From contig NZ_PIPW01000001.1 of assembly GCF_003987215.1 (NCBI RefSeq), forward strand, positions 372,001-436,000: 64,000 nucleotides of DNA. Direction: 5' to 3'. Positions 1 through 64,000 of this stretch are shown here, piece after piece (within the stretch, counting starts at the first letter, position 1; each line of letters opens with the position of its first letter). The notes below the pieces were generated by a model, which was given only the letters and a program-made list of their open reading frames with translations, was not told where the DNA came from and did not search any database. The DNA comes from Pseudidiomarina halophila (GTDB lineage Bacteria; Pseudomonadota; Gammaproteobacteria; Enterobacterales; Alteromonadaceae). The position numbers and the translations under genes were made by a program.

Positions 1-932
1 ATTATCAACAGGTACAGGAAGACGCTCAGGCTGCTGAAGAAATGCTGGCCGAAGATGATGCCGAAATGCGTGAAATGGGCCAGATGGAGCTTGATAGCGC
101 CCAGGCTAAGCAAGAAGAGCTTGAAGAACAGTTACAAATTTTGCTGTTGCCGCGCGATCCCAACGATGACCGGGCGTGTTACCTTGAGATCCGGGCCGGA
201 GCAGGAGGCGATGAAGCCGCTATCTTTGCCGGTGACCTGTTCCGTATGTACAGCCGTTATGCTGAGCAGCAAGGGTGGAAAGTTAGCATTGTGAGCGCCA
301 ATGAAGGTGAACACGGTGGTTACAAAGAAGTCATTGCGCATATCTCCGGCGACGGAGCCTATGGACGCATGAAGTTTGAATCTGGCGGCCATCGGGTACA
401 GCGTGTGCCAGAAACTGAATCCCAGGGTCGGGTCCATACCTCGGCCTGCACGGTGGCGGTGTTACCGGAAGTACCGGAAGCGGAAGCTATTGAGATCAAC
501 CCAGCTGATCTACGCGTAGATACTTTCCGTGCCTCAGGTGCTGGTGGCCAGCACGTGAACCGTACGGATTCCGCAATACGCATCACCCATCTACCTTCAG
601 GGTTCGTGGTTGAGTGTCAGGACGAGCGTTCACAACACAAAAATCGGGCCAAAGCCATGTCGGTGTTGCAGGCTCGCTTACAGCAACAGGCCGACGACAA
701 ACGCCAGCAGGAAGAGCAAACCACTCGTCGCAGCCTGGTAGGTAGTGGCGATCGCTCTGAGCGCATTCGAACTTACAACTATCCCCAGGGCCGCGTGAGT
801 GACCACAGGATCAACCTGACCCTTTATCGGCTGGATGAGGTGCTGGGCGGTTCACTGGATTTGCTGCTTGATGCGATCGTGCAAGAGCACCAGGCCGATC
901 AGCTTGCGGCGCTAGCCGAAGCTCAGGGTTAA
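1..932 (+). CDS. prfA: Peptide chain release factor 1 (5' end cut by window)
   Basis: RF1 reads UAA and UAG in the ribosomal A site and triggers peptidyl-tRNA hydrolysis. The frame is open from base 3 and ends at TAA 930-932, giving about 309 residues. The family has about 360, so roughly 50 N-terminal residues lie outside the window. The GGQ catalytic loop is visible (GAGGQHVN), and so is the stop-codon-reading tripeptide, here PET in [13 protein letters not shown] where E. coli has PAT. The next gene is its modifying enzyme PrmC, whose ATG overlaps the RF1 stop by one base (TAATG), so the two are probably translationally coupled. Identification is secure. Confidence 0.97.
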
Positions 933-1831
933 TGACAGCATCACTGCCAGCGCAGTCTCTGCGTGCAGCCATAGAATGGGCGCAGGGGCAGCTCAACAGC
1001 AGCGCATCGGCGCGTCTGGATGCGGAAGTGTTGCTGGCGCATGTGTTGAATAAATCCCGCACCTATTTGCATACCTGGCCCGAGCGCGAGCTCGATGCGC
1101 AGCAGCAAAAACAGTACGCGAACCTGGTCGCAGCCCGGGCGAGCGGAAAGCCAGTTGCACACTTAACCGGCACCCGGGAATTCTGGTCACTTGAGCTGTT
1201 GGTCAATGACAGCACTTTAATTCCGCGTCCCGATACTGAAATACTGGTCGCCAGGGTGCTGCAACTTGACCTGCCGCAGCAGGCGCAGGTACTCGATTTG
1301 GGGACTGGCACCGGTGCCATCGCGCTGGCACTGAAAAGCGAACGGCCCGGCTGGTCGCTGGTCGCGTTGGACCAATCCCCGGCGGCAGTGGCTTTAGCGC
1401 AGCGCAACGCCGCTCGTCTGGAACTCGATCTTAAGGTCATGCAAAGTCATTGGTTTAGCGCGCTGCAATCAGCTGAGACAGGCGGTTTCGATGCTATTGT
1501 TGCCAATCCACCTTATATAGCTGCTGACGACCCGCACTTACAACAGGGCGACGTGCGCTTCGAACCTCACTCCGCGCTGGTCGCTGAACAAGAAGGTCTG
1601 GCTGATCTGATGCACATCATTGCTCAGGCGCGGAGCTTTCTCAATGATGGCGGCTGGTTAGTGCTTGAACATGGCTGGCAACAAGCCGCTGCCTGCCGGG
1701 ACTATTTAACGGCTGCAGGCTATACAGCTGTAGCGAGTGGCAGGGATTATGCTAATCTGGAACGCATTAGCTATGGTCAGTGGCGCCACACTGGTGGAAA
1801 AACAAGGAGCGCAGTTAACCATGTCGAATGA
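932..1831 (+). CDS. prmC: Release factor glutamine methyltransferase PrmC (HemK)
   Basis: This enzyme uses S-adenosylmethionine to N5-methylate the glutamine of the GGQ motif in RF1 and RF2, which raises termination efficiency. The 299-residue length is normal for the family. It has an N-terminal helical substrate-binding region, then a Rossmann methyltransferase fold with the SAM loop DLGTGTGAIAL and the diagnostic NPPY motif (VANPPYIAADDP) that holds the target glutamine. The start at 932 overlaps the prfA stop by one base. The 3' end overlaps the following receiver gene by 11 bases. The prfA-prmC pairing is typical of gammaproteobacteria. Confidence 0.97.
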   Translation: MTASLPAQSLRAAIEWAQGQLNSSASARLDAEVLLAHVLNKSRTYLHTWPERELDAQQQKQYANLVAARASGKPVAHLTGTREFWSLELLVNDSTLIPRPDTEILVARVLQLDLPQQAQVLDLGTGTGAIALALKSERPGWSLVALDQSPAAVALAQRNAARLELDLKVMQSHWFSALQSAETGGFDAIVANPPYIAADDPHLQQGDVRFEPHSALVAEQEGLADLMHIIAQARSFLNDGGWLVLEHGWQQAAACRDYLTAAGYTAVASGRDYANLERISYGQWRHTGGKTRSAVNHVE

Positions 1832-2423
1832 TTTTATTTTTGCCAATGATCCGCAAGAGCCTGCGAAAGCGGAAACGTCGAATACTAAGGTGAAATGGAA
1901 GTTACTTATTGTCGATGATGAAAAAGAAGTTCATGCAGTAACACGGCTGGCACTGATGGACGTGCTTTTTGAGGGCGCGGGACTGGAGTTTATTAGTGCG
2001 CACTCACTGGCAGAGGCAAAACAGCAGATCGACCAGCATCCCGATTTGGCCATCGCCTTATTAGATGTGGTCATGGAAACCGATGATGCTGGTCTTCAGG
2101 TCGCGAACTATATCCGCCGTGATCGTGAAAATCGCTTCACCCGCATTATTTTGCGGACCGGGCAACCGGGGCAGGCGCCCGAACGTGCCGTGGTAATGAA
2201 TTACGATATTAATGATTACAAAGCAAAAACCGAGCTTACTTCGCAGAAATTGTTCACCAGCGTGATGTCGGCGTTACGCTCGTACCGTGACATCATGCGC
2301 GTGGAGCGACAACGACAAAGCCTGCAGCGTCGGCTCGATCAGATTAATGATTTATTAAAACACAATTATCCGCAAGCCTGGCAAGCGGTCCAACAACAAC
2401 AGCAAGAAGAGGACGACACGTGA
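1821..2423 (+). CDS. Stand-alone response regulator receiver protein
   Basis: This is a receiver (REC) protein of 200 residues with no recognisable output domain. The receiver spans about residues 25-150: LLIVDDEKEVH carries the acidic pair, LLDVVMETDDAG the phospho-acceptor Asp, and the YKAKTE segment is near the expected Lys. The sequence style (DVLFEGAGLEFISAHS, RIILRTGQPGQAPE) recalls the receivers that precede DUF3369 and cyclic-di-GMP phosphodiesterase domains, but here the protein ends in a Gln-rich tail. I chose ATG 1821, which follows AAGGAG, over an earlier start at 1737 that would lie deep inside prmC. It overlaps prmC by 11 bases and sirB2 by 4, so it is inserted in the usual prmC-sirB2 junction. 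The partner kinase is unknown. Confidence 0.8.
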   Translation: MSNDFIFANDPQEPAKAETSNTKVKWKLLIVDDEKEVHAVTRLALMDVLFEGAGLEFISAHSLAEAKQQIDQHPDLAIALLDVVMETDDAGLQVANYIRRDRENRFTRIILRTGQPGQAPERAVVMNYDINDYKAKTELTSQKLFTSVMSALRSYRDIMRVERQRQSLQRRLDQINDLLKHNYPQAWQAVQQQQQEEDDT

Positions 2424-2797
2424 TTCCATTTGAAGCTTTGAAACATCTCCACGTCACTTTTGTAGTCTTAAGTGTGGTATTATTCGCGTTGCGATTTTTT
2501 TGGCGGTGTATCGATGCCAAAGTTGCGCAACAAAAATGGGTCAAAATTGTACCGCACATTATTGACACCTTATTGTTGCTGACAATTGTTGGCATGCTGC
2601 TGCATTGGCAGCAGTGGCCATGGGATACCGCCTGGTTAGGTAACAAATTATTAGGCCTGATTGGCTACATAGTGTTTGGCTTAGTGGCAATGAAAGCAAC
2701 TACTCCAGCGTTCCGTTACGGCGGTTTTATCGTCGCTTTAGGCTGGATCGGTTTCTTGTTTCATGTCGCTTTTTCGAAACAAGCTCTTATCGGTTAA
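2420..2797 (+). CDS. sirB2: SirB2 family inner-membrane protein
   Basis: This small membrane protein of 125 residues has four predicted hydrophobic segments (about residues 10-27, 45-62, 75-92 and 100-120) and an N-terminal HLHVTF segment typical of the SirB2 family (YchQ in E. coli). The family is found between prmC and sirB1 across gammaproteobacteria. It was named as a regulator of invasion genes in Salmonella, but its biochemical role is not established. The start is GTG 2420, overlapping the preceding receiver gene in a GTGA junction, which suggests translational coupling. Position and hydropathy support the call. Confidence 0.85.
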   Translation: MIPFEALKHLHVTFVVLSVVLFALRFFWRCIDAKVAQQKWVKIVPHIIDTLLLLTIVGMLLHWQQWPWDTAWLGNKLLGLIGYIVFGLVAMKATTPAFRYGGFIVALGWIGFLFHVAFSKQALIG

Positions 2798-2811
2798 AAA
2801 AATAGGATTGT

Positions 2812-3624
2812 ATGCAGTTTTCGTACCTTGAACACGTTGATCATGAGCTCCTTCCCACTATTGAAATTCTTTGGGAGGTGAGCCGTGTGTTTAATTCTGA
2901 CAGTGATCATTATGTCAGCTCCTTTTACCAGCAGCTAAATGGTCTTAAAGACAATTCTGAGTTGGCTGAAAAAGAGGGGAGTGAACGGTTGCGGGAACTC
3001 TGTAAACAGTTCTATTTTCAGTTTGCGTTCAGTAAAGCGCCAGAGTCGATGTTGACCACCAAGCGGGTTCTGCTTGACCGGGCAATTCGCTTGCGTACCG
3101 GAGAACCACTGACTCTGGCTCTGCTACTACAAGAAGCTGCCTCCTATCATGGTTTAGTTCTGGAACTCATCGACTTCCCAGGTTATCCGTTGTTGCGCTT
3201 TGATTATGAACAGTGCAGCTACTTCGTTGACCCTAGCAATGGTGAATTGCTGCTGGATCAACAGGTGCAGGAGCGTTTTGAAGACGCGACCGACGAAGAC
3301 GACGAGGACTTTAGCTGGGAAATGCTGGAAGCTGCGGATCAAAAGACGGTGATTGTGCGTTACCTGTCCGAATTAAAGCATGCATTGATCGCAGATCGGC
3401 GGTTTGCCGACGCATTGACTACAGTGCACATGTTGCTTGCCGTATTACCTGATGACCCTTACGAGATTCGGGATCGCGGCTACATTCTTGAAGAACTTGA
3501 CTGTAATCATGTTGCGGTTGACGACTATCAGTATTTTGTCGAACAATGCCCCGATGATCCAAGCGCACAGCTGTTGCGCTTACAACTTGAAAACTGGACC
3601 ACGCCACAGACGGTTCTGCATTAA
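2812..3624 (+). CDS. sirB1: SirB1 family protein (transglutaminase-like fold plus TPR-like tail)
   Basis: This 270-residue cytoplasmic protein matches the SirB1/YchA family. It has a transglutaminase-like core (about residues 45-150) containing RTGEPLTLALLLQEAASYHGL and FPGYPLLRFD, and a C-terminal helical, tetratricopeptide-like region (about 185-260, with RFADALTTVHMLLAVLPDDP). The usual catalytic Cys and His of active transglutaminases are not evident, so enzymatic activity is doubtful. It lies 14 bases after sirB2, as in many gammaproteobacteria. The family is normally followed directly by kdsA, whereas here a DUF819 gene intervenes. Its exact function is unknown. Confidence 0.87.
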   Translation: MQFSYLEHVDHELLPTIEILWEVSRVFNSDSDHYVSSFYQQLNGLKDNSELAEKEGSERLRELCKQFYFQFAFSKAPESMLTTKRVLLDRAIRLRTGEPLTLALLLQEAASYHGLVLELIDFPGYPLLRFDYEQCSYFVDPSNGELLLDQQVQERFEDATDEDDEDFSWEMLEAADQKTVIVRYLSELKHALIADRRFADALTTVHMLLAVLPDDPYEIRDRGYILEELDCNHVAVDDYQYFVEQCPDDPSAQLLRLQLENWTTPQTVLH

Positions 3625-3670
3625 CCTCTGGCGTCTAAACATCCACTAAAATAAGAATAAAGAGGTAGTC

Positions 3671-4921
3671 GTGGAAGCAACTCCTTTAATTACTAATGAT
3701 GGCGTTATTTTTGGTCTTCTGACCGTTATTCTTGGCGTCATTTTCTATACCCAGCAAAGTACTCACTCCTTTTGGCAGAAGTTTTACCAGTGGGTACCTG
3801 CGCTGTTATTGTGTTACTTCATTCCTTCGCTGTTAAATACCTTTGGCATTGTCGCTGGCGGAACTACCGGTGTTTACCCGTTAGTCATGTCCTATTTGCT
3901 GCCCGCGTGTTTGGTTCTACTTACCTTAAGTCTCGATTTAAAAGCGATTCTCCGGTTGGGGCCAAAGCTGCTGATTTTATTTCTGACCGGTACCCTGGGT
4001 ATCGTCATTGGCGGACCTATCGCATTGCTGCTGGTCTCATTGATTTTCCCTGAAATGCTCGATGGCGCTGGACCTGAAGCTGTATGGCGCGGTATGACAA
4101 CCGTGGCCGGTAGCTGGATCGGCGGCGGCGCAAACCAGGCGGCAATGAAAGAAGTCTACGAAGTCGGTGGTGAAATATTTTCGGCAATGGTGACGGTCGA
4201 TATCATTGTTGCCAACTTATGGTTGGCGGTCTTGTTATTTATGGCCGGCAACAGCAAGAAAATTGATCAACGCATTGGTGCGGATACCAGCGCCATTGAA
4301 AGTATTAAAACGCGGATTGAAAGCTACGAATCGGAACACCGACGCGAAGCGAAACTTCCCGACTTCATTTTCATTCTGGCGGTTGGTTTCGGTGTGGCGG
4401 GCATCGGTCATTTAGGCGCGGATTTTCTCGCGCCTTATATCGCCGAGAACGTTCCTGCACTCGTGGATTTCAGTTTAGATAAGAAATTTTTCTGGTTGAT
4501 CGTAATCGCAACGACCCTGGGTGTAGCTTTGTCCTTTACGCCGGCGCGTAAGCTTGAAGGAGTAGGTGCCTCAAAAATGGGTTCTCTGATCGTCTATCTG
4601 CTGGTCGCCACTATTGGTCTGCAAATGGATATCAGTGCGATTGTTGAAGTGCCTAAATATTTCTTGATTGGTGCTATCTGGATGTTGGTGCATGCCGGCC
4701 TTATGCTAGGCGTCGCGCGCTTGCTAAAAGCTCCGGTGTTTTACATGGCTGTGGGTAGTCAGGCCAATGTCGGTGGTGCGGCTTCGGCACCGGTGGTTGC
4801 GTCAGCATTCCATCCGTCGCTGGCGCCGGTCGGTGTATTGCTGGCAGTGTTAGGTTATGCGCTTGGTACTTACATGGCCTATATTTGTGGACAAATCCTT
4901 CGCGTCATCGCTACCGGCTAA
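3671..4921 (+). CDS. DUF819 family integral membrane protein
   Basis: This polytopic membrane protein of 416 residues has about ten or more hydrophobic helices, with a charged loop near residues 195-235. Glycine-rich re-entrant-like stretches (GSWIGGGANQAAMKE and AVGSQANVGGAASAPVVASAF) resemble the inverted-repeat halves of cation/anion transporters. It matches the DUF819/YjcL type, whose substrate is not established. The start is GTG 3671, preceded by AGAGG at a suitable distance. It sits between sirB1 and kdsA, nine bases before kdsA, so it probably shares their transcript. A general transporter call is as far as the sequence goes. Confidence 0.82.
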   Translation: MEATPLITNDGVIFGLLTVILGVIFYTQQSTHSFWQKFYQWVPALLLCYFIPSLLNTFGIVAGGTTGVYPLVMSYLLPACLVLLTLSLDLKAILRLGPKLLILFLTGTLGIVIGGPIALLLVSLIFPEMLDGAGPEAVWRGMTTVAGSWIGGGANQAAMKEVYEVGGEIFSAMVTVDIIVANLWLAVLLFMAGNSKKIDQRIGADTSAIESIKTRIESYESEHRREAKLPDFIFILAVGFGVAGIGHLGADFLAPYIAENVPALVDFSLDKKFFWLIVIATTLGVALSFTPARKLEGVGASKMGSLIVYLLVATIGLQMDISAIVEVPKYFLIGAIWMLVHAGLMLGVARLLKAPVFYMAVGSQANVGGAASAPVVASAFHPSLAPVGVLLAVLGYALGTYMAYICGQILRVIATG

Positions 4922-5779
<858 letters not shown>

Positions 5780-5795
5780 TCGCGAACGACAAAGA

Positions 5796-5826
5796 AAAAG
5801 GCGCTCAGTTGAGCGCCTTTTTTTTG
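5796..5826. terminator. Bidirectional rho-independent terminator after kdsA
   Basis: The stem AGGCGCTCA / TGAGCGCCT has a two-base loop, an A-run on the left and an eight-base T-run on the right, so it can work in both directions. It separates convergent kdsA and the minus-strand gene whose stop codon begins at 5827. Confidence 0.9.
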
Positions 5827-6495
5827 TTACGGGCGGAAAATTTGAATGCGATGCGTATTATCCCCTGGATTGGAAATCATCGCAGTGCGATAGTCGGTGC
5901 TGAACCAGCTCGACTGAACCATCGCGGCATGGAAATTCGACATATAGTCCATCGGGGTATCCAAACCACTAAACTCAACCACGCAGATGGTGGTGCGACA
6001 TTCGATGCTATTGAGCACTGCTGTTTGTAACTGTTCATTATCTTCATACACATGAGTGATGCTTTCTTGCATGAAATAAGCCCAGTCCTGATCGATGGCT
6101 TCGCTCTGCATGCGTTCTTCCAACCCATCAACCAGAAGATGCCTACGAATCAGGTCGTCCAGCTGTTCTGTCGATAGCTTACCGCGCAATTGCTCAAGAG
6201 TTTCGTCGATTTCGGCGCTGTTGTTAACGTTGCTCTCTGCGTTTTCGTTTGCTTCGTTATCAGCTGATGTCAGGGTGGCGCTCTGTGTTTCACCGGAAAC
6301 CGTTTCACCGGATTCTGCTGAGGGTATTGGTTGCGCAGCGGGGGCCTGAATATCGGCGCGGTTTGGAACTTTCATATTTTCAGTATTCGCGCTGGTCAGA
6401 GAGTCCGCCGGCATAGGAGTTGTTGCTTGCTGCCATAGGGCTATGGCTAAAAATGCAATCACACTAAGGTAGAGTAGATGGGTAAGTTTATTCAT
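5827..6495 (-). CDS. Membrane-anchored periplasmic protein of unknown function
   Basis: I do not recognise a named family. The 222-residue product has a single N-terminal hydrophobic segment (about residues 5-22) acting as signal anchor, then a long low-complexity Ser/Ala/Glu/Asn-rich linker (to about residue 105), and a compact C-terminal domain of about 110 residues. That domain has two cysteines in IECRTTICVVEF, which could form a disulfide in the periplasm. The start was taken at CAT 6493-6495, with AAGG about ten bases upstream, rather than eight codons earlier. The gene is alone on its strand and its stop abuts the terminator shared with kdsA. Confidence 0.7.
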   Translation of the reverse strand: MNKLTHLLYLSVIAFLAIALWQQATTPMPADSLTSANTENMKVPNRADIQAPAAQPIPSAESGETVSGETQSATLTSADNEANENAESNVNNSAEIDETLEQLRGKLSTEQLDDLIRRHLLVDGLEERMQSEAIDQDWAYFMQESITHVYEDNEQLQTAVLNSIECRTTICVVEFSGLDTPMDYMSNFHAAMVQSSWFSTDYRTAMISNPGDNTHRIQIFRP

Positions 6496-6544
6496 TGTTC
6501 TAAGTCCTTCCGCTGGCACGAGATTATGCTAAACTGATCTAAAA

Positions 6545-6562
6545 TTAAAACGCATGTTTAAA
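6545..6562. promoter_or_regulatory. Candidate operator of the PsrA-like regulator
   Basis: An inverted repeat of the form AAAC-N4-GTTT with flanking A/T symmetry (TTAAAAC-GCAT-GTTTAAA) lies 41 bases before the TetR gene. PsrA-type regulators bind GAAAC-N4-GTTTC-like palindromes, including one at their own promoter. Autoregulation is an inference from this match. Confidence 0.5.
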
Positions 6563-6603
6563 ATGTACGTTCTAAACAAACAGCTAAAAAGTGAGACGTT
6601 TCT

Positions 6604-7233
6604 ATGACGAAGCGAGCAACGACCAAAGATAAAATATTAGACGCCGCAGAGGTGTTGTTTGCGGAACACGGGTTCAAGCAAACTTCGCTGCGCCAAATCA
6701 CCGCTGAAGCCGAGGTGAATCTTGCTTCAGTAAATTATCACTTTGGCTCAAAAAAAGCGTTGATTCAAGCAGTAATGGCACGTTACCTGGAAGTATTCAT
6801 GCCATCGCTGGCGACTGAGTTAACCCAGCTGGATGCGGGTTTTTCTACCCGTGATGTTTTTGAATGTTTTCGTACGCCATTAGCCGAGCTGCGACACGTT
6901 CGCAAACATGGACCTACGCTATTTCTCAGTTTGCTGGGCTATGCTTACGCGGAAATTCAGGGACACTTGCGACGCTATACCATGGACCAGTTTGGTGACG
7001 TTATGGCGCTGTTGCTCGACACCCTGCATCAGGCAAATCCACAATTAAGTCCCATCGATATGTTTTGGCGTCTACACTTTGTATTAGGCGCTACGGTTTT
7101 TGCGCAAGTTTCAGGACCAGCATTGCGTGAAATTGCCGCAGCTGACTTTGGTGAGGCCGTCGCTGCAGACCAGGTGATTGATCGCTTAATCCCGTTTTTA
7201 GCGGGTGGCGTGGATGCCACTGTCGCTGAGTAG
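6604..7233 (+). CDS. psrA: TetR family regulator, PsrA-like
   Basis: This 209-residue DNA-binding repressor has an N-terminal TetR helix-turn-helix (about residues 8-55: ILDAAEVLFAEHGFKQTSLRQITAEAEVN followed by NYHFGSKKALI). The C-terminal ligand-binding part is helical. Similarity in the recognition helix and the position 67 bases upstream of fadE on the same strand point to a PsrA-type sensor of long-chain fatty acids or acyl-CoA, which in other gammaproteobacteria represses beta-oxidation genes. A palindrome fitting that family lies upstream. FadR is also encoded in this window, so two fatty-acid regulators coexist. The TetR assignment is certain; the PsrA assignment is probable. Confidence 0.75.
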   Translation: MTKRATTKDKILDAAEVLFAEHGFKQTSLRQITAEAEVNLASVNYHFGSKKALIQAVMARYLEVFMPSLATELTQLDAGFSTRDVFECFRTPLAELRHVRKHGPTLFLSLLGYAYAEIQGHLRRYTMDQFGDVMALLLDTLHQANPQLSPIDMFWRLHFVLGATVFAQVSGPALREIAAADFGEAVAADQVIDRLIPFLAGGVDATVAE

Positions 7234-7300
7234 CATTCAAACGAATACGGAACATCATTACCAAACACAAGATTACCAAATACAAATAGAAAGGTAGGTT

Positions 7301-9604
7301 ATGGAAATTTTCATTCTTTTAGTCGTAGCCGTCGTGCTGATATTCGCGGTTAAAGAGATCCGGCGCAGCTTGATCAGCCGGCCCATGTTTGCGTTTTTCA
7401 AACGTGTTCTGCCACCACTTTCCAACACCGAACGTGAAGCCATGACCGCCGGCGATGTATGGTGGGACGCCGAGCTTTTCAGTGGCCGTCCGGACTGGCA
7501 CAAATTCCAGCAAGCGAAACCGCCGCAATTCACTGAAGATGAACAGGCGTTCATTGATGATCAGTTAGAAACTCTGCTGGCTATGCTTGATGATTTTAAA
7601 ATCGTGCAGCAGGACTGCGACATGCCGAAGAAGGTATGGGATTACATCCGCAAAGAGAAATTCTTTGCCATGATCATTGGTAAAGAGTTTGGCGGTCTTG
7701 ATTTCTCACCTGCGGCAAACTCACATATTGTTTCGCGCATAGCCACACGCTCGATAAGTGCTGCAGTTTCAGTCATGGTGCCAAATTCCCTTGGCCCTGG
7801 CGAATTGTTAACCCATTACGGCACGGATGAGCAGAAAAACTATTGGCTGCCTCGTTTAGCTGACGGCACCGATATTCCCTGCTTTGCGCTGACGGCTCCG
7901 GAAGCTGGGTCTGATGCGGGGGCGATACCGGATACCGGTATCATCTGCAAAGGTGAACATGACGGTGAAGAAGTGGTCGGTATTCGTCTCAACTGGGACA
8001 AGCGTTACATTACGCTGGCGCCCGTTGCGACAGTGCTTGGCTTAGCATTTAAGCTTTATGATCCTGATGGTTTAATCGGTGATCAGGAAGATATCGGTAT
8101 TACCTGTGCGTTAATTCCTACGGATCATCCGGGTGTGGAAACCGGAGAACGCCATTTACCCCTTAATCAGGCGTTCATGAACGGGACCACCTACGGTAAA
8201 GATGTTTTCATCCCACTAGACTGGATTATCGGCGGTCAGGACTACGCTGGCAAAGGCTGGCGCATGTTGATGGAATGCCTGTCGGCAGGCCGTGGCATTT
8301 CACTGCCAGCCCTGGCGACGGCAACCGGACATCTGGCGCAGCGGATGACCGGTGCTTATGCTTATGTCCGCCAACAGTTCGGCCTGCCGATTGGCAAGTT
8401 TGAAGGTGTGCAGGAAGCTTTGGGCCGTATTGGCGGGACCAACTACACCATTGAGTCCATGCGCCGGCTAACTGTTGCCGCCCTGTGCGAAGGAAAAAGT
8501 CCGTCAGTCATTACGGCGATGACCAAGTACCACATGACTGAGATGGGACGGCAGGTGATTGAAGCCGCAATGGACGTGCATGCCGGTAAAGGCATTCAGC
8601 TTGGACCAAAAAACTACCTCGGGCATGGCTATATGGCCACACCAGTTTCAATTACCGTTGAAGGCGCTAATATTCTGACCCGAAACCTGATGATCTTCGG
8701 GCAGGGTGCAACACGTTGCCATCCTTATGTACTAAAAGAGATGGAAGCTGCGGCGAATCCGGATGAAGAACAGGGATTGCGCGAGTTTGACGGGCTGTTG
8801 TTGAAGCATATTGGCTTTGCCGCCAGTAATTTCTTCGGTAGCTTGTGGATGGGACTGACGGGTGCCCGGTTCAATTCGAGCCCTGTTAGTGGGCCGACGG
8901 CGCGCTATTATCAGCATTTGACCCGGATGAGCCGGGCGTTGGCATTGACGGCAGATGTGGCAATGTTGATTCTGGGCGGCGATTTGAAGCGAAAAGAAAT
9001 GCTTTCTGCCCGTCTTGGTGACGTACTTAGTCACTTATACATGGCCTCGGCGGTATTGAAACGCTACGAAGACGACGGTAGACAAAATAGTGATTTGGTT
9101 TATGTCGACTATGCGATACAACACCACCTGCATGCTATAGGTGAAGCTTTTAATGGGTTTTTTGCTAACTTCCCTAACCGGCCTATTGCCTGGAGTCTGC
9201 GACTTGCCATTTTCCCGTTCGGCATCCATTATCAGGCGCCACAAGATGAGGTCTTGCAGGACATTGCAGACAGCATGATGGAACCTGGAGTTACCCGCGA
9301 TCGGCATACCTTCCTCTGCTACTGGAAAGATGATCCGAAGGATATGACGGGGCATATGGAGTTAGCGTTTACCGCTATGAAAGCCCATGAAGCCATTTAT
9401 AAGCGTCTGCAGAAAGCTGAGAAGCGCGGCGAAATACCGCAAGATTTGGCTGGAGATGAATTGGTCAAAGCGGCGCGTAAAGCAGATTTATTAAGTGCTG
9501 ATGAAGCGAAAAGCCTGAAGAAAGTTGAGAAGCTTCGTATCGCTGCTATTGCGGTCGATCAGTTTGCTCCCGGAACCCTGGAGAAGAGAACGTTCGCCAA
9601 ATAG
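7301..9604 (+). CDS. fadE: Acyl-CoA dehydrogenase FadE
   Basis: FadE is the FAD-dependent enzyme of the first beta-oxidation step, converting acyl-CoA to trans-2-enoyl-CoA. The 767 residues agree with the large FadE class (E. coli about 814) rather than ordinary 380-residue dehydrogenases. An N-terminal hydrophobic helix (about 2-18) suggests membrane association. The dehydrogenase core (about 75-480) includes CFALTAPEAGSDAGA, GRGISLPALATA and MDVHAGKGIQLGP. The C-terminal third matches the DUF1974 extension of FadE proteins. The start ATG 7301 follows AAAGGTAGG. The preceding gene is the probable regulator. A perfect hairpin spans the stop codon. Confidence 0.95.
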   Translation: MEIFILLVVAVVLIFAVKEIRRSLISRPMFAFFKRVLPPLSNTEREAMTAGDVWWDAELFSGRPDWHKFQQAKPPQFTEDEQAFIDDQLETLLAMLDDFKIVQQDCDMPKKVWDYIRKEKFFAMIIGKEFGGLDFSPAANSHIVSRIATRSISAAVSVMVPNSLGPGELLTHYGTDEQKNYWLPRLADGTDIPCFALTAPEAGSDAGAIPDTGIICKGEHDGEEVVGIRLNWDKRYITLAPVATVLGLAFKLYDPDGLIGDQEDIGITCALIPTDHPGVETGERHLPLNQAFMNGTTYGKDVFIPLDWIIGGQDYAGKGWRMLMECLSAGRGISLPALATATGHLAQRMTGAYAYVRQQFGLPIGKFEGVQEALGRIGGTNYTIESMRRLTVAALCEGKSPSVITAMTKYHMTEMGRQVIEAAMDVHAGKGIQLGPKNYLGHGYMATPVSITVEGANILTRNLMIFGQGATRCHPYVLKEMEAAANPDEEQGLREFDGLLLKHIGFAASNFFGSLWMGLTGARFNSSPVSGPTARYYQHLTRMSRALALTADVAMLILGGDLKRKEMLSARLGDVLSHLYMASAVLKRYEDDGRQNSDLVYVDYAIQHHLHAIGEAFNGFFANFPNRPIAWSLRLAIFPFGIHYQAPQDEVLQDIADSMMEPGVTRDRHTFLCYWKDDPKDMTGHMELAFTAMKAHEAIYKRLQKAEKRGEIPQDLAGDELVKAARKADLLSADEAKSLKKVEKLRIAAIAVDQFAPGTLEKRTFAK

Positions 9605-9614
9605 GCGAACGTTC
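9588..9614. repeat. Perfect 11-bp hairpin spanning the fadE stop codon
   Basis: The arms GAACGTTCGCC (9588-9598) and GGCGAACGTTC (9604-9614) are perfect complements with a five-base loop, and the TAG stop of fadE lies at the loop and arm edge. No T-run follows on either strand, so this is not a standard intrinsic terminator. It lies between convergent fadE and ettA and may protect 3' ends or slow polymerase. Confidence 0.7.
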
Positions 9615-9635
9615 CTGCAGTACTTAATTACCAAC

Positions 9636-11300
9636 TTAGCCGATCGGTTTATAACGCATGCGGTGCGGTTGCATCGCTTGCTCGCCGAGGCTTTGCTTCA
9701 TGTAGGCTTCATAATCCGTGTAGTTACCTTCGTAGAAGTTAACCTGGCCTTCGTCACGGTAATCAAGGATGTGAGTCGCAACTCGGTCAAGGAACCAGCG
9801 GTCGTGCGAAATCACCATTGCTGAACCCGGAAACTCGAGCAGGGCTTCTTCCAATGCCCGCAATGTTTCGACGTCAAGATCGTTGGTTGGCTCATCGAGT
9901 AACAACAGGTTACCGCCGGCTTTCAACAGCGCCGCCAAATGCACGCGATTACGCTCACCCCCGGACAATTCGCCGATGCGCTTCTGCTGATCGTTACCAC
10001 GGAAGTTGAAACGACCGACGTAAGCACGGCTGTTGATCTCAAAGTTGCCAATGCGCAGGATATCCTGACCTTCTGAAATTTCCTGCCAGACGGTGTTCTT
10101 GTCATCCATGTTGTCACGGAACTGATCGACACTGGCGAGTTGTACGGTTTCACCCAGTTCAACTTTACCGCCGTCCGGCTGCTCTTTGCCGGTGATCATC
10201 CGGAATAAGGTAGATTTACCCGCGCCGTTCGGACCGATGATGCCGACAATCGCACCTTTAGGGACACTGAAGCTTAGATCGTCGATCAACACGCGACCAT
10301 CGTAAGCTTTCTGCAGATGCTCAACCTCGAGCACTTTATCACCCAGGCGTGGACCTGGCGGAATAAACAGCTCATTGGTTTCGTTACGCTTCTGATAATC
10401 ACCACTTTGTAATTCTTCAAAACGCGACATACGGGCTTTGCTCTTCGCCTGCCGGCCTTTCGGATTCTGCCGCACCCATTCAAGCTCCTGCTTAATGCTG
10501 CGCTGGCGGGCTTTTTCGCTCTTTTCTTCCTGTTCAAGGCGTTTTTCTTTCTGTTCCAGCCAGGACGAGTAGTTACCTTCCCATGGAATACCGTAACCGC
10601 GGTCAAGTTCCAGAATCCAGCCGGCCACATTGTCGAGGAAATAACGGTCGTGGGTAATGGCTACGACAGTACCATCGTACTCGTGCAGGAAGGTTTCCAG
10701 CCAGGCGACAGACTCGGCATCCAGGTGGTTGGTCGGTTCGTCAAGCAGCAGCATGTCAGGCTTGCTTAACAGCAAACGACAGATGGCCACGCGGCGGCGC
10801 TCACCACCGGATAGAACACCAATTTTGCTGTCCCATGGCGGCAGCCGCAGCGAGTCAGCAGCACGCTCGAGAATATTCTCAAGGTTATGGCCGTCTTTGG
10901 CCTGAATAATGGCTTCCAGCTCACCCTGACGTTTTGCCAGAGCATCAAAATCAGCATTTTCGTCAGCGTAGGCAGCGTAGACTTCATCCAGTTCGGTCAA
11001 CGCGTTTTTCACCTCGGCAACGGCTTCTTCAACAGTTTCGCGAACGGTTTTGGATTCGTCGAGCTGTGGCTCCTGTGGCAGGTAACCGATGTCGATACCG
11101 GCCAGCGGGCGTGCTTCACCTTCATACTCTTTATCGACGCCTGCCATAATGCGCAAGAGGGTGGATTTACCCGCACCGTTTAGACCTAATACGCCGATTT
11201 TGGCGCCCGGGAAAAACGACAGCGAAATGTCTTTTAAGATGGTCTTTTTCGGCGGGACAACTTTACTCACCCGCGACATTGAGTAGATATACTGTGCCAT
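9636..11300 (-). CDS. ettA: Energy-dependent translational throttle protein EttA (ABC-F)
   Basis: EttA is an ABC-F ATPase that binds the ribosomal E site and gates the first peptide bond according to ATP/ADP ratio. The 554 residues match E. coli EttA (555). There are two ATP-binding cassettes: Walker A GLNGAGKST near residue 40 with signature LSGGERRRVA, and Walker A GPNGAGKST near 330 with signature LSGGERNRVH. They are joined by a charged linker rich in Glu, Lys and Arg. There are no membrane segments, as expected for ABC-F. I used CAT 11298-11300 (MAQYIYSM start); the frame stays open upstream to 11447 but that part is not conserved. The gene is divergent from glyA. Confidence 0.95.
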   Translation of the reverse strand: MAQYIYSMSRVSKVVPPKKTILKDISLSFFPGAKIGVLGLNGAGKSTLLRIMAGVDKEYEGEARPLAGIDIGYLPQEPQLDESKTVRETVEEAVAEVKNALTELDEVYAAYADENADFDALAKRQGELEAIIQAKDGHNLENILERAADSLRLPPWDSKIGVLSGGERRRVAICRLLLSKPDMLLLDEPTNHLDAESVAWLETFLHEYDGTVVAITHDRYFLDNVAGWILELDRGYGIPWEGNYSSWLEQKEKRLEQEEKSEKARQRSIKQELEWVRQNPKGRQAKSKARMSRFEELQSGDYQKRNETNELFIPPGPRLGDKVLEVEHLQKAYDGRVLIDDLSFSVPKGAIVGIIGPNGAGKSTLFRMITGKEQPDGGKVELGETVQLASVDQFRDNMDDKNTVWQEISEGQDILRIGNFEINSRAYVGRFNFRGNDQQKRIGELSGGERNRVHLAALLKAGGNLLLLDEPTNDLDVETLRALEEALLEFPGSAMVISHDRWFLDRVATHILDYRDEGQVNFYEGNYTDYEAYMKQSLGEQAMQPHRMRYKPIG

Positions 11301-11355
11301 AGCAGCAACAATTCCTTCGTTCGACTTGAATAAGGCTGCTATTTTAACCCTTAAG

Positions 11356-11385
11356 TTGGCGTGAACCCAAGTATATTGGTAAACT
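11356..11385 (+). promoter_or_regulatory. Candidate sigma-70 promoter for glyA
   Basis: TTGGCG (11356-11361), an 18-base spacer ending in TGG, and TAAACT (11380-11385) give a plausible extended -10 promoter 40 bases before the glyA start. This is pattern matching only. Confidence 0.35.
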
Positions 11386-11424
11386 ACGGCGCAAATGATG
11401 TCCCGTATGAAGTCAGGAGCCCCG

Positions 11425-12681
11425 ATGTTAAAAAATGACATGAACATTGCCGATTACGATGCTGATCTCTGGCAAGCGATGACTGGCGAGGTTAAGCGCC
11501 AGGAAGAACATATTGAGTTGATTGCCTCAGAAAACTACACCAGTCCGCGTGTGCTGCAGGCACAGGGCTCACAGCTGACCAACAAATACGCGGAAGGTTA
11601 CCCGCACAAGCGTTATTATGGCGGTTGTGAGTACGTCGATATGGTTGAAGATCTGGCCATTGAACGTGCCAAGCAGTTATTTGGTGCCAAGTATGCGAAT
11701 GTGCAACCGCACGCGGGTTCACAAGCTAACTCGGCGGTGTTTTTAGCGCTACTGCAAGCTGGTGACACTGTACTGGGCATGAGCCTGGCCCACGGTGGTC
11801 ATTTGACTCACGGCTCTGGCGTTAACTTTTCCGGTAAACTCTATAACGCGATTCAGTATGGCTTAGATGAAAGTACCGGTGAAATTGATTACGCCGAAGT
11901 GCGTGAGCTGGCGCATGAGCATAAGCCGAAAATGATTGTCGCTGGTTTCTCGGCGTACTCAGGCATCATCGACTGGTCAAAATTCCGTGAAATTGCCGAT
12001 GAAGTCGGTGCCTACTTGTTGGTTGATATGGCGCACGTAGCCGGTCTGGTTGCTGCGGGTCTTTATCCAAGCCCGATCCCTCATGCTGACGTTGTCACCA
12101 CCACTACCCATAAAACGTTAGCAGGCCCACGCAGTGGTTTGATTTTGTCAGGTAAAGATGATGAAGCGCTGCACAAGAAATTAAACAGTGGCGTATTCCC
12201 GGGTAGTCAGGGTGGCCCGTTGTGCCATGTTATCGCGGCAAAAGCAGTAGCATTTAAAGAGGCCATGGAGCCTGAATTTAAAGCCTATCAGCAGCAAGTG
12301 CTGACCAATGCCAATGCAATGGTAAAAGTGCTGCAGAAACGCGGTTATAAGATCGTGTCTGGCGGTACGCAAAATCATTTGTTCCTGGTGGACCTTATCG
12401 ACAAAGATATTACCGGTAAAGATGCCGATGCCGCGCTTGGCAACGCATTCATCACGGTAAATAAAAACTCGGTGCCGAACGACCCGCGTTCACCTTTTGT
12501 GACCTCAGGTCTGCGTTTAGGCACGCCGGCGATTACCCGTCGCGGTTTCAAGCAAGCTGAAGCCGAGCAGGTCGGTCACTGGATTTGTGATGTACTGGAT
12601 GACATCAGCAATGAAGATAAAATTGCTGAAGTCCGTGAACAGGTAAAAGCGTTGTGTAAACGCTTCCCGGTTTACGGCTAA
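11425..12681 (+). CDS. glyA: Serine hydroxymethyltransferase
   Basis: GlyA interconverts serine and glycine using pyridoxal phosphate and tetrahydrofolate and is the main source of one-carbon units. The 418 residues match E. coli (417). Conserved segments are [13 protein letters not shown], the PLP-lysine region [14 protein letters not shown] near residue 230, and [13 protein letters not shown] 11425 follows AGGAG by six bases; an upstream in-frame ATG at 11395 is less well placed. nrdR follows by 26 bases, then ribD and ribBX, with no terminator visible between them, so a glyA-nrdR-rib transcript is likely. Confidence 0.97.
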
Positions 12682-12707
12682 GCAGGTTAAAGCTAAAGGG
12701 AAGAGTT

Positions 12708-13157
12708 ATGCATTGTCCGTTCTGTGGCACGCAAGATACTAAGGTAATTGACTCACGTCTCGTGGCGGACGGCGCTTCTGTGCGCCGCCGACGCGAGTGC
12801 AGTGAATGCAAAGAGCGTTATACGACCTTTGAAACCGCAGAACTGATCATGCCGCGCGTAATCAAGTCGGACGGCTCCCGTGAGCCGTTCAACGAAGATA
12901 AATTACGCAACGGTTTGCTGCGCGCGCTGGAAAAACGTCCCGTTAGTCTGGAAGCCATGGAACAGGCAATTCAAAACGTGAAGTCGGCGTTACGGGCAAC
13001 CGGTGAACGTGAAATTACCAGCCAGGTGATTGGCGGACTGGTAATGGAAAACCTTAAAGCGATCGACAAAGTGGCGTACATTCGTTTTGCGTCAGTGTAT
13101 CGCGCCTTCGATGATATCCGCGAGTTCGGTGAAGAAATCGCTCGCCTGAACGACTAA
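12708..13157 (+). CDS. nrdR: Transcriptional repressor NrdR
   Basis: NrdR represses ribonucleotide reductase operons in response to the ATP/dATP balance. The 149 residues match the family exactly. The N-terminal zinc ribbon has Cys pairs CPFC (residues 3-6) and CSEC (about 31-34) with the conserved [17 protein letters not shown] segment. The ATP-cone domain (about 49-139) begins [18 protein letters not shown]. The gene is followed by ribD after 14 bases, as in most gammaproteobacteria. No NrdR box was sought near nrd genes because none is in the window. Confidence 0.97.
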
Positions 13158-13171
13158 GCAGAGGCTTTGGC

Positions 13172-14290
13172 ATGCAGCAGCTCGACGCGCAGTTCATGCA
13201 ACAAGCACTGGATCTGGCCCAGCGCGGGGCATTTTCGGCGGCACCTAATCCGTTAGTTGGTTGTGTGCTGGTGCGCGATAACGAGATCGTCGGTCAGGGC
13301 TGGCACGAACGACCGGGTGAACCCCACGCTGAAGTTTACGCCTTACGCGAAGCGGCGCAGCTGGCGCGCGGCGCGACTGCCTATGTAACTCTCGAACCCT
13401 GTAGTCATCATGGACGTACTCCGCCATGCGCCGATGCGCTTATCGCGGCGGGTGTGGCGCGGGTGGTGATTGCCATGCAGGATCCTAATCCGCTGGTCGC
13501 GGGAGAGGGCATTACTCGGCTACGTGCCGCTGGCATCGAGGTCAGTGTCGGCGTGTTGGAACAGGCCGCACGTAAGCTTAACCGAGGCTTTATTTCGCGA
13601 ATGGAAAGGCAACGGCCGTGGTTACGCTTGAAAATGGCGATGAGTCTGGATGGTCGCACCGCCCTTGCCAATGGTCAGAGTCAGTGGATTACCGGCGCAG
13701 AAGCGCGCCGTGATGTGCACGCCTATCGGGCCCAGTGCGGCGCGATCCTTACCAGTGCACGCACCGTAATCATGGATCAGGCCCGGATGACAGCGCGACA
13801 TCCCCAAGCGCAACGACAACCCTTACGGGTGGTGCTTGATCGGCAACAACAGTTGCGCCCGGAACATGATTTCTTTGCTATCACGAGTCCGGTGCTGCGG
13901 GTTGTCGATGGTGAAGATAAGGTCGAGAATCATTGGCCTGAACACGTCAGCACACTGGTGTTGCCAGCAACGTCAGGACGCCTGCCATTGCGCGCCTTAT
14001 TTAGTAAGCTGGCCGAGCTTGAGATCAATGATATCTGGACCGAATGTGGCGCCGAGCTCGCCGGTGCACTGGTTGCGGCCGAGTTGGTCGACGAATGGAT
14101 TGTCTACGTAGCGCCAAAATTACTTGGCGATAGTAGCCGCGGGGTGCTGCAACTACCGGTATTTCAGGAACTGGTGCAAGCCCCCGAGCTGCGTTATGAA
14201 AGTTTTACCCAACTGGGTGAGGATTTAAAAATTTGTGCACGACCGCGCTTTCCCGCCGGTGGTGCCGACAGAGGAGAAGTACAGTCGTGA
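13172..14290 (+). CDS. ribD: Bifunctional riboflavin deaminase/reductase RibD
   Basis: RibD carries out the second and third steps of riboflavin synthesis: deamination of the diaminopyrimidine product of GTP cyclohydrolase II and NADPH-dependent reduction of its ribosyl side chain. The 372 residues are the usual length. The N-terminal deaminase has the zinc ligands HAE (near residue 52) and [11 protein letters not shown] (near 77-87). The C-terminal reductase begins near residue 150 with [14 protein letters not shown]. The last four bases overlap the ribBX start (GTGA). The usual neighbour ribE (riboflavin synthase alpha) is absent between ribD and ribBX. Confidence 0.96.
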
Positions 14291-15411
14291 CGACGCTAAA
14301 CAGTGCAGCTGAAATTATCGAAGATATTCGCCAGGGTAAGATGGTCATCCTGATGGATGACGAAGACCGTGAGAATGAAGGCGATCTCATCATTGCCGCT
14401 GAATGCGTCACCCCGGCCGCAATTAACTTCATGGCACGTTTCGGGCGTGGACTGATTTGTCTGACCCTGACCGAGGAGCGTTGTGAGCAACTGCGCCTGC
14501 CATTAATGGTGAATCAGAATAATGCGCCCTATGCGACCAACTTTACTGTGTCGATTGAAGCCGCAGAAGGCGTTACAACCGGAATCTCAGCGGCAGACCG
14601 CGCCCGCACTGTGCAAGCCGCCGTAGCTAGTGATGCAAAACCTGGCGATCTCGTCATGCCGGGCCACATTTTTCCGTTAAAAGCGAAAAGCGGTGGCGTG
14701 CTCAATCGCGCCGGGCATACCGAAGCAGGTTGTGATTTAGCGCGCTTGGCAGGCTTTGAACCGGCAGCCGTGATCGTCGAAGTGTTAAACGAAGATGGCA
14801 CCATGGCACGGCGACCAGATCTGGAAAAATTCGCGGCCGAGCATGATTTAAAAATGGGCACAATCGCTGACCTTATTGAATACCGCTCGCTCACTGAAAA
14901 AACCGTTGAGCGCAAAGCACAGTGCAGCTTACCCACCCGCTATGGCGATTTTGAATTAATTACCTATCAGGACACCATTGATAAACAAGTGCACTATGCA
15001 CTGGTCAAAGGTGAAATCAATGAACAGGAGCCGGTCAACGTTCGTGTGCACCTGCAAGATACCTTCCATGACTTGTTTTCTACCGACCGGGCAAGCCAGC
15101 GCAGCTGGCCGCTTGGGCATGCTATGGAGTTTATTGGTGAGAAGGGCGGAGTCCTTGTGGTGATCGGCCGGGTGCAAACCACCGATGACATTCTGGAACA
15201 GGTGAAAAGTTTCGCGGCTGAAGATCGTGGCGAGAGAAAACCAAGTGCGGCTGCGTCTAATGCCTCACGAAATGTCGGTATTGGTTCACAAATACTTGCC
15301 GACCTCGGAGTGCATCAAATGCACCTGATGAGCTCACCCAAACGCTACTCTGCGTTGTCTGGTTTTGGTTTAGAGGTGCTCGATTTTATCGAGGATCCCG
15401 ACCACCAGTAA
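14287..15411 (+). CDS. ribBX: 3,4-dihydroxy-2-butanone 4-phosphate synthase with degenerate RibA domain (RibBX type)
   Basis: The N-terminal half (about residues 1-205) is a complete DHBP synthase that converts ribulose 5-phosphate to the four-carbon unit of riboflavin. It shows the acidic loop [12 protein letters not shown] and [14 protein letters not shown]. The C-terminal half (about 210-370) resembles GTP cyclohydrolase II but lacks the three zinc-binding cysteines: where RibA has CLTGD and RCDCG, this protein has LQDTF and TDRASQ. It should therefore lack cyclohydrolase activity, as in the RibBX variant known in Proteobacteria; an authentic ribA must be elsewhere. The start is GTG 14287, preceded by GAGGAG. 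The 3' end overlaps convergent panE by 26 bases. ribH and nusB do not follow. Confidence 0.9.
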
Positions 15412-16276
15412 CATCAAGCACCTGTTGCCATAATTGCTGATTGGCAGGGGCTGACAAACCCGCCTCCGCGCTTGCGGAGGCGATAAAACCGTTCAGATAG
15501 TCAATTTCTGTGGGGCGTTGTTGTAGATAATCCTGCAGCATCGAGGAGCGATTGTTTGCCGTTGCTTTTACTACTTGCTCAGCCTGTTGTACCAGGTTCT
15601 GAGGGCTAAGTTCTACTCCCCGCTGAGTCGCCAGTGCAGCTATTTCATCCGCTACTTGTTGCCACACGTCTGCCCGGATATGCCGCAAAATATCGCCATT
15701 TCTGCATTCGTGGATAACGGTGAAAGGATTGATTAAACAATTCACCGCCAGCTTTTGCCAGCGCCGCGGCGCAATGTGGTTGATCCAGGACAATGGCGGC
15801 AGTGCCCGCTCTAATTGTTCGACCATGTCAGCGGGTGCACGGTGTTCAGCCTGTTGTGGTCCCAGCCAGCTTTGTCCATGACCGGCATGAATCACCGCAT
15901 CAGCTTCCCGATAGGCACCATGGGTCGTGATCCAATGCAGATCGGAATCGCGCAACAGTGAGGCCTCGTCAGCTAACATCCCGTTATAACTCACGATTAA
16001 AGTTGACGCCTGAAATGCTGCAGAACTACGCAGTTCATGGATTAGTGGTGCGACCTGATAGGCTTTTACCGCAGCGAATATCCAGCTTGGCGCAGTTAAA
16101 TTCTCAACAGTCGCAAAGCGAAACCGTTCGGCACCTGAACGGATCTTGAGTTCGCCTGTAGTTTCGCGGCCGGCACGAAGCTTTATTTGCACAGGAACAT
16201 CCAGCGCGGCTAGCCGGACAGCCATTAAACTGCCAATGGCTCCTTGGCCAACAACCAGCCAGGGAGGATTATTCAT
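15386..16276 (-). CDS. panE: 2-dehydropantoate 2-reductase
   Basis: PanE (ketopantoate reductase) makes pantoate for coenzyme A synthesis using NADPH. The 296 residues fit the family (E. coli 303). The N-terminal nucleotide fold has VGQGAIGS (residues 9-16). The C-terminal helical domain has [14 protein letters not shown] with the conserved lysine and the Asn-Pro pair. The gene overlaps the upstream AmpG-like gene by eight bases, indicating co-transcription, and runs convergently into ribBX with a 26-base overlap. Orthologues are somewhat divergent in sequence, but the motifs are clear. Confidence 0.88.
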
Positions 16277-17627
16277 TCTTTGTTACCTGCTCTGTGCTGT
16301 CCTCGGTGGTTGGTGCCTGAATCCGGTGCAGCGCCTTACGCAACAGGATCAAGAGCAATAGCCCCGGGGTAACCATGACCGCAGTGAGAATAAAAAACAG
16401 TGACCAGTCGCCGTCAAGCCAATCGACCACAAATCCACTGTAGGATGACAGCAGGGTGCGGCCTAAGTTACCCAATGAAGCCAACAGCGCGTATTGCGTT
16501 GCGGTAAAGGCACGGTTGCAGAGCAAACTGATAAACGCGACGAAGGCGACCGTTGACCAGGCACCGGTAAAGCCATCAATAATCACGGCTGCGAGTAACA
16601 AATTTGTGTCCGGGCCGACAACAGCGATCCAGGCAAACATCAGGTTACTTGCCGCCATCGCAATACCACCGATGAGAAGGCCGCGCATGGTGCCCAGACG
16701 AACATTCACGATACTGCCGATGATGGCGAAGACTATGGTGACCCACCAGGTGACCATTTTTGAGTAAATGGCAATGTCGTCGTTGGTATAACCGATTTCC
16801 TTGTAGAAGACGATGCTCATACGACCGAGGAAAGCTTCGCCAATTTTAAACAGGAAAATGAAGCTTAATATGGCGACAGCCAGTTTCCAGCCGGCGCGTT
16901 TAAAGAATTCTGAAACAGGGTCGTAGAGGGTGGTGCGAAACCAGTCCTGCCAACGGTTGAAGCTTTTGATTTCAGCGCGATAACGTTTTGATTCACGGAC
17001 GCACAACACCACCAGTAACTGGATGGCCAATACCACCGCCATGACTTTGTATGCGCCTTGCCAATCCCACTGGGTACCGTCGACCAAAAAGAAGGGTAAG
17101 GCACCCAAACCACTATAGCCGGTCCACCAGCCAGCGGTTGCCATTGCGGCCCCGGCAGATTGCAGATTACTCTCGTGTTGGCCAAAGGTTTCGATACGGA
17201 AGGCATCAATGGCAATATCCTGGGTTGCTGAGGCAATAGCAATGAGCAGGGCGCCAAAAGCGATCCAGAAGGCATGTTCAGCGAGATTGAGACTGCTCAG
17301 TGCTAAAGTGGCGCCAATCAGCACCATTAAGCAAAACGCCATCCAGCTGCGGCGTTGCCCTAACCAGCCGTTAAGTATCGGGAGTTTGACCCTGTCAACA
17401 AAAGGTGACCATAAAGCATTAACGGAGTACGCGACAAAAACCATGCCGAACAAGCCGATGTCGCTGCGCGACACGCCTGACTCCTGCAGCCAGGCGGAAA
17501 GCATGGAGCCGATCAATACCCAGGGAAAACCACTCATTAAACCGAATAGGAAAATGACCCATATTCGAGGCTCGAGATAAACATTTAAGTCCTTGTACCA
17601 GGGCCGTACGGTTCCGGTTGAGGGCAT
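16269..17627 (-). CDS. AmpG-like major facilitator permease
   Basis: This 452-residue integral membrane protein has about 12 hydrophobic segments and the FGLMSGFPWVLIGSMLSAWLQESGVSRSDIGLFG opening typical of AmpG permeases, which import anhydromuropeptides for cell-wall recycling and can affect beta-lactamase induction. E. coli AmpG is 491 residues. Paralogues of AmpG with uncertain substrates are common in Alteromonadales, so the substrate here is not settled. It is the second gene of a minus-strand group (cyclophilin, permease, panE). The GTG, TTG and ATG options were compared, and ATG at 17627 gives a normal cytoplasmic N-terminus. Confidence 0.8.
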   Translation of the reverse strand: MPSTGTVRPWYKDLNVYLEPRIWVIFLFGLMSGFPWVLIGSMLSAWLQESGVSRSDIGLFGMVFVAYSVNALWSPFVDRVKLPILNGWLGQRRSWMAFCLMVLIGATLALSSLNLAEHAFWIAFGALLIAIASATQDIAIDAFRIETFGQHESNLQSAGAAMATAGWWTGYSGLGALPFFLVDGTQWDWQGAYKVMAVVLAIQLLVVLCVRESKRYRAEIKSFNRWQDWFRTTLYDPVSEFFKRAGWKLAVAILSFIFLFKIGEAFLGRMSIVFYKEIGYTNDDIAIYSKMVTWWVTIVFAIIGSIVNVRLGTMRGLLIGGIAMAASNLMFAWIAVVGPDTNLLLAAVIIDGFTGAWSTVAFVAFISLLCNRAFTATQYALLASLGNLGRTLLSSYSGFVVDWLDGDWSLFFILTAVMVTPGLLLLILLRKALHRIQAPTTEDSTEQVTKNE

Positions 17628-17638
17628 GTCAAAGCGCC

Positions 17639-18235
17639 TTATTGTTGAGGGAGTATTTCAGCGCGAATTAATACCGGTGGCTCTGACGGAAAATCGCGCC
17701 AGCCGGTTTCAGCGTGAAAGGGGAGCGACTCGACTTCAGCCAGTTTATCCAGGGTTTCATAACCACTGGAAATCACCCCAAACACCGCGTAACCCCAATC
17801 ATCGACAGGATCAAGGGAAGGGTTGTCTTTGAGATTAAAGAAAAATTGCCGGGTGGCGGTGTGCGGATCATTTTCGCGTGCCATGGCAATAGTGCCGTAT
17901 TTATTTTTGAGACCGTTGCCTGATTCGTTGGGAATTTTAGCTCCCACTGTTTTGCTGTTAAGCTCTTTATCATAACCGCCACCCTGGACTACGAAACCGG
18001 GCACGATGCGATGGAAGATAGTGTTGTCGTAGCTGCCGATATCAACATACTTTAGAAAGTTTTCTACTGTTAGTGGCGCCCGATGACGATTGAGCTCAAC
18101 TACAATATCGCCATGAGAGGTGACCAGCTTGACCCGCGGAAAAGGATTATCGGGTTGGATCTCCTGAGCGCTTACACTGAGCGTTGATAGTGTAATAAAA
18201 AAACCAATAAAAACACGCCGGACAAAGCTTTTCAT
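17639..18235 (-). CDS. ppiA: Periplasmic cyclophilin-type peptidyl-prolyl isomerase
   Basis: This PPIase catalyses cis-trans isomerisation of proline bonds in exported proteins. The 198 residues start with a signal peptide (about 1-24, hydrophobic FIGFFITLSTLSVSAQ), then a cyclophilin domain. Active-site segments are TIFHRIVPGFVVQGGGY and ATRQFFFNLKDNPSLD. The overall plan matches E. coli PpiA (190 residues). It lies 11 bases upstream of the AmpG-like gene on the same strand. Its own upstream region carries a short tandem repeat. Confidence 0.9.
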   Translation of the reverse strand: MKSFVRRVFIGFFITLSTLSVSAQEIQPDNPFPRVKLVTSHGDIVVELNRHRAPLTVENFLKYVDIGSYDNTIFHRIVPGFVVQGGGYDKELNSKTVGAKIPNESGNGLKNKYGTIAMARENDPHTATRQFFFNLKDNPSLDPVDDWGYAVFGVISSGYETLDKLAEVESLPFHAETGWRDFPSEPPVLIRAEILPQQ

Positions 18236-18245
18236 AGTTCACCTT

Positions 18246-18294
18246 CAGTTAGTTATTCAGCCAGTTATACAGTTAGTTATACAGTTAGTTATAC
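18246..18294. repeat. Short tandem repeat (CAGTTAGTTATA units)
   Basis: About four imperfect 12-base copies of CAGTTAGTTATA lie between rlmG and the cyclophilin gene. The copy near 18259 is interrupted. The array sits just upstream of the cyclophilin start on the minus strand, so it could vary in copy number and shift leader length. No function is known. Confidence 0.75.
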
Positions 18295-18308
18295 GCGCTC
18301 TTTCACGA

Positions 18309-19475
18309 CTAGACCTTGCAGCTGTATACCACGAACTTGGCGTTACTTGCGACTTGATTGACGCGACCAAATAAGCGCTTGAGGGGATGATAATACGGTA
18401 GATGTCGATTGGCGACCACCCGCATTTCACCGCCTTTACGCAGTACCCGGCTGGCATCACGGAACATCTGGCGGGCGATATGCTCAGTAATGGCGTGTTC
18501 CTGATGAAATGGCGGGTTACACAAGACTAAATCGGCCGAGCCATCCGGCTGTTGGCTGAGACAGTCATCAACCCGGACCTGATACTGGGTTGAGGCAGCT
18601 AAATTGGCCTCAATGTTGTGCTGACAAGAAGCCACGGCCAGATAGGATTCGTCGACCCAGGTGATTGCGCTGCGGGGCGACTTTTGTGCATAGGTCAACC
18701 CAAGCACACCATTGCCACAGCCTAAATCGATGACCTCTTGTGCGCCTTCGGCAGGTAGGTTATCAAGCAGCAGTCGGGCACCGATATCCAGCTGATTACG
18801 GCCAAATACACCGGCATGATGGCTCAACTCAAGCTGCGTTTCAGGAACTTGCCACCGCTGTATGAAACTGTCCTGAGTCATTGGGCGAGAACGAATAGTT
18901 GCCCGTAATATACGGCACTTTTTTTGCACCAGCGAAATATCGACTGCATCGCAGTATTGTGCGAAAAGCTCGCGCACTCCCGGTGTAAAATGTTTGCTTC
19001 TCGCGGCGATTAAAAGCGGTGTTCCTGGTGTCAGAGATGCACTCATCCGGGCCAGCTGAAAGGCAAGTAAACTTTGATTCTTGGGCAGCTTCATCAAAAC
19101 GACATCGATGTCTGTTGGCAACGCGGCAAGGGGATCCACCTGTTGTAGTTCGCAATGCAGCTGATTGAGAGCTAGATTGGCGCGTTGTGCCAGATGACTG
19201 ACATAAGAATCGCTGCAACTGACCACCTGGCGATCGGCCACAGCCATTAACAGGGCGCCAAAGGCGTCGTTAACTAATAATGGAAATGCTGCGGAACCGC
19301 CAGCAGTTTCATGGCTGACCAGCGCTTCGTGTAAGAGCTCGTCTGCGGCATCCCATGCCTGTAATGGATCACTGCGACGCATTGGGTAGCGTTGTAACTG
19401 CCAACGTCCTGCGACAGTATGAAACCGCGTTGGCGCGGCATTAGCGCCTGATTTTTTCAGTCTTGACTTTTCCAT
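18309..19475 (-). CDS. rlmG: 23S rRNA (guanine1835-N2)-methyltransferase RlmG
   Basis: RlmG methylates G1835 of 23S rRNA using S-adenosylmethionine. The 388 residues match the family (E. coli 378), with two related methyltransferase halves. The N-terminal half is the degenerate one; the C-terminal half has the SAM motif VIDLGCGNGVLGL (near residue 240) and catalytic NPPFHQ (near 320). The start at 19475 gives an MEKSRLKKSG opening, and its start codon region overlaps a candidate FadR operator serving the divergent gene. The final LFGRVNQVASNAKFVVY segment is typical. Confidence 0.93.
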   Translation of the reverse strand: MEKSRLKKSGANAAPTRFHTVAGRWQLQRYPMRRSDPLQAWDAADELLHEALVSHETAGGSAAFPLLVNDAFGALLMAVADRQVVSCSDSYVSHLAQRANLALNQLHCELQQVDPLAALPTDIDVVLMKLPKNQSLLAFQLARMSASLTPGTPLLIAARSKHFTPGVRELFAQYCDAVDISLVQKKCRILRATIRSRPMTQDSFIQRWQVPETQLELSHHAGVFGRNQLDIGARLLLDNLPAEGAQEVIDLGCGNGVLGLTYAQKSPRSAITWVDESYLAVASCQHNIEANLAASTQYQVRVDDCLSQQPDGSADLVLCNPPFHQEHAITEHIARQMFRDASRVLRKGGEMRVVANRHLPYYHPLKRLFGRVNQVASNAKFVVYSCKV

Positions 19476-19489
19476 TGGTCGGACATTTC
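19473..19489. promoter_or_regulatory. Candidate FadR operator upstream of the KAS III-like gene
   Basis: The core TGGTCGGAC (19476-19484) with an A/T-rich right arm matches the FadR consensus AACTGGTCGGACNTGTT at about 13 of 17 positions. It is centred about 39 bases before the inferred transcription start of the KAS III-like gene, the position from which FadR activates fabA and fabB in E. coli. Confidence 0.4.
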
Positions 19490-19504
19490 TCTTCGTGACA
19501 TTCG

Positions 19505-19513
19505 TGCTATGAT
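19505..19513 (+). promoter_or_regulatory. Extended -10 promoter for the KAS III-like gene
   Basis: TGC followed by TATGAT (19508-19513) forms a good extended -10 element, 35 bases before the GTG start at 19549. No clear -35 hexamer is present; a FadR-like site lies in its place, fitting an activator-dependent promoter. Confidence 0.45.
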
Positions 19514-19548
19514 AGCGAAAAACGTGCAGTGACTATAGGCTTTAGACA

Positions 19549-20631
19549 GTGAAAATATACGCAGAAATTACCGGTTGGGGAAAATGTTTACCGCCAGCGA
19601 TCATGACCAATGACGATTTGGCGACCTTTCTGGATACCTCGGATGAGTGGATCCGCACTCGGACAGGTATCGAAGAGCGCCGCGTCAGCGCCGTCGGCAC
19701 CTCGAAGCTCGCCACCATTGCTGGACGCAATGCATTGGCTGCAGCAGGCATTGATGCGAATGAGCTCGATCTGATTCTGGTCGGAACCTGTACGCCTGAC
19801 GAAATTATTCCAAATGTCGCTTCTGCGGTTCAGCGCGACCTAGGCTCCAAGTACGCTGCTGCGTTTGATCTCAATGCTGCCTGCAGTAGCTTCCTTTATG
19901 GCATGCACTATGCGACGCAGGCGATCCGCACAGGCGTGCACAAAAAGGTCCTGATCATTGGCGCAGAGCGGCTGACCCGGATTCTTGACTGGACCCAGCG
20001 CGAAAGTGCTGTGCTGTTTGGCGATGGCGCCGGTGCTATGGTGTTGGAAGCGAGTGAAAACGAAAGTGGTTTGCTTGCGTCACATGTGACCTGCGATGCG
20101 GAAGCGCGCGATGTATTAGCGTTGGAATTCGGCATGAGCTTCGACCGCTTCGGTTTTGACGGCATCATGCCGTTCAGCTTTGTTGGTCAGGAGATATTTA
20201 AGCGTGCAGTCAAAGGCATGAATACCGCAGTCGAAAAAGTCTTTGCAGAAACCGGACTCACCACTGACGATATCGACTCACTGATCCCGCATCAGGCCAA
20301 TAAACGGTTGATCGATTACCTGGCGAAGATGTGTAAAGTGCCAGAAGAAAAAACAGTCATTAACATTCAAAAATACGGTAATACCTCATCTGCAACCTTA
20401 CCTATCGCGTTTTGTGAAGCGGTAGAGCAGGGCATCGTTAAACCTGGTGACACTATCGTTTCGGCAGTATTCGGCGGCGGCTTGACCTGCGGTGCCGGGA
20501 TCATTAAGTGGGGCCAGCGGGTTACACCTATACGGCCAAACAACGAAGTATTGCCAAGTGATGGTCAGAGTGCCCTGGACTTGATCTTACCTTTGCATGA
20601 GAAAACCAAGCAGGCATGGGAAAAGCGTTAA
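19549..20631 (+). CDS. 3-oxoacyl-ACP synthase III family protein (FabH-like)
   Basis: This condensing enzyme of the ketoacyl synthase III type has 360 residues, longer than housekeeping FabH (about 317). The catalytic triad is intact: Cys112 in NAACSSFLYG, His in SLIPHQANKR and Asn in KYGNTSSATLP. C-C bond formation from an acyl-CoA primer and a malonyl-ACP-like donor is the expected chemistry. The canonical fabH normally sits with fabD-fabG-acpP, absent here, so this is probably an additional KAS III with a different primer. The start is GTG 19549. The next gene, an enoyl-CoA hydratase, begins two bases after the stop. Confidence 0.85.
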   Translation: MKIYAEITGWGKCLPPAIMTNDDLATFLDTSDEWIRTRTGIEERRVSAVGTSKLATIAGRNALAAAGIDANELDLILVGTCTPDEIIPNVASAVQRDLGSKYAAAFDLNAACSSFLYGMHYATQAIRTGVHKKVLIIGAERLTRILDWTQRESAVLFGDGAGAMVLEASENESGLLASHVTCDAEARDVLALEFGMSFDRFGFDGIMPFSFVGQEIFKRAVKGMNTAVEKVFAETGLTTDDIDSLIPHQANKRLIDYLAKMCKVPEEKTVINIQKYGNTSSATLPIAFCEAVEQGIVKPGDTIVSAVFGGGLTCGAGIIKWGQRVTPIRPNNEVLPSDGQSALDLILPLHEKTKQAWEKR

Positions 20632-20632
20632 C

Positions 20633-21379
20633 ATGAGTGATTTTATTCTCACAGAACAGCACGACGGGATTGTCTGGGTCACCTTTAATCGACCGGCAAA
20701 GAAAAACGCCATCACCCAACAAATGTACCGTGATCTGACAGCGGCGCTGGAGCATGCTGAGCGGGATAGTTCCGTTGCGGCCATTGTGTTGCGCGGTAAC
20801 GGTGGTTGTTTTACCGCGGGCAATGATCTGCATGACTTTCTGCAAGCGGATGATCTTGACGAAAACTCACCGCCGTTCGAGTTTTTATATACCCTCAGTC
20901 GTTTAAGCGTTCCCGTTGTTGCCAGCATTGATGGCCCGGCTATTGGTATTGGTACGACGATCCTGTTGCATTGTGATTTGGTAGTGGCCGGTGCTAATAG
21001 CAAGCTGGCGCTACCTTTTATTCATCTGGGCCTGGTACCCGAAGCAGCTTCAAGTCAGTTACTGCCACTGTTATGTGGGCATCTACGGGCCTCGGAGTTA
21101 CTCCTGTTAGGCGATACCATTGATGCAACCACGGCGCTTAATTATGGTCTGGTAAATAAAGTCGTTGAAAGTGACCGGCTCGAGGCGGAAACTGCAGATC
21201 TGGCAGCAATGCTTGCGGCGAAGTCGGTAAGCGGTTTGCGGGCGACCAAAAATCTGCTGAAACAGCCTACTGAAGCCGTTGCTGATCGCATTTCCCGCGA
21301 AGCACAGGTATTTATCAAAGCTTTACATTCTGATGCAGCGCGCGAAGCCATTGCACAGAAATTGCACAAAAAAGGTTAA
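20633..21379 (+). CDS. Enoyl-CoA hydratase/isomerase family protein
   Basis: This crotonase-fold protein of 248 residues opens with WVTFNRPAKKNAITQQMY and has the oxyanion-hole segments GGCFTAGNDLHDF and DGPAIGIGTTILLHCDLVVAG. The second catalytic Glu region reads HLGLVPEAASSQLLP, retaining one glutamate. It likely acts on acyl-CoA substrates in beta-oxidation, but crotonases have varied reactions. ATG 20633 was chosen over 20597 because it follows the KAS III-like stop by one base and gives the conserved N-terminus. The two genes are almost certainly co-transcribed. Confidence 0.88.
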   Translation: MSDFILTEQHDGIVWVTFNRPAKKNAITQQMYRDLTAALEHAERDSSVAAIVLRGNGGCFTAGNDLHDFLQADDLDENSPPFEFLYTLSRLSVPVVASIDGPAIGIGTTILLHCDLVVAGANSKLALPFIHLGLVPEAASSQLLPLLCGHLRASELLLLGDTIDATTALNYGLVNKVVESDRLEAETADLAAMLAAKSVSGLRATKNLLKQPTEAVADRISREAQVFIKALHSDAAREAIAQKLHKKG

Positions 21380-21424
21380 TCCAGTCAAAATCGTTTAATT
21401 CCTGCTCATCCGCGCCGAGTTCCC

Positions 21425-21453
21425 TTGCGGCTACGGCGTGGATCATGGATAAT
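21425..21453 (+). promoter_or_regulatory. Sigma-70 promoter of the 4.5S RNA gene
   Basis: TTGCGG (21425-21430), a 17-base spacer and GATAAT (21448-21453) precede the mature RNA by 12 bases, with a GC-rich discriminator of the kind seen at stable RNA promoters. The predicted precursor has a short 5' extension, removed by RNase P in relatives. Confidence 0.65.
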
Positions 21454-21465
21454 GCGCGGCGTTAT

Positions 21466-21579
21466 GGTGGCCTTATTGGTCCCCCCGCAACACGAACTGG
21501 TGAACCCGGTCAGGCCCGGAAGGGAGCAGCCGTAGTCAGGGATGTGTGTGCCGGGGTGTGGCTGGTAAGGCCGCCACCC
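21466..21579 (+). ncRNA. ffs: 4.5S RNA of the signal recognition particle
   Basis: The segment folds as a long hairpin and contains the SRP domain IV signature GGTCAGGCCCGGAAGGGAGCAGC and its partner GTGTGTGCCGGG, close to the E. coli ffs sequence. The distal stem pairs GGCCTTA near the 5' end with TAAGGCC near the 3' end. The inferred length of 114 matches E. coli mature 4.5S RNA. The RNA binds Ffh and directs nascent membrane proteins to FtsY. Ends are placed by homology and may be off by a few bases. Confidence 0.95.
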
Positions 21580-21600
21580 TTCCTTACAAAAAAACAACTG

Positions 21601-21752
21601 CGTTATTGGATATCAGATATCAGTTATTGGATATCAGATATTAGTTATTGGCGCTACTTGAAGTTTTTCCGCGTACGCGACATTATCCATCACATTATCT
21701 ATCAATAGTACAGTGAGCGATATCTACCAACTGATATCCAATAACTGATATC
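21601..21752. repeat. Direct and inverted repeats between ffs and kynA
   Basis: Two and a half direct copies of a 20-base unit (GTTATTGGATATCAGATATC) occupy about 21602-21650. A perfect 22-base inverted repeat pairs 21616-21637 with 21731-21752. The enclosed 93 bases hold no gene. A long hairpin could form in the kynA leader. The AGTTATTGG word also appears, degenerate, after the peroxiredoxin gene at about 61679-61702. Confidence 0.85.
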
Positions 21753-21781
21753 CACTATCTAACAACGAAGTTGCCTTCAAC

Positions 21782-22873
21782 ATGCCGAAGAATATTGAGC
21801 CTGTTTACTACAGCGATTACCTGAAACTTGACAAGTTGCTCGACGCCCAAGTGCCACATAGCCCTAAATATGGCGCTGAAGCTCATGACGAGATGCTATT
21901 TATTATCGTGCATCAAGTCTATGAGTTATGGTTCAAGCAGGTCTTGCATGAGTTACGTACCATTCATGGTGACTTTAGTGCGCCACAGCTTGATGATAAA
22001 GCGTTGTACCTGGTTGCTCACCGGTTACGACGGATACTTACCATTCAGGATTTGATGAATGACCAGGTTGGCGTGATTGAAACCATGACGCCGCAGGAGT
22101 TTCTCGAGTTCCGTGATTACTTAGTGCCGGCGTCCGGCTTTCAAAGTGTGCAATTTAAAGAGTTGGAGATCCGTCTGGGGCTGACGCGCGCAACCCGTAT
22201 CGCCTTTGACCAGCAATCTTTCTTCAATCGTTTGAATGACGAAGACCGTAACTATCTTGAAGAGCTCGAACAGCAACCGACCTTATTCGATCGGGTCGAT
22301 GCCTGGTTAGCGCGGATGCCGTTTCTTGAATTTAAAGACTTCAAATTTTGGGAAATGTACCAGGATGCCGTCAACCAGGCGTTGGATCATGATGAAACTA
22401 TTGTACGTGAAACCGTCGATGATGCGGAGCAACTAGCGACGGAACTCGAGGGAATTCAGGCCAATCGGGATAATTTTGCTGCTTTGTTCGATAACGAACG
22501 TTATAAAGTGTTGCAGAAAGAGGGCCGGGTGAAGCTGTCACAACGGGCCATGTTGAGTGCGTTGTTTATTACTCAGTACCGTGAAGAACCTGCTTTTAAT
22601 CTGGCCTGGCAGGTGATCACCTCGTTAGCAGAAATGGACGAGAAGCTCACCATCTGGCGTTACAAACATGCAATGATGGTGCAAAGAATGCTGGGAACCA
22701 AAATCGGTACGGGCGGCAGCTCAGGTCACGACTATTTACGCAAAACGACTGAGCAAAACCGCGTATTCAAGGATTTCTTCGCTATGGCAACCTACTTATT
22801 ACCGAAGAGTGCCTTACCGGAACTGCCTGCCGACGTACGTAAAGCCCTAGGATTTTCGCTGGAAACACTGTAG
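21782..22873 (+). CDS. kynA: Tryptophan 2,3-dioxygenase
   Basis: This heme enzyme opens the tryptophan indole ring to N-formylkynurenine, the first step of the kynurenine pathway. The 363 residues are intermediate between bacterial (about 300) and animal (about 400) forms. Hallmarks are EMLFIIVHQVYELWFKQ, HRLRRILTIQDLM, and RYKHAMMVQRMLGTKIGTGG followed by SSGHDYL, containing the proximal heme histidine. No kynurenine formamidase or kynureninase gene is adjacent. The leader carries repeats. The 3' end overlaps convergent priC by 27 bases. Confidence 0.95.
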   Translation: MPKNIEPVYYSDYLKLDKLLDAQVPHSPKYGAEAHDEMLFIIVHQVYELWFKQVLHELRTIHGDFSAPQLDDKALYLVAHRLRRILTIQDLMNDQVGVIETMTPQEFLEFRDYLVPASGFQSVQFKELEIRLGLTRATRIAFDQQSFFNRLNDEDRNYLEELEQQPTLFDRVDAWLARMPFLEFKDFKFWEMYQDAVNQALDHDETIVRETVDDAEQLATELEGIQANRDNFAALFDNERYKVLQKEGRVKLSQRAMLSALFITQYREEPAFNLAWQVITSLAEMDEKLTIWRYKHAMMVQRMLGTKIGTGGSSGHDYLRKTTEQNRVFKDFFAMATYLLPKSALPELPADVRKALGFSLETL

Positions 22874-23140
22874 CGCCCGCTGCAGTGCTAACATCTGCTG
22901 TTCAATACGTACCGCTAACCAACGCTGATTGTCGGCGTTGGTAGCGCGTTCAAGTTGTTTGATATTGGCTTCGACCTCACCGATGTAGTCGCTGGGTTGA
23001 CTATGCGTAACCTTAAACAGTTGTTGATCAAACCAATCCTGAAACTCTTCCTCACGCACTGAGATGCGCTGCATTTGCTTACGCATGACTGCCAATTGCT
23101 GGCGCAAGTTGTAGATCGCATCCTGGAAACCATCGGACAT
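22847..23140 (-). CDS. priC: Short primosomal replication protein PriC-like
   Basis: This is a 97-residue helical protein. The C-terminal part (NIKQLERATNADNQRWLAVRIEQQMLALQRAL) resembles the conserved DNA-binding and primosome region of PriC, which loads DnaB at stalled forks. E. coli PriC is 175 residues, so this would be a short form, as seen in some Alteromonadales. An unrelated small coiled-coil protein is the alternative. It is monocistronic and convergent with kynA, overlapping by 27 bases. Confidence 0.5.
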   Translation of the reverse strand: MSDGFQDAIYNLRQQLAVMRKQMQRISVREEEFQDWFDQQLFKVTHSQPSDYIGEVEANIKQLERATNADNQRWLAVRIEQQMLALQRALQCFQRKS

Positions 23141-23593
23141 GTGAATACTCTTTATTTGAACACTGCGGTTAAGAGAGAGAAGCGTAGCGGAATAATTTAT
23201 GCAAGAGAAGCAGAAACAAAAATAATCAGAAGAATGGTATCCGGCGTGTGTATTTGCACTGATTTGTCAATAAAAATAGCGTTCAACGACAGTAATATGA
23301 GATGGGGGAACTTTATGGACGTTTTTTAATCAAATAAACTGGCTCATCGGCCAAAATAAGTCACTTTGTTAACGGTCTGTAACTGCATTTTTATGCACGT
23401 TCAGGCTACGAATAATCTATGATCGGTGGTTGACAGGGTTTGGCTGATCGTGGGAGTATTGAGCAGATTATTGCTGAGAAATATTTAAGCAATAGGTGCA
23501 AGTGTTGATTAAACTCTATTCGTCACTCAAATAACTGGGAAGCTGGTGGCATGTCGTTGTCAGCAGAAGGTTAAGTCAAATTGGTTGGGAACT
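23141..23593. other. Intergenic region upstream of the TonB2 operon
   Basis: These 453 bases have no convincing gene. The right half is AT-rich, as expected for a promoter region of the TonB2 operon. TTGACA occurs at 23430-23435, but no good -10 lies 16-18 bases further on; TTGATT at 23505-23510 is followed by weak A/T-rich candidates near 23529. No clear Fur box was found by eye. Confidence 0.6.
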
Positions 23594-24376
23594 ATGACCA
23601 AAGTAATCAATAAAAGCAAAATCGCTGCGGCCTTAATCGGCGCGTTCGCGATCACAGGTAGCGTTACAGCTGCCGCACAATCGATTTCTACGTTGCAAAA
23701 CGAAGAAGCGAAAATCCACGAAGCTGATATTCGTTCACAAGACAAGATCAATTCGTTGTTCGAACAGTCGCAAGAACTGTTATATGAATATCGTGCCATT
23801 GTAGACGAGTATGAACAGCTCAAAGTTTACAACGATCACGTACAACGTTTGGTTGATGATCAGAATGCACAACTGGCTTCTCTACAGCGTCAGATCGATA
23901 GCGTTGAAGACACCAAGCAAGGTGTTGTTCCGTTGATGTACAAAATGATCGACGCTTTGGAGCAGTTTGTTAAGCTTGATATTCCAATCCATCGCGATGC
24001 TCGTCTTGCTCGTGTTGAACGTCTTCGCGACATTATGTCCAACGCGAACGTAACGACCTCTGAACAGTTCCGTCAAATCACTGAAGCTTACCAAGCTGAA
24101 ATGGATTACGGTTCTGGTTTGATTGCCTATGAAGGTAAATTGAACTTCGGCGGTGAAGAAATCTCAGTTGACTTCTTCCACCTGGGTCGCGCTGCGCTTA
24201 TGGCGCAATCGCTGGATCTGAAAAACGGCTGGATTTTCAACGATGATACTAATGAGTGGGAAGTTTTAGACGACGCCTACCTGAGTGCATTGACGAAAGC
24301 TATCCGTATGGCGCGTAAACAAACCGCCCCAGATCTTCTTAAATTGCCAATTTATGCAGCGGAGCGTGCAGAATGA
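23594..24376 (+). CDS. DUF3450 family protein of the TonB2 operon
   Basis: This exported protein of 260 residues has a signal peptide (about 1-27, ALIGAFAITGSVTAAAQS), then a coiled-coil segment (about 30-110, rich in Glu, Gln and Leu), and a globular C-terminal domain with FHLGRAALMAQSLD and WEVLDDAYLSAL. It matches DUF3450, which is regularly the first gene of TtpC-ExbB2-ExbD2-TonB2 operons in marine gammaproteobacteria and is thought to work in the periplasm with TtpC. ATG 23594 gives the signal peptide; an upstream in-frame start at 23546 does not. The stop overlaps the next start (ATGA). Confidence 0.88.
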   Translation: MTKVINKSKIAAALIGAFAITGSVTAAAQSISTLQNEEAKIHEADIRSQDKINSLFEQSQELLYEYRAIVDEYEQLKVYNDHVQRLVDDQNAQLASLQRQIDSVEDTKQGVVPLMYKMIDALEQFVKLDIPIHRDARLARVERLRDIMSNANVTTSEQFRQITEAYQAEMDYGSGLIAYEGKLNFGGEEISVDFFHLGRAALMAQSLDLKNGWIFNDDTNEWEVLDDAYLSALTKAIRMARKQTAPDLLKLPIYAAERAE

Positions 24377-25743
24377 ACAAACTAGTGAAATCCTTGCTGG
24401 TAGCAACAGCATTCTCTCTTTCGATCGGCGCAAGCTCTGCATTTGCGCAAGAACAAACAGCGTCAGAAGCTAAATCACTTGAGCAGCTGCTTGAGCTGGT
24501 AAAAGAGAACCGCGCTGCATCTCAGCGTATTAATGCTCAGCGTGAAGCTGAATTCACATCAGAGCGTGCTGACAAGCAGGCGCTGTTGAATCAGGCGAAA
24601 CGTCAACTGGCTGAAGAGCAAGCTCGCGGCCAGCGTTTGCAGACAGAGTTCTCTGAGAATGAAATTGCTCTGGCAAATAAAGAAACTGAACTGCAAAACC
24701 AACTGGGTACACTTGGTGAAATCGTCGGTGTAGCACGTGGTGCTGCCAGCGAAACTATCGGTCGTATCGCGACTTCAATCGTGAGTGCACAGTATCCAGG
24801 TCGTGAAGACGTACTTGAAGACATTGCTAATGCTCGCGAAGTTCCAACTATCCAGGAGCTCGAAGAGCTTTGGTTAGCTTGGTTAACTGAGATGAAAGAG
24901 TCAGGCAAAGTTGTAACCTTCCCATCGGAAGTTACTTTGTTAGACGGTACTACTGAACAGCGTGATGTTACCCGTATCGGCGTATTCAACCTGTTATCAG
25001 GTGGTGAATATTTCGTATACAACGACCAGGCCGAAGAAATTCAGCCGTTAGGTCGCCAGCCAGAAGGTTATATCCTTTCAGCGGCACAAGAGTTCCTGAA
25101 TACCGAATCTGGTTATGAAGGCGTTTTTGTTGACCCTGCAAGAGGACAAATCTTAAGCTTGGCAACGCAGAAAGCAACGCTTGAAGAACAGTATCACCAA
25201 GGTGGAACTGTAGGTTACGTTATCACCGTAGTCTTGATTCTTGGCTTGCTGATCGCGATTTGGAAAATTATTACTCTGGGTGCTATTGGCGCGAAAATCC
25301 GTGCTCAGTTGAAAAATACTGGTAACCCTTCAGAGAAAAATCCACTTGGCCGTATCTTGAAAGTCTACCATGACAACAAGAACGACGATGTTGAGAACCT
25401 TGAACTGAAACTTGACGAAGCAATCTTGCGTGAAACACCTAGCATTGATGCCGGCGTCAACATGATCAAGATCTTCGCTGCAATCGCTCCGTTGCTTGGT
25501 CTATTGGGTACGGTAATCGGTATGATTGGTACTTTCCAGTCGATTACATTGTACGGTACAGGTGATCCGAAAATCATGGCAGGCGATATCTCAATGGCGT
25601 TGGTAACAACGGCTATGGGTCTAATCGCAGCATTACCATTAATTCTGATCCACGCAGTTGTTGCGGGTCGTGCGAAGAAGATCGTTCACATTCTGGACGA
25701 GCAGGCGGCAGGCATTGTAGCCGCGCACTCGGAGAAGGAGTAA
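24373..25743 (+). CDS. ttpC: TtpC-like MotA/TolQ/ExbB proton channel protein
   Basis: The 456-residue protein has a signal peptide (about 1-25), a long periplasmic coiled-coil (about 30-115) and a periplasmic globular domain. From about residue 275 an ExbB/TolQ-like three-helix channel domain follows, with GVNMIKIFAAIAPLLGLLGTVIGMIGTFQ and the second conserved helix DISMALVTTAMGLIAALPLIL. This layout is that of TtpC in Vibrio TonB2 systems, required for TonB2-dependent siderophore uptake. It overlaps the DUF3450 gene by four bases and precedes exbB2 by four. Confidence 0.9.
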   Translation: MNKLVKSLLVATAFSLSIGASSAFAQEQTASEAKSLEQLLELVKENRAASQRINAQREAEFTSERADKQALLNQAKRQLAEEQARGQRLQTEFSENEIALANKETELQNQLGTLGEIVGVARGAASETIGRIATSIVSAQYPGREDVLEDIANAREVPTIQELEELWLAWLTEMKESGKVVTFPSEVTLLDGTTEQRDVTRIGVFNLLSGGEYFVYNDQAEEIQPLGRQPEGYILSAAQEFLNTESGYEGVFVDPARGQILSLATQKATLEEQYHQGGTVGYVITVVLILGLLIAIWKIITLGAIGAKIRAQLKNTGNPSEKNPLGRILKVYHDNKNDDVENLELKLDEAILRETPSIDAGVNMIKIFAAIAPLLGLLGTVIGMIGTFQSITLYGTGDPKIMAGDISMALVTTAMGLIAALPLILIHAVVAGRAKKIVHILDEQAAGIVAAHSEKE

Positions 25744-25747
25744 TCCT

Positions 25748-26272
25748 ATGCTTTACCTGATGGAGCTTTGGGAATCTATCAGGGATTTTCTGAGTACCGG
25801 TGGCGATGTATTGTACTTCGTCATGGGAGCGCTCTTTCTCATGTGGGTTCTCATGATTGAGCGCTTCTGGTTCCTGACCACGGCTTATCCAAAGATGAAA
25901 AAGGATATCATCGCTAAATGGGAAGCCCGGCAGGATACTACATCCTGGTATGCTCATAAGATCCGTGAAGCATGGATTTCTGAGGCATCGGATAAACTTA
26001 ACGCACGTATGTTGTTGGTCAAAACGACGATTGCTATGTGTCCGTTGATCGGACTATTAGGTACGGTAACCGGTATGATTGCCGTATTTGAAACCATGGC
26101 GACACAGGGTACCGGTAACCCACGTTTGATGGCCGATGGTATCTCCATGGCGACGATACCGACAATGGCTGGCATGGTAGCCGCCCTGTCCGGCATGTTT
26201 TTCTCGACTCGCTTAGAGTCACGGGTTAAACGCGCACGGGACAAATTGATCGACAGTTTGCCACATCATTAA
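25748..26272 (+). CDS. exbB2: Biopolymer transport protein ExbB2
   Basis: This inner-membrane proton-channel subunit has 174 residues, shorter than E. coli ExbB (244) and typical of the ExbB2 class. It has three hydrophobic segments: about 18-38, then LLVKTTIAMCPLIGLLGTVTGMIAVFETM, then GISMATIPTMAGMVAALSGMFF. It forms the channel with ExbD2 that energises TonB2 using the proton gradient. The start ATG 25748 follows GAAGGAG. It belongs to the six-gene operon. Confidence 0.93.
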   Translation: MLYLMELWESIRDFLSTGGDVLYFVMGALFLMWVLMIERFWFLTTAYPKMKKDIIAKWEARQDTTSWYAHKIREAWISEASDKLNARMLLVKTTIAMCPLIGLLGTVTGMIAVFETMATQGTGNPRLMADGISMATIPTMAGMVAALSGMFFSTRLESRVKRARDKLIDSLPHH

Positions 26273-26284
26273 GAGAGAAGAATT

Positions 26285-26686
26285 ATGGCACGTAAACGTT
26301 TTCGTGAAGAGGAAGATGCAGCGATCGATATGACGCCGATGCTCGACATCGTTTTCATCATGTTGATCTTCTTCATCGTAACTACCTCTTTCGTAAAAGA
26401 AGCTGGTATTGACGTGAACAAGCCAGAAGCTAGTCAGGCGCAGAAGAAACCTTCTGCCAACATCTTCATCGCAATTCGAGCGAATGGCGAAGTGTGGATG
26501 GACAAGCGGATGGTTGATGTTGAGCGCGTAGGCGCAAACATCGAACGTCTATTGGCAGAACAGCCAACTGATATCGTAGTGATTCAGGCGGACGAAGAAG
26601 CCAAGCATGGTGTTGTCGTTAAAGTCATGGATCAAATTAAGGAAGCGGGTATTGACAAGATATCCATAGCCGCAGAGGACGATTAA
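26285..26686 (+). CDS. exbD2: Biopolymer transport protein ExbD2
   Basis: The 133-residue ExbD/TolR protein has one N-terminal transmembrane helix (about 18-40) beginning IDMTPMLDIVFIMLIFFIVTT, where the aspartate in MLD is the proton-carrying residue. The periplasmic part (about 45-133) has the family pattern DIVVIQADEEAKHGVVVKVMDQIKEAGI. It pairs with ExbB2 to drive TonB2. The gene lies 12 bases after exbB2 with AGAGAAG before its ATG, and two bases before tonB2. Confidence 0.95.
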   Translation: MARKRFREEEDAAIDMTPMLDIVFIMLIFFIVTTSFVKEAGIDVNKPEASQAQKKPSANIFIAIRANGEVWMDKRMVDVERVGANIERLLAEQPTDIVVIQADEEAKHGVVVKVMDQIKEAGIDKISIAAEDD

Positions 26687-26687
26687 T

Positions 26688-27299
26688 ATGGTGCGCTTTA
26701 TAGTATCAATACTATTAGGTGCTGCAGCTACGTTCCTTCTGTTCGCGTTCATGGCATTCTTGATCAGCGGGGGCGAAGGGCGTAATGCACCGCCTCCGCC
26801 GTCATCAGTCATTGAGATTGTGACGTCGCCGCCGGACTCGGAAGTGGATCAGCGTCGCCGTACGCCACCACCACCGCCGCCGCCGCCGTCTCAGCCGCCT
26901 GAGACGCCGCCAAATGAGCCAGACACGTCTGACGATGCAGGCATGAACATGGACTTAGGTTTTGACGTCGATGTAGGTGGTACCGACACTGGGTTTGACG
27001 CAAGTGGAGCAATGGCTCGAGATGGTGAAGCTACACCTATCGTGCGTATTAATCCGCGTTATCCCCCAGCTGCAGCTCGTGATGGGATTTCAGGTTGGGT
27101 ACTGCTGCGTTTCACGATTGATGAAACCGGTGGTGTAACTGATGTTGAAGTTCTGGACTCTGAGCCGCGTCGCGTATTTGATCAGGAAGCTCGTCGAGCG
27201 TTGTTGCGCTGGAAGTATAAGCCGAAGATTGTCGACGGTGAGCCTGTGCGTCAGCCAGGACAAACTGTCCAGCTCGACTTCAATCTGGATCAGGAGTAA
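26688..27299 (+). CDS. tonB2: TonB2 energy transducer
   Basis: TonB carries energy from the ExbB-ExbD channel to outer-membrane receptors. The 203 residues contain an N-terminal anchor (about 5-28), a proline-rich spacer (about 35-85, with a run of eight prolines), an Asp/Gly linker and the C-terminal TonB domain (about 115-203: PIVRINPRYPPAAARDGISGWVLLRFTID and RRALLRWKYKPKI). This is the compact TonB2 form. Receptors are not encoded in the window. Confidence 0.94.
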   Translation: MVRFIVSILLGAAATFLLFAFMAFLISGGEGRNAPPPPSSVIEIVTSPPDSEVDQRRRTPPPPPPPPSQPPETPPNEPDTSDDAGMNMDLGFDVDVGGTDTGFDASGAMARDGEATPIVRINPRYPPAAARDGISGWVLLRFTIDETGGVTDVEVLDSEPRRVFDQEARRALLRWKYKPKIVDGEPVRQPGQTVQLDFNLDQE

Positions 27300-27305
27300 T
27301 TAGCG

Positions 27306-28604
27306 ATGATGCACAAAAAACTCACTTTGCTGATTAGTGCGAGTGTATTGTGTGGTGTTTTAGTGGCAGGTTCTCCTGTCGCTAAGGCACAAGACATTAA
27401 TTACAACTTGCCTACTGCAGAACAGATCGAACAACGCAAGGCCAATCGTGACAACCGTACGGTTTCAGAGCGGATCGGTCGACGTATAATGGAAGCTTTT
27501 GAGCTTTACAGCGAACAGGAAGATATCCAGGGCGCTATTGCGGTTCTGGAAGATGTTTCTCCTCGTGAAGCTTATGATGTTGCCTACGTTAACCGTTTCC
27601 TTGGTAATCTTTACGCAGCGAACAATCAACTTGAAGCTGCGATGGAGAGAACCAAGTCAGCAGCTGACGCTGATGTATTGGGTTGGAACGATCAGTCTGC
27701 GGCATTGAAGCTGGCAGCGGACATTAGTTTGCAGTTGGAAAACTACCGTCAAGCTCTGAACTACTATGAGAAATGGCTGCAGTTTACCGGTGAAGCTGAT
27801 CCTGATGTTTTCTTACGGATTGCGAATGCATTTTATGAATTGAAACAGTTCGATAAAATTATTCGTCCGGCAGATTTGGCGATTCAGTATTACGAAGAAC
27901 CTAACAAGAACCCTTATGTTCTTAAAGTTGCTTCGTACTACGAGCGTAAAATGTACAGCGATGCAATCGACGTGTTGGAAACTGCGCTCGAAATTATGCC
28001 GACCGAAAAGGTTTGGTGGAGCCAGTTGGGCATGATGTATATGCTCGAAGAGAAGATCGATAAAGCTCTTCAGACACTTGAGATTGCCTATCTTGCGGGT
28101 TATCTCGACAAAGAAAGCCAGATCAAAGCGGTCATTCAGTTGTATGCCAACAACGGTATCCCGTACGATGCGGCCCGTTTGATGGTGAAGCATCTGGAAG
28201 CCGGAGAAGTAGAGAAAACTGCACGTCATTACTATAGTGCAGCGACAAACTTCGAGATGGCGCGGGAATACGCTCGTGCAGCTGATATGTATGAATTAGC
28301 AGCACAGATGGAAGATGACGTAGCAACGCGTGCTGATTACTATCGCCGTAAAGGCACTGCACACTTGCGTGCAGAAGAGTATCAGCAAGCTGCAGACGCT
28401 TATTTGACAGCGATCGATTTGGGCTACGATGAGCCAGGTAACGTATACATGTCTCTGACAGAAGCTTACTTCTATCAGAACAAATTCAGCCAGGCGCTGG
28501 AGTATGTGTTAGAAGCTCAGAAGTACTCAGAACAACGTCGTAACGCACGAAGCTGGGAATCTTACATTCGCAGCAAAGCAAGCAACCTCGGTATTTCACT
28601 GTAA
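27306..28604 (+). CDS. Tetratricopeptide repeat protein of the TonB2 operon
   Basis: This exported protein of 432 residues has a signal peptide (about 1-29, ending KAQD) and a mature part made of tetratricopeptide-like helical pairs from about residue 60 to the end, for example NYRQALNYYEKWLQF, KIDKALQTLEIAYLAGYL and YQQAADAYLTAIDLGYDEP. TPR proteins of this kind close TtpC-TonB2 operons in Alteromonadales and Vibrionales and are thought to act as periplasmic scaffolds. Two adjacent ATG codons (27306 and 27309) are possible starts. A strong terminator follows. Confidence 0.88.
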   Translation: MMHKKLTLLISASVLCGVLVAGSPVAKAQDINYNLPTAEQIEQRKANRDNRTVSERIGRRIMEAFELYSEQEDIQGAIAVLEDVSPREAYDVAYVNRFLGNLYAANNQLEAAMERTKSAADADVLGWNDQSAALKLAADISLQLENYRQALNYYEKWLQFTGEADPDVFLRIANAFYELKQFDKIIRPADLAIQYYEEPNKNPYVLKVASYYERKMYSDAIDVLETALEIMPTEKVWWSQLGMMYMLEEKIDKALQTLEIAYLAGYLDKESQIKAVIQLYANNGIPYDAARLMVKHLEAGEVEKTARHYYSAATNFEMAREYARAADMYELAAQMEDDVATRADYYRRKGTAHLRAEEYQQAADAYLTAIDLGYDEPGNVYMSLTEAYFYQNKFSQALEYVLEAQKYSEQRRNARSWESYIRSKASNLGISL

Positions 28605-28632
28605 ATTGTATTGCTTTTCGTAAAGTACGCGT

Positions 28633-28663
28633 AAAACCCCGCTTCGATAGCGGGGTTTTTTTT
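28633..28663 (+). terminator. Rho-independent terminator of the TonB2 operon
   Basis: The stem AACCCCGC / GCGGGGTT has a seven-base loop and is followed by eight Ts. It separates the TonB2 operon from the EGKCG peptide cluster. Confidence 0.93.
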
Positions 28664-28675
28664 GTGCTTTTGCGC

Positions 28676-28681
28676 TATAGT
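28676..28681 (+). promoter_or_regulatory. Possible -10 element for the EGKCG peptide operon
   Basis: TATAGT lies 40 bases before the precursor gene and downstream of the terminator, so a promoter is needed here. No matching -35 hexamer is apparent, which would fit an activated or alternative-sigma promoter; weak evidence. Confidence 0.3.
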
Positions 28682-28720
28682 AAGGGGTGAATACACGCAA
28701 AAGAGAAAGAGGGTTGAACA

Positions 28721-29137
28721 ATGAATAACATGAAGAAATCTGTAGCAGTAACAGTAGGCGCACTTCTTGCCGGTGGTATGTCGGTTCAGGCAGCGAGCGC
28801 GAACCCGTTCAGCTATTCTGATCTTGGCAGTGGCTATCAGCAAGAACAGAGTAAAGAACGCGAAGCCAAATGTGGTGAAGGCAAATGTGGTGAAGAGCGC
28901 AAAGCTAAAATGGCCGAGAAAGCCAAGGAAGCCAAGTGTGGCGAAGGCAAATGTGGCGAAGAAATGAAAGCCAAAATGGCTGAAAAAGCCAAAGAAGGCA
29001 AATGCGGCGAAGGCAAATGCGGCGAAGACATGAAAGCCAAAATGAGCGAGCATGAGCACGAGAAGAAAGCCGAGAAAGCCAAAGAAGGCAAATGTGGCGA
29101 AGGTAAATGCGGTGAAGGGAAGTGCGGCGGACAGTAG
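28721..29137 (+). CDS. hvfA: EGKCG-repeat RiPP precursor (HvfA/bufferin type)
   Basis: This small exported, low-complexity protein of 138 residues has a signal peptide (1-27, ending ASA) followed by a short neutral segment and a tail (about 45-138) of Lys/Glu-rich linkers carrying nine cysteines (51, 56, 73, 78, 95, 100, 125, 130, 135). Seven of these are in exact EGKCG motifs and two in EAKCG. EGKCG is the motif whose cysteine is modified in Haemophilus HvfA (to an oxazolone/thioamide pair) and in Caulobacter bufferins (to thiooxazole), giving copper-binding peptides. The modifying DUF692 and DUF2063 genes follow in overlapping frames, which makes the call strong. GAGGG precedes the ATG. The modification and metal here are inferred. 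Confidence 0.9.
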   Translation: MNNMKKSVAVTVGALLAGGMSVQAASANPFSYSDLGSGYQQEQSKEREAKCGEGKCGEERKAKMAEKAKEAKCGEGKCGEEMKAKMAEKAKEGKCGEGKCGEDMKAKMSEHEHEKKAEKAKEGKCGEGKCGEGKCGGQ

Positions 29138-29967
29138 GACTTGGTCTGCGCCGCGAATTTCTCGCTGACGTATTGGCGCAAGCTCCTGATGTTGATTTCT
29201 GGGAGCTAGCGCCAGAAAACTGGTTTCCACGAGGCGTCCAGGCTCAACGCACGCTCGATCGTGTGCGTGAGCAGGCGCCTTTAACTAGCCATGGATTGTC
29301 ACTTTCCATTGGCAGTCCTGATCCCCTTGACGTTGACTTCGTAAAAGAGGTCAAGCGCTTCCTCGATCGCTTTGATATTGATATTTACAGTGAGCATCTG
29401 AGCTATTGTTCGGCAGCGGGACATCTTTATGATCTTCTCCCGTTACCCTTCACCGCAGAAGCAGCCTCCTACGTGGCGGAGCGGGTTCGACAGGTGCAAG
29501 ACATCATCGAACGGCCGTTAGTGCTGGAGAACGTATCTTATTATGCCAATTTTGGCGGCGAACTCAGCGAAACGGAATTTATCAGCCAGGTGCTCGAACA
29601 GGCCGATTGCCGCTTATTACTCGACGTAAATAACGTGTATGTGAACAGTGTTAACCACGGTTACGATGCGCACGAATTTATCCGAAGTATGCCCAGCGAG
29701 CGGATTGTTTACGGACATATTGCCGGACATACCGAGGAATATGATGATTTGTTTGTCGATACTCACGGTGCTGATGTTAAGCAGGAAGTCTGGCAACTTT
29801 TAGACTTTGCTTATCAATGTCATGGTGTGTTTCCGACAGTTTTAGAGCGTGACTTTAATATTCCACCGTTGCCGCAGTTGTTGAACGAGGCGAGCAGGGT
29901 AGCGAAGTGTCAACAAAACTACGAGCAGGAGCAACGTGGCGAAGTCCTTTCAACAGACCCAGCTTGA
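29122..29967 (+). CDS. hvfB: DUF692 multinuclear iron enzyme (HvfB/BufB/MbnB family)
   Basis: DUF692 proteins (MbnB, TglH, ChrH, HvfB, BufB) are TIM-barrel, two- or three-iron oxygenases that oxidise peptide cysteines. The 281 residues match the family. Metal-ligand positions are visible: His57 (SHGLS), Glu91-His92 (YSEHLSY), Glu136-Asn137 (LENVSYY), Asp168 with Asn170 (DVNNVYVNS), His199 and His203 (GHIAGH), Asp213 and His215 (DTHG), and Glu242 (LERDFN). The only useful start in frame is GTG 29122, which lies 16 bases inside the precursor gene, implying coupled translation. The precursor just upstream supplies the substrate. Confidence 0.92.
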   Translation: MRRTVGLGLRREFLADVLAQAPDVDFWELAPENWFPRGVQAQRTLDRVREQAPLTSHGLSLSIGSPDPLDVDFVKEVKRFLDRFDIDIYSEHLSYCSAAGHLYDLLPLPFTAEAASYVAERVRQVQDIIERPLVLENVSYYANFGGELSETEFISQVLEQADCRLLLDVNNVYVNSVNHGYDAHEFIRSMPSERIVYGHIAGHTEEYDDLFVDTHGADVKQEVWQLLDFAYQCHGVFPTVLERDFNIPPLPQLLNEASRVAKCQQNYEQEQRGEVLSTDPA

Positions 29968-30685
29968 ATTTGCTAAGTGGCTGCGTTCACCCAATGCCTC
30001 AGCATCTGAGTTCGCTGATATAGAGCCGCGGCGGCTGGCGATTTACCGACGCTTGATTCATTCCAATATCCGGCAATTCATCAGCTCAGGCTTTCCTGTA
30101 CTGCAGTCATTACTGACGGCACAGCAATGGCAGTCGTTGATAGCTGAGTTTGTAGCACAGCACCGGGCGGATTCACCGTTATTTTCGGATATCGGTGCAG
30201 AATTTGTCGCATTTTTATCGCGTGATGGGCTGCAATTGGATGATTATCCGGGCTGGCTATTCGATCTGGCGCGCTATGAGCGTATGGAAGTGGATGTTCA
30301 GTTTGCCAGCCTAAGTGCCGACTATATTCCCTATGTAGAGATGTCTACGACGCAGTTGTTACACCTCAATCCGACCGCTGAGATCGGCATTTTTGACTAT
30401 CCGGTGGCGCAAATTAATAGCGATTTTATGCCACAAGAGCCGCTGCCAACGCCCTATTTCGTGTTGGTGTATCAAACTCCTGCCGGGCAGGTGCAGTTCA
30501 TTGAGCTAAACTCACTAACCGCGTTAGCGCTCGATTTTTTGCAACAAAAGCCGCGTAACCTGTTGCAGCTTAGTGAAGCGCTGGCAAAACAACTACCGGA
30601 TTTTACCGAGCAACAGCTACGAGAAGGCTTTGCTGCGGTGGCTGCGGATCTGGCTGAGCGGTTCGTGTTGTTAGACAAGCCGTAA
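29936..30685 (+). CDS. hvfC: DUF2063 partner protein (HvfC/BufC family)
   Basis: This 249-residue protein has an N-terminal DUF2063 domain (about 5-95: QLEFAKWLRSPN, RRLAIYRRLIHSNIRQFISSGFPVLQSLL, FVAQHRADSPLFSDIGAEFVAFL) that in characterised systems binds the precursor leader or helps deliver it to the DUF692 enzyme. The C-terminal half is a winged-helix-like region (LNSLTALALDFLQQKPRNLLQLSEAL). The start is GTG 29936 with AGGAG five bases upstream, overlapping hvfB by 32 bases. The three genes thus form a tightly coupled unit. Confidence 0.9.
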   Translation: MAKSFQQTQLEFAKWLRSPNASASEFADIEPRRLAIYRRLIHSNIRQFISSGFPVLQSLLTAQQWQSLIAEFVAQHRADSPLFSDIGAEFVAFLSRDGLQLDDYPGWLFDLARYERMEVDVQFASLSADYIPYVEMSTTQLLHLNPTAEIGIFDYPVAQINSDFMPQEPLPTPYFVLVYQTPAGQVQFIELNSLTALALDFLQQKPRNLLQLSEALAKQLPDFTEQQLREGFAAVAADLAERFVLLDKP

Positions 30686-30784
30686 TCGAGTATGATCCGC
30701 ACCGCAAAAATTTAAGCGTTAGCGCTGCAATGATCGCGGGCAGCTAACGTAGCAAGTAATAAAGTAAGTAACGAGGTAACCAAT

Positions 30785-30910
30785 ATGGCAAATGATCAGG
30801 ATTTCCGTGACCCTTCGGGTCCGTTAATAGGATGGATTGCAGTGCTAGTAGTTGTAGCTGTGCCGTTGTTACCAGCGGTCTTACGGTGGATTCAGCTGCT
30901 TAGTGCTTAA
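30785..30910 (+). CDS. Small 41-residue membrane protein
   Basis: This short frame (ATG 30785, TAA 30908) begins MANDQDFRDPSGPLIGWIAV and continues as one strongly hydrophobic helix (about residues 14-33) before RWIQLLSA. CGAGG lies nine bases before the ATG, a good ribosome-binding site. It sits 99 bases after hvfC on the same strand and 41 before the receiver gene. I do not recognise the family. It could be an accessory of the EGKCG peptide system or an independent small membrane protein. Confidence 0.6.
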   Translation: MANDQDFRDPSGPLIGWIAVLVVVAVPLLPAVLRWIQLLSA

Positions 30911-30951
30911 TCGGGTAATTAACCGCCGTTAGTCAATCCAAAAGGCAAACT

Positions 30952-31350
30952 ATGTCAAATAAGCTACTGCTGGTGGAGGACAATCCTTCCACACGCGCGA
31001 ACCTTCTTGAAATTCTTGCAGCAACACCTTTTATGGTGAGCTGTGCAACAGACGGCCTCGATGGCCTTAACCGGGCAAAAAACACCCGTTACGACGTGGT
31101 ACTTATTGACCACAAAATGCCGTTAATGGATGGTCTTACTCTGTTACGTAATCTGCGTAGCCTTCCTGAATACCAACAAGCGCCATTACTGTTAATGTCG
31201 ACGCAGGATATAAAACAGCTGGAAGCGGTAGCGAGCCGTGCTGGAGCCAACCTGAGTCTGGCGAAACCTATCAATGCCGAACGCTTACTCGAACTGCTTG
31301 CAGACCTGTGGCAGACCATGCAAATTCCAAAGCAATCTGCTGCATCATGA
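30952..31350 (+). CDS. Single-domain response regulator (CheY-like)
   Basis: This receiver-only protein of 132 residues has the full phosphorylation set: acidic pair in LLVEDNPSTR (residues 8-9), phospho-acceptor Asp in VVLIDHKMPLMDG (about 53), Thr/Ser in LLMSTQD and the conserved Lys in LSLAKPINA (about 105). It has no output domain, so it would act by protein contact. The stop overlaps the apt start (ATGA), tying it to a housekeeping gene. No histidine kinase is near. Confidence 0.85.
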   Translation: MSNKLLLVEDNPSTRANLLEILAATPFMVSCATDGLDGLNRAKNTRYDVVLIDHKMPLMDGLTLLRNLRSLPEYQQAPLLLMSTQDIKQLEAVASRAGANLSLAKPINAERLLELLADLWQTMQIPKQSAAS

Positions 31351-31871
31351 AGAGCTCACTAGCTCAACACATTCGCGCTATTGAGGATTATCCTAAAGCG
31401 GGTATCACCTTTCGTGATATCACGCCGTTGCTAGCGGACGGTGAGGCCTTCGGACACACCATTACACATCTGGCCGAGCGTTATGCTGAGCAGGGTATTA
31501 CCAGGATCGTGGGAATTGAAGCGCGTGGATTTATTTTTGCGACGGCATTGGCCTATGCCATGGGCGTGGGTTTTGTGCCGTTACGCAAGCCGGGCAAGTT
31601 GCCAGCTAAAACCATCAGCAAAAGTTACCAGCTGGAATATGGTGACGACGCATTAGAAATGCACGTTGACGCCTTATCGGCCACTGACAAGGTGGTGATT
31701 ATTGACGATTTACTGGCAACGGGTGGCACGGTGCTCGCGGGTATTGAATTGATTGAGCAAGCCGGGGCCGAGCTTCACGAGTGTGCTTTTATCATCACCT
31801 TAAATGACTTGCCAGGTGTTCAACGCCTGAACGATGCAGCCATTCCTTACTATACCCTGTGTGAATTTTGA
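31347..31871 (+). CDS. apt: Adenine phosphoribosyltransferase
   Basis: Apt salvages adenine to AMP using phosphoribosyl pyrophosphate. The 174 residues are close to E. coli Apt (183). Conserved segments are EDYPKAGITFRDITPLL, GIEARGFIF, FVPLRKPGKLP and the PRPP loop VVIIDDLLATGGT. ATG 31347 gives the normal N-terminus and overlaps the receiver stop by four bases. dnaX follows, as in other gammaproteobacteria (apt-dnaX-ybaB-recR). Confidence 0.96.
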   Translation: MKSSLAQHIRAIEDYPKAGITFRDITPLLADGEAFGHTITHLAERYAEQGITRIVGIEARGFIFATALAYAMGVGFVPLRKPGKLPAKTISKSYQLEYGDDALEMHVDALSATDKVVIIDDLLATGGTVLAGIELIEQAGAELHECAFIITLNDLPGVQRLNDAAIPYYTLCEF

Positions 31872-31928
31872 GGTAACGTAAGGGCATTAACCTGTCAGAC
31901 ATTACCGTAGTTCTACAAGGAAGCTAGC

Positions 31929-33803
31929 ATGAGTTACCAGGTGCTCGCCCGTAAATGGCGACCGCATAAATTCGCAGAGGTAGTGGGTCAGCAACATGTG
32001 CTGAAGCCACTTATGAATGCGTTGCAATCGGGACGCTTGCACCATGCCTGGTTGCTTACCGGTACCCGCGGCGTGGGTAAGACAACGATTGCGCGAATTC
32101 TGGCGAAAAGTCTGAACTGCGAGAGCGGAATTACCGCCGAACCTTGCGGCACCTGTAGCGCTTGCGTTGCGATCGATGAAGGTCGCTTTGTTGATCTGCT
32201 GGAAATCGACGCTGCCTCGCGAACAAAAGTCGAAGACACCCGCGAATTACTCGACAACGTGCAGTACCGGCCAACCCACGGCCGCTATAAAGTGTACCTC
32301 ATCGATGAAGTTCACATGTTGTCGCGCCACAGCTTTAATGCGCTGCTGAAAACCCTGGAAGAGCCACCGGAACACGTCAAGTTCCTGCTGGCGACAACGG
32401 ATCCGCAGAAACTCCCGATTACGGTCCTGTCGCGCTGCTTGCAGTTTAACCTGAAGGCGCTCGATCGGCAGGAAATTGCCGGCCACCTGGCCTACGTGCT
32501 GCAACAAGAAACGATACCCTTTGAAGAAGCTGCATTGACTGCCATTGCCCGTGCTGCACGCGGCAGTATGCGCGATGCTCTTAGTCTTACCGATCAGGCC
32601 ATCGCGCAGAGCGAACAGCAAGTGACTATGGCGGGTGTGCAACAAATGCTGGGTGCCGTGCCTAGTTTTGAATTAGCAACGTTGTTAGAACAGGTCCTCG
32701 CCGGTAAAGGTGAAGCCATGCTGACTACCCTGAGCCGGGTAGCGGGCCAGGTGCCGGATTTGAGTAACTTGCTGGCCGAATTACAAAATTTCGTCCACCA
32801 ACTGGCGCTCTTTCAAGCCGTACCGGAAGCTGCCGAGACGCTGGGTTTAACCAGCGAAGACCAACATCTGGCAGAGCATCTGCCGGCGGAGCTGTTGCAG
32901 GTTTATTACGATATTTTAGTGCAGGGTCGCCGTGACCTTGATTACGCTGCTGATGTTCGTAGCGGCGTCGAGATGACGTTGCTACGCCTGATGGCGTTCC
33001 GCCCGCAGAAACTTTCCGTGGTTGAACGTGGTCCGGCAGATACCACCAGGGTCGAAACCCACAGCTCTCCGGCAGCGGCGGCACAGCAGCCAACCAGCCA
33101 GGTGCCGGAATCGCGACTGGGCAACGAGCCGCCGTCGCCAGCACCTGTTGCTGCGCCAGAGCCGGCTCCACAGTCTGCTTCAGCACCAGAGCCTATGCCA
33201 GTATCAGCGCCAGAGCCGATGCCGGCACCAGAGCCCGCTCCTGAGCCAGTATCAGCGCCAGAGCCAACGCCAGCTCCGGAGCCCGTGCCTGAACCTGTGC
33301 CTGAACCAAGCTCAGCCGCAGCGTCAGAGGCAAGTGAACGTGCCGATAGTCTGTCGTCATTGCTTGAAACACGCGAACTCTTGCAGCAAAAAAAAAATCC
33401 TGAAATCCTAGCGGAAACGCGAAGTGCCGCCGAAGTTGACCGTTGGGCGGCGCTGATTGATACCCTGGAAGTTGAAGGGCTGGCCCGCCAGCTCGCGCGT
33501 AACAGTGTGCTGGAGAAGACCGAACAAGGGTACCTGTTACACGTTCGTGAGGCATGGCAGCATCTGCTCAGTGATGGCGCCTGTGAAGCGATTCGATTAG
33601 CCTTACAAGACAGTCTTGATTTACAATTACTGGACATTGTTATTGGCAATACGGAACAAGCAACGCCGTTTGAGATTCAACAACAAATCGATGCCGAACG
33701 GCTCGCGCAAGCCAAACAAATCCTGGCCGCGGATCCAGTCGTGCAGGGGTTACAGAAACATTTTGGTGCTGAGTTACAAGATGACTCAGTGAAACCACTT
33801 TAG
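31929..33803 (+). CDS. dnaX: DNA polymerase III subunits tau and gamma
   Basis: The full-length product (tau, 624 residues) is the clamp-loader ATPase that couples replicative polymerases to DnaB helicase. The AAA+ domain has Walker [10 protein letters not shown] (45-53), zinc-binding Cys64, 73, 76 and 79, and Walker B with [10 protein letters not shown] near 120. A Pro/Ala/Glu-rich linker (about 385-460, PEP repeats) joins the C-terminal tau domain. An A10 run (33388-33397) just after the linker has immediate stops in both other frames, so a shorter gamma of about 490 residues is predicted by slippage. SD-like AAGGAAG precedes ATG 31929. Confidence 0.96.
33388..33411 (+). promoter_or_regulatory. 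A10 slippage/frameshift site in dnaX
   Basis: Ten consecutive As encode part of QKKN in the tau frame. A -1 shift reaches TGA at 33401-33403, and a +1 shift reaches TAG at 33409-33411. Either ribosomal or RNA-polymerase slippage would give a gamma-type product; the run is longer than the E. coli AAAAAAG heptamer and resembles slippage-prone dnaX genes with long A-runs. Confidence 0.7.
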
Positions 33804-33825
33804 CGAACACAAAGAAGAGGTAGTT

Positions 33826-34155
33826 ATGTTTAAAGGTGGAATGGGAAATATGATGAAGCAAGCGCAACAAATGCAGGAGCGCATGCAACAAGCCCAGGAA
33901 GAAATTGCTAATCTGGAAGTGACTGGTGAAGCGGGTGCTGGCATGGTCAAAGTTACTATGTTGGGCAACCACAACGTCCGTCGCGTTCATGTTGATCCAA
34001 GTCTGTTAGAAGATGACGATCAGGAGATGCTGGAAGATTTAATCGCTGCGGCAATTAACGACGCGGTACGTCGTGTCGAGCAGACAACCAAAGAGCGTAT
34101 GGCTGAAGTAACTGGCGGTATGAACTTACCACCAGGTATGAAACTACCGTTTTAA
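33826..34155 (+). CDS. ybaB: Nucleoid-associated protein YbaB/EbfC
   Basis: This 109-residue DNA-binding protein forms dimers with a tweezer-like shape. It has an N-terminal helix rich in Met and Gln ([31 protein letters not shown]) and the conserved core [21 protein letters not shown]. It lies 22 bases after dnaX and 11 before recR, the usual order. ATG 33826 follows AGAGG. Its role in recombination is suggested by this linkage, though not proven. Confidence 0.96.
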
Positions 34156-34166
34156 GGTTGTCATTG

Positions 34167-34781
34167 ATGCGTTTAAGTCCGGCCATTACTGAATTGATGC
34201 GCGCGCTGCGAACCTTACCCGGCGTGGGTCCAAAATCTGCTCAGCGGATGGCGTTTCAGATCCTGGAACGGCAGCGGGATGCGGGTTTGCAGCTAGCGCA
34301 AGCCCTCAGTGAGGCGATCGAGCGGGTCGGCCACTGCAGCGTTTGCCGCACCCTGACCGAGAGTGAGATCTGCGAGCTGTGTGCCAATGAGGGCCGGCGC
34401 CAGGCTGGACTTTTATGCATTGTTGAAACTCCGGCTGATGTGTTAGCGATTGAGCAAACGGGTCAGTATCAGGGCTGTTATTTCGTGCTGATGGGGCATT
34501 TGTCGCCACTCGATGGCATAGGCCCTGAAGATATCGGCCTTGATAAGCTGGCTGAACGCCTGGCAAACGAGTCTGTGGCAGAAATTATTTTGGCCACCAA
34601 TCCTACCATTGAAGGTGAAGCTACGGCACATTACATCGCCGAACTAGCCCGCCAGCATAGTATTCAGACGTCGCGCATAGCTCATGGTGTGCCGGTCGGC
34701 GGGGAACTGGAATATGTTGATCAGGCCACTCTGGGGCATGCCTTTAGCGGTCGCAAACGTATCGATTTTGATGCCTTTTAA
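34167..34781 (+). CDS. recR: Recombination mediator RecR
   Basis: RecR works with RecF and RecO to load RecA onto gapped DNA. The 204 residues match the family (about 200). It has a helix-hairpin-helix near the start ([18 protein letters not shown]), a four-Cys zinc finger ([16 protein letters not shown], about 57-72), and a Toprim domain with [15 protein letters not shown] and [18 protein letters not shown] 34167, nine bases after AAGG, is preferred to TTG 34158. The stop lies beside the heat-shock promoter of htpG. Confidence 0.97.
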
Positions 34782-34783
34782 CT

Positions 34784-34811
34784 CTTGAAATAAGTAATTA
34801 CGTCCCCATCT
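34784..34811 (+). promoter_or_regulatory. Sigma-32 (heat-shock) promoter of htpG
   Basis: CTTGAAA (34784-34790), a 13-base spacer and CCCCATCT (34804-34811) match the sigma-32 consensus CTTGAAA-N11-15-CCCCATNT essentially perfectly. It begins three bases after the recR stop and lies 41 bases before the htpG start. Confidence 0.92.
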
Positions 34812-34852
34812 CTGCTGTAGTGTTTATCAACAATAGTGCAGGAGAGTCCACT

Positions 34853-36748
34853 ATGGCGGAGACCCGTCAAGCCGAAACTCATGGATTTCAGACTGAAGTG
34901 AAGCAGTTGCTTCATCTGATGATTCATTCGCTTTATTCCAACAAGGAAATCTTTTTACGCGAGCTGGTATCCAACGCTTCGGATGCTGCTGATAAGTTGC
35001 GTTTTAAAGCACTAAGCGACAGTAGCCTGATTGCCGACGATGCCGAACTGCGCGTCCGCGTGAGTGTCGATAAAGACGCTGGCACCATTACCATCAGCGA
35101 CAACGGTATTGGTATGACGCGTGATGAAGTGATGAGCAACTTAGGTACCATCGCCAAGTCGGGAACCTCAGAATTCTTTAGCCAACTTTCTGGTGATGAA
35201 GCGCGCGACAGCCGTTTGATCGGTCAGTTTGGTGTTGGTTTCTACTCAGCCTTTATCGTTGCTGACAGTGTCACAGTACGTACCCGTGCTGCCGGTATGG
35301 CCAGTAATGAAGGGGTGGAGTGGACGTCGAAAGGTGAAGGTGAGTTTGATCTTCGCGAAATCGACAAAGCCCAACGCGGTACTGACATCATTTTGCATGT
35401 GCGTGAAGATGCCAAAGATTTTCTTGATGAGTCGCGGTTGCGCGGCATTATCACTAAGTACTCGGATCATTTAAGTATCCCGGTGCAAATGCCGGAGCGC
35501 GATGATGACGGTAAAGTCAAGGAATGGCAGGCCGTCAACTCGGGACAGGCGCTGTGGACGCGCGAGAAAAGCGAAATCAGCGACGAGGAATACCGCGAGT
35601 TCTACAAAACCATCGCGCATGATTTTGAGGACCCATTACTGTGGAGCCACAACAAAGTTGAGGGTACGCAGGAGTATACCAGCCTGCTTTATATCCCAAA
35701 ACGCGCGCCATGGGACTTATGGAACCGTGAACAGCAGCATGGAATTAAGCTGTACGTGAAACGCGTGTTTATTATGGATGATGCGCAACAGTTGATGCCA
35801 ACCTACCTGCGCTTCGTGCGTGGTTTGATGGATTCCAACGACCTGCCACTGAATGTGTCGCGGGAAATCCTGCAAGACAATAAGATCACCCGTGCTATGC
35901 GCAGCGGTAGTACGAAGAAAGTCCTTGGCATGTTAAGTAAGCTCGCCAAAGACGATCCGGAAGCTTATCAGGAGTTCTGGAATACCTTTGGTAGTGTGCT
36001 GAAAGAAGGTCCGGCGGAAGATTACGCCAACCAGGAAAAGATTGCCGCTTTACTGCGTTTTGCTACAACCCATGAAGATAAACCGGAAGCGACGGTCAGT
36101 CTGGACACCTATCTGGAGCGGATGCCTGAGCAGCAGGAAAAAATCTACTACATTGTAGCGGACAGTTATGAAGCTGCGCGCGATAACCCGGCATTGGAAA
36201 TTTTCCGCAAGAAAGGAATCGAAGTTCTGTTATTGTCTGAGCGTATCGATGAGTGGTTAATGAGCCATCTTAGCGAATACAAAGACAAAGGATTCCAGAG
36301 TGTTACCCGTGGTGATCTTGACCTCGGCGATCTGGAAGATGAGGACGCGAAACAACAGCAGGAAGAGCTGGAAAAAACCTTCGAAGAACAAGTTAAGCGC
36401 TTTGAAACTGCGCTTGGCGAGAAAGTTAAAAGTGTTCGTGTGACTCACCGTCTGACCACTTCACCAGCCTGTATCGTGACCGACGAGAACGATATGAGCA
36501 CACAAATGGCGAAGCTGATGGAAGCGGCGGGACAGAAGGTTCCGGAAACCAAGTACATCTTCGAGCTGAACCCTGAGCACACTTTGGTTCAACGTGTGAT
36601 TGACCTTGAAGACGACAGTAAATTCGCTGAATGGGCGCAGTTACTGCTTGATCAGGCAACGCTTGCGGAGCGAGGTAGCCTGAAAGATCCGGCGCAATTT
36701 GTCAGCCGCCTGAATCGTCTGATGCTGGAACTGACCGACGCGTCTTAA
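34853..36748 (+). CDS. htpG: Chaperone HtpG (bacterial Hsp90)
   Basis: HtpG is the ATP-dependent Hsp90 chaperone. The 631 residues agree with the family (E. coli 624). The N-terminal GHKL ATPase domain (about 1-230) contains [29 protein letters not shown] and [15 protein letters not shown]. The middle domain has [21 protein letters not shown], with the catalytic Arg, and the C-terminal dimerisation part follows. ATG 34853 follows AGGAG; an upstream start at 34820 would fall in the leader. The sigma-32 promoter explains heat induction. Confidence 0.97.
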
Positions 36749-36764
36749 ACGAACGTTGTTATGA

Positions 36765-36818
36765 CTTTACAAAACCGGGCAGTACCGACGAAAGTCGGCA
36801 TTGCCCGGACTTGTAAAG
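36765..36818. repeat. Long bulged hairpin between htpG and adk
   Basis: Nested arms pair CTTTACAA (36765-36772) with TTGTAAAG (36811-36818), CCGGGCA (36775-36781) with TGCCCGG (36802-36808), and CCGAC (36785-36789) with GTCGG (36794-36798) around a GAAA loop. There is no T-run, so it is not a canonical terminator; it may be an mRNA stabiliser, a cruciform or a repeat element. Confidence 0.8.
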
Positions 36819-36870
36819 CTGACCTCTAGACGGTAAAGTTCGACCTGAATTGAACGCAAACAAAAACTAG

Positions 36871-37530
<660 letters not shown>

Positions 37531-37570
37531 TACTTTGCCAGAATATGCCCCGAGTTGTACTTGTTCGACA

Positions 37571-37596
37571 GAAGCCCACCTTGTGTGGGCTTTTTT
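37571..37596 (+). terminator. Rho-independent terminator after adk
   Basis: The stem AGCCCAC / GTGGGCT has a five-base loop and is followed by six Ts. It ends the adk transcript, 26 bases before the MAPEG gene. Confidence 0.92.
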
Positions 37597-37622
37597 GTAA
37601 ACGACACTAAGGAAAAATAATA

Positions 37623-38027
37623 ATGGCGATCGAACTACCTATTAGCATGCTCTACGCCGGCTTACTGGCGTTACTCTATTTCGCTTTAGCGGTGGTGGTT
37701 ATCCGTTTACGCTGGCGCGATAAAGTTGGGATTGGCACGGGCACGTCCAAAGATCTTGAGGTTGCGGTGCGTATTCACGGTAATTTTGCCGAGTATGTGC
37801 CATTTACCTTGTTACTGTTAGTACTGATGGAACTCACCGGTGCCAGCGGCATGTTATTGCACGCCATTGGTGGGTTGCTGTTTGTTGCCCGCGTGTGCCA
37901 TGCCATTGGTTTACGTATGAGTGTGGGGCCATCCTGGGCGCGCACCGTGGGGGTACTTGGTACTTTCATCGTGTTATTGGTTGAAGCCGGCTACATGCTT
38001 GGTTACGTGATGGGTATGCAGGCATGA
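37623..38027 (+). CDS. MAPEG family membrane protein
   Basis: This 134-residue protein has four hydrophobic helices (about 8-28, 58-76, 78-97 and 108-130) and the MAPEG signature VRIHGNFAEYVPFTLLLL near residue 50, the glutathione-binding region of membrane-associated eicosanoid and glutathione transferases. Bacterial members may have glutathione-linked detoxification activity, but the substrate is unknown. The stop overlaps the next gene start by four bases (ATGA). Confidence 0.87.
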   Translation: MAIELPISMLYAGLLALLYFALAVVVIRLRWRDKVGIGTGTSKDLEVAVRIHGNFAEYVPFTLLLLVLMELTGASGMLLHAIGGLLFVARVCHAIGLRMSVGPSWARTVGVLGTFIVLLVEAGYMLGYVMGMQA

Positions 38028-38839
38028 CCGCAGCGTTATCTGCGGGGGTGCACGTCAGTGGGTCGGCAGATAAGCCGGCCGTGGTGTTACTGCACAGCTC
38101 GCAAAGCAATACCGGTCAGTGGCGTGCCCTTATCCAGTTACTACGTGAGGACTTCTACCTGATAGGCATCGATCTGTTGGGTTACGGCAAAGCACCGGCG
38201 GCAGAGGTTTCGTCGCCGGAAGCCTTCCGGTTTAGTGATGAAGTGCCACGGATTGTCGCCGCGGTAGAGCAATTATGCCCGGATCAGCCGGTCATTTTAG
38301 TGGGCCACTCGTATGGGGCGGCGGTTGCCCTCAAACTGGCTCTGGAGCAACTCCTGCCAGTGCGCGCGATGGCGTTATTCGAGCCGGTAGCATTTCATGT
38401 GCTTGATGCTATTGATCCGGCGCGACAGGAGGTTGAAGCCATCGCCGCGCAGATGGATCAGGATGACAAGCATGCCGCCACCAAGGCGTTTGTAGATTAC
38501 TGGAATTCTCCGGGGTACTTCGATGCATTACCGGAAAAAGTGCAAAAGCTGATGATCAGTCAGGCGGATAAAGTCGCAATGGATTTTGCTGCCCTGATGG
38601 GCGAGCCGCATAAGCTGGTGGATTACCGGCGGGTGGACGTTCCGGTGTTGCTATTAACCGGTAGTCAGACTCAGGCCAGTGCGAAACGTGTCGCGGAACA
38701 GCTGCAACAGGTATTGCCTCAGGTTGATGTCCATGAGCTTGAGTGCGGACATATGGGGCCCCTGACAGATGCGAATTTAGTCAACCCGTTGATTGTTAAA
38801 TTTCTCGAGCGTCATGCACTGGAGTCAAGCGGTGCCTGA
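38024..38839 (+). CDS. Alpha/beta hydrolase
   Basis: The 271-residue hydrolase-fold protein has an oxyanion-side VVLLHSSQSNTGQWR, nucleophile elbow VGHSYGAAVAL (Ser near 95), a late acidic residue after VPVLLLTGSQT and the final His in LECGHMGPLTDANLV. The substrate cannot be read from the sequence; lipase, esterase and C-C hydrolase families share this pattern. It overlaps the MAPEG gene by four bases and the desulfurase gene by eight, so the three form an operon. Confidence 0.82.
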   Translation: MTAALSAGVHVSGSADKPAVVLLHSSQSNTGQWRALIQLLREDFYLIGIDLLGYGKAPAAEVSSPEAFRFSDEVPRIVAAVEQLCPDQPVILVGHSYGAAVALKLALEQLLPVRAMALFEPVAFHVLDAIDPARQEVEAIAAQMDQDDKHAATKAFVDYWNSPGYFDALPEKVQKLMISQADKVAMDFAALMGEPHKLVDYRRVDVPVLLLTGSQTQASAKRVAEQLQQVLPQVDVHELECGHMGPLTDANLVNPLIVKFLERHALESSGA

Positions 38840-40055
38840 GCAAAAACAGCAGGGCTACCAGGTACCTCGCGCTGAGTTTGCACTCTGGCGGGAGCAGCCG
38901 GATTTAGTCTATTTAGACAGTGCGGCCAGCTGTCAGGTCCCCGATAGGGTGCTGCAGCGTTTTATGCGCTATTACCAGCATGAGCATGCCAACGCGCACC
39001 GTGGTGCGTATCCGCTGGCGCAACAGGCGACCCAGCAGCTTGAGCATGCTCGCAGTAGTTTAGCCAGCTGGATCGGCACCGATGCTGAGCACCTGGTGTT
39101 TACTGCCGGGGCCACCCACAGCCTTAATTTGCTGGCTCAGGGCTTAAACATCGACTGGCAGGCGGGTGATGAAATTGTCATTAGTCGCGCCGAGCACCAT
39201 GCGAACTTTCTGCCCTGGCAACGTCTGGCGGCACAGCATCAGCTGAAGATCCGCTGGTTAGACCTTGATCCGGTAACGGGTGCGTTAAGATCATCCTGGC
39301 CGGAACTCATCACACCGCGATGTAAATTACTGGCGGTGACGCTGGCGAGCAATGTTACCGGGCAAATTTTCCCCATTGCTGAACTTTGTCAGCGTGCTGC
39401 AGCAATGGGCGCGCTGAGTATAATAGATGCCGCTCAGGCGGTAGGCTCAGTGCCCCTCGATGTGGCTGCGCTGGGCTGTGATGCGCTGACGTTTTCTGCA
39501 CATAAAATGTACAGTGTTACGGGCTGTGGTGTGTTGTACCTGTCGGATCAGATGCAGCAGAAACTTGAACCCGCATTACTCGGTGGCGGCATGGTAGCCC
39601 GGGTCGGAACGGACACCAGCCAGTGGCTCAGCGGTGTGCAAAAATACGAAGCAGGAACGCCAAATACGGCGGCAATACTTGCCTGCGCTGAAGCGGCGGT
39701 CTGGCTCACGGAACAACGTGAGCAGGGGCTTACTCCTTATCTGGCAGAGCTCAATATCACACTTGCGCAGCAGCTTGCCGAGCGTGACTGGATCCGGGTT
39801 TTACCGCGTCAGGAACCGACGTTACCGGTGCTTAGCTTTTACAGTCCGCAGGTTCATGCTTATGATCTGGCCAGCTTTCTTGCCGAACAAGGCATTGCCG
39901 TGCGGGCTGGCGGACATTGTGCGCAGCCGTTATTAGACTATTGGCAGCATGAAGCGGTGGTCAGAGTGTCTCTTGCTGCCTATACTACCCGCGCCGATAG
40001 CGAGCGGTTGCTCGCTGCCCTTGATCAGGCTTATCAGCTGTTTGCTGAAGACTAA
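38832..40055 (+). CDS. csdA: Cysteine desulfurase, CsdA/SufS type
   Basis: This PLP enzyme takes sulfur from cysteine for Fe-S cluster and other sulfur transfer. The 407 residues match group II desulfurases (CsdA 401, SufS 406). Motifs are RAEHHANFLPWQRLA, the PLP Lys in TFSAHKMYSVTGCG, and the active-site Cys in RAGGHCAQPLLDYW, which is closer to CsdA (RAGQHCAQPLL) than to SufS. No csdE/sufE or suf genes are adjacent. The start is GTG 38832 with GGAG seven bases upstream; ATG 38814 is an alternative giving 26 bases of overlap. Confidence 0.82.
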   Translation: MPEQKQQGYQVPRAEFALWREQPDLVYLDSAASCQVPDRVLQRFMRYYQHEHANAHRGAYPLAQQATQQLEHARSSLASWIGTDAEHLVFTAGATHSLNLLAQGLNIDWQAGDEIVISRAEHHANFLPWQRLAAQHQLKIRWLDLDPVTGALRSSWPELITPRCKLLAVTLASNVTGQIFPIAELCQRAAAMGALSIIDAAQAVGSVPLDVAALGCDALTFSAHKMYSVTGCGVLYLSDQMQQKLEPALLGGGMVARVGTDTSQWLSGVQKYEAGTPNTAAILACAEAAVWLTEQREQGLTPYLAELNITLAQQLAERDWIRVLPRQEPTLPVLSFYSPQVHAYDLASFLAEQGIAVRAGGHCAQPLLDYWQHEAVVRVSLAAYTTRADSERLLAALDQAYQLFAED

Positions 40056-40072
40056 ACCATAAGAGAAGAATC

Positions 40073-41485
40073 ATGCGCCGTGCAGCCGACCACTGGTGGA
40101 CTGAGTCAAAAAAACTCGCAAAGTTAACCGGTCCCATACTTATTGCCCAGCTTACGCAGATGTTGATGAGCGTGGTGGATACAGTCATGGCTGGCCGCGT
40201 AAGCGCAGTAGATCTTGCCGCGGTGTCTGTCGGCGCCAGTATCTGGTTGCCATCGACCTTGCTGGTGTTTGGTTTGGCATTGGCGTTAGCGCCGATTATC
40301 TCCCACTTCGATGGGGCTCAGAAACAGCATAAGATAGCCAATATTGTCCAGCAGGGCTTCTACGCCGCCCTTATAGGCAGTCTGGTGTGCGTCGCCGTTA
40401 TCTTGTCGGCGCCACTGATCCTGAATGCCATGAACGTTGAAGATGGCTTCCGCATCATCACCTTAGACTACCTGTTCTATTTGCTCTGGGCGGTGCCGGC
40501 ACTGGTAATTTACATGGTGCTGCGCAACTTCTGTGAGGGCTTATCCCATACCATGCCGTCGCTGGTGATTGGCATTATCGGACTGCTGGTAAATATTCCG
40601 GCCAACTATATCCTGATTTACGGTAAGTTTGGCGCGCCTGCGCTCGGTGGCGCCGGCTGTGGTGTGGCTACCGCGATTGTGTTGTGGGTGATGGCCTTAG
40701 GTCTGGTGCTCTACGTGCTTTGGGCAAAACGCTTTAAGTCGCTGACCTTGTTCAAGCACTGGCACCGGCCCGACTGGGACGATATCTGGTACATTATCCG
40801 GCTGGGCTTTCCTATCGCCACTTCGATGTTCTTTGAAGTGAGTCTGTTCGCCGCTGCAGCATTGGTGATTGCGCCGCTGGGGGCAACGGTGGTGGCCAGT
40901 CATCAGATCGCGCTGAATATTTCCTCACTGGTGTATATGGTGCCGCTGAGCTTGTCGATGGCGGTAACCTTGCGGGTGGGCTTTGCTCTGGGCGCCGGGA
41001 ATCCGGCCAACGCCATGTTAAGCCATAAACTGGCGACCTGGTATGGCATGACCTTCGCTGGGATAAATGGCCTGATCATGTATCTGGGCGGTGCCTGGCT
41101 TGCCAGCTTGTACACCAACGACCAGGCGGTGATCCAGTTGGCGGCAACACTGATGGGCCTGGCGGCGATTTTTACCTTATCGGATACCTTCCAGGCGGTC
41201 GCTATGGGTACGCTGCGGGGTTACAAAGACACCAAAGTGGTGATGTTTATTACCTTTTTATCCTACTGGCCGCTGGGCTTGACGGTGGGTATCCTGCTGT
41301 CGCTGACCGACGTAATTGTGCCGGCAATGGGCGCTGCCGGCATGTGGATTGGCTTTATTGTCGGCTTAAGCTGCGCCGCAGTATTACTGACCTGGCGCTT
41401 GCGCGTAGTGAGTCGCCGCTACGCGCGTGAACACCAGCTGAATCTTAACGGCGACGCTGATGCAGAACTGCAAGCACGTCAGTAA
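40073..41485 (+). CDS. norM: MATE family efflux transporter (NorM-like)
   Basis: This 470-residue protein has about 12 membrane segments in two MATE halves. The first begins KLAKLTGPILIAQLTQMLMSVVDTVMAGRVSAVDLAAVSVGASIW and the second WYIIRLGFPIATSMFFEVSLFAAAALVIAPLG. NorM proteins export cationic drugs and dyes by Na+ or H+ antiport. The Asp in VVDTVMAG is present. The last 41 bases overlap the 3' end of convergent hisIE; no terminator separates them. Confidence 0.9.
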   Translation: MRRAADHWWTESKKLAKLTGPILIAQLTQMLMSVVDTVMAGRVSAVDLAAVSVGASIWLPSTLLVFGLALALAPIISHFDGAQKQHKIANIVQQGFYAALIGSLVCVAVILSAPLILNAMNVEDGFRIITLDYLFYLLWAVPALVIYMVLRNFCEGLSHTMPSLVIGIIGLLVNIPANYILIYGKFGAPALGGAGCGVATAIVLWVMALGLVLYVLWAKRFKSLTLFKHWHRPDWDDIWYIIRLGFPIATSMFFEVSLFAAAALVIAPLGATVVASHQIALNISSLVYMVPLSLSMAVTLRVGFALGAGNPANAMLSHKLATWYGMTFAGINGLIMYLGGAWLASLYTNDQAVIQLAATLMGLAAIFTLSDTFQAVAMGTLRGYKDTKVVMFITFLSYWPLGLTVGILLSLTDVIVPAMGAAGMWIGFIVGLSCAAVLLTWRLRVVSRRYAREHQLNLNGDADAELQARQ

Positions 41486-42062
41486 GTTCAAGATCTTTAC
41501 TGCGTAGCAGTACCAATAAGTGATAAAGCAAATCCGCACTCTCGTTGAGTAACTCGTCGCGATCATCGGCAACTGCGGCGAGTGCTGTTTCCACACCTTC
41601 TTCGCCAACTTTTTGTGCCACCCGTTTACTGCCTTCCGCCAGCAGGCGTTCAGTATAACTGTTGCCTTCGGCATTAGCGGAACGGTCCTGAATAATCCGC
41701 ATCAGCTGGTTCAACAAGGGTTGCTCGCTGTGATCTTCAGCGCTGAAACAGCTCTCGGTACCCAGGTGACAGGTCGGCCCTTGTGGTAATGCCAGCGCGA
41801 GCAGACTGTCCTGATCACAGTCGGTGTGTAAACTCACCAGTTGCAGATAATGACCTGAGCTTTCACCTTTACACCATAAGCGCTGCTTGCTGCGACTGTA
41901 AAAGGTGACGCGTTGCTCAGCCAGGGTTGCGGCCACAGCCTCTGCATTCATATAGCCCTGCATCAGTACTGCTCCGGTCAGCGCATGTTGCACAATGGCC
42001 GGTACCAGATCCTGCTGCTTACTAAAATCGATTTGCTCTTGATTGGATTCGTTAATACGCAT
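41445..42062 (-). CDS. hisIE: Phosphoribosyl-AMP cyclohydrolase / phosphoribosyl-ATP pyrophosphatase
   Basis: This fusion performs the second and third steps of histidine synthesis. The HisI part (about 1-110) has metal-binding segments SRSKQRLWCKGESSGHYLQ and LHTDCDQDSLLALA. The HisE part (about 115-205) has RLLAEGSKRVAQKVGEEGVETALAA. The 205 residues match E. coli HisI (203). It is the last gene of the his operon, nine bases after hisF, and runs convergently into norM by 41 bases. Confidence 0.97.
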   Translation of the reverse strand: MRINESNQEQIDFSKQQDLVPAIVQHALTGAVLMQGYMNAEAVAATLAEQRVTFYSRSKQRLWCKGESSGHYLQLVSLHTDCDQDSLLALALPQGPTCHLGTESCFSAEDHSEQPLLNQLMRIIQDRSANAEGNSYTERLLAEGSKRVAQKVGEEGVETALAAVADDRDELLNESADLLYHLLVLLRSKDLELTDVLAVLHQRRR

Positions 42063-42071
42063 TTTTTTATC

Positions 42072-42860
42072 CTAGTTGCCTGGTTCCAGTGGCCGAATGG
42101 CGATACCGCTATCGCTCAGGGCTTGTTTTAGCTCACCAATGACGACGGTATTTTTATGAAACACCGAGGCGGCGAGGGCGCCATCAACCTGTGCCTGCTG
42201 GAAAACGTCAGCAAAATGTTCAATACAGCCAGCTCCGCCTGAGGCGATCAGCGGCACCGGACACAAAGCTCGCATGGCTTGCAGTTGCCTGATGTCATAA
42301 CCTTTGCGCACGCCATCCTGATTCATACAGTTGAGAACGATCTCGCCAGCGCCGCGATTGACCACTTCCTGTAACCATTCGGCGGTTTGCCAGCGGGTGC
42401 GCTGGCTCTTGCTTTCATCACCAGTGAACTGATAAACCAGATAACGCTCAGTTTCGGCATCATAAAAGCTATCGATACCGATAACGATACATTGCTGACC
42501 AAATTCCTCGACCAGCGTGTTGATCAAGTCAGGATCACGTAGCGCAGGCGAATTAATTGAGATTTTATCTGCGCCCATGGCCAGCAACTCACGCGCCTGA
42601 TCAATCGAGCTAATACCGCCGGCTACGGTAAAAGGGATGTCAATATGGCGGGCGATCCGCTCCACCCAGGATTTGTCGACCACGCGGGCGTCCGATGAGG
42701 CGGTGATATCGTAAAATACCAGTTCGTCAGCACCGGCGGCGGCGTAGCGCTCGGCTAACGGCTCGATAGCGCCAATAATTTCGTGATTGCGAAACTGCAC
42801 GCCTTTAACCACTTCACCATCGCGGACATCAAGGCATGGAATTATGCGTTTTGCCAGCAT
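42072..42860 (-). CDS. hisF: Imidazole glycerol phosphate synthase subunit HisF
   Basis: HisF is the cyclase that joins PRFAR with HisH-derived ammonia to form imidazole glycerol phosphate and AICAR. The 262 residues form a TIM barrel beginning [18 protein letters not shown] with the catalytic Asp in [13 protein letters not shown] and LIASGGAGC are the phosphate-binding loops. It overlaps hisA by 19 bases. Confidence 0.98.
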
Positions 42861-43579
42861 TGCAGTGCCTCCTCAAGGGTAAACTGACCGGTCAGCAGCG
42901 CTTTGCCAAGTATGGCGCTATCACAGTTGATTGCACGTAGTTGCTTCAGGTCGTCCAGTTTAGCGGCGCCACCGGAAGCCTGAATAACAAGCTTAGGGTA
43001 ATCCCGCTTGAGTTTCGCATAGAGCTCAGTATTGTAACCGCCCAACATACCATCGCGGGAAATATCGGTGCATAACACATGGCGCAGGCCGTCAGGCAGA
43101 AATCGCTCGATGGCTTGTTCCAACGTCAGTTCTGAGGTTTGCTGCCAACCATGGGTGGCGACATAGGCCTGACCGTCGTCGGCAATACTGACATCGAGAG
43201 AAAGCACAATGGCATCGCTGCCGTACTCTTGCAGCCAGCCCGATACCAACGCTGGATTCTGTACCGCCAGCGAGCCAATAACGACCCGTTGCACGCCGCA
43301 CTGAAACAGCTCATCGAGATCTGCTTGCTGACGGATGCCACCACCGACCTGAATGGCCATAGGTACAGCTTCCGCCAGACGGCGCAGGGTGCTTATTTGC
43401 CGCTGCGCGGGATCACGCGCACCATCAAGATCGACAATGTGCAGCCAGTCCGCGCCGGCTTTTGCATAATTTTGCGCAAGCGGTAACGGATCGCTGGCGT
43501 AGGTGGTCTGGCGGGCGAAATCACCTTGTTGCAGGCGTACCACTTCGCCATTAATTAAATCAAGCGCGGGTATCAGCAT
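42842..43579 (-). CDS. hisA: ProFAR isomerase HisA
   Basis: HisA isomerises ProFAR to PRFAR, the fourth step of the histidine pathway. The 245 residues match E. coli exactly in length. The TIM barrel starts [16 protein letters not shown] with catalytic Asp8; loops [20 protein letters not shown] and IQASGGAA are present. It overlaps hisH by 20 bases and hisF by 19, suggesting translational coupling along the operon. Confidence 0.98.
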
Positions 43580-44198
43580 CTGTTAACTCCATAAAATTTT
43601 TCAAAATGGTCGCGCCTACCTTGCCTGAACGCTCCGGATGGAACTGCGCGCCAAAGAAATTGCCATGGCCGATCATTGAGGCAAAGCTAGTGTTGCCATA
43701 GCGCGTGGTTGCCAGAGTATAGCGGTCGGTTGCTACGGCGAAACTATGGACAAAGTAGCAGTACGCCGGGTCGCGCAAATTTTTCAGCAATGGATTAGCC
43801 GGATTCACCTCGATCGTGTTCCAGCCCATATGTGGCAAGGGGTAAAGCAGGGGCTGCCCCTGCTGCTGTGGGTCGGTGGTTTGCATGGCGATGGTGCGGG
43901 TGGGGATGACACCCAGACAGTCGACGTTGCCTTCCTCTGATGATTCGGTCAGTAACTGCATGCCCAGACAAATACCCAGCACCGGTTGCTGCAACTGGCG
44001 CAAGGTCGTAACCAGATCGAGCTGCTGCAGGTTACGCATGGCCGCTTTAGCGGTGCCCACCCCTGGTAATATGACCCGCTCGGCAGCCGCGATGACGCTG
44101 GCATCGGCGCTGATAACCGGATTGACGCCGAGACGCTCAATGGCAAACTTAACCGAAGACAAGTTAGCGCAGGAGGTATCAACAATAACAACACTCAT
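43560..44198 (-). CDS. hisH: Imidazole glycerol phosphate synthase glutaminase HisH
   Basis: HisH supplies ammonia from glutamine to HisF. The 212 residues form a class I glutamine amidotransferase: [12 protein letters not shown], nucleophile Cys in [16 protein letters not shown], and His and Glu in [13 protein letters not shown]. HisH starts four bases before the hisB stop. Confidence 0.98.
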
Positions 44199-45271
44199 GC
44201 CAGCATCCCCTTACTTGAAGGCAAGGCACCGTCCTCTGTACGCTGCACCGCCTGACGTAAGGCGCGACCAAAGACTTTGAATAAACTCTCCACCTGATGG
44301 TGGCAGTTGCCCTCGGTAGTGCTTAAGTGTAATGAAATCGCCATGGCGTCACTCAGTGAACGGTAAAAGTGACCCACCATTTCGGTGGCCATGCCACCGA
44401 CGTCGGCGCGGCTAAAGTCCGCTTCCAGCTGTAAATACGGGCGGCCGGAGAGATCAAGCAAGCATTCCGCGCGGCACTCATCCATGGGCAGGGCAAAGCC
44501 AAACCGCGCGATCCCGCGTTTATCGCCCAAAGCCTGCCGTAGCGCCTGACCCAGAGCCAGCGCGGTATCTTCGACGGTATGGTGCTCGTCAATGTGCAGA
44601 TCGCCTTTTACCTGAGCGCGCAAAGAAATGCCTGCGTGGGTAGCGATTTGCTCCAGCATGTGGTCAAAGAAACCGATGCCGGTGGCAATTTCAATTGGCG
44701 CCTGCGCATCAAGGTCAACGTCGATCTTGATCTCAGTTTCTTTGGTGTTGCGACTTACACTGGCGGTGCGCGGACGATCCAGCAGCTGATGCTGAATCGC
44801 ACTCCAGTTCAGCTTCTTGCGATCATAACGAAGGCCACGAATTCCCATATTCTCTGCTAACTGCAGGTCGGTATCACGGTCGCCAATAACATAAGACTCG
44901 GCAAAGTTAATACGGCCCTGCTGCAGGTAATCTTTCACCAGCCCAAGGTTCGGTTTACGACAACTGCAGTTGTCTTCCGGAAAGTGTGGACAAATAAGCA
45001 CATCATCAAAGCGCACGCCTTGTGAGGTAAATATCGCCATCATCAGATCATGGGGCGCATCAAAGTCAGCCTGGGGAAAACTATCGGTCCCTAAACCGTC
45101 CTGATTCGAGACCATGACTAAGCGGTAGCCGGCATTTTGCAGGGCCAGCAAAGCTGGAATCACTTGTGGCTCGAACTCTAATTTGGCAACGCTGTCGAGC
45201 TGCTTATCTACCGGTGGTTCTTCAACCAGTGTGCCGTCGCGGTCGATAAAGAGTATTTTTTGCTGACTCAT
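44195..45271 (-). CDS. hisB: Bifunctional histidinol-phosphatase / IGP dehydratase HisB
   Basis: The 358-residue fusion matches E. coli HisB (355). The N-terminal HAD phosphatase (about 1-165) has [12 protein letters not shown] with both catalytic Asp residues and the zinc loop [14 protein letters not shown]. The C-terminal dehydratase (about 170-358) has [33 protein letters not shown] and the final [18 protein letters not shown] 45269-45271 was chosen (MSQQKILF); the frame continues upstream into hisC but lacks similarity there. It overlaps hisC by four bases. Confidence 0.98.
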
Positions 45272-46362
45272 TGTGGCAAAACCTCCAGTAATTGATTCAT
45301 TTCTTGTTCGCTGCCGATACTGATACGAATGCACTGACCTAAGCCGCGCTGACTGGACTGATTGCGGATCAGTACGCCTTGGGCCTGACATTGAGCGACT
45401 AACCCGGCTGCATCGGCAACCGAAACTAAGACAAAGTTGGTTGCCGTTGGCCAGATGCGTTGCACCCAGCTGCGTGTGCTTAGTTCATCGAGTAGGCGTT
45501 GGCGCTGCTGCTTAATGGTAGCCAGTTGCGCGCGCATGGCACTGATGCCGGCAGCCGATAACGCCTGTTCTGCACCCACCAGGGTGGGGGCAGGAAGCGG
45601 GTATGGCGCAATAACCTTACGCAGGATCTCGATTAACGCCGGTTGGCCAAGTGCAAAGCCACAGCGCAATGCAGCCAAGCCAAAAGCCTTGGACAAGGTG
45701 CGCAGCACCACCAACTGAGGATAATCAGCAAGCCATGCGGCGATGTCAGCCTGCTCTGAATCGGCGCTGACAAATTCAATATAGGCCTGATCGAGCACCA
45801 CCAGCGCGCGTTCACCCACACCCTCTAACAAGGAGCGAATTGCCTTCGCATCAACCTCATTGCCCAGTGGATTCGACGGGCTGCAAACAAAAATTAATTT
45901 TACCCGCGCGGCGCTCTCATCGTCGAGTCGCGCCAGCATGCCCGGCACATCAAGTTGTAGCTCGCCCTGACTGTCGGCCTGCAGCGGACAATCGACCACT
46001 TTCGCACCGTGGGTGGCTGCACTGATAGCGTACATGCCATAGGTCGGGGTGGTGATCATCACGGCCTCGGAGCCTGGCTCGCAAAAACTGCGCACCAAGA
46101 GTTCGATGGCTTCGTCACTGCCACGACAGCTCAACACCTGCTCGCGCTGCACCCCAGCGTAATTGGCATAGGCCTGATTCAGGCTATCGCTTTGGAAGCT
46201 TGGGTAGCGGTTCCAGCTGTTTTGTTCGGGAAACGCCGGAGTTGCTGGCGCTTCATTGGCATTTAACCACACCGAACCGCCTGACATACTGCGTCGCGCC
46301 GACTGATAGGGCGTTAAATCTACCAGGTGAGGACGTTGCAGCTTGGCAATAAAGTCACTCAT
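45268..46362 (-). CDS. hisC: Histidinol-phosphate aminotransferase
   Basis: HisC transaminates imidazole acetol phosphate with glutamate using PLP. The 364 residues fit the family. Seen are [10 protein letters not shown] near the N-terminus, [25 protein letters not shown] and the PLP Lys in [16 protein letters not shown] (near 220). It overlaps hisD and hisB by four bases each. Confidence 0.97.
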
Positions 46363-47690
46363 GACTCGTCCTCCAGTCGCACGGTAACGGCACGGGCGTG
46401 GGCATCTAAGCCCTCGGTACGCGCCAGTTCGACAATGGCGTCAGCAAGTCCCGCAAGACCTTCACGGGTGGCTTTCTGACTGGTGTAGCGCCGATAGAAA
46501 TCAAGTAAGCCCAGACTGCTCGCGGTGCTGGCAAAGCCATAGGTTGGCAACACGTGATTGGTGCCAGTGGCATAGTCACCGCCTGATTCCGGCGTGTAAG
46601 GACCAATAAACAACGAACCAACGTGAGTTAAGCGCTCAGCTAATTGCTCGGCATCTGCTGTTTGTACAGATAAATGCTCAGGTGCGTAGTCCTGACTGAT
46701 GGCCACCGCCTCATCAAGATCAGCAACCTGTATCAAGGCACTGTTAGCCAGTGCTTGTTCTGCAGTGGTGACGCGGGAAAGTTGCTGCAATTGCGTGACC
46801 AGCTGCTCGCGCACTGCGGTGATCATAGCGGCGCTTGGGCTTAGCAGCACCACTTGTGAATCGGCGCCGTGCTCAGCCTGCGACAGCAGATCGGCAGCCA
46901 CATAGGCCGGATTAGCTTGCTCATCAGCGATAACTAAGAGTTCGGACGGCCCGGCCGGCATATCAATTGCCGCGCCCCGGGGATCCTGCGAGACCGCTTG
47001 TTTGGCTGCGGTGACAAAGCTATTGCCGGGACCAAAGATTTTGTTCACTTTACCGACAGATTCGGTACCGTACGCCATGGCGGCGATGGCCTGAGCACCA
47101 CCACAACGGTAAATTTCAGTAATGCCACAGCATTGGGCTGCGTAGAGCAGGGCCGGTGCTAAATCGCCGTTACGGTCTGGCGGACTTGCCAATACCACCC
47201 GCGGGCAGTCGGCAAGTTGTGCCGGCACACCAAGCATTAATGCGGTTGAAGGCAACACTGCGGTACCGCCAGGCACGTAAAGACCAACTGCGGCCAGAGG
47301 TGCGTAACGCAATTCACATTCGATACCCGGCGCGGTTTCGATTTTGATGCCTTGCGGACGCTGCGCTTCATGAAAGCGCCGGATGGTAGCGTACGCCGTG
47401 TCTATGGCTGCTTTGGTGGCCGCAGGTAGTTTTGCCACCTGGCGGGCAATGGCCTCAGCCGGGTAACGTAACTCGGTCAGTGTCGGACAATCAAACTGTT
47501 GCGTGTAGCGCACGACTGCAGCATCGCCTTCGGCGCGCACAGCGGCGATGATGGCATTCACGGTGCTGTTGAGTTCGCCTGAAACCCGTTGCGCGGGACG
47601 CTCCAGCAGCTCTGTTCGCGCGCTCGCTGAGAGCTGCGACCAGGCAAACTGGCGGGTGGTTAAATCGAGACGACGTTCGGCCATATCCAT
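46359..47690 (-). CDS. hisD: Histidinol dehydrogenase
   Basis: HisD oxidises histidinol to histidine in two NAD+ steps and uses zinc. The 443 residues compare with 434 in E. coli. Conserved segments are [69 protein letters not shown] and [13 protein letters not shown] 47690 overlaps the hisG stop by one base (TAATG); ATG 47684, six bases on, is better spaced from the GGGG ribosome-binding tract and may be the true start. Confidence 0.96.
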
Positions 47691-48598
47691 TACCCCATCA
47701 TTTTTTCGATTGGCAGCACCAGAATCGAGCTGCAACCCACGGCTTTCAGCTCTTCCATGGTTTCCCAGAACAAGGTTTCGGTACTGACCACGTGTACTGC
47801 GACAAGCTTATCGGTGTGGCTCAATGGCAAAATCGTCGGGTCTTCCGCGCCCGGCAACAGAGCAACCACTTCATCCAGAGCAGCACGGGGTGCGTGCAAC
47901 ATGATGTACTTACTTTCCCGTGCCATCTGTACGCCGTCAAGGCGCGGCAATAACTGCTCGATCAACGCCTGTTTGGCACTGTTGAGGGCTTCAGGTCGCT
48001 GAATCAGCTGGGCCTGACTGCGGAAAATGACGTCTTGCTCAACCAGTCCGTTGGCTTCCAGTGTGGCTCCGGTTGAAACCAGATCACAAACCGCATCGGC
48101 TAATCCGGCGCGGGGGGCGACTTCAACACTACCAGTAAGGACTGCGGTGCTGGCGCTGAAGCCCTGACGTTGCAGGTAATCTTGCAGCAGGTACGGATAA
48201 GTGGTGGCAATACGCTTGCCATTTAAGTCGCTAAGGCCGTTGTAGGTATCTTCTTTTGGCACCGCGATAGACAAACGGCATGCGCCAAACTCAAGCGCAC
48301 GCAAGCGTTTAAATTCAGCCGGTAACTTAGTAGCGACCCGCTCCAGACGGGCTTCTTCGAGCACGTTCTCACCGACCAGACCAAGATCGACCACACCGTC
48401 CATCACCAGACCAGGGATATCATCGTCGCGCACGCGCAACAGATCAATGGGTTGGTTACTGCTGTGTGCCAGCAGTCGTGCTTCATGCAGACTAAATTTA
48501 ACACCACAGGCCTGCAGTAAGTTCATCGACTCTTTACTTAAACGCCCTGATTTTTGAATCGCGATGGTTAAGCGCGATGAATTGGTATCGACAACCAT
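47690..48598 (-). CDS. hisG: ATP phosphoribosyltransferase HisG (long form)
   Basis: HisG catalyses the committed, histidine-inhibited step joining ATP and PRPP. The 302 residues match the long form (E. coli 299), including the C-terminal regulatory domain (about 225-302), so no HisZ is needed. Segments [34 protein letters not shown], the PRPP-binding [23 protein letters not shown] and [11 protein letters not shown] are nearly identical to E. coli. It is the first structural gene after the attenuator. Confidence 0.98.
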
Positions 48599-48613
48599 GT
48601 TAAAAAACTCCTA

Positions 48614-48646
48614 TAAAAAAACCCCAAAAGGTTGCCTTTCGGGGTT
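48614..48646 (-). terminator. his operon attenuator terminator
   Basis: On the minus strand, AACCCCGAAAGG pairs with CCTTTTGGGGTT around a short CAA loop, followed by seven Ts, 16 bases before hisG. An alternative antiterminator pairs 48658-48666 with 48630-48638 (nine perfect base pairs), and the upstream stem pairs 48697-48704 with 48674-48681. Confidence 0.92.
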
Positions 48647-48699
48647 CGTAATGGGTGAAGGCAACCACCAGGTGTTAGCCTTCCGCGTACAATACGAGG

Positions 48700-48747
48700 C
48701 TAACGTCGTCGTTGGAAATGATGGTGATGCCAGGTTGTGTAACGCAT
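48700..48747 (-). CDS. hisL: his operon leader peptide
   Basis: This 15-residue frame, MRYTTWHHHHFQRRR, has four consecutive His codons. It is preceded by AAGGA and followed by the mutually exclusive stems of the attenuator. Its stop codon lies within the 5' arm of the first stem. When charged tRNA-His is scarce, ribosomes stall at the His run and the antiterminator forms. E. coli HisL has seven His codons in 16 residues, so this one is similar but shorter in its sensing run. Confidence 0.93.
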   Translation of the reverse strand: MRYTTWHHHHFQRRR

Positions 48748-48776
48748 TTGTGTTCCTTAAATTTCGTAATGAGCGA

Positions 48777-48805
48777 ATTGTATAGATTTAAAAAATACGA
48801 TTCAA
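48777..48805 (-). promoter_or_regulatory. Sigma-70 promoter of the his operon
   Basis: On the minus strand TTGAAT (48805-48800), a 17-base spacer and TACAAT (48782-48777) precede hisL by about 30 bases. The surrounding DNA (48780-48860) is very AT-rich. A good match to consensus in the expected place. Confidence 0.75.
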
Positions 48806-48955
48806 CCCTTTATATATATGTTTGTTGTATTTCTTGTATGGCAAGTTGTATAGTTTCTTATTGAGCGCTTACATACGGATTCAACGTAGCGAATTGGAAT
48901 TAGTTACGCTAACCTAGCGGCTATCGATCACCCCCAATGAAGACCGCACCCAGCG

Positions 48956-50887
48956 ATGACATCCGTAGCCGAATATTTTCAATCCGACAGTGTGTTAACC
49001 ACAGCGTTACCTGGCTTTGCTCCGCGCCCGGCGCAGACTGAAATGGCGACGGCGATTGCGAAAACTTTAAAAGCAAAAACGCAACTGGTGGTTGAGGCGG
49101 AAACGGGCACCGGGAAAACCTACGCGTATCTGGTGCCTATTCTAAAAAGTAAAGGCTCAGCGATTATCTCGACGGGCACCAAAGCCCTGCAGGAACAGCT
49201 CTACCACCGCGATCTGCCCGCTTTACGTGATGCTATTGCGCCGCAAAAGCAGGTAAGTCTGCTAAAAGGCCGGAGTAATTATTTGTGTCTGCATCGGCTG
49301 GCGCAAAGTCAGGCGCACGCCAGCGAGCTCTCGCCAACGGTGCAAAAGCAAGTGGTTGAGGTGAAGCGCTGGGCAGTACGTACCGAAGATGGTGACGTTG
49401 GCGGCCTGAGCAGCCTGCCAGAAGATGCAGAGGTACTGCCGCATGTGACCAGTACGGTCGATAACTGTCTGGGTCGTGATTGTCCGGATTATGACGACTG
49501 CTACTTGGTCAAGGCGCGAAAAAGCGCGTTGGAAGCTGATGTCGTGGTGGTCAATCATCATCTTTTCTTCGCCGATATGGCACTCAAGGATGTCGGCTTC
49601 GGTGAATTGATCCCCCATGCTGATGCACTGGTATTCGATGAGGCGCATCAGTTGCCGGATATAGCCAGTCAATACTTTGGTGAGGCGGTGGGCAGCCGAC
49701 AGTTACAGGAACTGGCGCAGGAAGCAAAGGTGCTTTATCTGACTGAGCTGAAAGACTTACGGCAACTGGATAAAGCCGCAGATAAATTGCTCGGCAGTTT
49801 ACGTGACTGGCGCCTGGCATTTCCGGTTGATCCACAGCGGGGCAACTGGCGGCAGGCGCAGCAGCAACCGCAAATCCAGGAAGCTGCCGCACAGGTCAGT
49901 GAAACCATGCAGTTCTTTGCTGACGTGGCCAAAGGTGCACTGGGGCGTAATCAGGATTTAGACAGCATCTATGAACGCTGCGTGCAGTTTATGCACACCT
50001 GGGAGTTACTGCAGAATACCCAGCGTACCGGTTTCAGTTTCTGGTTTGAAACCACACCAAGACAAATTACCGTGCACCAGACGCCGCTGCAGGTTGCTGA
50101 TAAATTTGGCAGCTACGTGGCAAACTCAGAATCGAGCTGGGTGTTTACCTCAGCGACTCTGGCAATAGGCAAAGATTTTTCGCATTTCACCCGTTTGTTA
50201 GGGTTGGATCAGGCGGCAACCTTGTGTTTGCCCAGTCCTTTTGCTTTTGCCGAGCAGGGCATGCTCTGTGTGCCGCGTTATTTACCACAGCCCCATGAAC
50301 GGGAAATGTTGGATCACTTACTGCAGGTCACCACGCAGGTGCTGGACGTCAACCAGCAGGGTGGTACTTTCGTGTTATTCACCAGTCATCGCATGTTACA
50401 ACGGGTCGCCGAGCGTCTCGAAACACTGACGGATAGGCCATTGTTTGTGCAAGGTTCGACCAACAAACGCGAGCTGCTGGCAGATTTTATCGCCGCCGGT
50501 AATGGTGTATTGCTCGGTACCTCGTCATTTTGGGAAGGGGTGGATGTGCGCGGCAAGGCGCTGACCTGCGTCATTATTGACAAACTGCCGTTTGGTTCGC
50601 CCGATGATCCCTTGCTGCAGGCACGGATCGAAGATTGCCGATTACGTGGAGCTGAGCCCTTCACTCAGGTACAATTACCACCAGCTGTCATCGCCCTGAA
50701 GCAGGGTGCCGGGCGACTTATTCGCGATAGCAGCGATCGCGGTGTCTTAATCGTTTGTGACCAACGTCTGGTCACCAAGCCTTATGGCCAATTATTCCTG
50801 GCCAGCTTGCCACCGCTGCGGCGCACGCGCGACTTATCTCAGGCCCTCGACTTTTTAGCAGAAATTAACGGAGACTCATCTGCATGA
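48956..50887 (+). CDS. yoaA: ATP-dependent DNA helicase YoaA (DinG/XPD family)
   Basis: This superfamily 2 Fe-S helicase of 643 residues has Walker A AETGTGKT (48-55), the four Fe-S cysteines 111, 171, 176 and 182 (NYLCLH, CLGRDCPDYDDC), a DEAH box VFDEAHQLPD, and C-terminal motifs GTSSFWEGVDVRG and QGAGRLIRDSSDRG. E. coli YoaA (636) works with HolC in tolerance of replication-blocking lesions. It is divergent from the his operon. No strong ribosome-binding site precedes ATG 48956. The gene overlaps tsaB by four bases. Confidence 0.95.
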   Translation: MTSVAEYFQSDSVLTTALPGFAPRPAQTEMATAIAKTLKAKTQLVVEAETGTGKTYAYLVPILKSKGSAIISTGTKALQEQLYHRDLPALRDAIAPQKQVSLLKGRSNYLCLHRLAQSQAHASELSPTVQKQVVEVKRWAVRTEDGDVGGLSSLPEDAEVLPHVTSTVDNCLGRDCPDYDDCYLVKARKSALEADVVVVNHHLFFADMALKDVGFGELIPHADALVFDEAHQLPDIASQYFGEAVGSRQLQELAQEAKVLYLTELKDLRQLDKAADKLLGSLRDWRLAFPVDPQRGNWRQAQQQPQIQEAAAQVSETMQFFADVAKGALGRNQDLDSIYERCVQFMHTWELLQNTQRTGFSFWFETTPRQITVHQTPLQVADKFGSYVANSESSWVFTSATLAIGKDFSHFTRLLGLDQAATLCLPSPFAFAEQGMLCVPRYLPQPHEREMLDHLLQVTTQVLDVNQQGGTFVLFTSHRMLQRVAERLETLTDRPLFVQGSTNKRELLADFIAAGNGVLLGTSSFWEGVDVRGKALTCVIIDKLPFGSPDDPLLQARIEDCRLRGAEPFTQVQLPPAVIALKQGAGRLIRDSSDRGVLIVCDQRLVTKPYGQLFLASLPPLRRTRDLSQALDFLAEINGDSSA

Positions 50888-51570
50888 CCGCGGTTTTACT
50901 GGCAATAGACACAGCGACCGAGCAATGTTCAGTAGCCTTACGCTACCAGGATCAGGTATTTCAGCGCGCAGCGGTAACGCCACGCGAGCATTCGCAACGG
51001 GTGCTTGGCTTTGTTGAAGAGGTTTTAGCAGAAGCTGGTATTACACTGGCGGCTGTGGATGGCATTGTTTGTGGCTATGGTCCGGGGAGCTTTACCGGCG
51101 TCCGCATTGGTGTAGCGATCAGTCAGGGACTCGCGTTCAGTCACACTTTGCCGGTCTATCCCGTCTCTACTTTAGCGGCACTGGCACAACAAGCTATTCG
51201 GTGCCATGCCGCGGATACTATTGTGAGCGCCATTGATGCGCGCATGCAGGAAGTTTATGTCGCCAGTTTCAACAACCAGGATGGTGTGGCCCAGCCACTG
51301 ATGGAACCGCAAATGGCTGCGCTAAGCGACCTGACCGAGCAACCCTGGTGGCCCGCAACGGAAACCGTTGTGGGTGCTGGCACGGGCTGGCAGGCCTACG
51401 GGCCGCAACTGGACCCACAGCAACAGGTCAGGGTTCTTGCTGATGTGACCTTGCCGCTGGCCGCAGACATGTTGATTCTGGCGGACCATGTTGAACCTGT
51501 GGCGGCGGAAAAACTTGAACCGCTGTATGTGCGTAATGAAGTGACGTGGAAAAAATTACCGGGGCGTTAA
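50884..51570 (+). CDS. tsaB: tRNA threonylcarbamoyladenosine biosynthesis protein TsaB
   Basis: TsaB is the partner of TsaD and TsaE in making t6A37 of ANN-decoding tRNAs. The 228 residues match E. coli (231). The ASKHA-fold opening LLAIDTATEQCSVAL and the segment VCGYGPGSFTGVRIGVAISQGLAF are characteristic. It starts in an ATGA overlap with yoaA, a gene pair conserved in enterobacteria. Confidence 0.96.
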   Translation: MTAVLLAIDTATEQCSVALRYQDQVFQRAAVTPREHSQRVLGFVEEVLAEAGITLAAVDGIVCGYGPGSFTGVRIGVAISQGLAFSHTLPVYPVSTLAALAQQAIRCHAADTIVSAIDARMQEVYVASFNNQDGVAQPLMEPQMAALSDLTEQPWWPATETVVGAGTGWQAYGPQLDPQQQVRVLADVTLPLAADMLILADHVEPVAAEKLEPLYVRNEVTWKKLPGR

Positions 51571-51616
51571 TGACGCTGTCCGGGAACGCAAGTTAACTAG
51601 AATGAGGAGTACGAAC

Positions 51617-52183
51617 ATGTTGAAGTATTGGCTAACAGCACTAGGCGCATTAACCCTGAGTGCATGTTCGACAGTTCCGGATGAGCTCGCCGTCGCTGAA
51701 GGTACAAATCTAACCCCGTACGCGATGGCGTTAGAGAACCCGGAACAGGCACAAGGTAAAATGGCGCGATGGGGCGGTGTTATCGCTGACGTAAGTAACA
51801 GCGACGATGGCACCACCGTTGAAGTGGTCAACTATGAGTTGAGCTCCTATGGGCGCCCGGCAGTAACCGATAGTAGCGATGGCCGTTTTCGCGCTAAGAT
51901 CGATGGTTTTGTCGACCCAATGGTCTATAAAAAGGGGCGAAGCATTACCTTTACCGGTATGATCAGTGCGCCTGAAGAAGGTAAAATTGACGAGTTTCGT
52001 TACCTCTTTCCAACCCTGGATGTGACTGGAAAACACCTGTGGAAAGAAAACAATAAACAGCCAATGGAAGTGGACTACAGTTCACTCTGGTACCGCCACC
52101 ATTGGTATTCGCCGCCGTATCGTGTGTACTACCCAGTCCCCGTGCGAAGAGACGGTGGTAATCAGGACGACAATAACAATTAA
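51617..52183 (+). CDS. slp: Slp family outer-membrane lipoprotein
   Basis: This is a lipoprotein of 188 residues with signal peptide and lipobox LSAC (Cys17). The mature part matches the Slp/YeaY family: GKMARWGGVIADVSN, VVNYELSSYGRPA, FRAKIDGFVDPMVYKKGRSITFTG and the C-terminal YRHHWYSPPYRVYYPVP. Slp proteins are starvation- or stress-inducible outer-membrane lipoproteins of unknown biochemical role. ATG 51617 follows GAGGAG; ATG 51602 would place the signal peptide poorly. The yoaA-tsaB-slp-fadD-rnd order follows E. coli. Confidence 0.9.
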   Translation: MLKYWLTALGALTLSACSTVPDELAVAEGTNLTPYAMALENPEQAQGKMARWGGVIADVSNSDDGTTVEVVNYELSSYGRPAVTDSSDGRFRAKIDGFVDPMVYKKGRSITFTGMISAPEEGKIDEFRYLFPTLDVTGKHLWKENNKQPMEVDYSSLWYRHHWYSPPYRVYYPVPVRRDGGNQDDNNN

Positions 52184-52187
52184 TCCT

Positions 52188-53093
52188 ATGACACAAATCT
52201 ATCAACAGGCTCGGCAGCATGCTGAGCCTGTTTCATTTCAGCTCGACTGGGGCGTTATTGCCGGTTTGCAGTGGGGCAACCCACAAGGCAAACCGATTCT
52301 GGCCTTACATGGCTGGCTGGATAACGCGCACAGCTTTTTACCTATTGCCGCACAGTTTATTGACTCTGAACTGGCCAGCACACACCGTCTGATCGCACTG
52401 GATTGGCCAGGTCATGGCTTATCCGATCATCGTCCGGCAGGGAATCATTACCCCTTTCTGGATTACGTTTACGACATGGTGCAAATCTGTGAACAACAGA
52501 ACTGGTCAAAAGTAGCAGTGATTGCTCATTCGATGGGTGCCTTTGTTGGTAATTTATGGGCTGGTATTGAGCCGCAGCGCGTGCAGGCTTTACTCGCCAT
52601 TGAAGCCTTTGGCCTCTTAACTAGTCCGGAAACTGCTATCCTGGAGGATATACGTCAGGGGTTTCGCAGTCGGCTGAAGCAGCAGGGCAAACGACGCCCA
52701 CATTATCCTGATTTCGCCGCCGCGGTTCAGGCGCGCAAGCAGGCCGGTGACTTTGATGAGCAGGTGGCAGAACTACTGGTTGAACGCGGCGTTGAGCAAC
52801 TTGCCGCTGATGATTTTCGGTTTCGCGCCGATGGTCAGTTACGGGTCAAGTCCGTGCTGCGATTAACGCCTCTGCAGATCCGTACTATTTTGGCGGCGAT
52901 CGAATGTCCGATAACACTGGTGCTGGGTCGCAATGGTCATCGTGAACGCATCGAACTGGCGCTTAATGAGTGGCAGGATGCGGTACCGCAACTGCAAATC
53001 GCCGAAGCCGAAGGTGGGCACCATGTGCATATGGAAGCAGCTGATGCGGTGTGGAGCGAGTTTACTGCGATATTGGCATCTGCAAACGGCTAG
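52188..53093 (+). CDS. Alpha/beta hydrolase between slp and fadD
   Basis: The 301-residue hydrolase has the oxyanion loop LALHGWLDNAHSF, DWPGHGLSDHR, the nucleophile elbow AHSMGAFVGNL (Ser near 115), and a terminal His in EGGHHVHMEA. The motif set resembles serine hydrolase-like enzymes acting on acyl or ester substrates. ATG 52188 lies five bases after the slp stop; an upstream frame start inside slp was rejected. Its location before fadD suggests lipid substrates, but this is inference. Confidence 0.82.
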   Translation: MTQIYQQARQHAEPVSFQLDWGVIAGLQWGNPQGKPILALHGWLDNAHSFLPIAAQFIDSELASTHRLIALDWPGHGLSDHRPAGNHYPFLDYVYDMVQICEQQNWSKVAVIAHSMGAFVGNLWAGIEPQRVQALLAIEAFGLLTSPETAILEDIRQGFRSRLKQQGKRRPHYPDFAAAVQARKQAGDFDEQVAELLVERGVEQLAADDFRFRADGQLRVKSVLRLTPLQIRTILAAIECPITLVLGRNGHRERIELALNEWQDAVPQLQIAEAEGGHHVHMEAADAVWSEFTAILASANG

Positions 53094-53097
53094 TTTA

Positions 53098-53114
53098 AAC
53101 TGGTCGGATATGCG
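53098..53114. promoter_or_regulatory. Candidate FadR operator upstream of fadD
   Basis: AACTGGTCGGATATGCG matches the FadR consensus AACTGGTCGGACNTGTT at about 14 of 17 positions (with Y at position 12). It lies 38 bases before the fadD start, where FadR would repress until long-chain acyl-CoA accumulates. fadR is encoded 6 kb downstream. Confidence 0.6.
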
Positions 53115-53152
53115 AATATCGGAAGAAAATAATTAGTCAGGAGCAGCAACGC

Positions 53153-54838
53153 GTGGAAAAAATTTGGTTAAAACGCTATCCAGCCGGGGTTCCGGAAACC
53201 ATCGATCCAGATCACTTTAATTCACTGGTCGATATTTTCGAGCAAAGCATCGAAGCTTATGGCGATAAAATCGCTTATGTAAACATGGATCATGAAATGT
53301 CGTTCCATGAACTCGATGCCGAAACCAAAAAGTTTGCCGCTTACCTGCAAAGCAAAGGCTTGCAAAAAGGTGATGCGATTGCGGTAATGATGCCTAACCT
53401 ATTGCAGTATCCGGTGGCGTTGTTCGGTATTTTGCGTGCCGGTCTGACCGTGGTCAACGTTAACCCGCTGTATACCGCCCGGGAACTGAAACATCAGTTA
53501 AGCGATTCCAAATGTAAGGGCATCGTGATTCTGGACAATTTCGCGCATACCCTTGAAAAAGTTATCGACGATCTGGAATTGCCCCACGTCATTCTGACCA
53601 GCATTGGTGACTTATTACCCGCACCGAAGCGCTGGATCGTTAATTTTGTTGTTAAGCATGTGAAACGCATGGTGCCAGCTTATAAGCTAAGTGGCACGGT
53701 GCGATTTTGCGATGTGTTAGCTAAAGGTGCCAAGGCAGAGTACAAACGCCCGGAAATGAGCGGCGATGATCTGGCCTTTTTGCAGTACACCGGCGGTACT
53801 ACTGGATTAGCCAAGGGAGCGATGCTCTCGCACCGTAACATGGTCGCGAATCTGGAGCAGGTGTCGGCGGTTGTGGCGCCGCTGGTTAACGATGGTGAAG
53901 AAACCATCATCACGGCGCTGCCGCTGTACCATATCTTCGCACTAACGGCGAACTGCCTGACCTTCCTCAAACACGGTGGTAAAAACATACTTATTACCAA
54001 TCCGCGGGATATGCCGGGCTTTATCAAAGAATTAAGCAAGCATGATTTCTCGATTATCTCTGGTGTAAATACGTTGTTTAACGGATTGCTGCACACCGAA
54101 GGCTTCAAAGATCTCGACTTCTCGCATCTGAAAATTGCGCTCGGTGGCGGTATGGCTGTACAGCGCTCGGTTGCTGAGCACTGGGAGCGGGTCACCAAAC
54201 AGCGTTTGCTTGAAGGTTACGGTCTGACTGAGTGTTCACCCGTGGTCACAGTGAATCCAACTGACATCGAGCATTACAACGGTACTATCGGTGTTCCGCT
54301 GCCTTCTACGGATGTCCGGGTGGTTGACGCTGATACGGGCGAAGTACTCGAGCAGGGCAAAGAAGGTGAACTTCAGGTGCGTGGCCCGCAAGTCATGGTG
54401 GGTTACTTAAATCAGCCGGAAGAAACGGACAAAGTCATGAAAGACGGTTGGTTCCTGACCGGTGACATCGGCTTGATGGATGAAAATGGCTTCTTCAAGA
54501 TTGTCGACCGCAAGAAAGACATGATCCTGGTGTCAGGTTTTAACGTCTATCCGAACGAAATTGAAGATGTGATTGCTGAGCATCCGAAAGTACTGGAAGT
54601 TGCTGCTGTCGGTGTGCCACACGATTCGTCAGGCGAAGCCGTGAAAGTTTTCGTGGTGCGCAAAGACAAATCCCTTAGTGAGCGTGAGTTGACTGATTAC
54701 GCGCGTGAAAATATGACGGGCTACAAAGTGCCTAAGTTTGTTGAATTCCGTGACGAATTACCGAAAACCAATGTCGGTAAAATTCTACGTCGTGAGTTAC
54801 GTGACGAAGAAGAAGCGAAAGCGAAAAATCAATCGTGA
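53153..54838 (+). CDS. fadD: Long-chain fatty acyl-CoA ligase FadD
   Basis: FadD activates imported fatty acids to acyl-CoA with ATP at the inner membrane. The 561 residues equal E. coli FadD in length. AMP-binding motifs are [20 protein letters not shown] (near 215), [10 protein letters not shown] (near 355) and [26 protein letters not shown] (near 435). The start is GTG 53153 with AGGAG upstream. A FadR-like operator precedes it. The stop overlaps rnd by four bases. Confidence 0.97.
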
Positions 54839-55983
54839 GCATTGCTTATCAATTGATAACCACGGTGCCAGCGCTGGAAGACTTTTGTCAGTATGCGCAG
54901 GGCGCTGGCTTCCTGGCTGTTGATACCGAGTTTGTCCGCACCCGCACTTACTATGCGCGGCTGGGTCTGGTGCAGGTGCAAGCGGCGGAGCGCACGGCAT
55001 TGATCGACCCGGTAGTACTGGTGAACGAGGGGGGTGAGTCAGCTATGGCGCCCTTGTGGCAGCTGTTTGCCGATGCCGATATGACGCTGGTTATCCATGC
55101 GGGGGGCGAAGATTATGAAATCCTGCATCAGCACATGGGCAAGCTCCCTAACGCCATTTTTGATACGCAGATTGCCAGCGCTATGCTTGGCGATGGTGAT
55201 GCGCTGGGTTACGCCGCGCTCGTTGAGCAACGACTGGGCGTCGCCATTGATAAATCGCAATCGCGTACGGACTGGATGAAGCGACCGTTGGCGGACGAGC
55301 AACTCGATTACGCCGCGGCAGACGTATTCTACCTGCAACAATTGTACCCGCAGCTATATGAGCTGGCTGGGACTCAGGGCAAGCTTGAGCTTATTTTGCA
55401 GGAAAGCGCCTGGCAGGCCGACAAACGCGCGCAGACAGTGCCCGACGAATGGCAGTTCCTGTACTTTGGCAACGCCTGGCAATGTAATGCTGAGCAACTC
55501 AGCGTGTTGCGGGAGCTCGTGGCCTGGCGCTATCAGCGGGCGCGTAGCTCGGATTTACCGCTCGGTTTTATCGCCAAAGACCATACGCTGCTGGATCTTG
55601 CACGGCAGATGCCGGACAGCAAAAACCAACTGCGACAGTTTAAAGACCTGTCGCCCGTGACCATAAAATATGCCGGTGATGCCTTACTTGAGGTGATCGC
55701 CCGCGGTCGGGCGAATGGACCCTTAGATATTCCGTTGCGGCGTCTGACCGATTTACCGAACTACAAAACGATGTTTAATGAGATTAAACAGCTGGCGCAA
55801 AATGTTGCCAATGAGCTTGGCATCAATGTGGCGCTAATTGCGTCACGCCGACAGATCAATGATGTGTTACATTGGTGCTGGCAAATTCCACCGCAGGCAC
55901 AGGCCCAACTGCCGCTGCCAGACTTGTTCACAAGTTGGCGAGGGGCTAAGCTGAAGCAGCCGATTGAACAATTATTGAAATGA
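54835..55983 (+). CDS. rnd: Ribonuclease D
   Basis: RNase D trims 3' ends of tRNA precursors and small stable RNAs. The 382 residues match the family (E. coli 375). The DEDDy exonuclease domain (about 1-170) has [28 protein letters not shown] and the final YAAADVFYL; the HRDC domains follow (about 210-380), the first with [16 protein letters not shown]. The start is GTG 54835 in a GTGA overlap with fadD. Confidence 0.95.
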
Positions 55984-55996
55984 GTGGTAGCAATCT

Positions 55997-56260
55997 ATGT
56001 TGTGTGCTGTCTATCGTAGCCCGAAACGGGTCGATACCTACCTTTATATGGTGCATCCTGCCGATTTCTCTGTGTTGCCGGAACCTTTAGCAAAAAGTTT
56101 CGGTCAACCTCAACATGTGATGACGCTTGCGCTGACTGACGAACGCAAACTCGCGCGGCTGTCCGTCGCGGAATTAAAAGAACATTTGCAGGATCCTGGT
56201 TATTATTTGCAGATCCCGCCACCGCCAGAAAATTTACTTAAAAAGGAGTTGGCAAAATGA
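55997..56260 (+). CDS. ycgL: YcgL domain protein
   Basis: This small protein of 87 residues matches the YcgL family: YRSPKRVDTYLYM, FSVLPEPLAKSFGQP and DPGYYLQIPPPPENLL. Structures of the family show a compact alpha/beta fold; its function is unknown. It lies 13 bases after rnd and overlaps the next gene by four bases. Confidence 0.92.
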   Translation: MLCAVYRSPKRVDTYLYMVHPADFSVLPEPLAKSFGQPQHVMTLALTDERKLARLSVAELKEHLQDPGYYLQIPPPPENLLKKELAK

Positions 56261-57240
56261 ACAAATTGATGTCGATGGCATTGGTTGCCACTGCGCTGCT
56301 GCTTGCACCTAAGCAAGTTGTTGCCCAGGACGAAGCCGGATTTGCCGACTACGTAGAAAAAATCAAAATTGAAGCTTTGGAACATGGGTATAGCGAAAGC
56401 ACTCTGGAGAAAGCTTTTGCAAACGCTAAGTTTTATCAGCGCTCGGTTAGTGCTGATAAGAATCAACCAGAATTCAAACTCACTTTAGACACCTATCTGC
56501 CGCGCGCGGTACCTGAGTGGAAAGCCAAACAAGCGCTTGAAAAGTACAACGAGCACAAAGAGTTACTGGAAAAGATTGGTGAAGAGTACGGCGTGCAACC
56601 GCGCTTTATCGTCGCGTTATGGGGTATCGAAACCAACTTTGGCTCCTACACTGGTGGGTTTGACGTGGTCTCTGCCTTGACCACCATGGCCTATGAAGGT
56701 CGTCGCGAAGAGTTCTTCAAGAAGCAACTCTGGCAGGCGCTGACGATAATTCAGGAAGGTCACATTGACGTCGAGCAGATGAAAGGGTCATGGGCCGGTG
56801 CGATGGGCCAGACCCAGTTTATGCCAAGCTCATTTATGGCCTATGCGGTCGATTACGACGGTGATGGTCGCAAGGATATCTGGAACTCGATGGGTGACGT
56901 GTTTGCCTCAGCGGCAAACTACCTGAAGAACGCCGGTTGGCGTGATGATGTGACCTGGGGTCGTCAAGTGCAGTTGCCGGCAGACTTTGACGTGTCCATT
57001 GCCGAGTTAAAGAATAAAAAGACCTTAGCTGAATGGCAGGCGCTAGGTGTGCGCCGTATGGATGGCAGCGATTTGCCGCAGCGCAGCGATATTGAAGCTG
57101 CGGTGGTGATCCCCGACGACAAAGAAGGGCGCGTTTACCTCGCCTATGCAAATTATGATGCATTGATGCGCTGGAACCGTTCGCATTATTTCGTCGCGGC
57201 GGTGGGTTACTTATCTGACCGTATTCGCTTTCCACGCTAA
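56257..57240 (+). CDS. Lytic murein transglycosylase, MltB-like
   Basis: This periplasmic enzyme of 327 residues cleaves peptidoglycan glycan strands with anhydro-sugar formation. It has a signal peptide (about 1-23, ending VVAQD), then the SLT_2/MltB domain with the catalytic Glu in ALWGIETNFGSYTGG (near 122) and GSWAGAMGQTQFMPSSFMAYAVDYDGDGRKDIW. No lipobox is present, so it is the soluble type. The gene sits between ycgL and ycgM, a placement also common in Alteromonadales. Confidence 0.92.
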   Translation: MNKLMSMALVATALLLAPKQVVAQDEAGFADYVEKIKIEALEHGYSESTLEKAFANAKFYQRSVSADKNQPEFKLTLDTYLPRAVPEWKAKQALEKYNEHKELLEKIGEEYGVQPRFIVALWGIETNFGSYTGGFDVVSALTTMAYEGRREEFFKKQLWQALTIIQEGHIDVEQMKGSWAGAMGQTQFMPSSFMAYAVDYDGDGRKDIWNSMGDVFASAANYLKNAGWRDDVTWGRQVQLPADFDVSIAELKNKKTLAEWQALGVRRMDGSDLPQRSDIEAAVVIPDDKEGRVYLAYANYDALMRWNRSHYFVAAVGYLSDRIRFPR

Positions 57241-57245
57241 GTCTT

Positions 57246-57884
57246 ATGATGAAACCCTCAAAAATCGTCTGCGTGGGTCGCAATTATGCGGCCCATGCAG
57301 CCGAATTGAATAACCCCATTCCGGCCGAGCCGCTGTTATTTATTAAACCCCCCAGTAGCCTGGCATCGCTGCCAAATGTGGCCATTCCGACGCAACAGGG
57401 TGCCTGTCACCACGAGCTTGAGCTAGCGGTGCAGGTAGGCGAACGACTGCGACGAGTTACACCACAGCGGGCGCTAGAGGCGCTGTGTCAGGTCACCCTG
57501 GCGTTAGATTTAACCTTGCGAGACGTGCAGGATAAGCTGAAGCAGCAGGGGCAGCCCTGGGAACGCGCCAAAGCCTTTGATGGTGCCTGTGTGCTTGCGC
57601 CCTGGTTGCCGATAACTGACAGCGCTGCGTTACAAAGCGCGACATTTGAACTTTACTGCGATGCGCAATTGCGCCAACAGGGCGATGCGCAACAGATGTT
57701 GCTGCCGATTGCTGAGCTGGTGGCACATATCAGCCATGTTTTCACGCTGGAGCCGGGAGATATCGTATTAACCGGTACGCCGGCGGGTGTTGGTCCTCTA
57801 ACCGTCGGGCAGCAGCTGGATCTGCATTTGCACATTGCCGGGCAGAGCTACCAGTGGCAGGGTCAGGTGCAGGCCAATGACTGA
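57246..57884 (+). CDS. ycgM: Fumarylacetoacetate hydrolase family protein (YcgM)
   Basis: This FAH-fold protein of 212 residues has [21 protein letters not shown], the metal ligands in [20 protein letters not shown] and [13 protein letters not shown]. coli YcgM (219) is a member with oxaloacetate tautomerase or acylpyruvase activity reported for relatives; the true substrate here is unknown. Two ATG codons at 57246 and 57249 are possible. The stop overlaps ycgN by eight bases. Confidence 0.92.
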
Positions 57885-58341
57885 GGCACCTTTCTGGCAG
57901 CGCAAAAGCTTTGCCGAAATGACTCATGCGGAATGGGAATCCCTGTGTGACGGCTGCGGTAAATGCTGCCTGCATAAGCTTATTGATAGCGATGATCACG
58001 ACGAAACTGTGCACTACACTGATGTTGCCTGTGCGCTGTTAGACACCGGGACTGCGCGCTGTAGTAATTATGCCGAGCGCACCAAGCATGTACCTGATTG
58101 TGTGGTCATCACGCCGGAGAACGTCTACGAGCTGGATTATATGCCAACGTCTTGTGCCTACCGGCGCCTGGCAGAAGGGCGCGATCTGGCAAGCTGGCAT
58201 CCGCTGCGTCACAACGGCTCTACTGCGGCAATGGTAGCCGCCGGTATGAGTGCGGCAGGGCGGGTGGTAAACGAAAACGAGGCCCTGGCTGAGGACCTCG
58301 AATTACGTATCGTCACTTGGCCGCTAGAGCCTGGCCGTTAA
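57877..58341 (+). CDS. ycgN: YcgN family cysteine-cluster protein
   Basis: This 154-residue protein of the UPF0260/YcgN family has a metal-binding CDGCGKCC cluster near residue 26 and further conserved cysteines in [26 protein letters not shown] and PTSCAYR. It opens [23 protein letters not shown], nearly as in E. coli. A bound metal is likely; its function is unknown. ATG 57877 overlaps ycgM by eight bases; the longer frame from 57835 was rejected. Confidence 0.93.
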
Positions 58342-58351
58342 AAGACGGCAG

Positions 58352-58870
58352 TTAAAACTTACGCGCAGCAATTAAACGTAGCAGCAGCACCACAACACCG
58401 ACAATGGCATAGCTGGCAAAGATGATACGCATCCACTCAGGCATGCTCATGTCGAGAAATGACCAGTTAATATCACCGCATAGGCCGGTAGCACTGAAAA
58501 GATCCGGTAACCACTGATGCAACGGCATCCAGTCAGGGAAGTTCGGGAAGGTATCGCAGACTGCGAAAAACGAGTTTTTCGCTTGCTGGGCCGCAACATG
58601 GTTGTTGGCTATGATAAAGCCCCAAATTGCAGCAGTGAGCCAGCCAGCGAAGCCGACCAGGCGCGCCAGGGCAAACTTAGGAGCCAGCAGTGGCACCAGC
58701 GCCGCGAAACCGATACTAAGCACAGCAACGCGCTGATAGATGCATTTTACGCAAGGCTCGAGACCCATCTGGTATTGCATGTAGAGTGCAGTAGCGAACA
58801 GACCAAAAGCGGTCGCTGCAAGCAGTGCCCAGGCACCACGGCGTTCAGGAAGTTGAGCGAAAAAGCGCAT
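58352..58870 (-). CDS. dsbB: Disulfide bond formation protein DsbB
   Basis: DsbB reoxidises DsbA and passes electrons to quinone. The 172 residues have four membrane helices and the two redox pairs: Cys40-Cys43 (EPCVKC) and Cys105-Cys131. These correspond closely to E. coli Cys41/44 and Cys104/130, and Arg in IYQR is conserved. CAT 58868-58870 gives the normal N-terminus; the frame extends 42 codons upstream without similarity. It is divergent from fadR. Confidence 0.96.
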   Translation of the reverse strand: MRFFAQLPERRGAWALLAATAFGLFATALYMQYQMGLEPCVKCIYQRVAVLSIGFAALVPLLAPKFALARLVGFAGWLTAAIWGFIIANNHVAAQQAKNSFFAVCDTFPNFPDWMPLHQWLPDLFSATGLCGDINWSFLDMSMPEWMRIIFASYAIVGVVVLLLRLIAARKF

Positions 58871-59060
58871 GTTATTCAGGTCTCTTATAATTGGTTTTGC
58901 GGAAAAGATAGCGAAGCGCGTAAGGGTTGTCGATAGATTTCTGTAAAGCAAGTACGACAAAACTTGTCCGACCATTGGAAAGCCTGATAAAATCATCGGT
59001 CATAACATTAATAATAATCGAGCCTCTACCGGTTTTGATTCACATTAAATAGGTCACTTC

Positions 59061-59771
59061 ATGATCATCAAGGCACAGAGTCCAGCAGGGTTCGCGGAAG
59101 AATATATAGTGAAGTCCATTTGGAATGGACACTTTGCTCCAGGTACAATTTTGCCTGCAGAACGTGAGCTGTCGGAACTGATCGGCGTCACGCGAACGAC
59201 TTTGCGTGAAGTTTTGCAACGCCTTGCGCGCGACGGCTGGCTGACCATTCAGCATGGTAAGCCAACGCGGGTGAACAATTTCTGGCAGACCTCAGGATTA
59301 AATATTCTTGAAACTCTGGCACGGCTCGATGAAGACGGCATGCCAGAACTCGTCGATCAGCTGCTTTCCGCCCGCACCAATATCAGCGCCATCTACATTC
59401 GCGCAGCAGTGCGCAACGCGCCTGAACGTGTTGCTGAATTGTTAGCTGAGGCGGAAGAGTTAGACGATACGGCGGATGCATTCAGCGAGTACGATTACCG
59501 CCTGAACCACGATTTAGCCATGGCCTCGGGTAATCCGATTTATGTGTTGGTGCTGAACGGTTTTAAAGGCTTGTACTCGCGCATTGGTAATTTCTATTTT
59601 TCCAATGATGAAGCGCGTAAGCTGGCACGCAAATACTACGCTGATCTAAAAGCTGTCGCGACCGAAGAAAAACGCGAACAGGCTGCATTGTTGGTGCGCG
59701 ATTACGGTTACGCGTCCGGGCGGATTTGGGATAAATTACGCGGCGATCTCCCCGCCGATTTGGTTGAATAG
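59061..59771 (+). CDS. fadR: Fatty acid metabolism regulator FadR
   Basis: This GntR-family protein represses beta-oxidation and activates unsaturated fatty acid synthesis, and is released from DNA by long-chain acyl-CoA. The 236 residues are very close to E. coli (239). The winged helix (about 6-75) includes [35 protein letters not shown] followed by [16 protein letters not shown]. The C-terminal acyl-CoA domain has [32 protein letters not shown]. dsbB is divergent. A PsrA-like regulator is also present in the window. Confidence 0.97.
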
Positions 59772-59797
59772 TACGCTTAGTTCAAACGATGAAAAAT

Positions 59798-59827
59798 AAA
59801 AAGCCCCGCAATTTTTGCGGGGCTTTT
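59798..59827. terminator. Bidirectional terminator between fadR and sodB
   Basis: AAAAAGCCCCGCAA and TTGCGGGGCTTTTT form a near-perfect stem with an A-run on one side and a T-run on the other, serving both convergent genes. Confidence 0.94.
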
Positions 59828-59862
59828 TCGTTAGACTTACTCTTAAGCTGAGCTGCTAGCGG

Positions 59863-60444
59863 TTAACCGAAGTTTTTCGCAACGAAGTCCCAGTTGACCA
59901 ATTTCCAGAAGGCGTTCAAGTAGTTTGGACGCGCATTGCGGTAATCGATGTAGTAGGCATGTTCCCATACATCAACGGTCATAAGTGGTGTTACTGCATC
60001 GTCAGTTACAGGTGTTTTGGCATCGTCAGTGTTGACAATAGCAACTGAACCGTCAGCTTTTTTCACTAACCAGGTCCAGCCTGAACCGAAGTTGCCGGCA
60101 GCTTTAGCATTGAACTCTTCTTTGAATTTATCAAAAGAGCCAAATGCAGAGTTAATTGCATCGGCAAGTTCGCCAGTAGGCTCACCGCCACCATTTGGGC
60201 TTAAGCAGTGCCAGTAGAACGTGTGGTTCCACACTTGCGCTGCGTTGTTAAACACGCCACCAGATGAAGACTTGATGATGTCTTCGAGTGACTTATTTTC
60301 CATGTCGGTGCCTTTCACAGCATCGTTCAACTTGCTTACGTAAGCAGCGTGGTGCTTGCCGTAATGGTATTCTAGTGTTTCCGCAGAAATATGCGGTTCA
60401 AGAGCATTTTTCTCATAAGGTAATGCTGGTAGTTCGAACGCCAT
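59863..60444 (-). CDS. sodB: Iron superoxide dismutase
   Basis: SodB converts superoxide to peroxide and oxygen in the cytoplasm. The 193 residues equal E. coli SodB in length. Metal ligands are His27 ([13 protein letters not shown]), His near 74 (VWNHTFYW), and Asp and His in [13 protein letters not shown]. The [23 protein letters not shown] segment is of the Fe type. CAT 60442-60444 gives the normal [10 protein letters not shown] start. It is monocistronic and divergent from grxD. Confidence 0.97.
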
Positions 60445-60483
60445 ATGTAGACTCTCCATTCTTGGTGTTGTGAATTTATCGGG

Positions 60484-60512
60484 TTCGTTTTCATTTTGCC
60501 GTTGAAAACGAA
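60484..60512. repeat. Inverted repeat in the sodB leader/promoter region
   Basis: TTCGTTTTCA (60484-60493) and TGAAAACGAA (60503-60512) are perfect complements around a nine-base loop, about 40 bases upstream of sodB. It may be an RNA hairpin in the leader or a protein site; no known regulator motif was recognised. Confidence 0.6.
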
Positions 60513-60685
60513 TCTTTAAGTCTCAATATACCTAGATTGAGGCAGATAAGTTTATTTCAAGGGTAGTAGGTTATTTTTAAATTGTCAGTAGTTGGTCCAT
60601 TTGCCGACGCGCTGTACTGCAATCATACTGCTTGATGTGGTAAACTTGCCTTCATCAACTCGCTGAAAGAAGTAAGGACGAATGC

Positions 60686-61024
60686 ATGGAAACTGTAGAA
60701 AAAATTAAGCAGCAAATCAGTGAAAACCCGATACTGCTTTATATGAAGGGTTCACCAAAATTACCTAGCTGTGGTTTCTCATCACAAGCCTCACAGGCAC
60801 TGATGGGCTGTGGTCAGCCGTTTGCTTACGTTGATATCCTACAGAATCCTGAAATTCGTGCTGAATTACCAAATTACGCAGATTGGCCAACCTTCCCGCA
60901 GTTGTGGGTTGAAGGTGAACTGATCGGCGGTTGTGATATCATTCTGGAGATGTTCCAGAAAGGCGAATTACAAGAATTAATTAATGAAGTTGCAGCACGT
61001 CATCCTGCGCCTTCAGAAGATTAA
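60686..61024 (+). CDS. grxD: Monothiol glutaredoxin GrxD
   Basis: This CGFS-type glutaredoxin of 112 residues binds and transfers [2Fe-2S] clusters with glutathione. The active site Cys29 is in LPSCGFSSQ, and WPTFPQLWVEGELIGGCDII is the conserved glutathione-binding part. E. coli GrxD is 115 residues. ATG 60686 follows AAGG by eight bases. A peroxiredoxin gene follows by 36 bases on the same strand. Confidence 0.96.
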   Translation: METVEKIKQQISENPILLYMKGSPKLPSCGFSSQASQALMGCGQPFAYVDILQNPEIRAELPNYADWPTFPQLWVEGELIGGCDIILEMFQKGELQELINEVAARHPAPSED

Positions 61025-61060
61025 GTTTCATTTAGTACAACAACATTACGGAGAAAAGAA

Positions 61061-61666
61061 ATGGGTGTATTAGTAGGCCGTAAAGCTCCTAATTTCACTG
61101 CAGCAGCAGTATTAGGAACAGGTGAAATTGTTGAAGACTTTAACTTGCACAAAGAAATCAAAGGCAAGAAAGCTGTCGTATTCTTCTATCCGCTGGACTT
61201 CACGTTCGTATGTCCTTCTGAGTTGATCGCATTTGATCACCGTTTAGAAGAGTTCAAAAAGCGTGGCGTTGAAGTCATCGGTGTTTCTATCGATTCACAG
61301 TTCACCCACAACGCATGGCGCAACACCAGTGAAGAAAATGGTGGTATCGGTGAAGTTAAATACCCACTGGTAGCTGACGTTAAGCACACTATCTGTAAAG
61401 CATATGACGTTGAGCACCCAGAAGCTGGCGTTGCTTTCCGTGCATCATTCCTGATCGACGAAGACGGTACTGTACGTCACCAGATCGTTAACGACCTGCC
61501 ATTAGGCCGTAACATTGACGAAATGATCCGTCTGGTTGACGCACTGAACTTCCACCAGAAACACGGCGATGTATGCCCAGCTGGCTGGAAAGAAGGTGAT
61601 GAAGGTATGAAAGCTGACGCTAAAGGCGTAGCTGACTACCTGTCTAAGAACGCCGGTAAGCTTTAA
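61061..61666 (+). CDS. Typical 2-Cys peroxiredoxin (AhpC/Prx1 type)
   Basis: This enzyme reduces hydrogen peroxide and organic peroxides through a Cys sulfenate. The 201 residues contain peroxidatic Cys51 in DFTFVCPSELIAF and resolving Cys near 172 in GDVCPAGW. A C-terminal YLSKN tail is of the sensitive eukaryote-like type. It is closer to the Prx1/TsaA group than to E. coli AhpC (187). No ahpF is adjacent, so thioredoxin is the likely reductant. ATG 61061 follows GGAGAAA. Confidence 0.94.
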   Translation: MGVLVGRKAPNFTAAAVLGTGEIVEDFNLHKEIKGKKAVVFFYPLDFTFVCPSELIAFDHRLEEFKKRGVEVIGVSIDSQFTHNAWRNTSEENGGIGEVKYPLVADVKHTICKAYDVEHPEAGVAFRASFLIDEDGTVRHQIVNDLPLGRNIDEMIRLVDALNFHQKHGDVCPAGWKEGDEGMKADAKGVADYLSKNAGKL

Positions 61667-61727
61667 AAAGCTAAAGCGTTATTGGTTGTTGGTTATTGGT
61701 TATTCGATAAAACTACAACCGTTAGAG

Positions 61728-61753
61728 AAGGTCGCCTTTGGGCGGCCTTTTTT
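61728..61753 (+). terminator. Rho-independent terminator after the peroxiredoxin gene
   Basis: AAGGTCGCC and GGCGGCCTT pair around a TTTG loop with one mismatch, then a run of Ts. Just before it, 61679-61702 holds degenerate TTATTGGTT repeats. Confidence 0.85.
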
Positions 61754-61779
61754 GTTGGTTGGGGCGGGAGAATTGTGTG

Positions 61780-62292
61780 ATGTTAGTAGCGCTGGAGAAA
61801 GAGGACTTTGAGATGGTGGCGGGTTGGCTGGCTGATCCGGAGGACCATTTTAAGGTGTGCGGAAATGCTTTTGGTTACCCGCTTAAGCGCGAAGTTTTTG
61901 AGGCTTTTTTCGTGGAAACTGCGGGCGACCCGAATGTACGACTGTGTTTTAAGTACTGCGTGGATGGCCGGGCGGTGGGCATGGTGCACTTCACCCGCAT
62001 CGATCGGCAAAATGACTTTGGCCATATCGGCGTAGCGATGGTCGATCCAACAACGCGTTCGGCGGGGTATGGTCGAGCGATGTTTGCCGCGATACTCAAG
62101 AAAGGTTTCGAAGAACTGAACTTTCACCGCATCGACTTAAATGTCTTTGAATCTAATCCGCGCGCGCTGAAGTTCTACCAGGACGCCTTTGGCTTCAGGG
62201 TTGAAGGCTTAGCGCGCGACACCATCAAAAAAGACGGCCATTATCAGGGCTGGTATACCCTGAGTCTGTTGCGTCCTGAATGGCAGGCTTAA
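61780..62292 (+). CDS. GNAT family N-acetyltransferase
   Basis: The 170-residue acetyltransferase resembles RimJ/RimL-type GNATs: the acetyl-CoA loop HIGVAMVDPTTRSAGYGRAMF (near 100), then FEELNFHRIDLNVFESNPRALKFYQDAFGFRVEG. The substrate (protein N-terminus, amino acid or polyamine) cannot be inferred. ATG 61780 follows GGGAG. The stop shares a TTAA palindrome with the convergent VOC gene, so the two overlap by four bases. Confidence 0.86.
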   Translation: MLVALEKEDFEMVAGWLADPEDHFKVCGNAFGYPLKREVFEAFFVETAGDPNVRLCFKYCVDGRAVGMVHFTRIDRQNDFGHIGVAMVDPTTRSAGYGRAMFAAILKKGFEELNFHRIDLNVFESNPRALKFYQDAFGFRVEGLARDTIKKDGHYQGWYTLSLLRPEWQA

Positions 62293-62639
62293 GACTCAGA
62301 CCACACGGCGTACTCGTTGCCGCTGGGGCAGGTGAAATGAAAGCGACGGCCACCGGGAAAGTCAAAGATAGGCTTAACGATGGTGCCACCAGCTTTCTCA
62401 ACGTCCTGTTGAGCTTGCTCTAAGGCACTGCTGTAAAGCACCACCAAAGCGCTCCCTTGTGCAGTGGTTGCCGTGAGCTCTGAACGATAAAAGCCGCCAT
62501 CTAATCCCGCTCCCTGAATGGCGACGTAATCGGGACCGTAGTCCACGAAGCTCCAACCAAAGGCGTCGGTGAAAAACTTTTTCGTCGCTTCTATGTTGGT
62601 TGCTGGCAGCTCTACATAATTAATTAATACATTAGCCAT
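62289..62639 (-). CDS. VOC family protein (glyoxalase/bleomycin-resistance fold)
   Basis: This small metalloenzyme-fold protein of 116 residues opens NVLINYVELPATNIEATKKFFTDAFGWSFVDYG and ends PIFDFPGGRRFHFTCPSGNEYAVWSES. These are the two beta-alpha-beta-beta-beta modules of the vicinal oxygen chelate superfamily. The substrate is unknown. CAT 62637-62639 was chosen over an upstream start that would overlap dbpA. It follows dbpA by 29 bases. Confidence 0.85.
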   Translation of the reverse strand: MANVLINYVELPATNIEATKKFFTDAFGWSFVDYGPDYVAIQGAGLDGGFYRSELTATTAQGSALVVLYSSALEQAQQDVEKAGGTIVKPIFDFPGGRRFHFTCPSGNEYAVWSES

Positions 62640-62668
62640 CGTCTGTAGTCCTTGCGTGAATCGGCGTG

Positions 62669-64000
62669 TTACAACGCCCATGCCCGAAAGCGTTTCGCTT
62701 TGATTTTGTCGTTATTAATTAATGCGAGCGCATGATTTAGCTTCGAGGTTTTTACCGCCACATAAGCCCATTGTGCTTGCACCTTAATCTTACCAATATC
62801 CTCGACACTCAGTTTTTTGTCGCGCGTAAGTGCGCCGACAATATCACCTGGACGCAATTTGTGTTTCTTGCCGCCGTTGATTTGCACTGTTGTGTACTCG
62901 GCCTGTAAGGGGCGTGCGGCGGAGTTCAGGGCGGGTAACTCGAGCAACTTGATGGGAGCCGAGAGCGTGTCTTCGAGCATGCGCATCTTGTAATCATCTT
63001 TCGCGCCAATGAGCGTGACTGCAAGGCCTTCGGCACCCGCGCGCCCGGTACGGCCGATGCGGTGGGTGTGGGTCGCTAAATCGTGCGCCATGCCGACATT
63101 GATAACCAAATCGAGTTCGGCAATATCCAAACCGCGTGCGGCGAGGTCGGTGGCGACTAAGACGCGTCCGCTGCCATTGGCAAATTGCACCATGGTCTGA
63201 TCGCGATCTTTTTGTTCCAAATCACCGTGTAGCGCAAGGGTGCTGAATCCTTTGCTTTTGAGTGCATCAGCAATGCTTTGGGTTTCAACTTTGGTGGTGC
63301 AGAACACCATGCAATTGCCCGGTTGCAACTCCAGTAGTAACGCTCGTACCGCCTGCGCAGGTGAGGCATCTCCTAACTGATAGAAGCTTTGCTGAATTGA
63401 GGTTTGCGTTTTGCTTGCTGCTACTTTGATGATTTCAGCATCGGTACACACCTGTTTCGTCAGTTGGCGGATACCTTGCGGGTAGGTCGCGCTAAAGAGC
63501 AAGGTCTGGCGCACGCCAGGGGTCTTCGCGATAATACCGGCTAACTCGTCCTGAAAGCCCATTTCCAGCATGCGATCGGCTTCATCGAGAACCAAGGTTT
63601 GTAACTGCGCCAGGTTTAAGCGCTCAGCTTGTAAATGGTCCAATACGCGGCCTGGTGTCCCGACCAGAACATGGGCACCATGTTCAAGGGATGCCGCCTG
63701 TACCCGTGAAGGGGCGCCGCCACAAAGCGTTAATACCTTAACGTTTGCTAGTGACTTGGCTAAGCCACGAATCGCTTCAGCGACCTGCTCAGCGAGCTCA
63801 CGGGTGGGGCATAGTACCAGCGCCTGGGGAGCAAAGGAGTTGGTATCCAGCTTCGACAATAGGCCCAAGGCAAAGGCGACGGTTTTACCAGAGCCGGTTT
63901 CCGCCTGCACCACGACATCTTCACCACGCAGAATTTTCGGCAAACTGAACGCCTGTACGTCGGTCATTTGCTCGAACCCAGCGTCGTTCAGGCTGCTCAA
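62669..64000 (-). CDS. dbpA: ATP-dependent RNA helicase DbpA (5' end cut by window)
   Basis: DbpA is a DEAD-box helicase that acts on 23S rRNA hairpin 92 during large-subunit assembly. The 443 visible residues lack about 15 N-terminal ones. Motifs: Q-region TDVQAFSLP, AETGSGKT, PTRELAEQ, DEADRMLEMGF, SATYPQ, ATDLAARGLDIAELDLVIN and HRIGRTGRAG. The specific C-terminal RNA-binding domain (about 370-443) begins TVQINGGKKHKLRPGDIVGALT, as in E. coli DbpA. The true start lies beyond base 64000. Confidence 0.94.
   Translation of the reverse strand: MSSLNDAGFEQMTDVQAFSLPKILRGEDVVVQAETGSGKTVAFALGLLSKLDTNSFAPQALVLCPTRELAEQVAEAIRGLAKSLANVKVLTLCGGAPSRVQAASLEHGAHVLVGTPGRVLDHLQAERLNLAQLQTLVLDEADRMLEMGFQDELAGIIAKTPGVRQTLLFSATYPQGIRQLTKQVCTDAEIIKVAASKTQTSIQQSFYQLGDASPAQAVRALLLELQPGNCMVFCTTKVETQSIADALKSKGFSTLALHGDLEQKDRDQTMVQFANGSGRVLVATDLAARGLDIAELDLVINVGMAHDLATHTHRIGRTGRAGAEGLAVTLIGAKDDYKMRMLEDTLSAPIKLLELPALNSAARPLQAEYTTVQINGGKKHKLRPGDIVGALTRDKKLSVEDIGKIKVQAQWAYVAVKTSKLNHALALINNDKIKAKRFRAWAL

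Follow-up and report, generated by a model that had tools for sequence, protein, structure and literature searches.

Which modified peptide would be made by a locus of Pseudidiomarina halophila in which a nine-cysteine precursor is followed, in overlapping frames, by an MNIO (DUF692) enzyme and its DUF2063 partner, and which residues of such precursors do the enzymes impose? The locus lies in a stretch of 64,000 nucleotides (contig NZ_PIPW01000001.1, positions 372,001 to 436,000), which we refer to as the window and whose numbering is used below. Its three genes, their family membership and the conservation of active-site and leader segments were observed directly; chemistry, metal, location and role are taken from characterised relatives, and we consider it highly probable that the locus is a three-gene captophorin (HvfABC/oxazolin-type) operon whose thiooxazole-bearing product would buffer Cu(I). 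Captophorins are an already described system, of which the P. halophila locus is an ordinary member.

Architecture of the locus

The features of the locus, all on the forward strand, are as follows.

28633..28659, + strand: terminator-like hairpin between the TPR gene and hvfA (terminator prediction and alignment)
28676..28681, + strand: TATAGT, a possible, weak -10 box of hvfABC (alignment of upstream regions)
28721..29137, + strand: hvfA, predicted captophorin precursor of 138 residues with nine KCG motifs (ORF and family model)
28721..28801, + strand: Sec-type signal peptide, residues 1-27, probable cleavage ASA|NPF (by eye)
28802..28843, + strand: leader motif NPFSYSDLGSGYQQ, residues 28-41, candidate HvfC recognition element (Gly-Tyr conservation)
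28862..29134, + strand: array of four cassettes (2+2+2+3 Cys) with linkers of 12, 12 and 20 residues
29122..29967, + strand: hvfB, MNIO (DUF692) maturase, GTG start (Pfam/NCBIfam and comparison with 3BWW)
29936..30685, + strand: hvfC, DUF2063/RRE partner protein, GTG start (Pfam/NCBIfam and a weak 3DEE match)

The original prediction, made from the letters alone, had placed three overlapping frames here, and all three ORFs were recovered on that strand at the positions listed, with overlaps of 16 nt between hvfA and hvfB (29122-29137) and 32 nt between hvfB and hvfC (29936-29967). The GTG start of hvfB falls within the final Lys-Cys codons of hvfA, and an in-frame TGA beginning 9 nt 5' of it closes the hvfB frame. 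Upstream, the hairpin is kept in all nine aligned Pseudidiomarina regions; in the putative -10 region GCTATA is kept in eight of the nine and CTAT in the ninth, and a promoter scan of the region did not report TATAGT at 28676..28681. Among named relatives, Pseudidiomarina terrestris came out nearest, with an hvfB that is 88% identical. A profile search across the genome returned a single MNIO match, and a genome-wide search for a second KCG array returned three matches, all inside hvfA.

The surrounding gene order (DUF3450-ExbB-ExbB-ExbD-TonB-TPR, hvfABC, small ORF, response regulator, apt, dnaX, ybaB, recR, htpG) is largely kept across Pseudidiomarina. No copper gene adjoins hvfABC, the neighbours being the TonB/ExbBD/TPR genes, the response regulator and apt-dnaX. 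We do not regard the TonB/ExbBD/TPR operon as functionally linked to hvfABC and take its position as synteny only, because the conserved terminator intervenes and because the block also occurs without hvfABC (for example, at L090, L092 and L094-L096).

Just 3' of hvfC and 5' of the response regulator and apt lies a 41-residue, one-helix ORF (30785-30910; consensus MAxDxxFxDPFN...PLLPAxLxWF), which we considered as an overlooked operon member and rejected as such: 133 of 147 family genomes carry it, including 34 of the 39 genomes with no MNIO, and it is therefore not specific to hvfABC. An alignment of 24 members matched no Pfam or NCBIfam model at E 0.001; its product appears to be an uncharacterised small membrane protein.

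The precursor

All nine cysteines of the 138-residue precursor lie in EGKCG (seven) or EAKCG (two) motifs, as the original prediction had counted them, and the export that it assumed agrees with a Sec-type N-terminus seen by eye. The precursor scores 66.4 bits (E 1.2e-18) on the HvfA-type KCGExKCG model NF050137, above the cut-off of 19.5; on NF050188, a stricter model of full-length HvfA, it reaches 49.7 bits where the cut-off is 95; no match to DUF2282 was found at E 0.001. Its repeat is 22 residues long, once 30, against the 17 residues described for such proteins together with a beta-helix model (PMC12452194), so that model probably does not apply here. The linkers had been called unusually long and irregular. 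Among the 66 enzyme-adjacent arrays described below, linkers of at least 12 residues occur in 32 and of at least 20 in 12, and the characterisation did not survive. The absence of an adjacent DoxX-type gene was likewise remarked upon: none does adjoin hvfABC (the single DoxX match in this genome lies on a different contig and, at 60.2 bits, falls short of the HvfX family cut-off of 80), yet such a gene is frequent rather than required in the class, and the fon cluster is also described without one (PMC13097082). Neither the linker length nor the lack of DoxX was therefore retained as novel.

Family assignment of the enzymes and predicted chemistry

Both enzymes exceed curated cut-offs: hvfB scores 414 bits on the HvfB family model NF003818 (cut-off 360) and hvfC 228.5 bits on the HvfC family model NF050145 (cut-off 142). 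Pfam assigns MbnB_TglH_ChrH to hvfB (1.2e-103), and DUF2063 (1.8e-24) and NGO1945_C (3e-21) to hvfC, which also has a weak match to structure 3DEE; the DUF692 and DUF2063 assignments of the original prediction are thus confirmed, and so are its intact metal ligands, since the ligand segments of hvfB, including DVNN, VDTHG and LERDFN, are conserved by eye against the solved H. somni homologue 3BWW. Residues reported as essential in HvfB (N175, D242 and H244; PMC13419390) and those on the substrate side of FonB (Arg15, Arg16, Asp249 and Phe250; PMC13097082), placed by eye without the HvfB and FonB sequences, should fall in the hvfB segments DVNN, VDTHG, GLGLRREF and LERDFN. On the BufB model NF050167, hvfB reaches 283.8 bits (cut-off 310), so that of the proposed 'HvfABC/bufferin-type' identity the HvfABC part stands and bufferin proper does not.

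It is these scores, the gene order and the conserved active-site segments that carry the HvfABC-type assignment. The operon reading is supported further by an order and overlap style that match published clusters, by the confinement of all nine cysteines to EGKCG/EAKCG, by the invariant position-1 Glu of enzyme-adjacent arrays (below), by the single MNIO and single array of the genome and by the synteny kept in Pseudidiomarina; the sub-threshold score on the full-length HvfA model and the lack of an adjoining copper gene count against it. In captophorins (HvfABC, oxazolin, fontiphorin), a class counted at more than 20,000 clusters (PMC13097082), EGKCG cysteines become copper-binding 5-thiooxazoles (PMC13097082, PMC13419390). 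Precursor, MNIO and partner alone suffice for conversion in the fon cluster, where FonBC fully modifies a mixture of EGKCG and EAKCG, in groups of two and three cysteines (PMC13097082).

By analogy, HvfA would be synthesised with its Sec signal peptide, and HvfC would bind and present it, with the NPF...GY leader as the probable point of contact. HvfB, presumably a mixed-valent diiron enzyme active as Fe(II)/Fe(III), would then oxidise the nine Lys-Cys-Gly cysteines to 5-thiooxazoles, with a mass change of -4 Da each and -36 Da if complete; the modified peptide would be exported, bind Cu(I) and buffer excess copper. For the last step the class offers a caution, because a Microbulbifer homologue was reported as not expressed and no copper-protective role could be assigned to it (PMC12538549), and copper buffering is thus not certain for the class.

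The original prediction had cited an oxazolone/thioamide pair as the product of Haemophilus HvfA, an assignment since revised to 5-thiooxazole by its authors and by others (PMC13097082, PMC13419390). That HvfBC nevertheless installs such another modification, or modifies part of the nine sites, we regard as very unlikely: other chemistries are known within the same enzyme superfamily (PMC12452194 Table 1) and about five of six HvfA sites were modified on average in vitro (PMC13419390), but the PME1-dependent enzymes characterised in PMC13097082 all make 5-thiooxazole, the oxazolone/thioamide claim for HvfA has been revised, and hvfB falls far below the cut-off of the methanobactin enzyme model MbnB (TIGR04159; 43.5 against 325 bits).

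Arrays with and without a maturase

A search for EGKCG precursors together with DUF692 genes, which the original prediction had suggested, covered 147 family genomes, of which 108 contain an MNIO (PF05114) and 110 a KCG array: 88 have both, 20 an MNIO only, 22 (from 10 genera) an array only and 17 neither. The 22 array-only genomes among 110 compare with 67 of 2583 EGKCG genomes lacking an MNIO in a published survey (PMC12452194 Table 3). Eighteen of the 22 reach a completeness of 90% or more with at most 5% contamination, and DUF2063 was found in none of them, all three controls searched alongside being positive. In a further 20 array genomes the only MNIOs score below the HvfB cut-off; at 13 such loci that we read, the MNIO follows a four-cysteine precursor, DUF2282-like by eye, in nine cases and another cysteine-rich protein in two, and two have no evident precursor. 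An HvfB-family MNIO above the cut-off is therefore present in none of these 42 genomes (22+20), in a search that the P. halophila genome passes. For 17 of these 42 genomes the array sits less than 0.5 kb from the small ORF, that is, in the place of hvfA in P. halophila, with hvfBC missing between.

On a dnaX tree, all 29 HvfB-less array tips fall in one clade of 34, which has no enzyme-adjacent member. The pattern is most simply read as a single loss of hvfBC, with the array still present in 29 of the 34 members. The tree holds 93 tips, was built from one marker (the N-terminal part of dnaX) and is midpoint-rooted and without support values; it leaves out G038, G063, G078, G106, G109 and G135, which yielded no usable sequence. 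Outside the clade, the enzyme-adjacent label was given by default to seven tips (G004, G009, G037, G043, G044, G114 and G138), of which G044 alone was checked (L266).

The persistence of the array suggests either a use for its plain thiols or another modifier. Modification by a maturase encoded elsewhere in these genomes seems unlikely; the KCGEGKCG core is retained over 10 genera with no MNIO, which speaks for it, but neither MNIO nor DUF2063 occurs in any of the 22 genomes, and the only recurrent close neighbour belongs to a housekeeping family. This neighbour is a DusC-like tRNA dihydrouridine synthase gene, found at 18 of 22 loci (L088, L091, L093, L099, L168, L170, L171, L173, L174, L176-L183 and L186), divergent and within about 0.2 kb of the array in 17 and 2.5 kb away at L181. 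We did not adopt it as a replacement maturase; one copy scored 363 bits on NF007838, below the cut-off of 395. We also observed that the DusC-like gene and the enzyme-less array occur in two different genomic contexts, which looks like joint movement of the pair. Array persistence may instead mean that the enzyme-less peptides act unmodified.

Several single loci depart from the common arrangement. Pseudidiomarina planktonica (L045, 5700-6100) keeps hvfB and hvfC and has no hvfA in its place, the gap from the TPR gene to hvfB being about 150-170 bp. Idiomarina tyrosinivorans (L050, 5535-5990) has one EGKCG pair and one ACGG, still beside hvfB and behind a long Lys/Glu/Met-rich stretch. At L261 (genome G007), the gene before an MNIO that shares 38% identity with hvfB encodes a 207-residue, 15-cysteine protein in which no signal peptide is evident.

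Leader and position 1 track the enzymes

We compared the arrays of the two groups residue by residue. Of the 110 array-bearing genomes, 92 were analysed (49 HvfB-adjacent, two of genus g36 and 41 of the HvfB-less clade), leaving out 16 genomes with unextracted arrays, G120, which is masked, and G051, whose array ends a contig and whose MNIO is on a different one. The 49 were joined by 17 of 22 named loci to give 66 enzyme-adjacent arrays, two sets that may share species; the named loci set aside were L035 (taken to be G102, which entered the count as L104), the cut locus L038, the masked locus L042, L045, which has no precursor, and L052, a counter-example described below.

Beside HvfB, position 1 of the xxKCG motif is Glu in all 691 motifs of the 66 arrays; in the 41 readable arrays of the HvfB-less clade it is Glu in 220 of 475. 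The exact leader Gly-Tyr is present in 63 of the 66 arrays (the other three read AY, AY and GF) and in none of the 41; in the orphan array L272 a GY match falls in the signal peptide, not the leader. NPF behaves differently, being kept in 40 of the 41 and exact in just 39 of the 66. Class-wide, arrays were found in 98 of 369 genomes, and among the best-scoring 30 loci (29 new, 28 readable; a non-random set) Gly-Tyr is present in 27 of the 28, the other being cut by a contig end, and position-1 Glu in 220 of 223 motifs. We then took ten genomes having arrays with Gly-Tyr and Glu-1 and no HvfB in the stretch read, and all ten encode HvfB above the cut-off; in at least one of them, G234, the array is at a contig edge, so that the enzyme may truly adjoin it, and in G270 and G273 a further array adjoins the enzyme. 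This result supports, rather than proves, the link to HvfB.

Glu-1 and the Gly-Tyr leader thus seem to be maintained by HvfBC, and because Gly-Tyr tracks the presence of HvfB (63/66 against 0/41, and 10/10 genomes) we propose it as a candidate HvfC recognition element. We give slightly less than an even chance to the fuller reading, in which the Gly-Tyr of NPFxxxxLxxGY is read by the DUF2063 RRE in EGKCG precursors and the enzyme-less arrays are functional exported peptides, either plain-thiol (metallothionein-like) or otherwise modified. Two of its supports are weakened by the contig-edge cases and by the variants tolerated at position 1, since FonBC is blocked by a doubled Arg there and processes single Ala and other non-Pro variants (PMC13097082). 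A survey of RRE recognition found no specific motif for DUF2063 RREs and notes mainly DUF2282 precursors (PMC12710340), so that Gly-Tyr can be put forward as a candidate in the EGKCG branch; for MmrA, leader conservation and a modelled contact with the RRE had been reported already (PMC12538549). In the open-licence literature we found no title or abstract opening that describes the HvfB-less clade or the Gly-Tyr motif.

There is also an appreciable, if smaller than even, chance that HvfC and HvfB recognise the signal peptide or the core, Gly-Tyr having been kept for some other reason and having drifted after the enzymes were lost. HvfA stripped of its signal sequence is barely modified (PMC13419390), a shortened FonA tolerates all Ala variants before the core (PMC13097082), the precursor at L052, which lies beside an enzyme of 47% identity, carries EGRCG/EGSCG and lacks Gly-Tyr, and the HvfB-less clade represents one loss event only. 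Recognition of the signal peptide sits less easily with its persistence, together with NPF (40/41), in a clade where exact Gly-Tyr is gone (0/41); Gly-Tyr in 27 of the 28 readable class-wide arrays and the presence of HvfB in all ten genomes tested for it also speak against this alternative.

Meaning of the comparison

With this locus a class of more than 20,000 clusters (PMC13097082) gains one marine member, but the main value of the locus is the comparison that it opens between precursors living with and without their maturase. The HvfB-less clade is in effect a natural loss experiment, in which the array persists in most sampled members; the comparison suggests that the Gly-Tyr leader and position-1 Glu are residues imposed by the enzymes, and that signal peptide, NPF and Cys-Gly-Glu core are what the peptide itself needs. 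Two questions become testable through it: which feature is read by the RRE of HvfC, and whether EGKCG arrays can bind metal and be protective when left unmodified. NF050137 names the enzyme-less arrays at L088:4352-4837 and L171:4770-5396, in genomes with no MNIO, 'oxazolone/thioamide-modified RiPP metallophore'. Should our reading hold, 'oxazolone/thioamide-modified RiPP' is a misnomer when assigned automatically in this clade.

Comparison with known systems

With oxazolin (HvfABC) of Haemophilus influenzae the locus shares EGKCG pairs, a Sec signal and the HvfB/HvfC pair; the H. influenzae precursor has three pairs (six cysteines) and its operon includes the DoxX-like HvfX (PMC13419390), whereas P. 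halophila HvfA has nine cysteines and longer linkers, with no DoxX adjacent. Like fontiphorin (FonABC, Fontimonas thermophila), it consists only of precursor, MNIO and partner; in both, groups of two and three motifs combine EAKCG with EGKCG, fontiphorin having seven modified cysteines (PMC13097082) against nine candidates here. Bulbicupramide (MmrABC, Microbulbifer) combines EGKCG cassettes with a conserved leader, which is modelled to engage the MmrC RRE, and its product binds Cu(I) (PMC12538549); it differs in its five to eight cysteines, its genus and its neighbours. Bufferins (DUF2282 Buf1, Buf2), finally, have an MNIO with a DUF2063 partner, a Sec signal, thiooxazoles and copper in common with the system predicted here (PMC12452194), but they are built on other precursor families, and P. 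halophila hvfB lies below the BufB cut-off.
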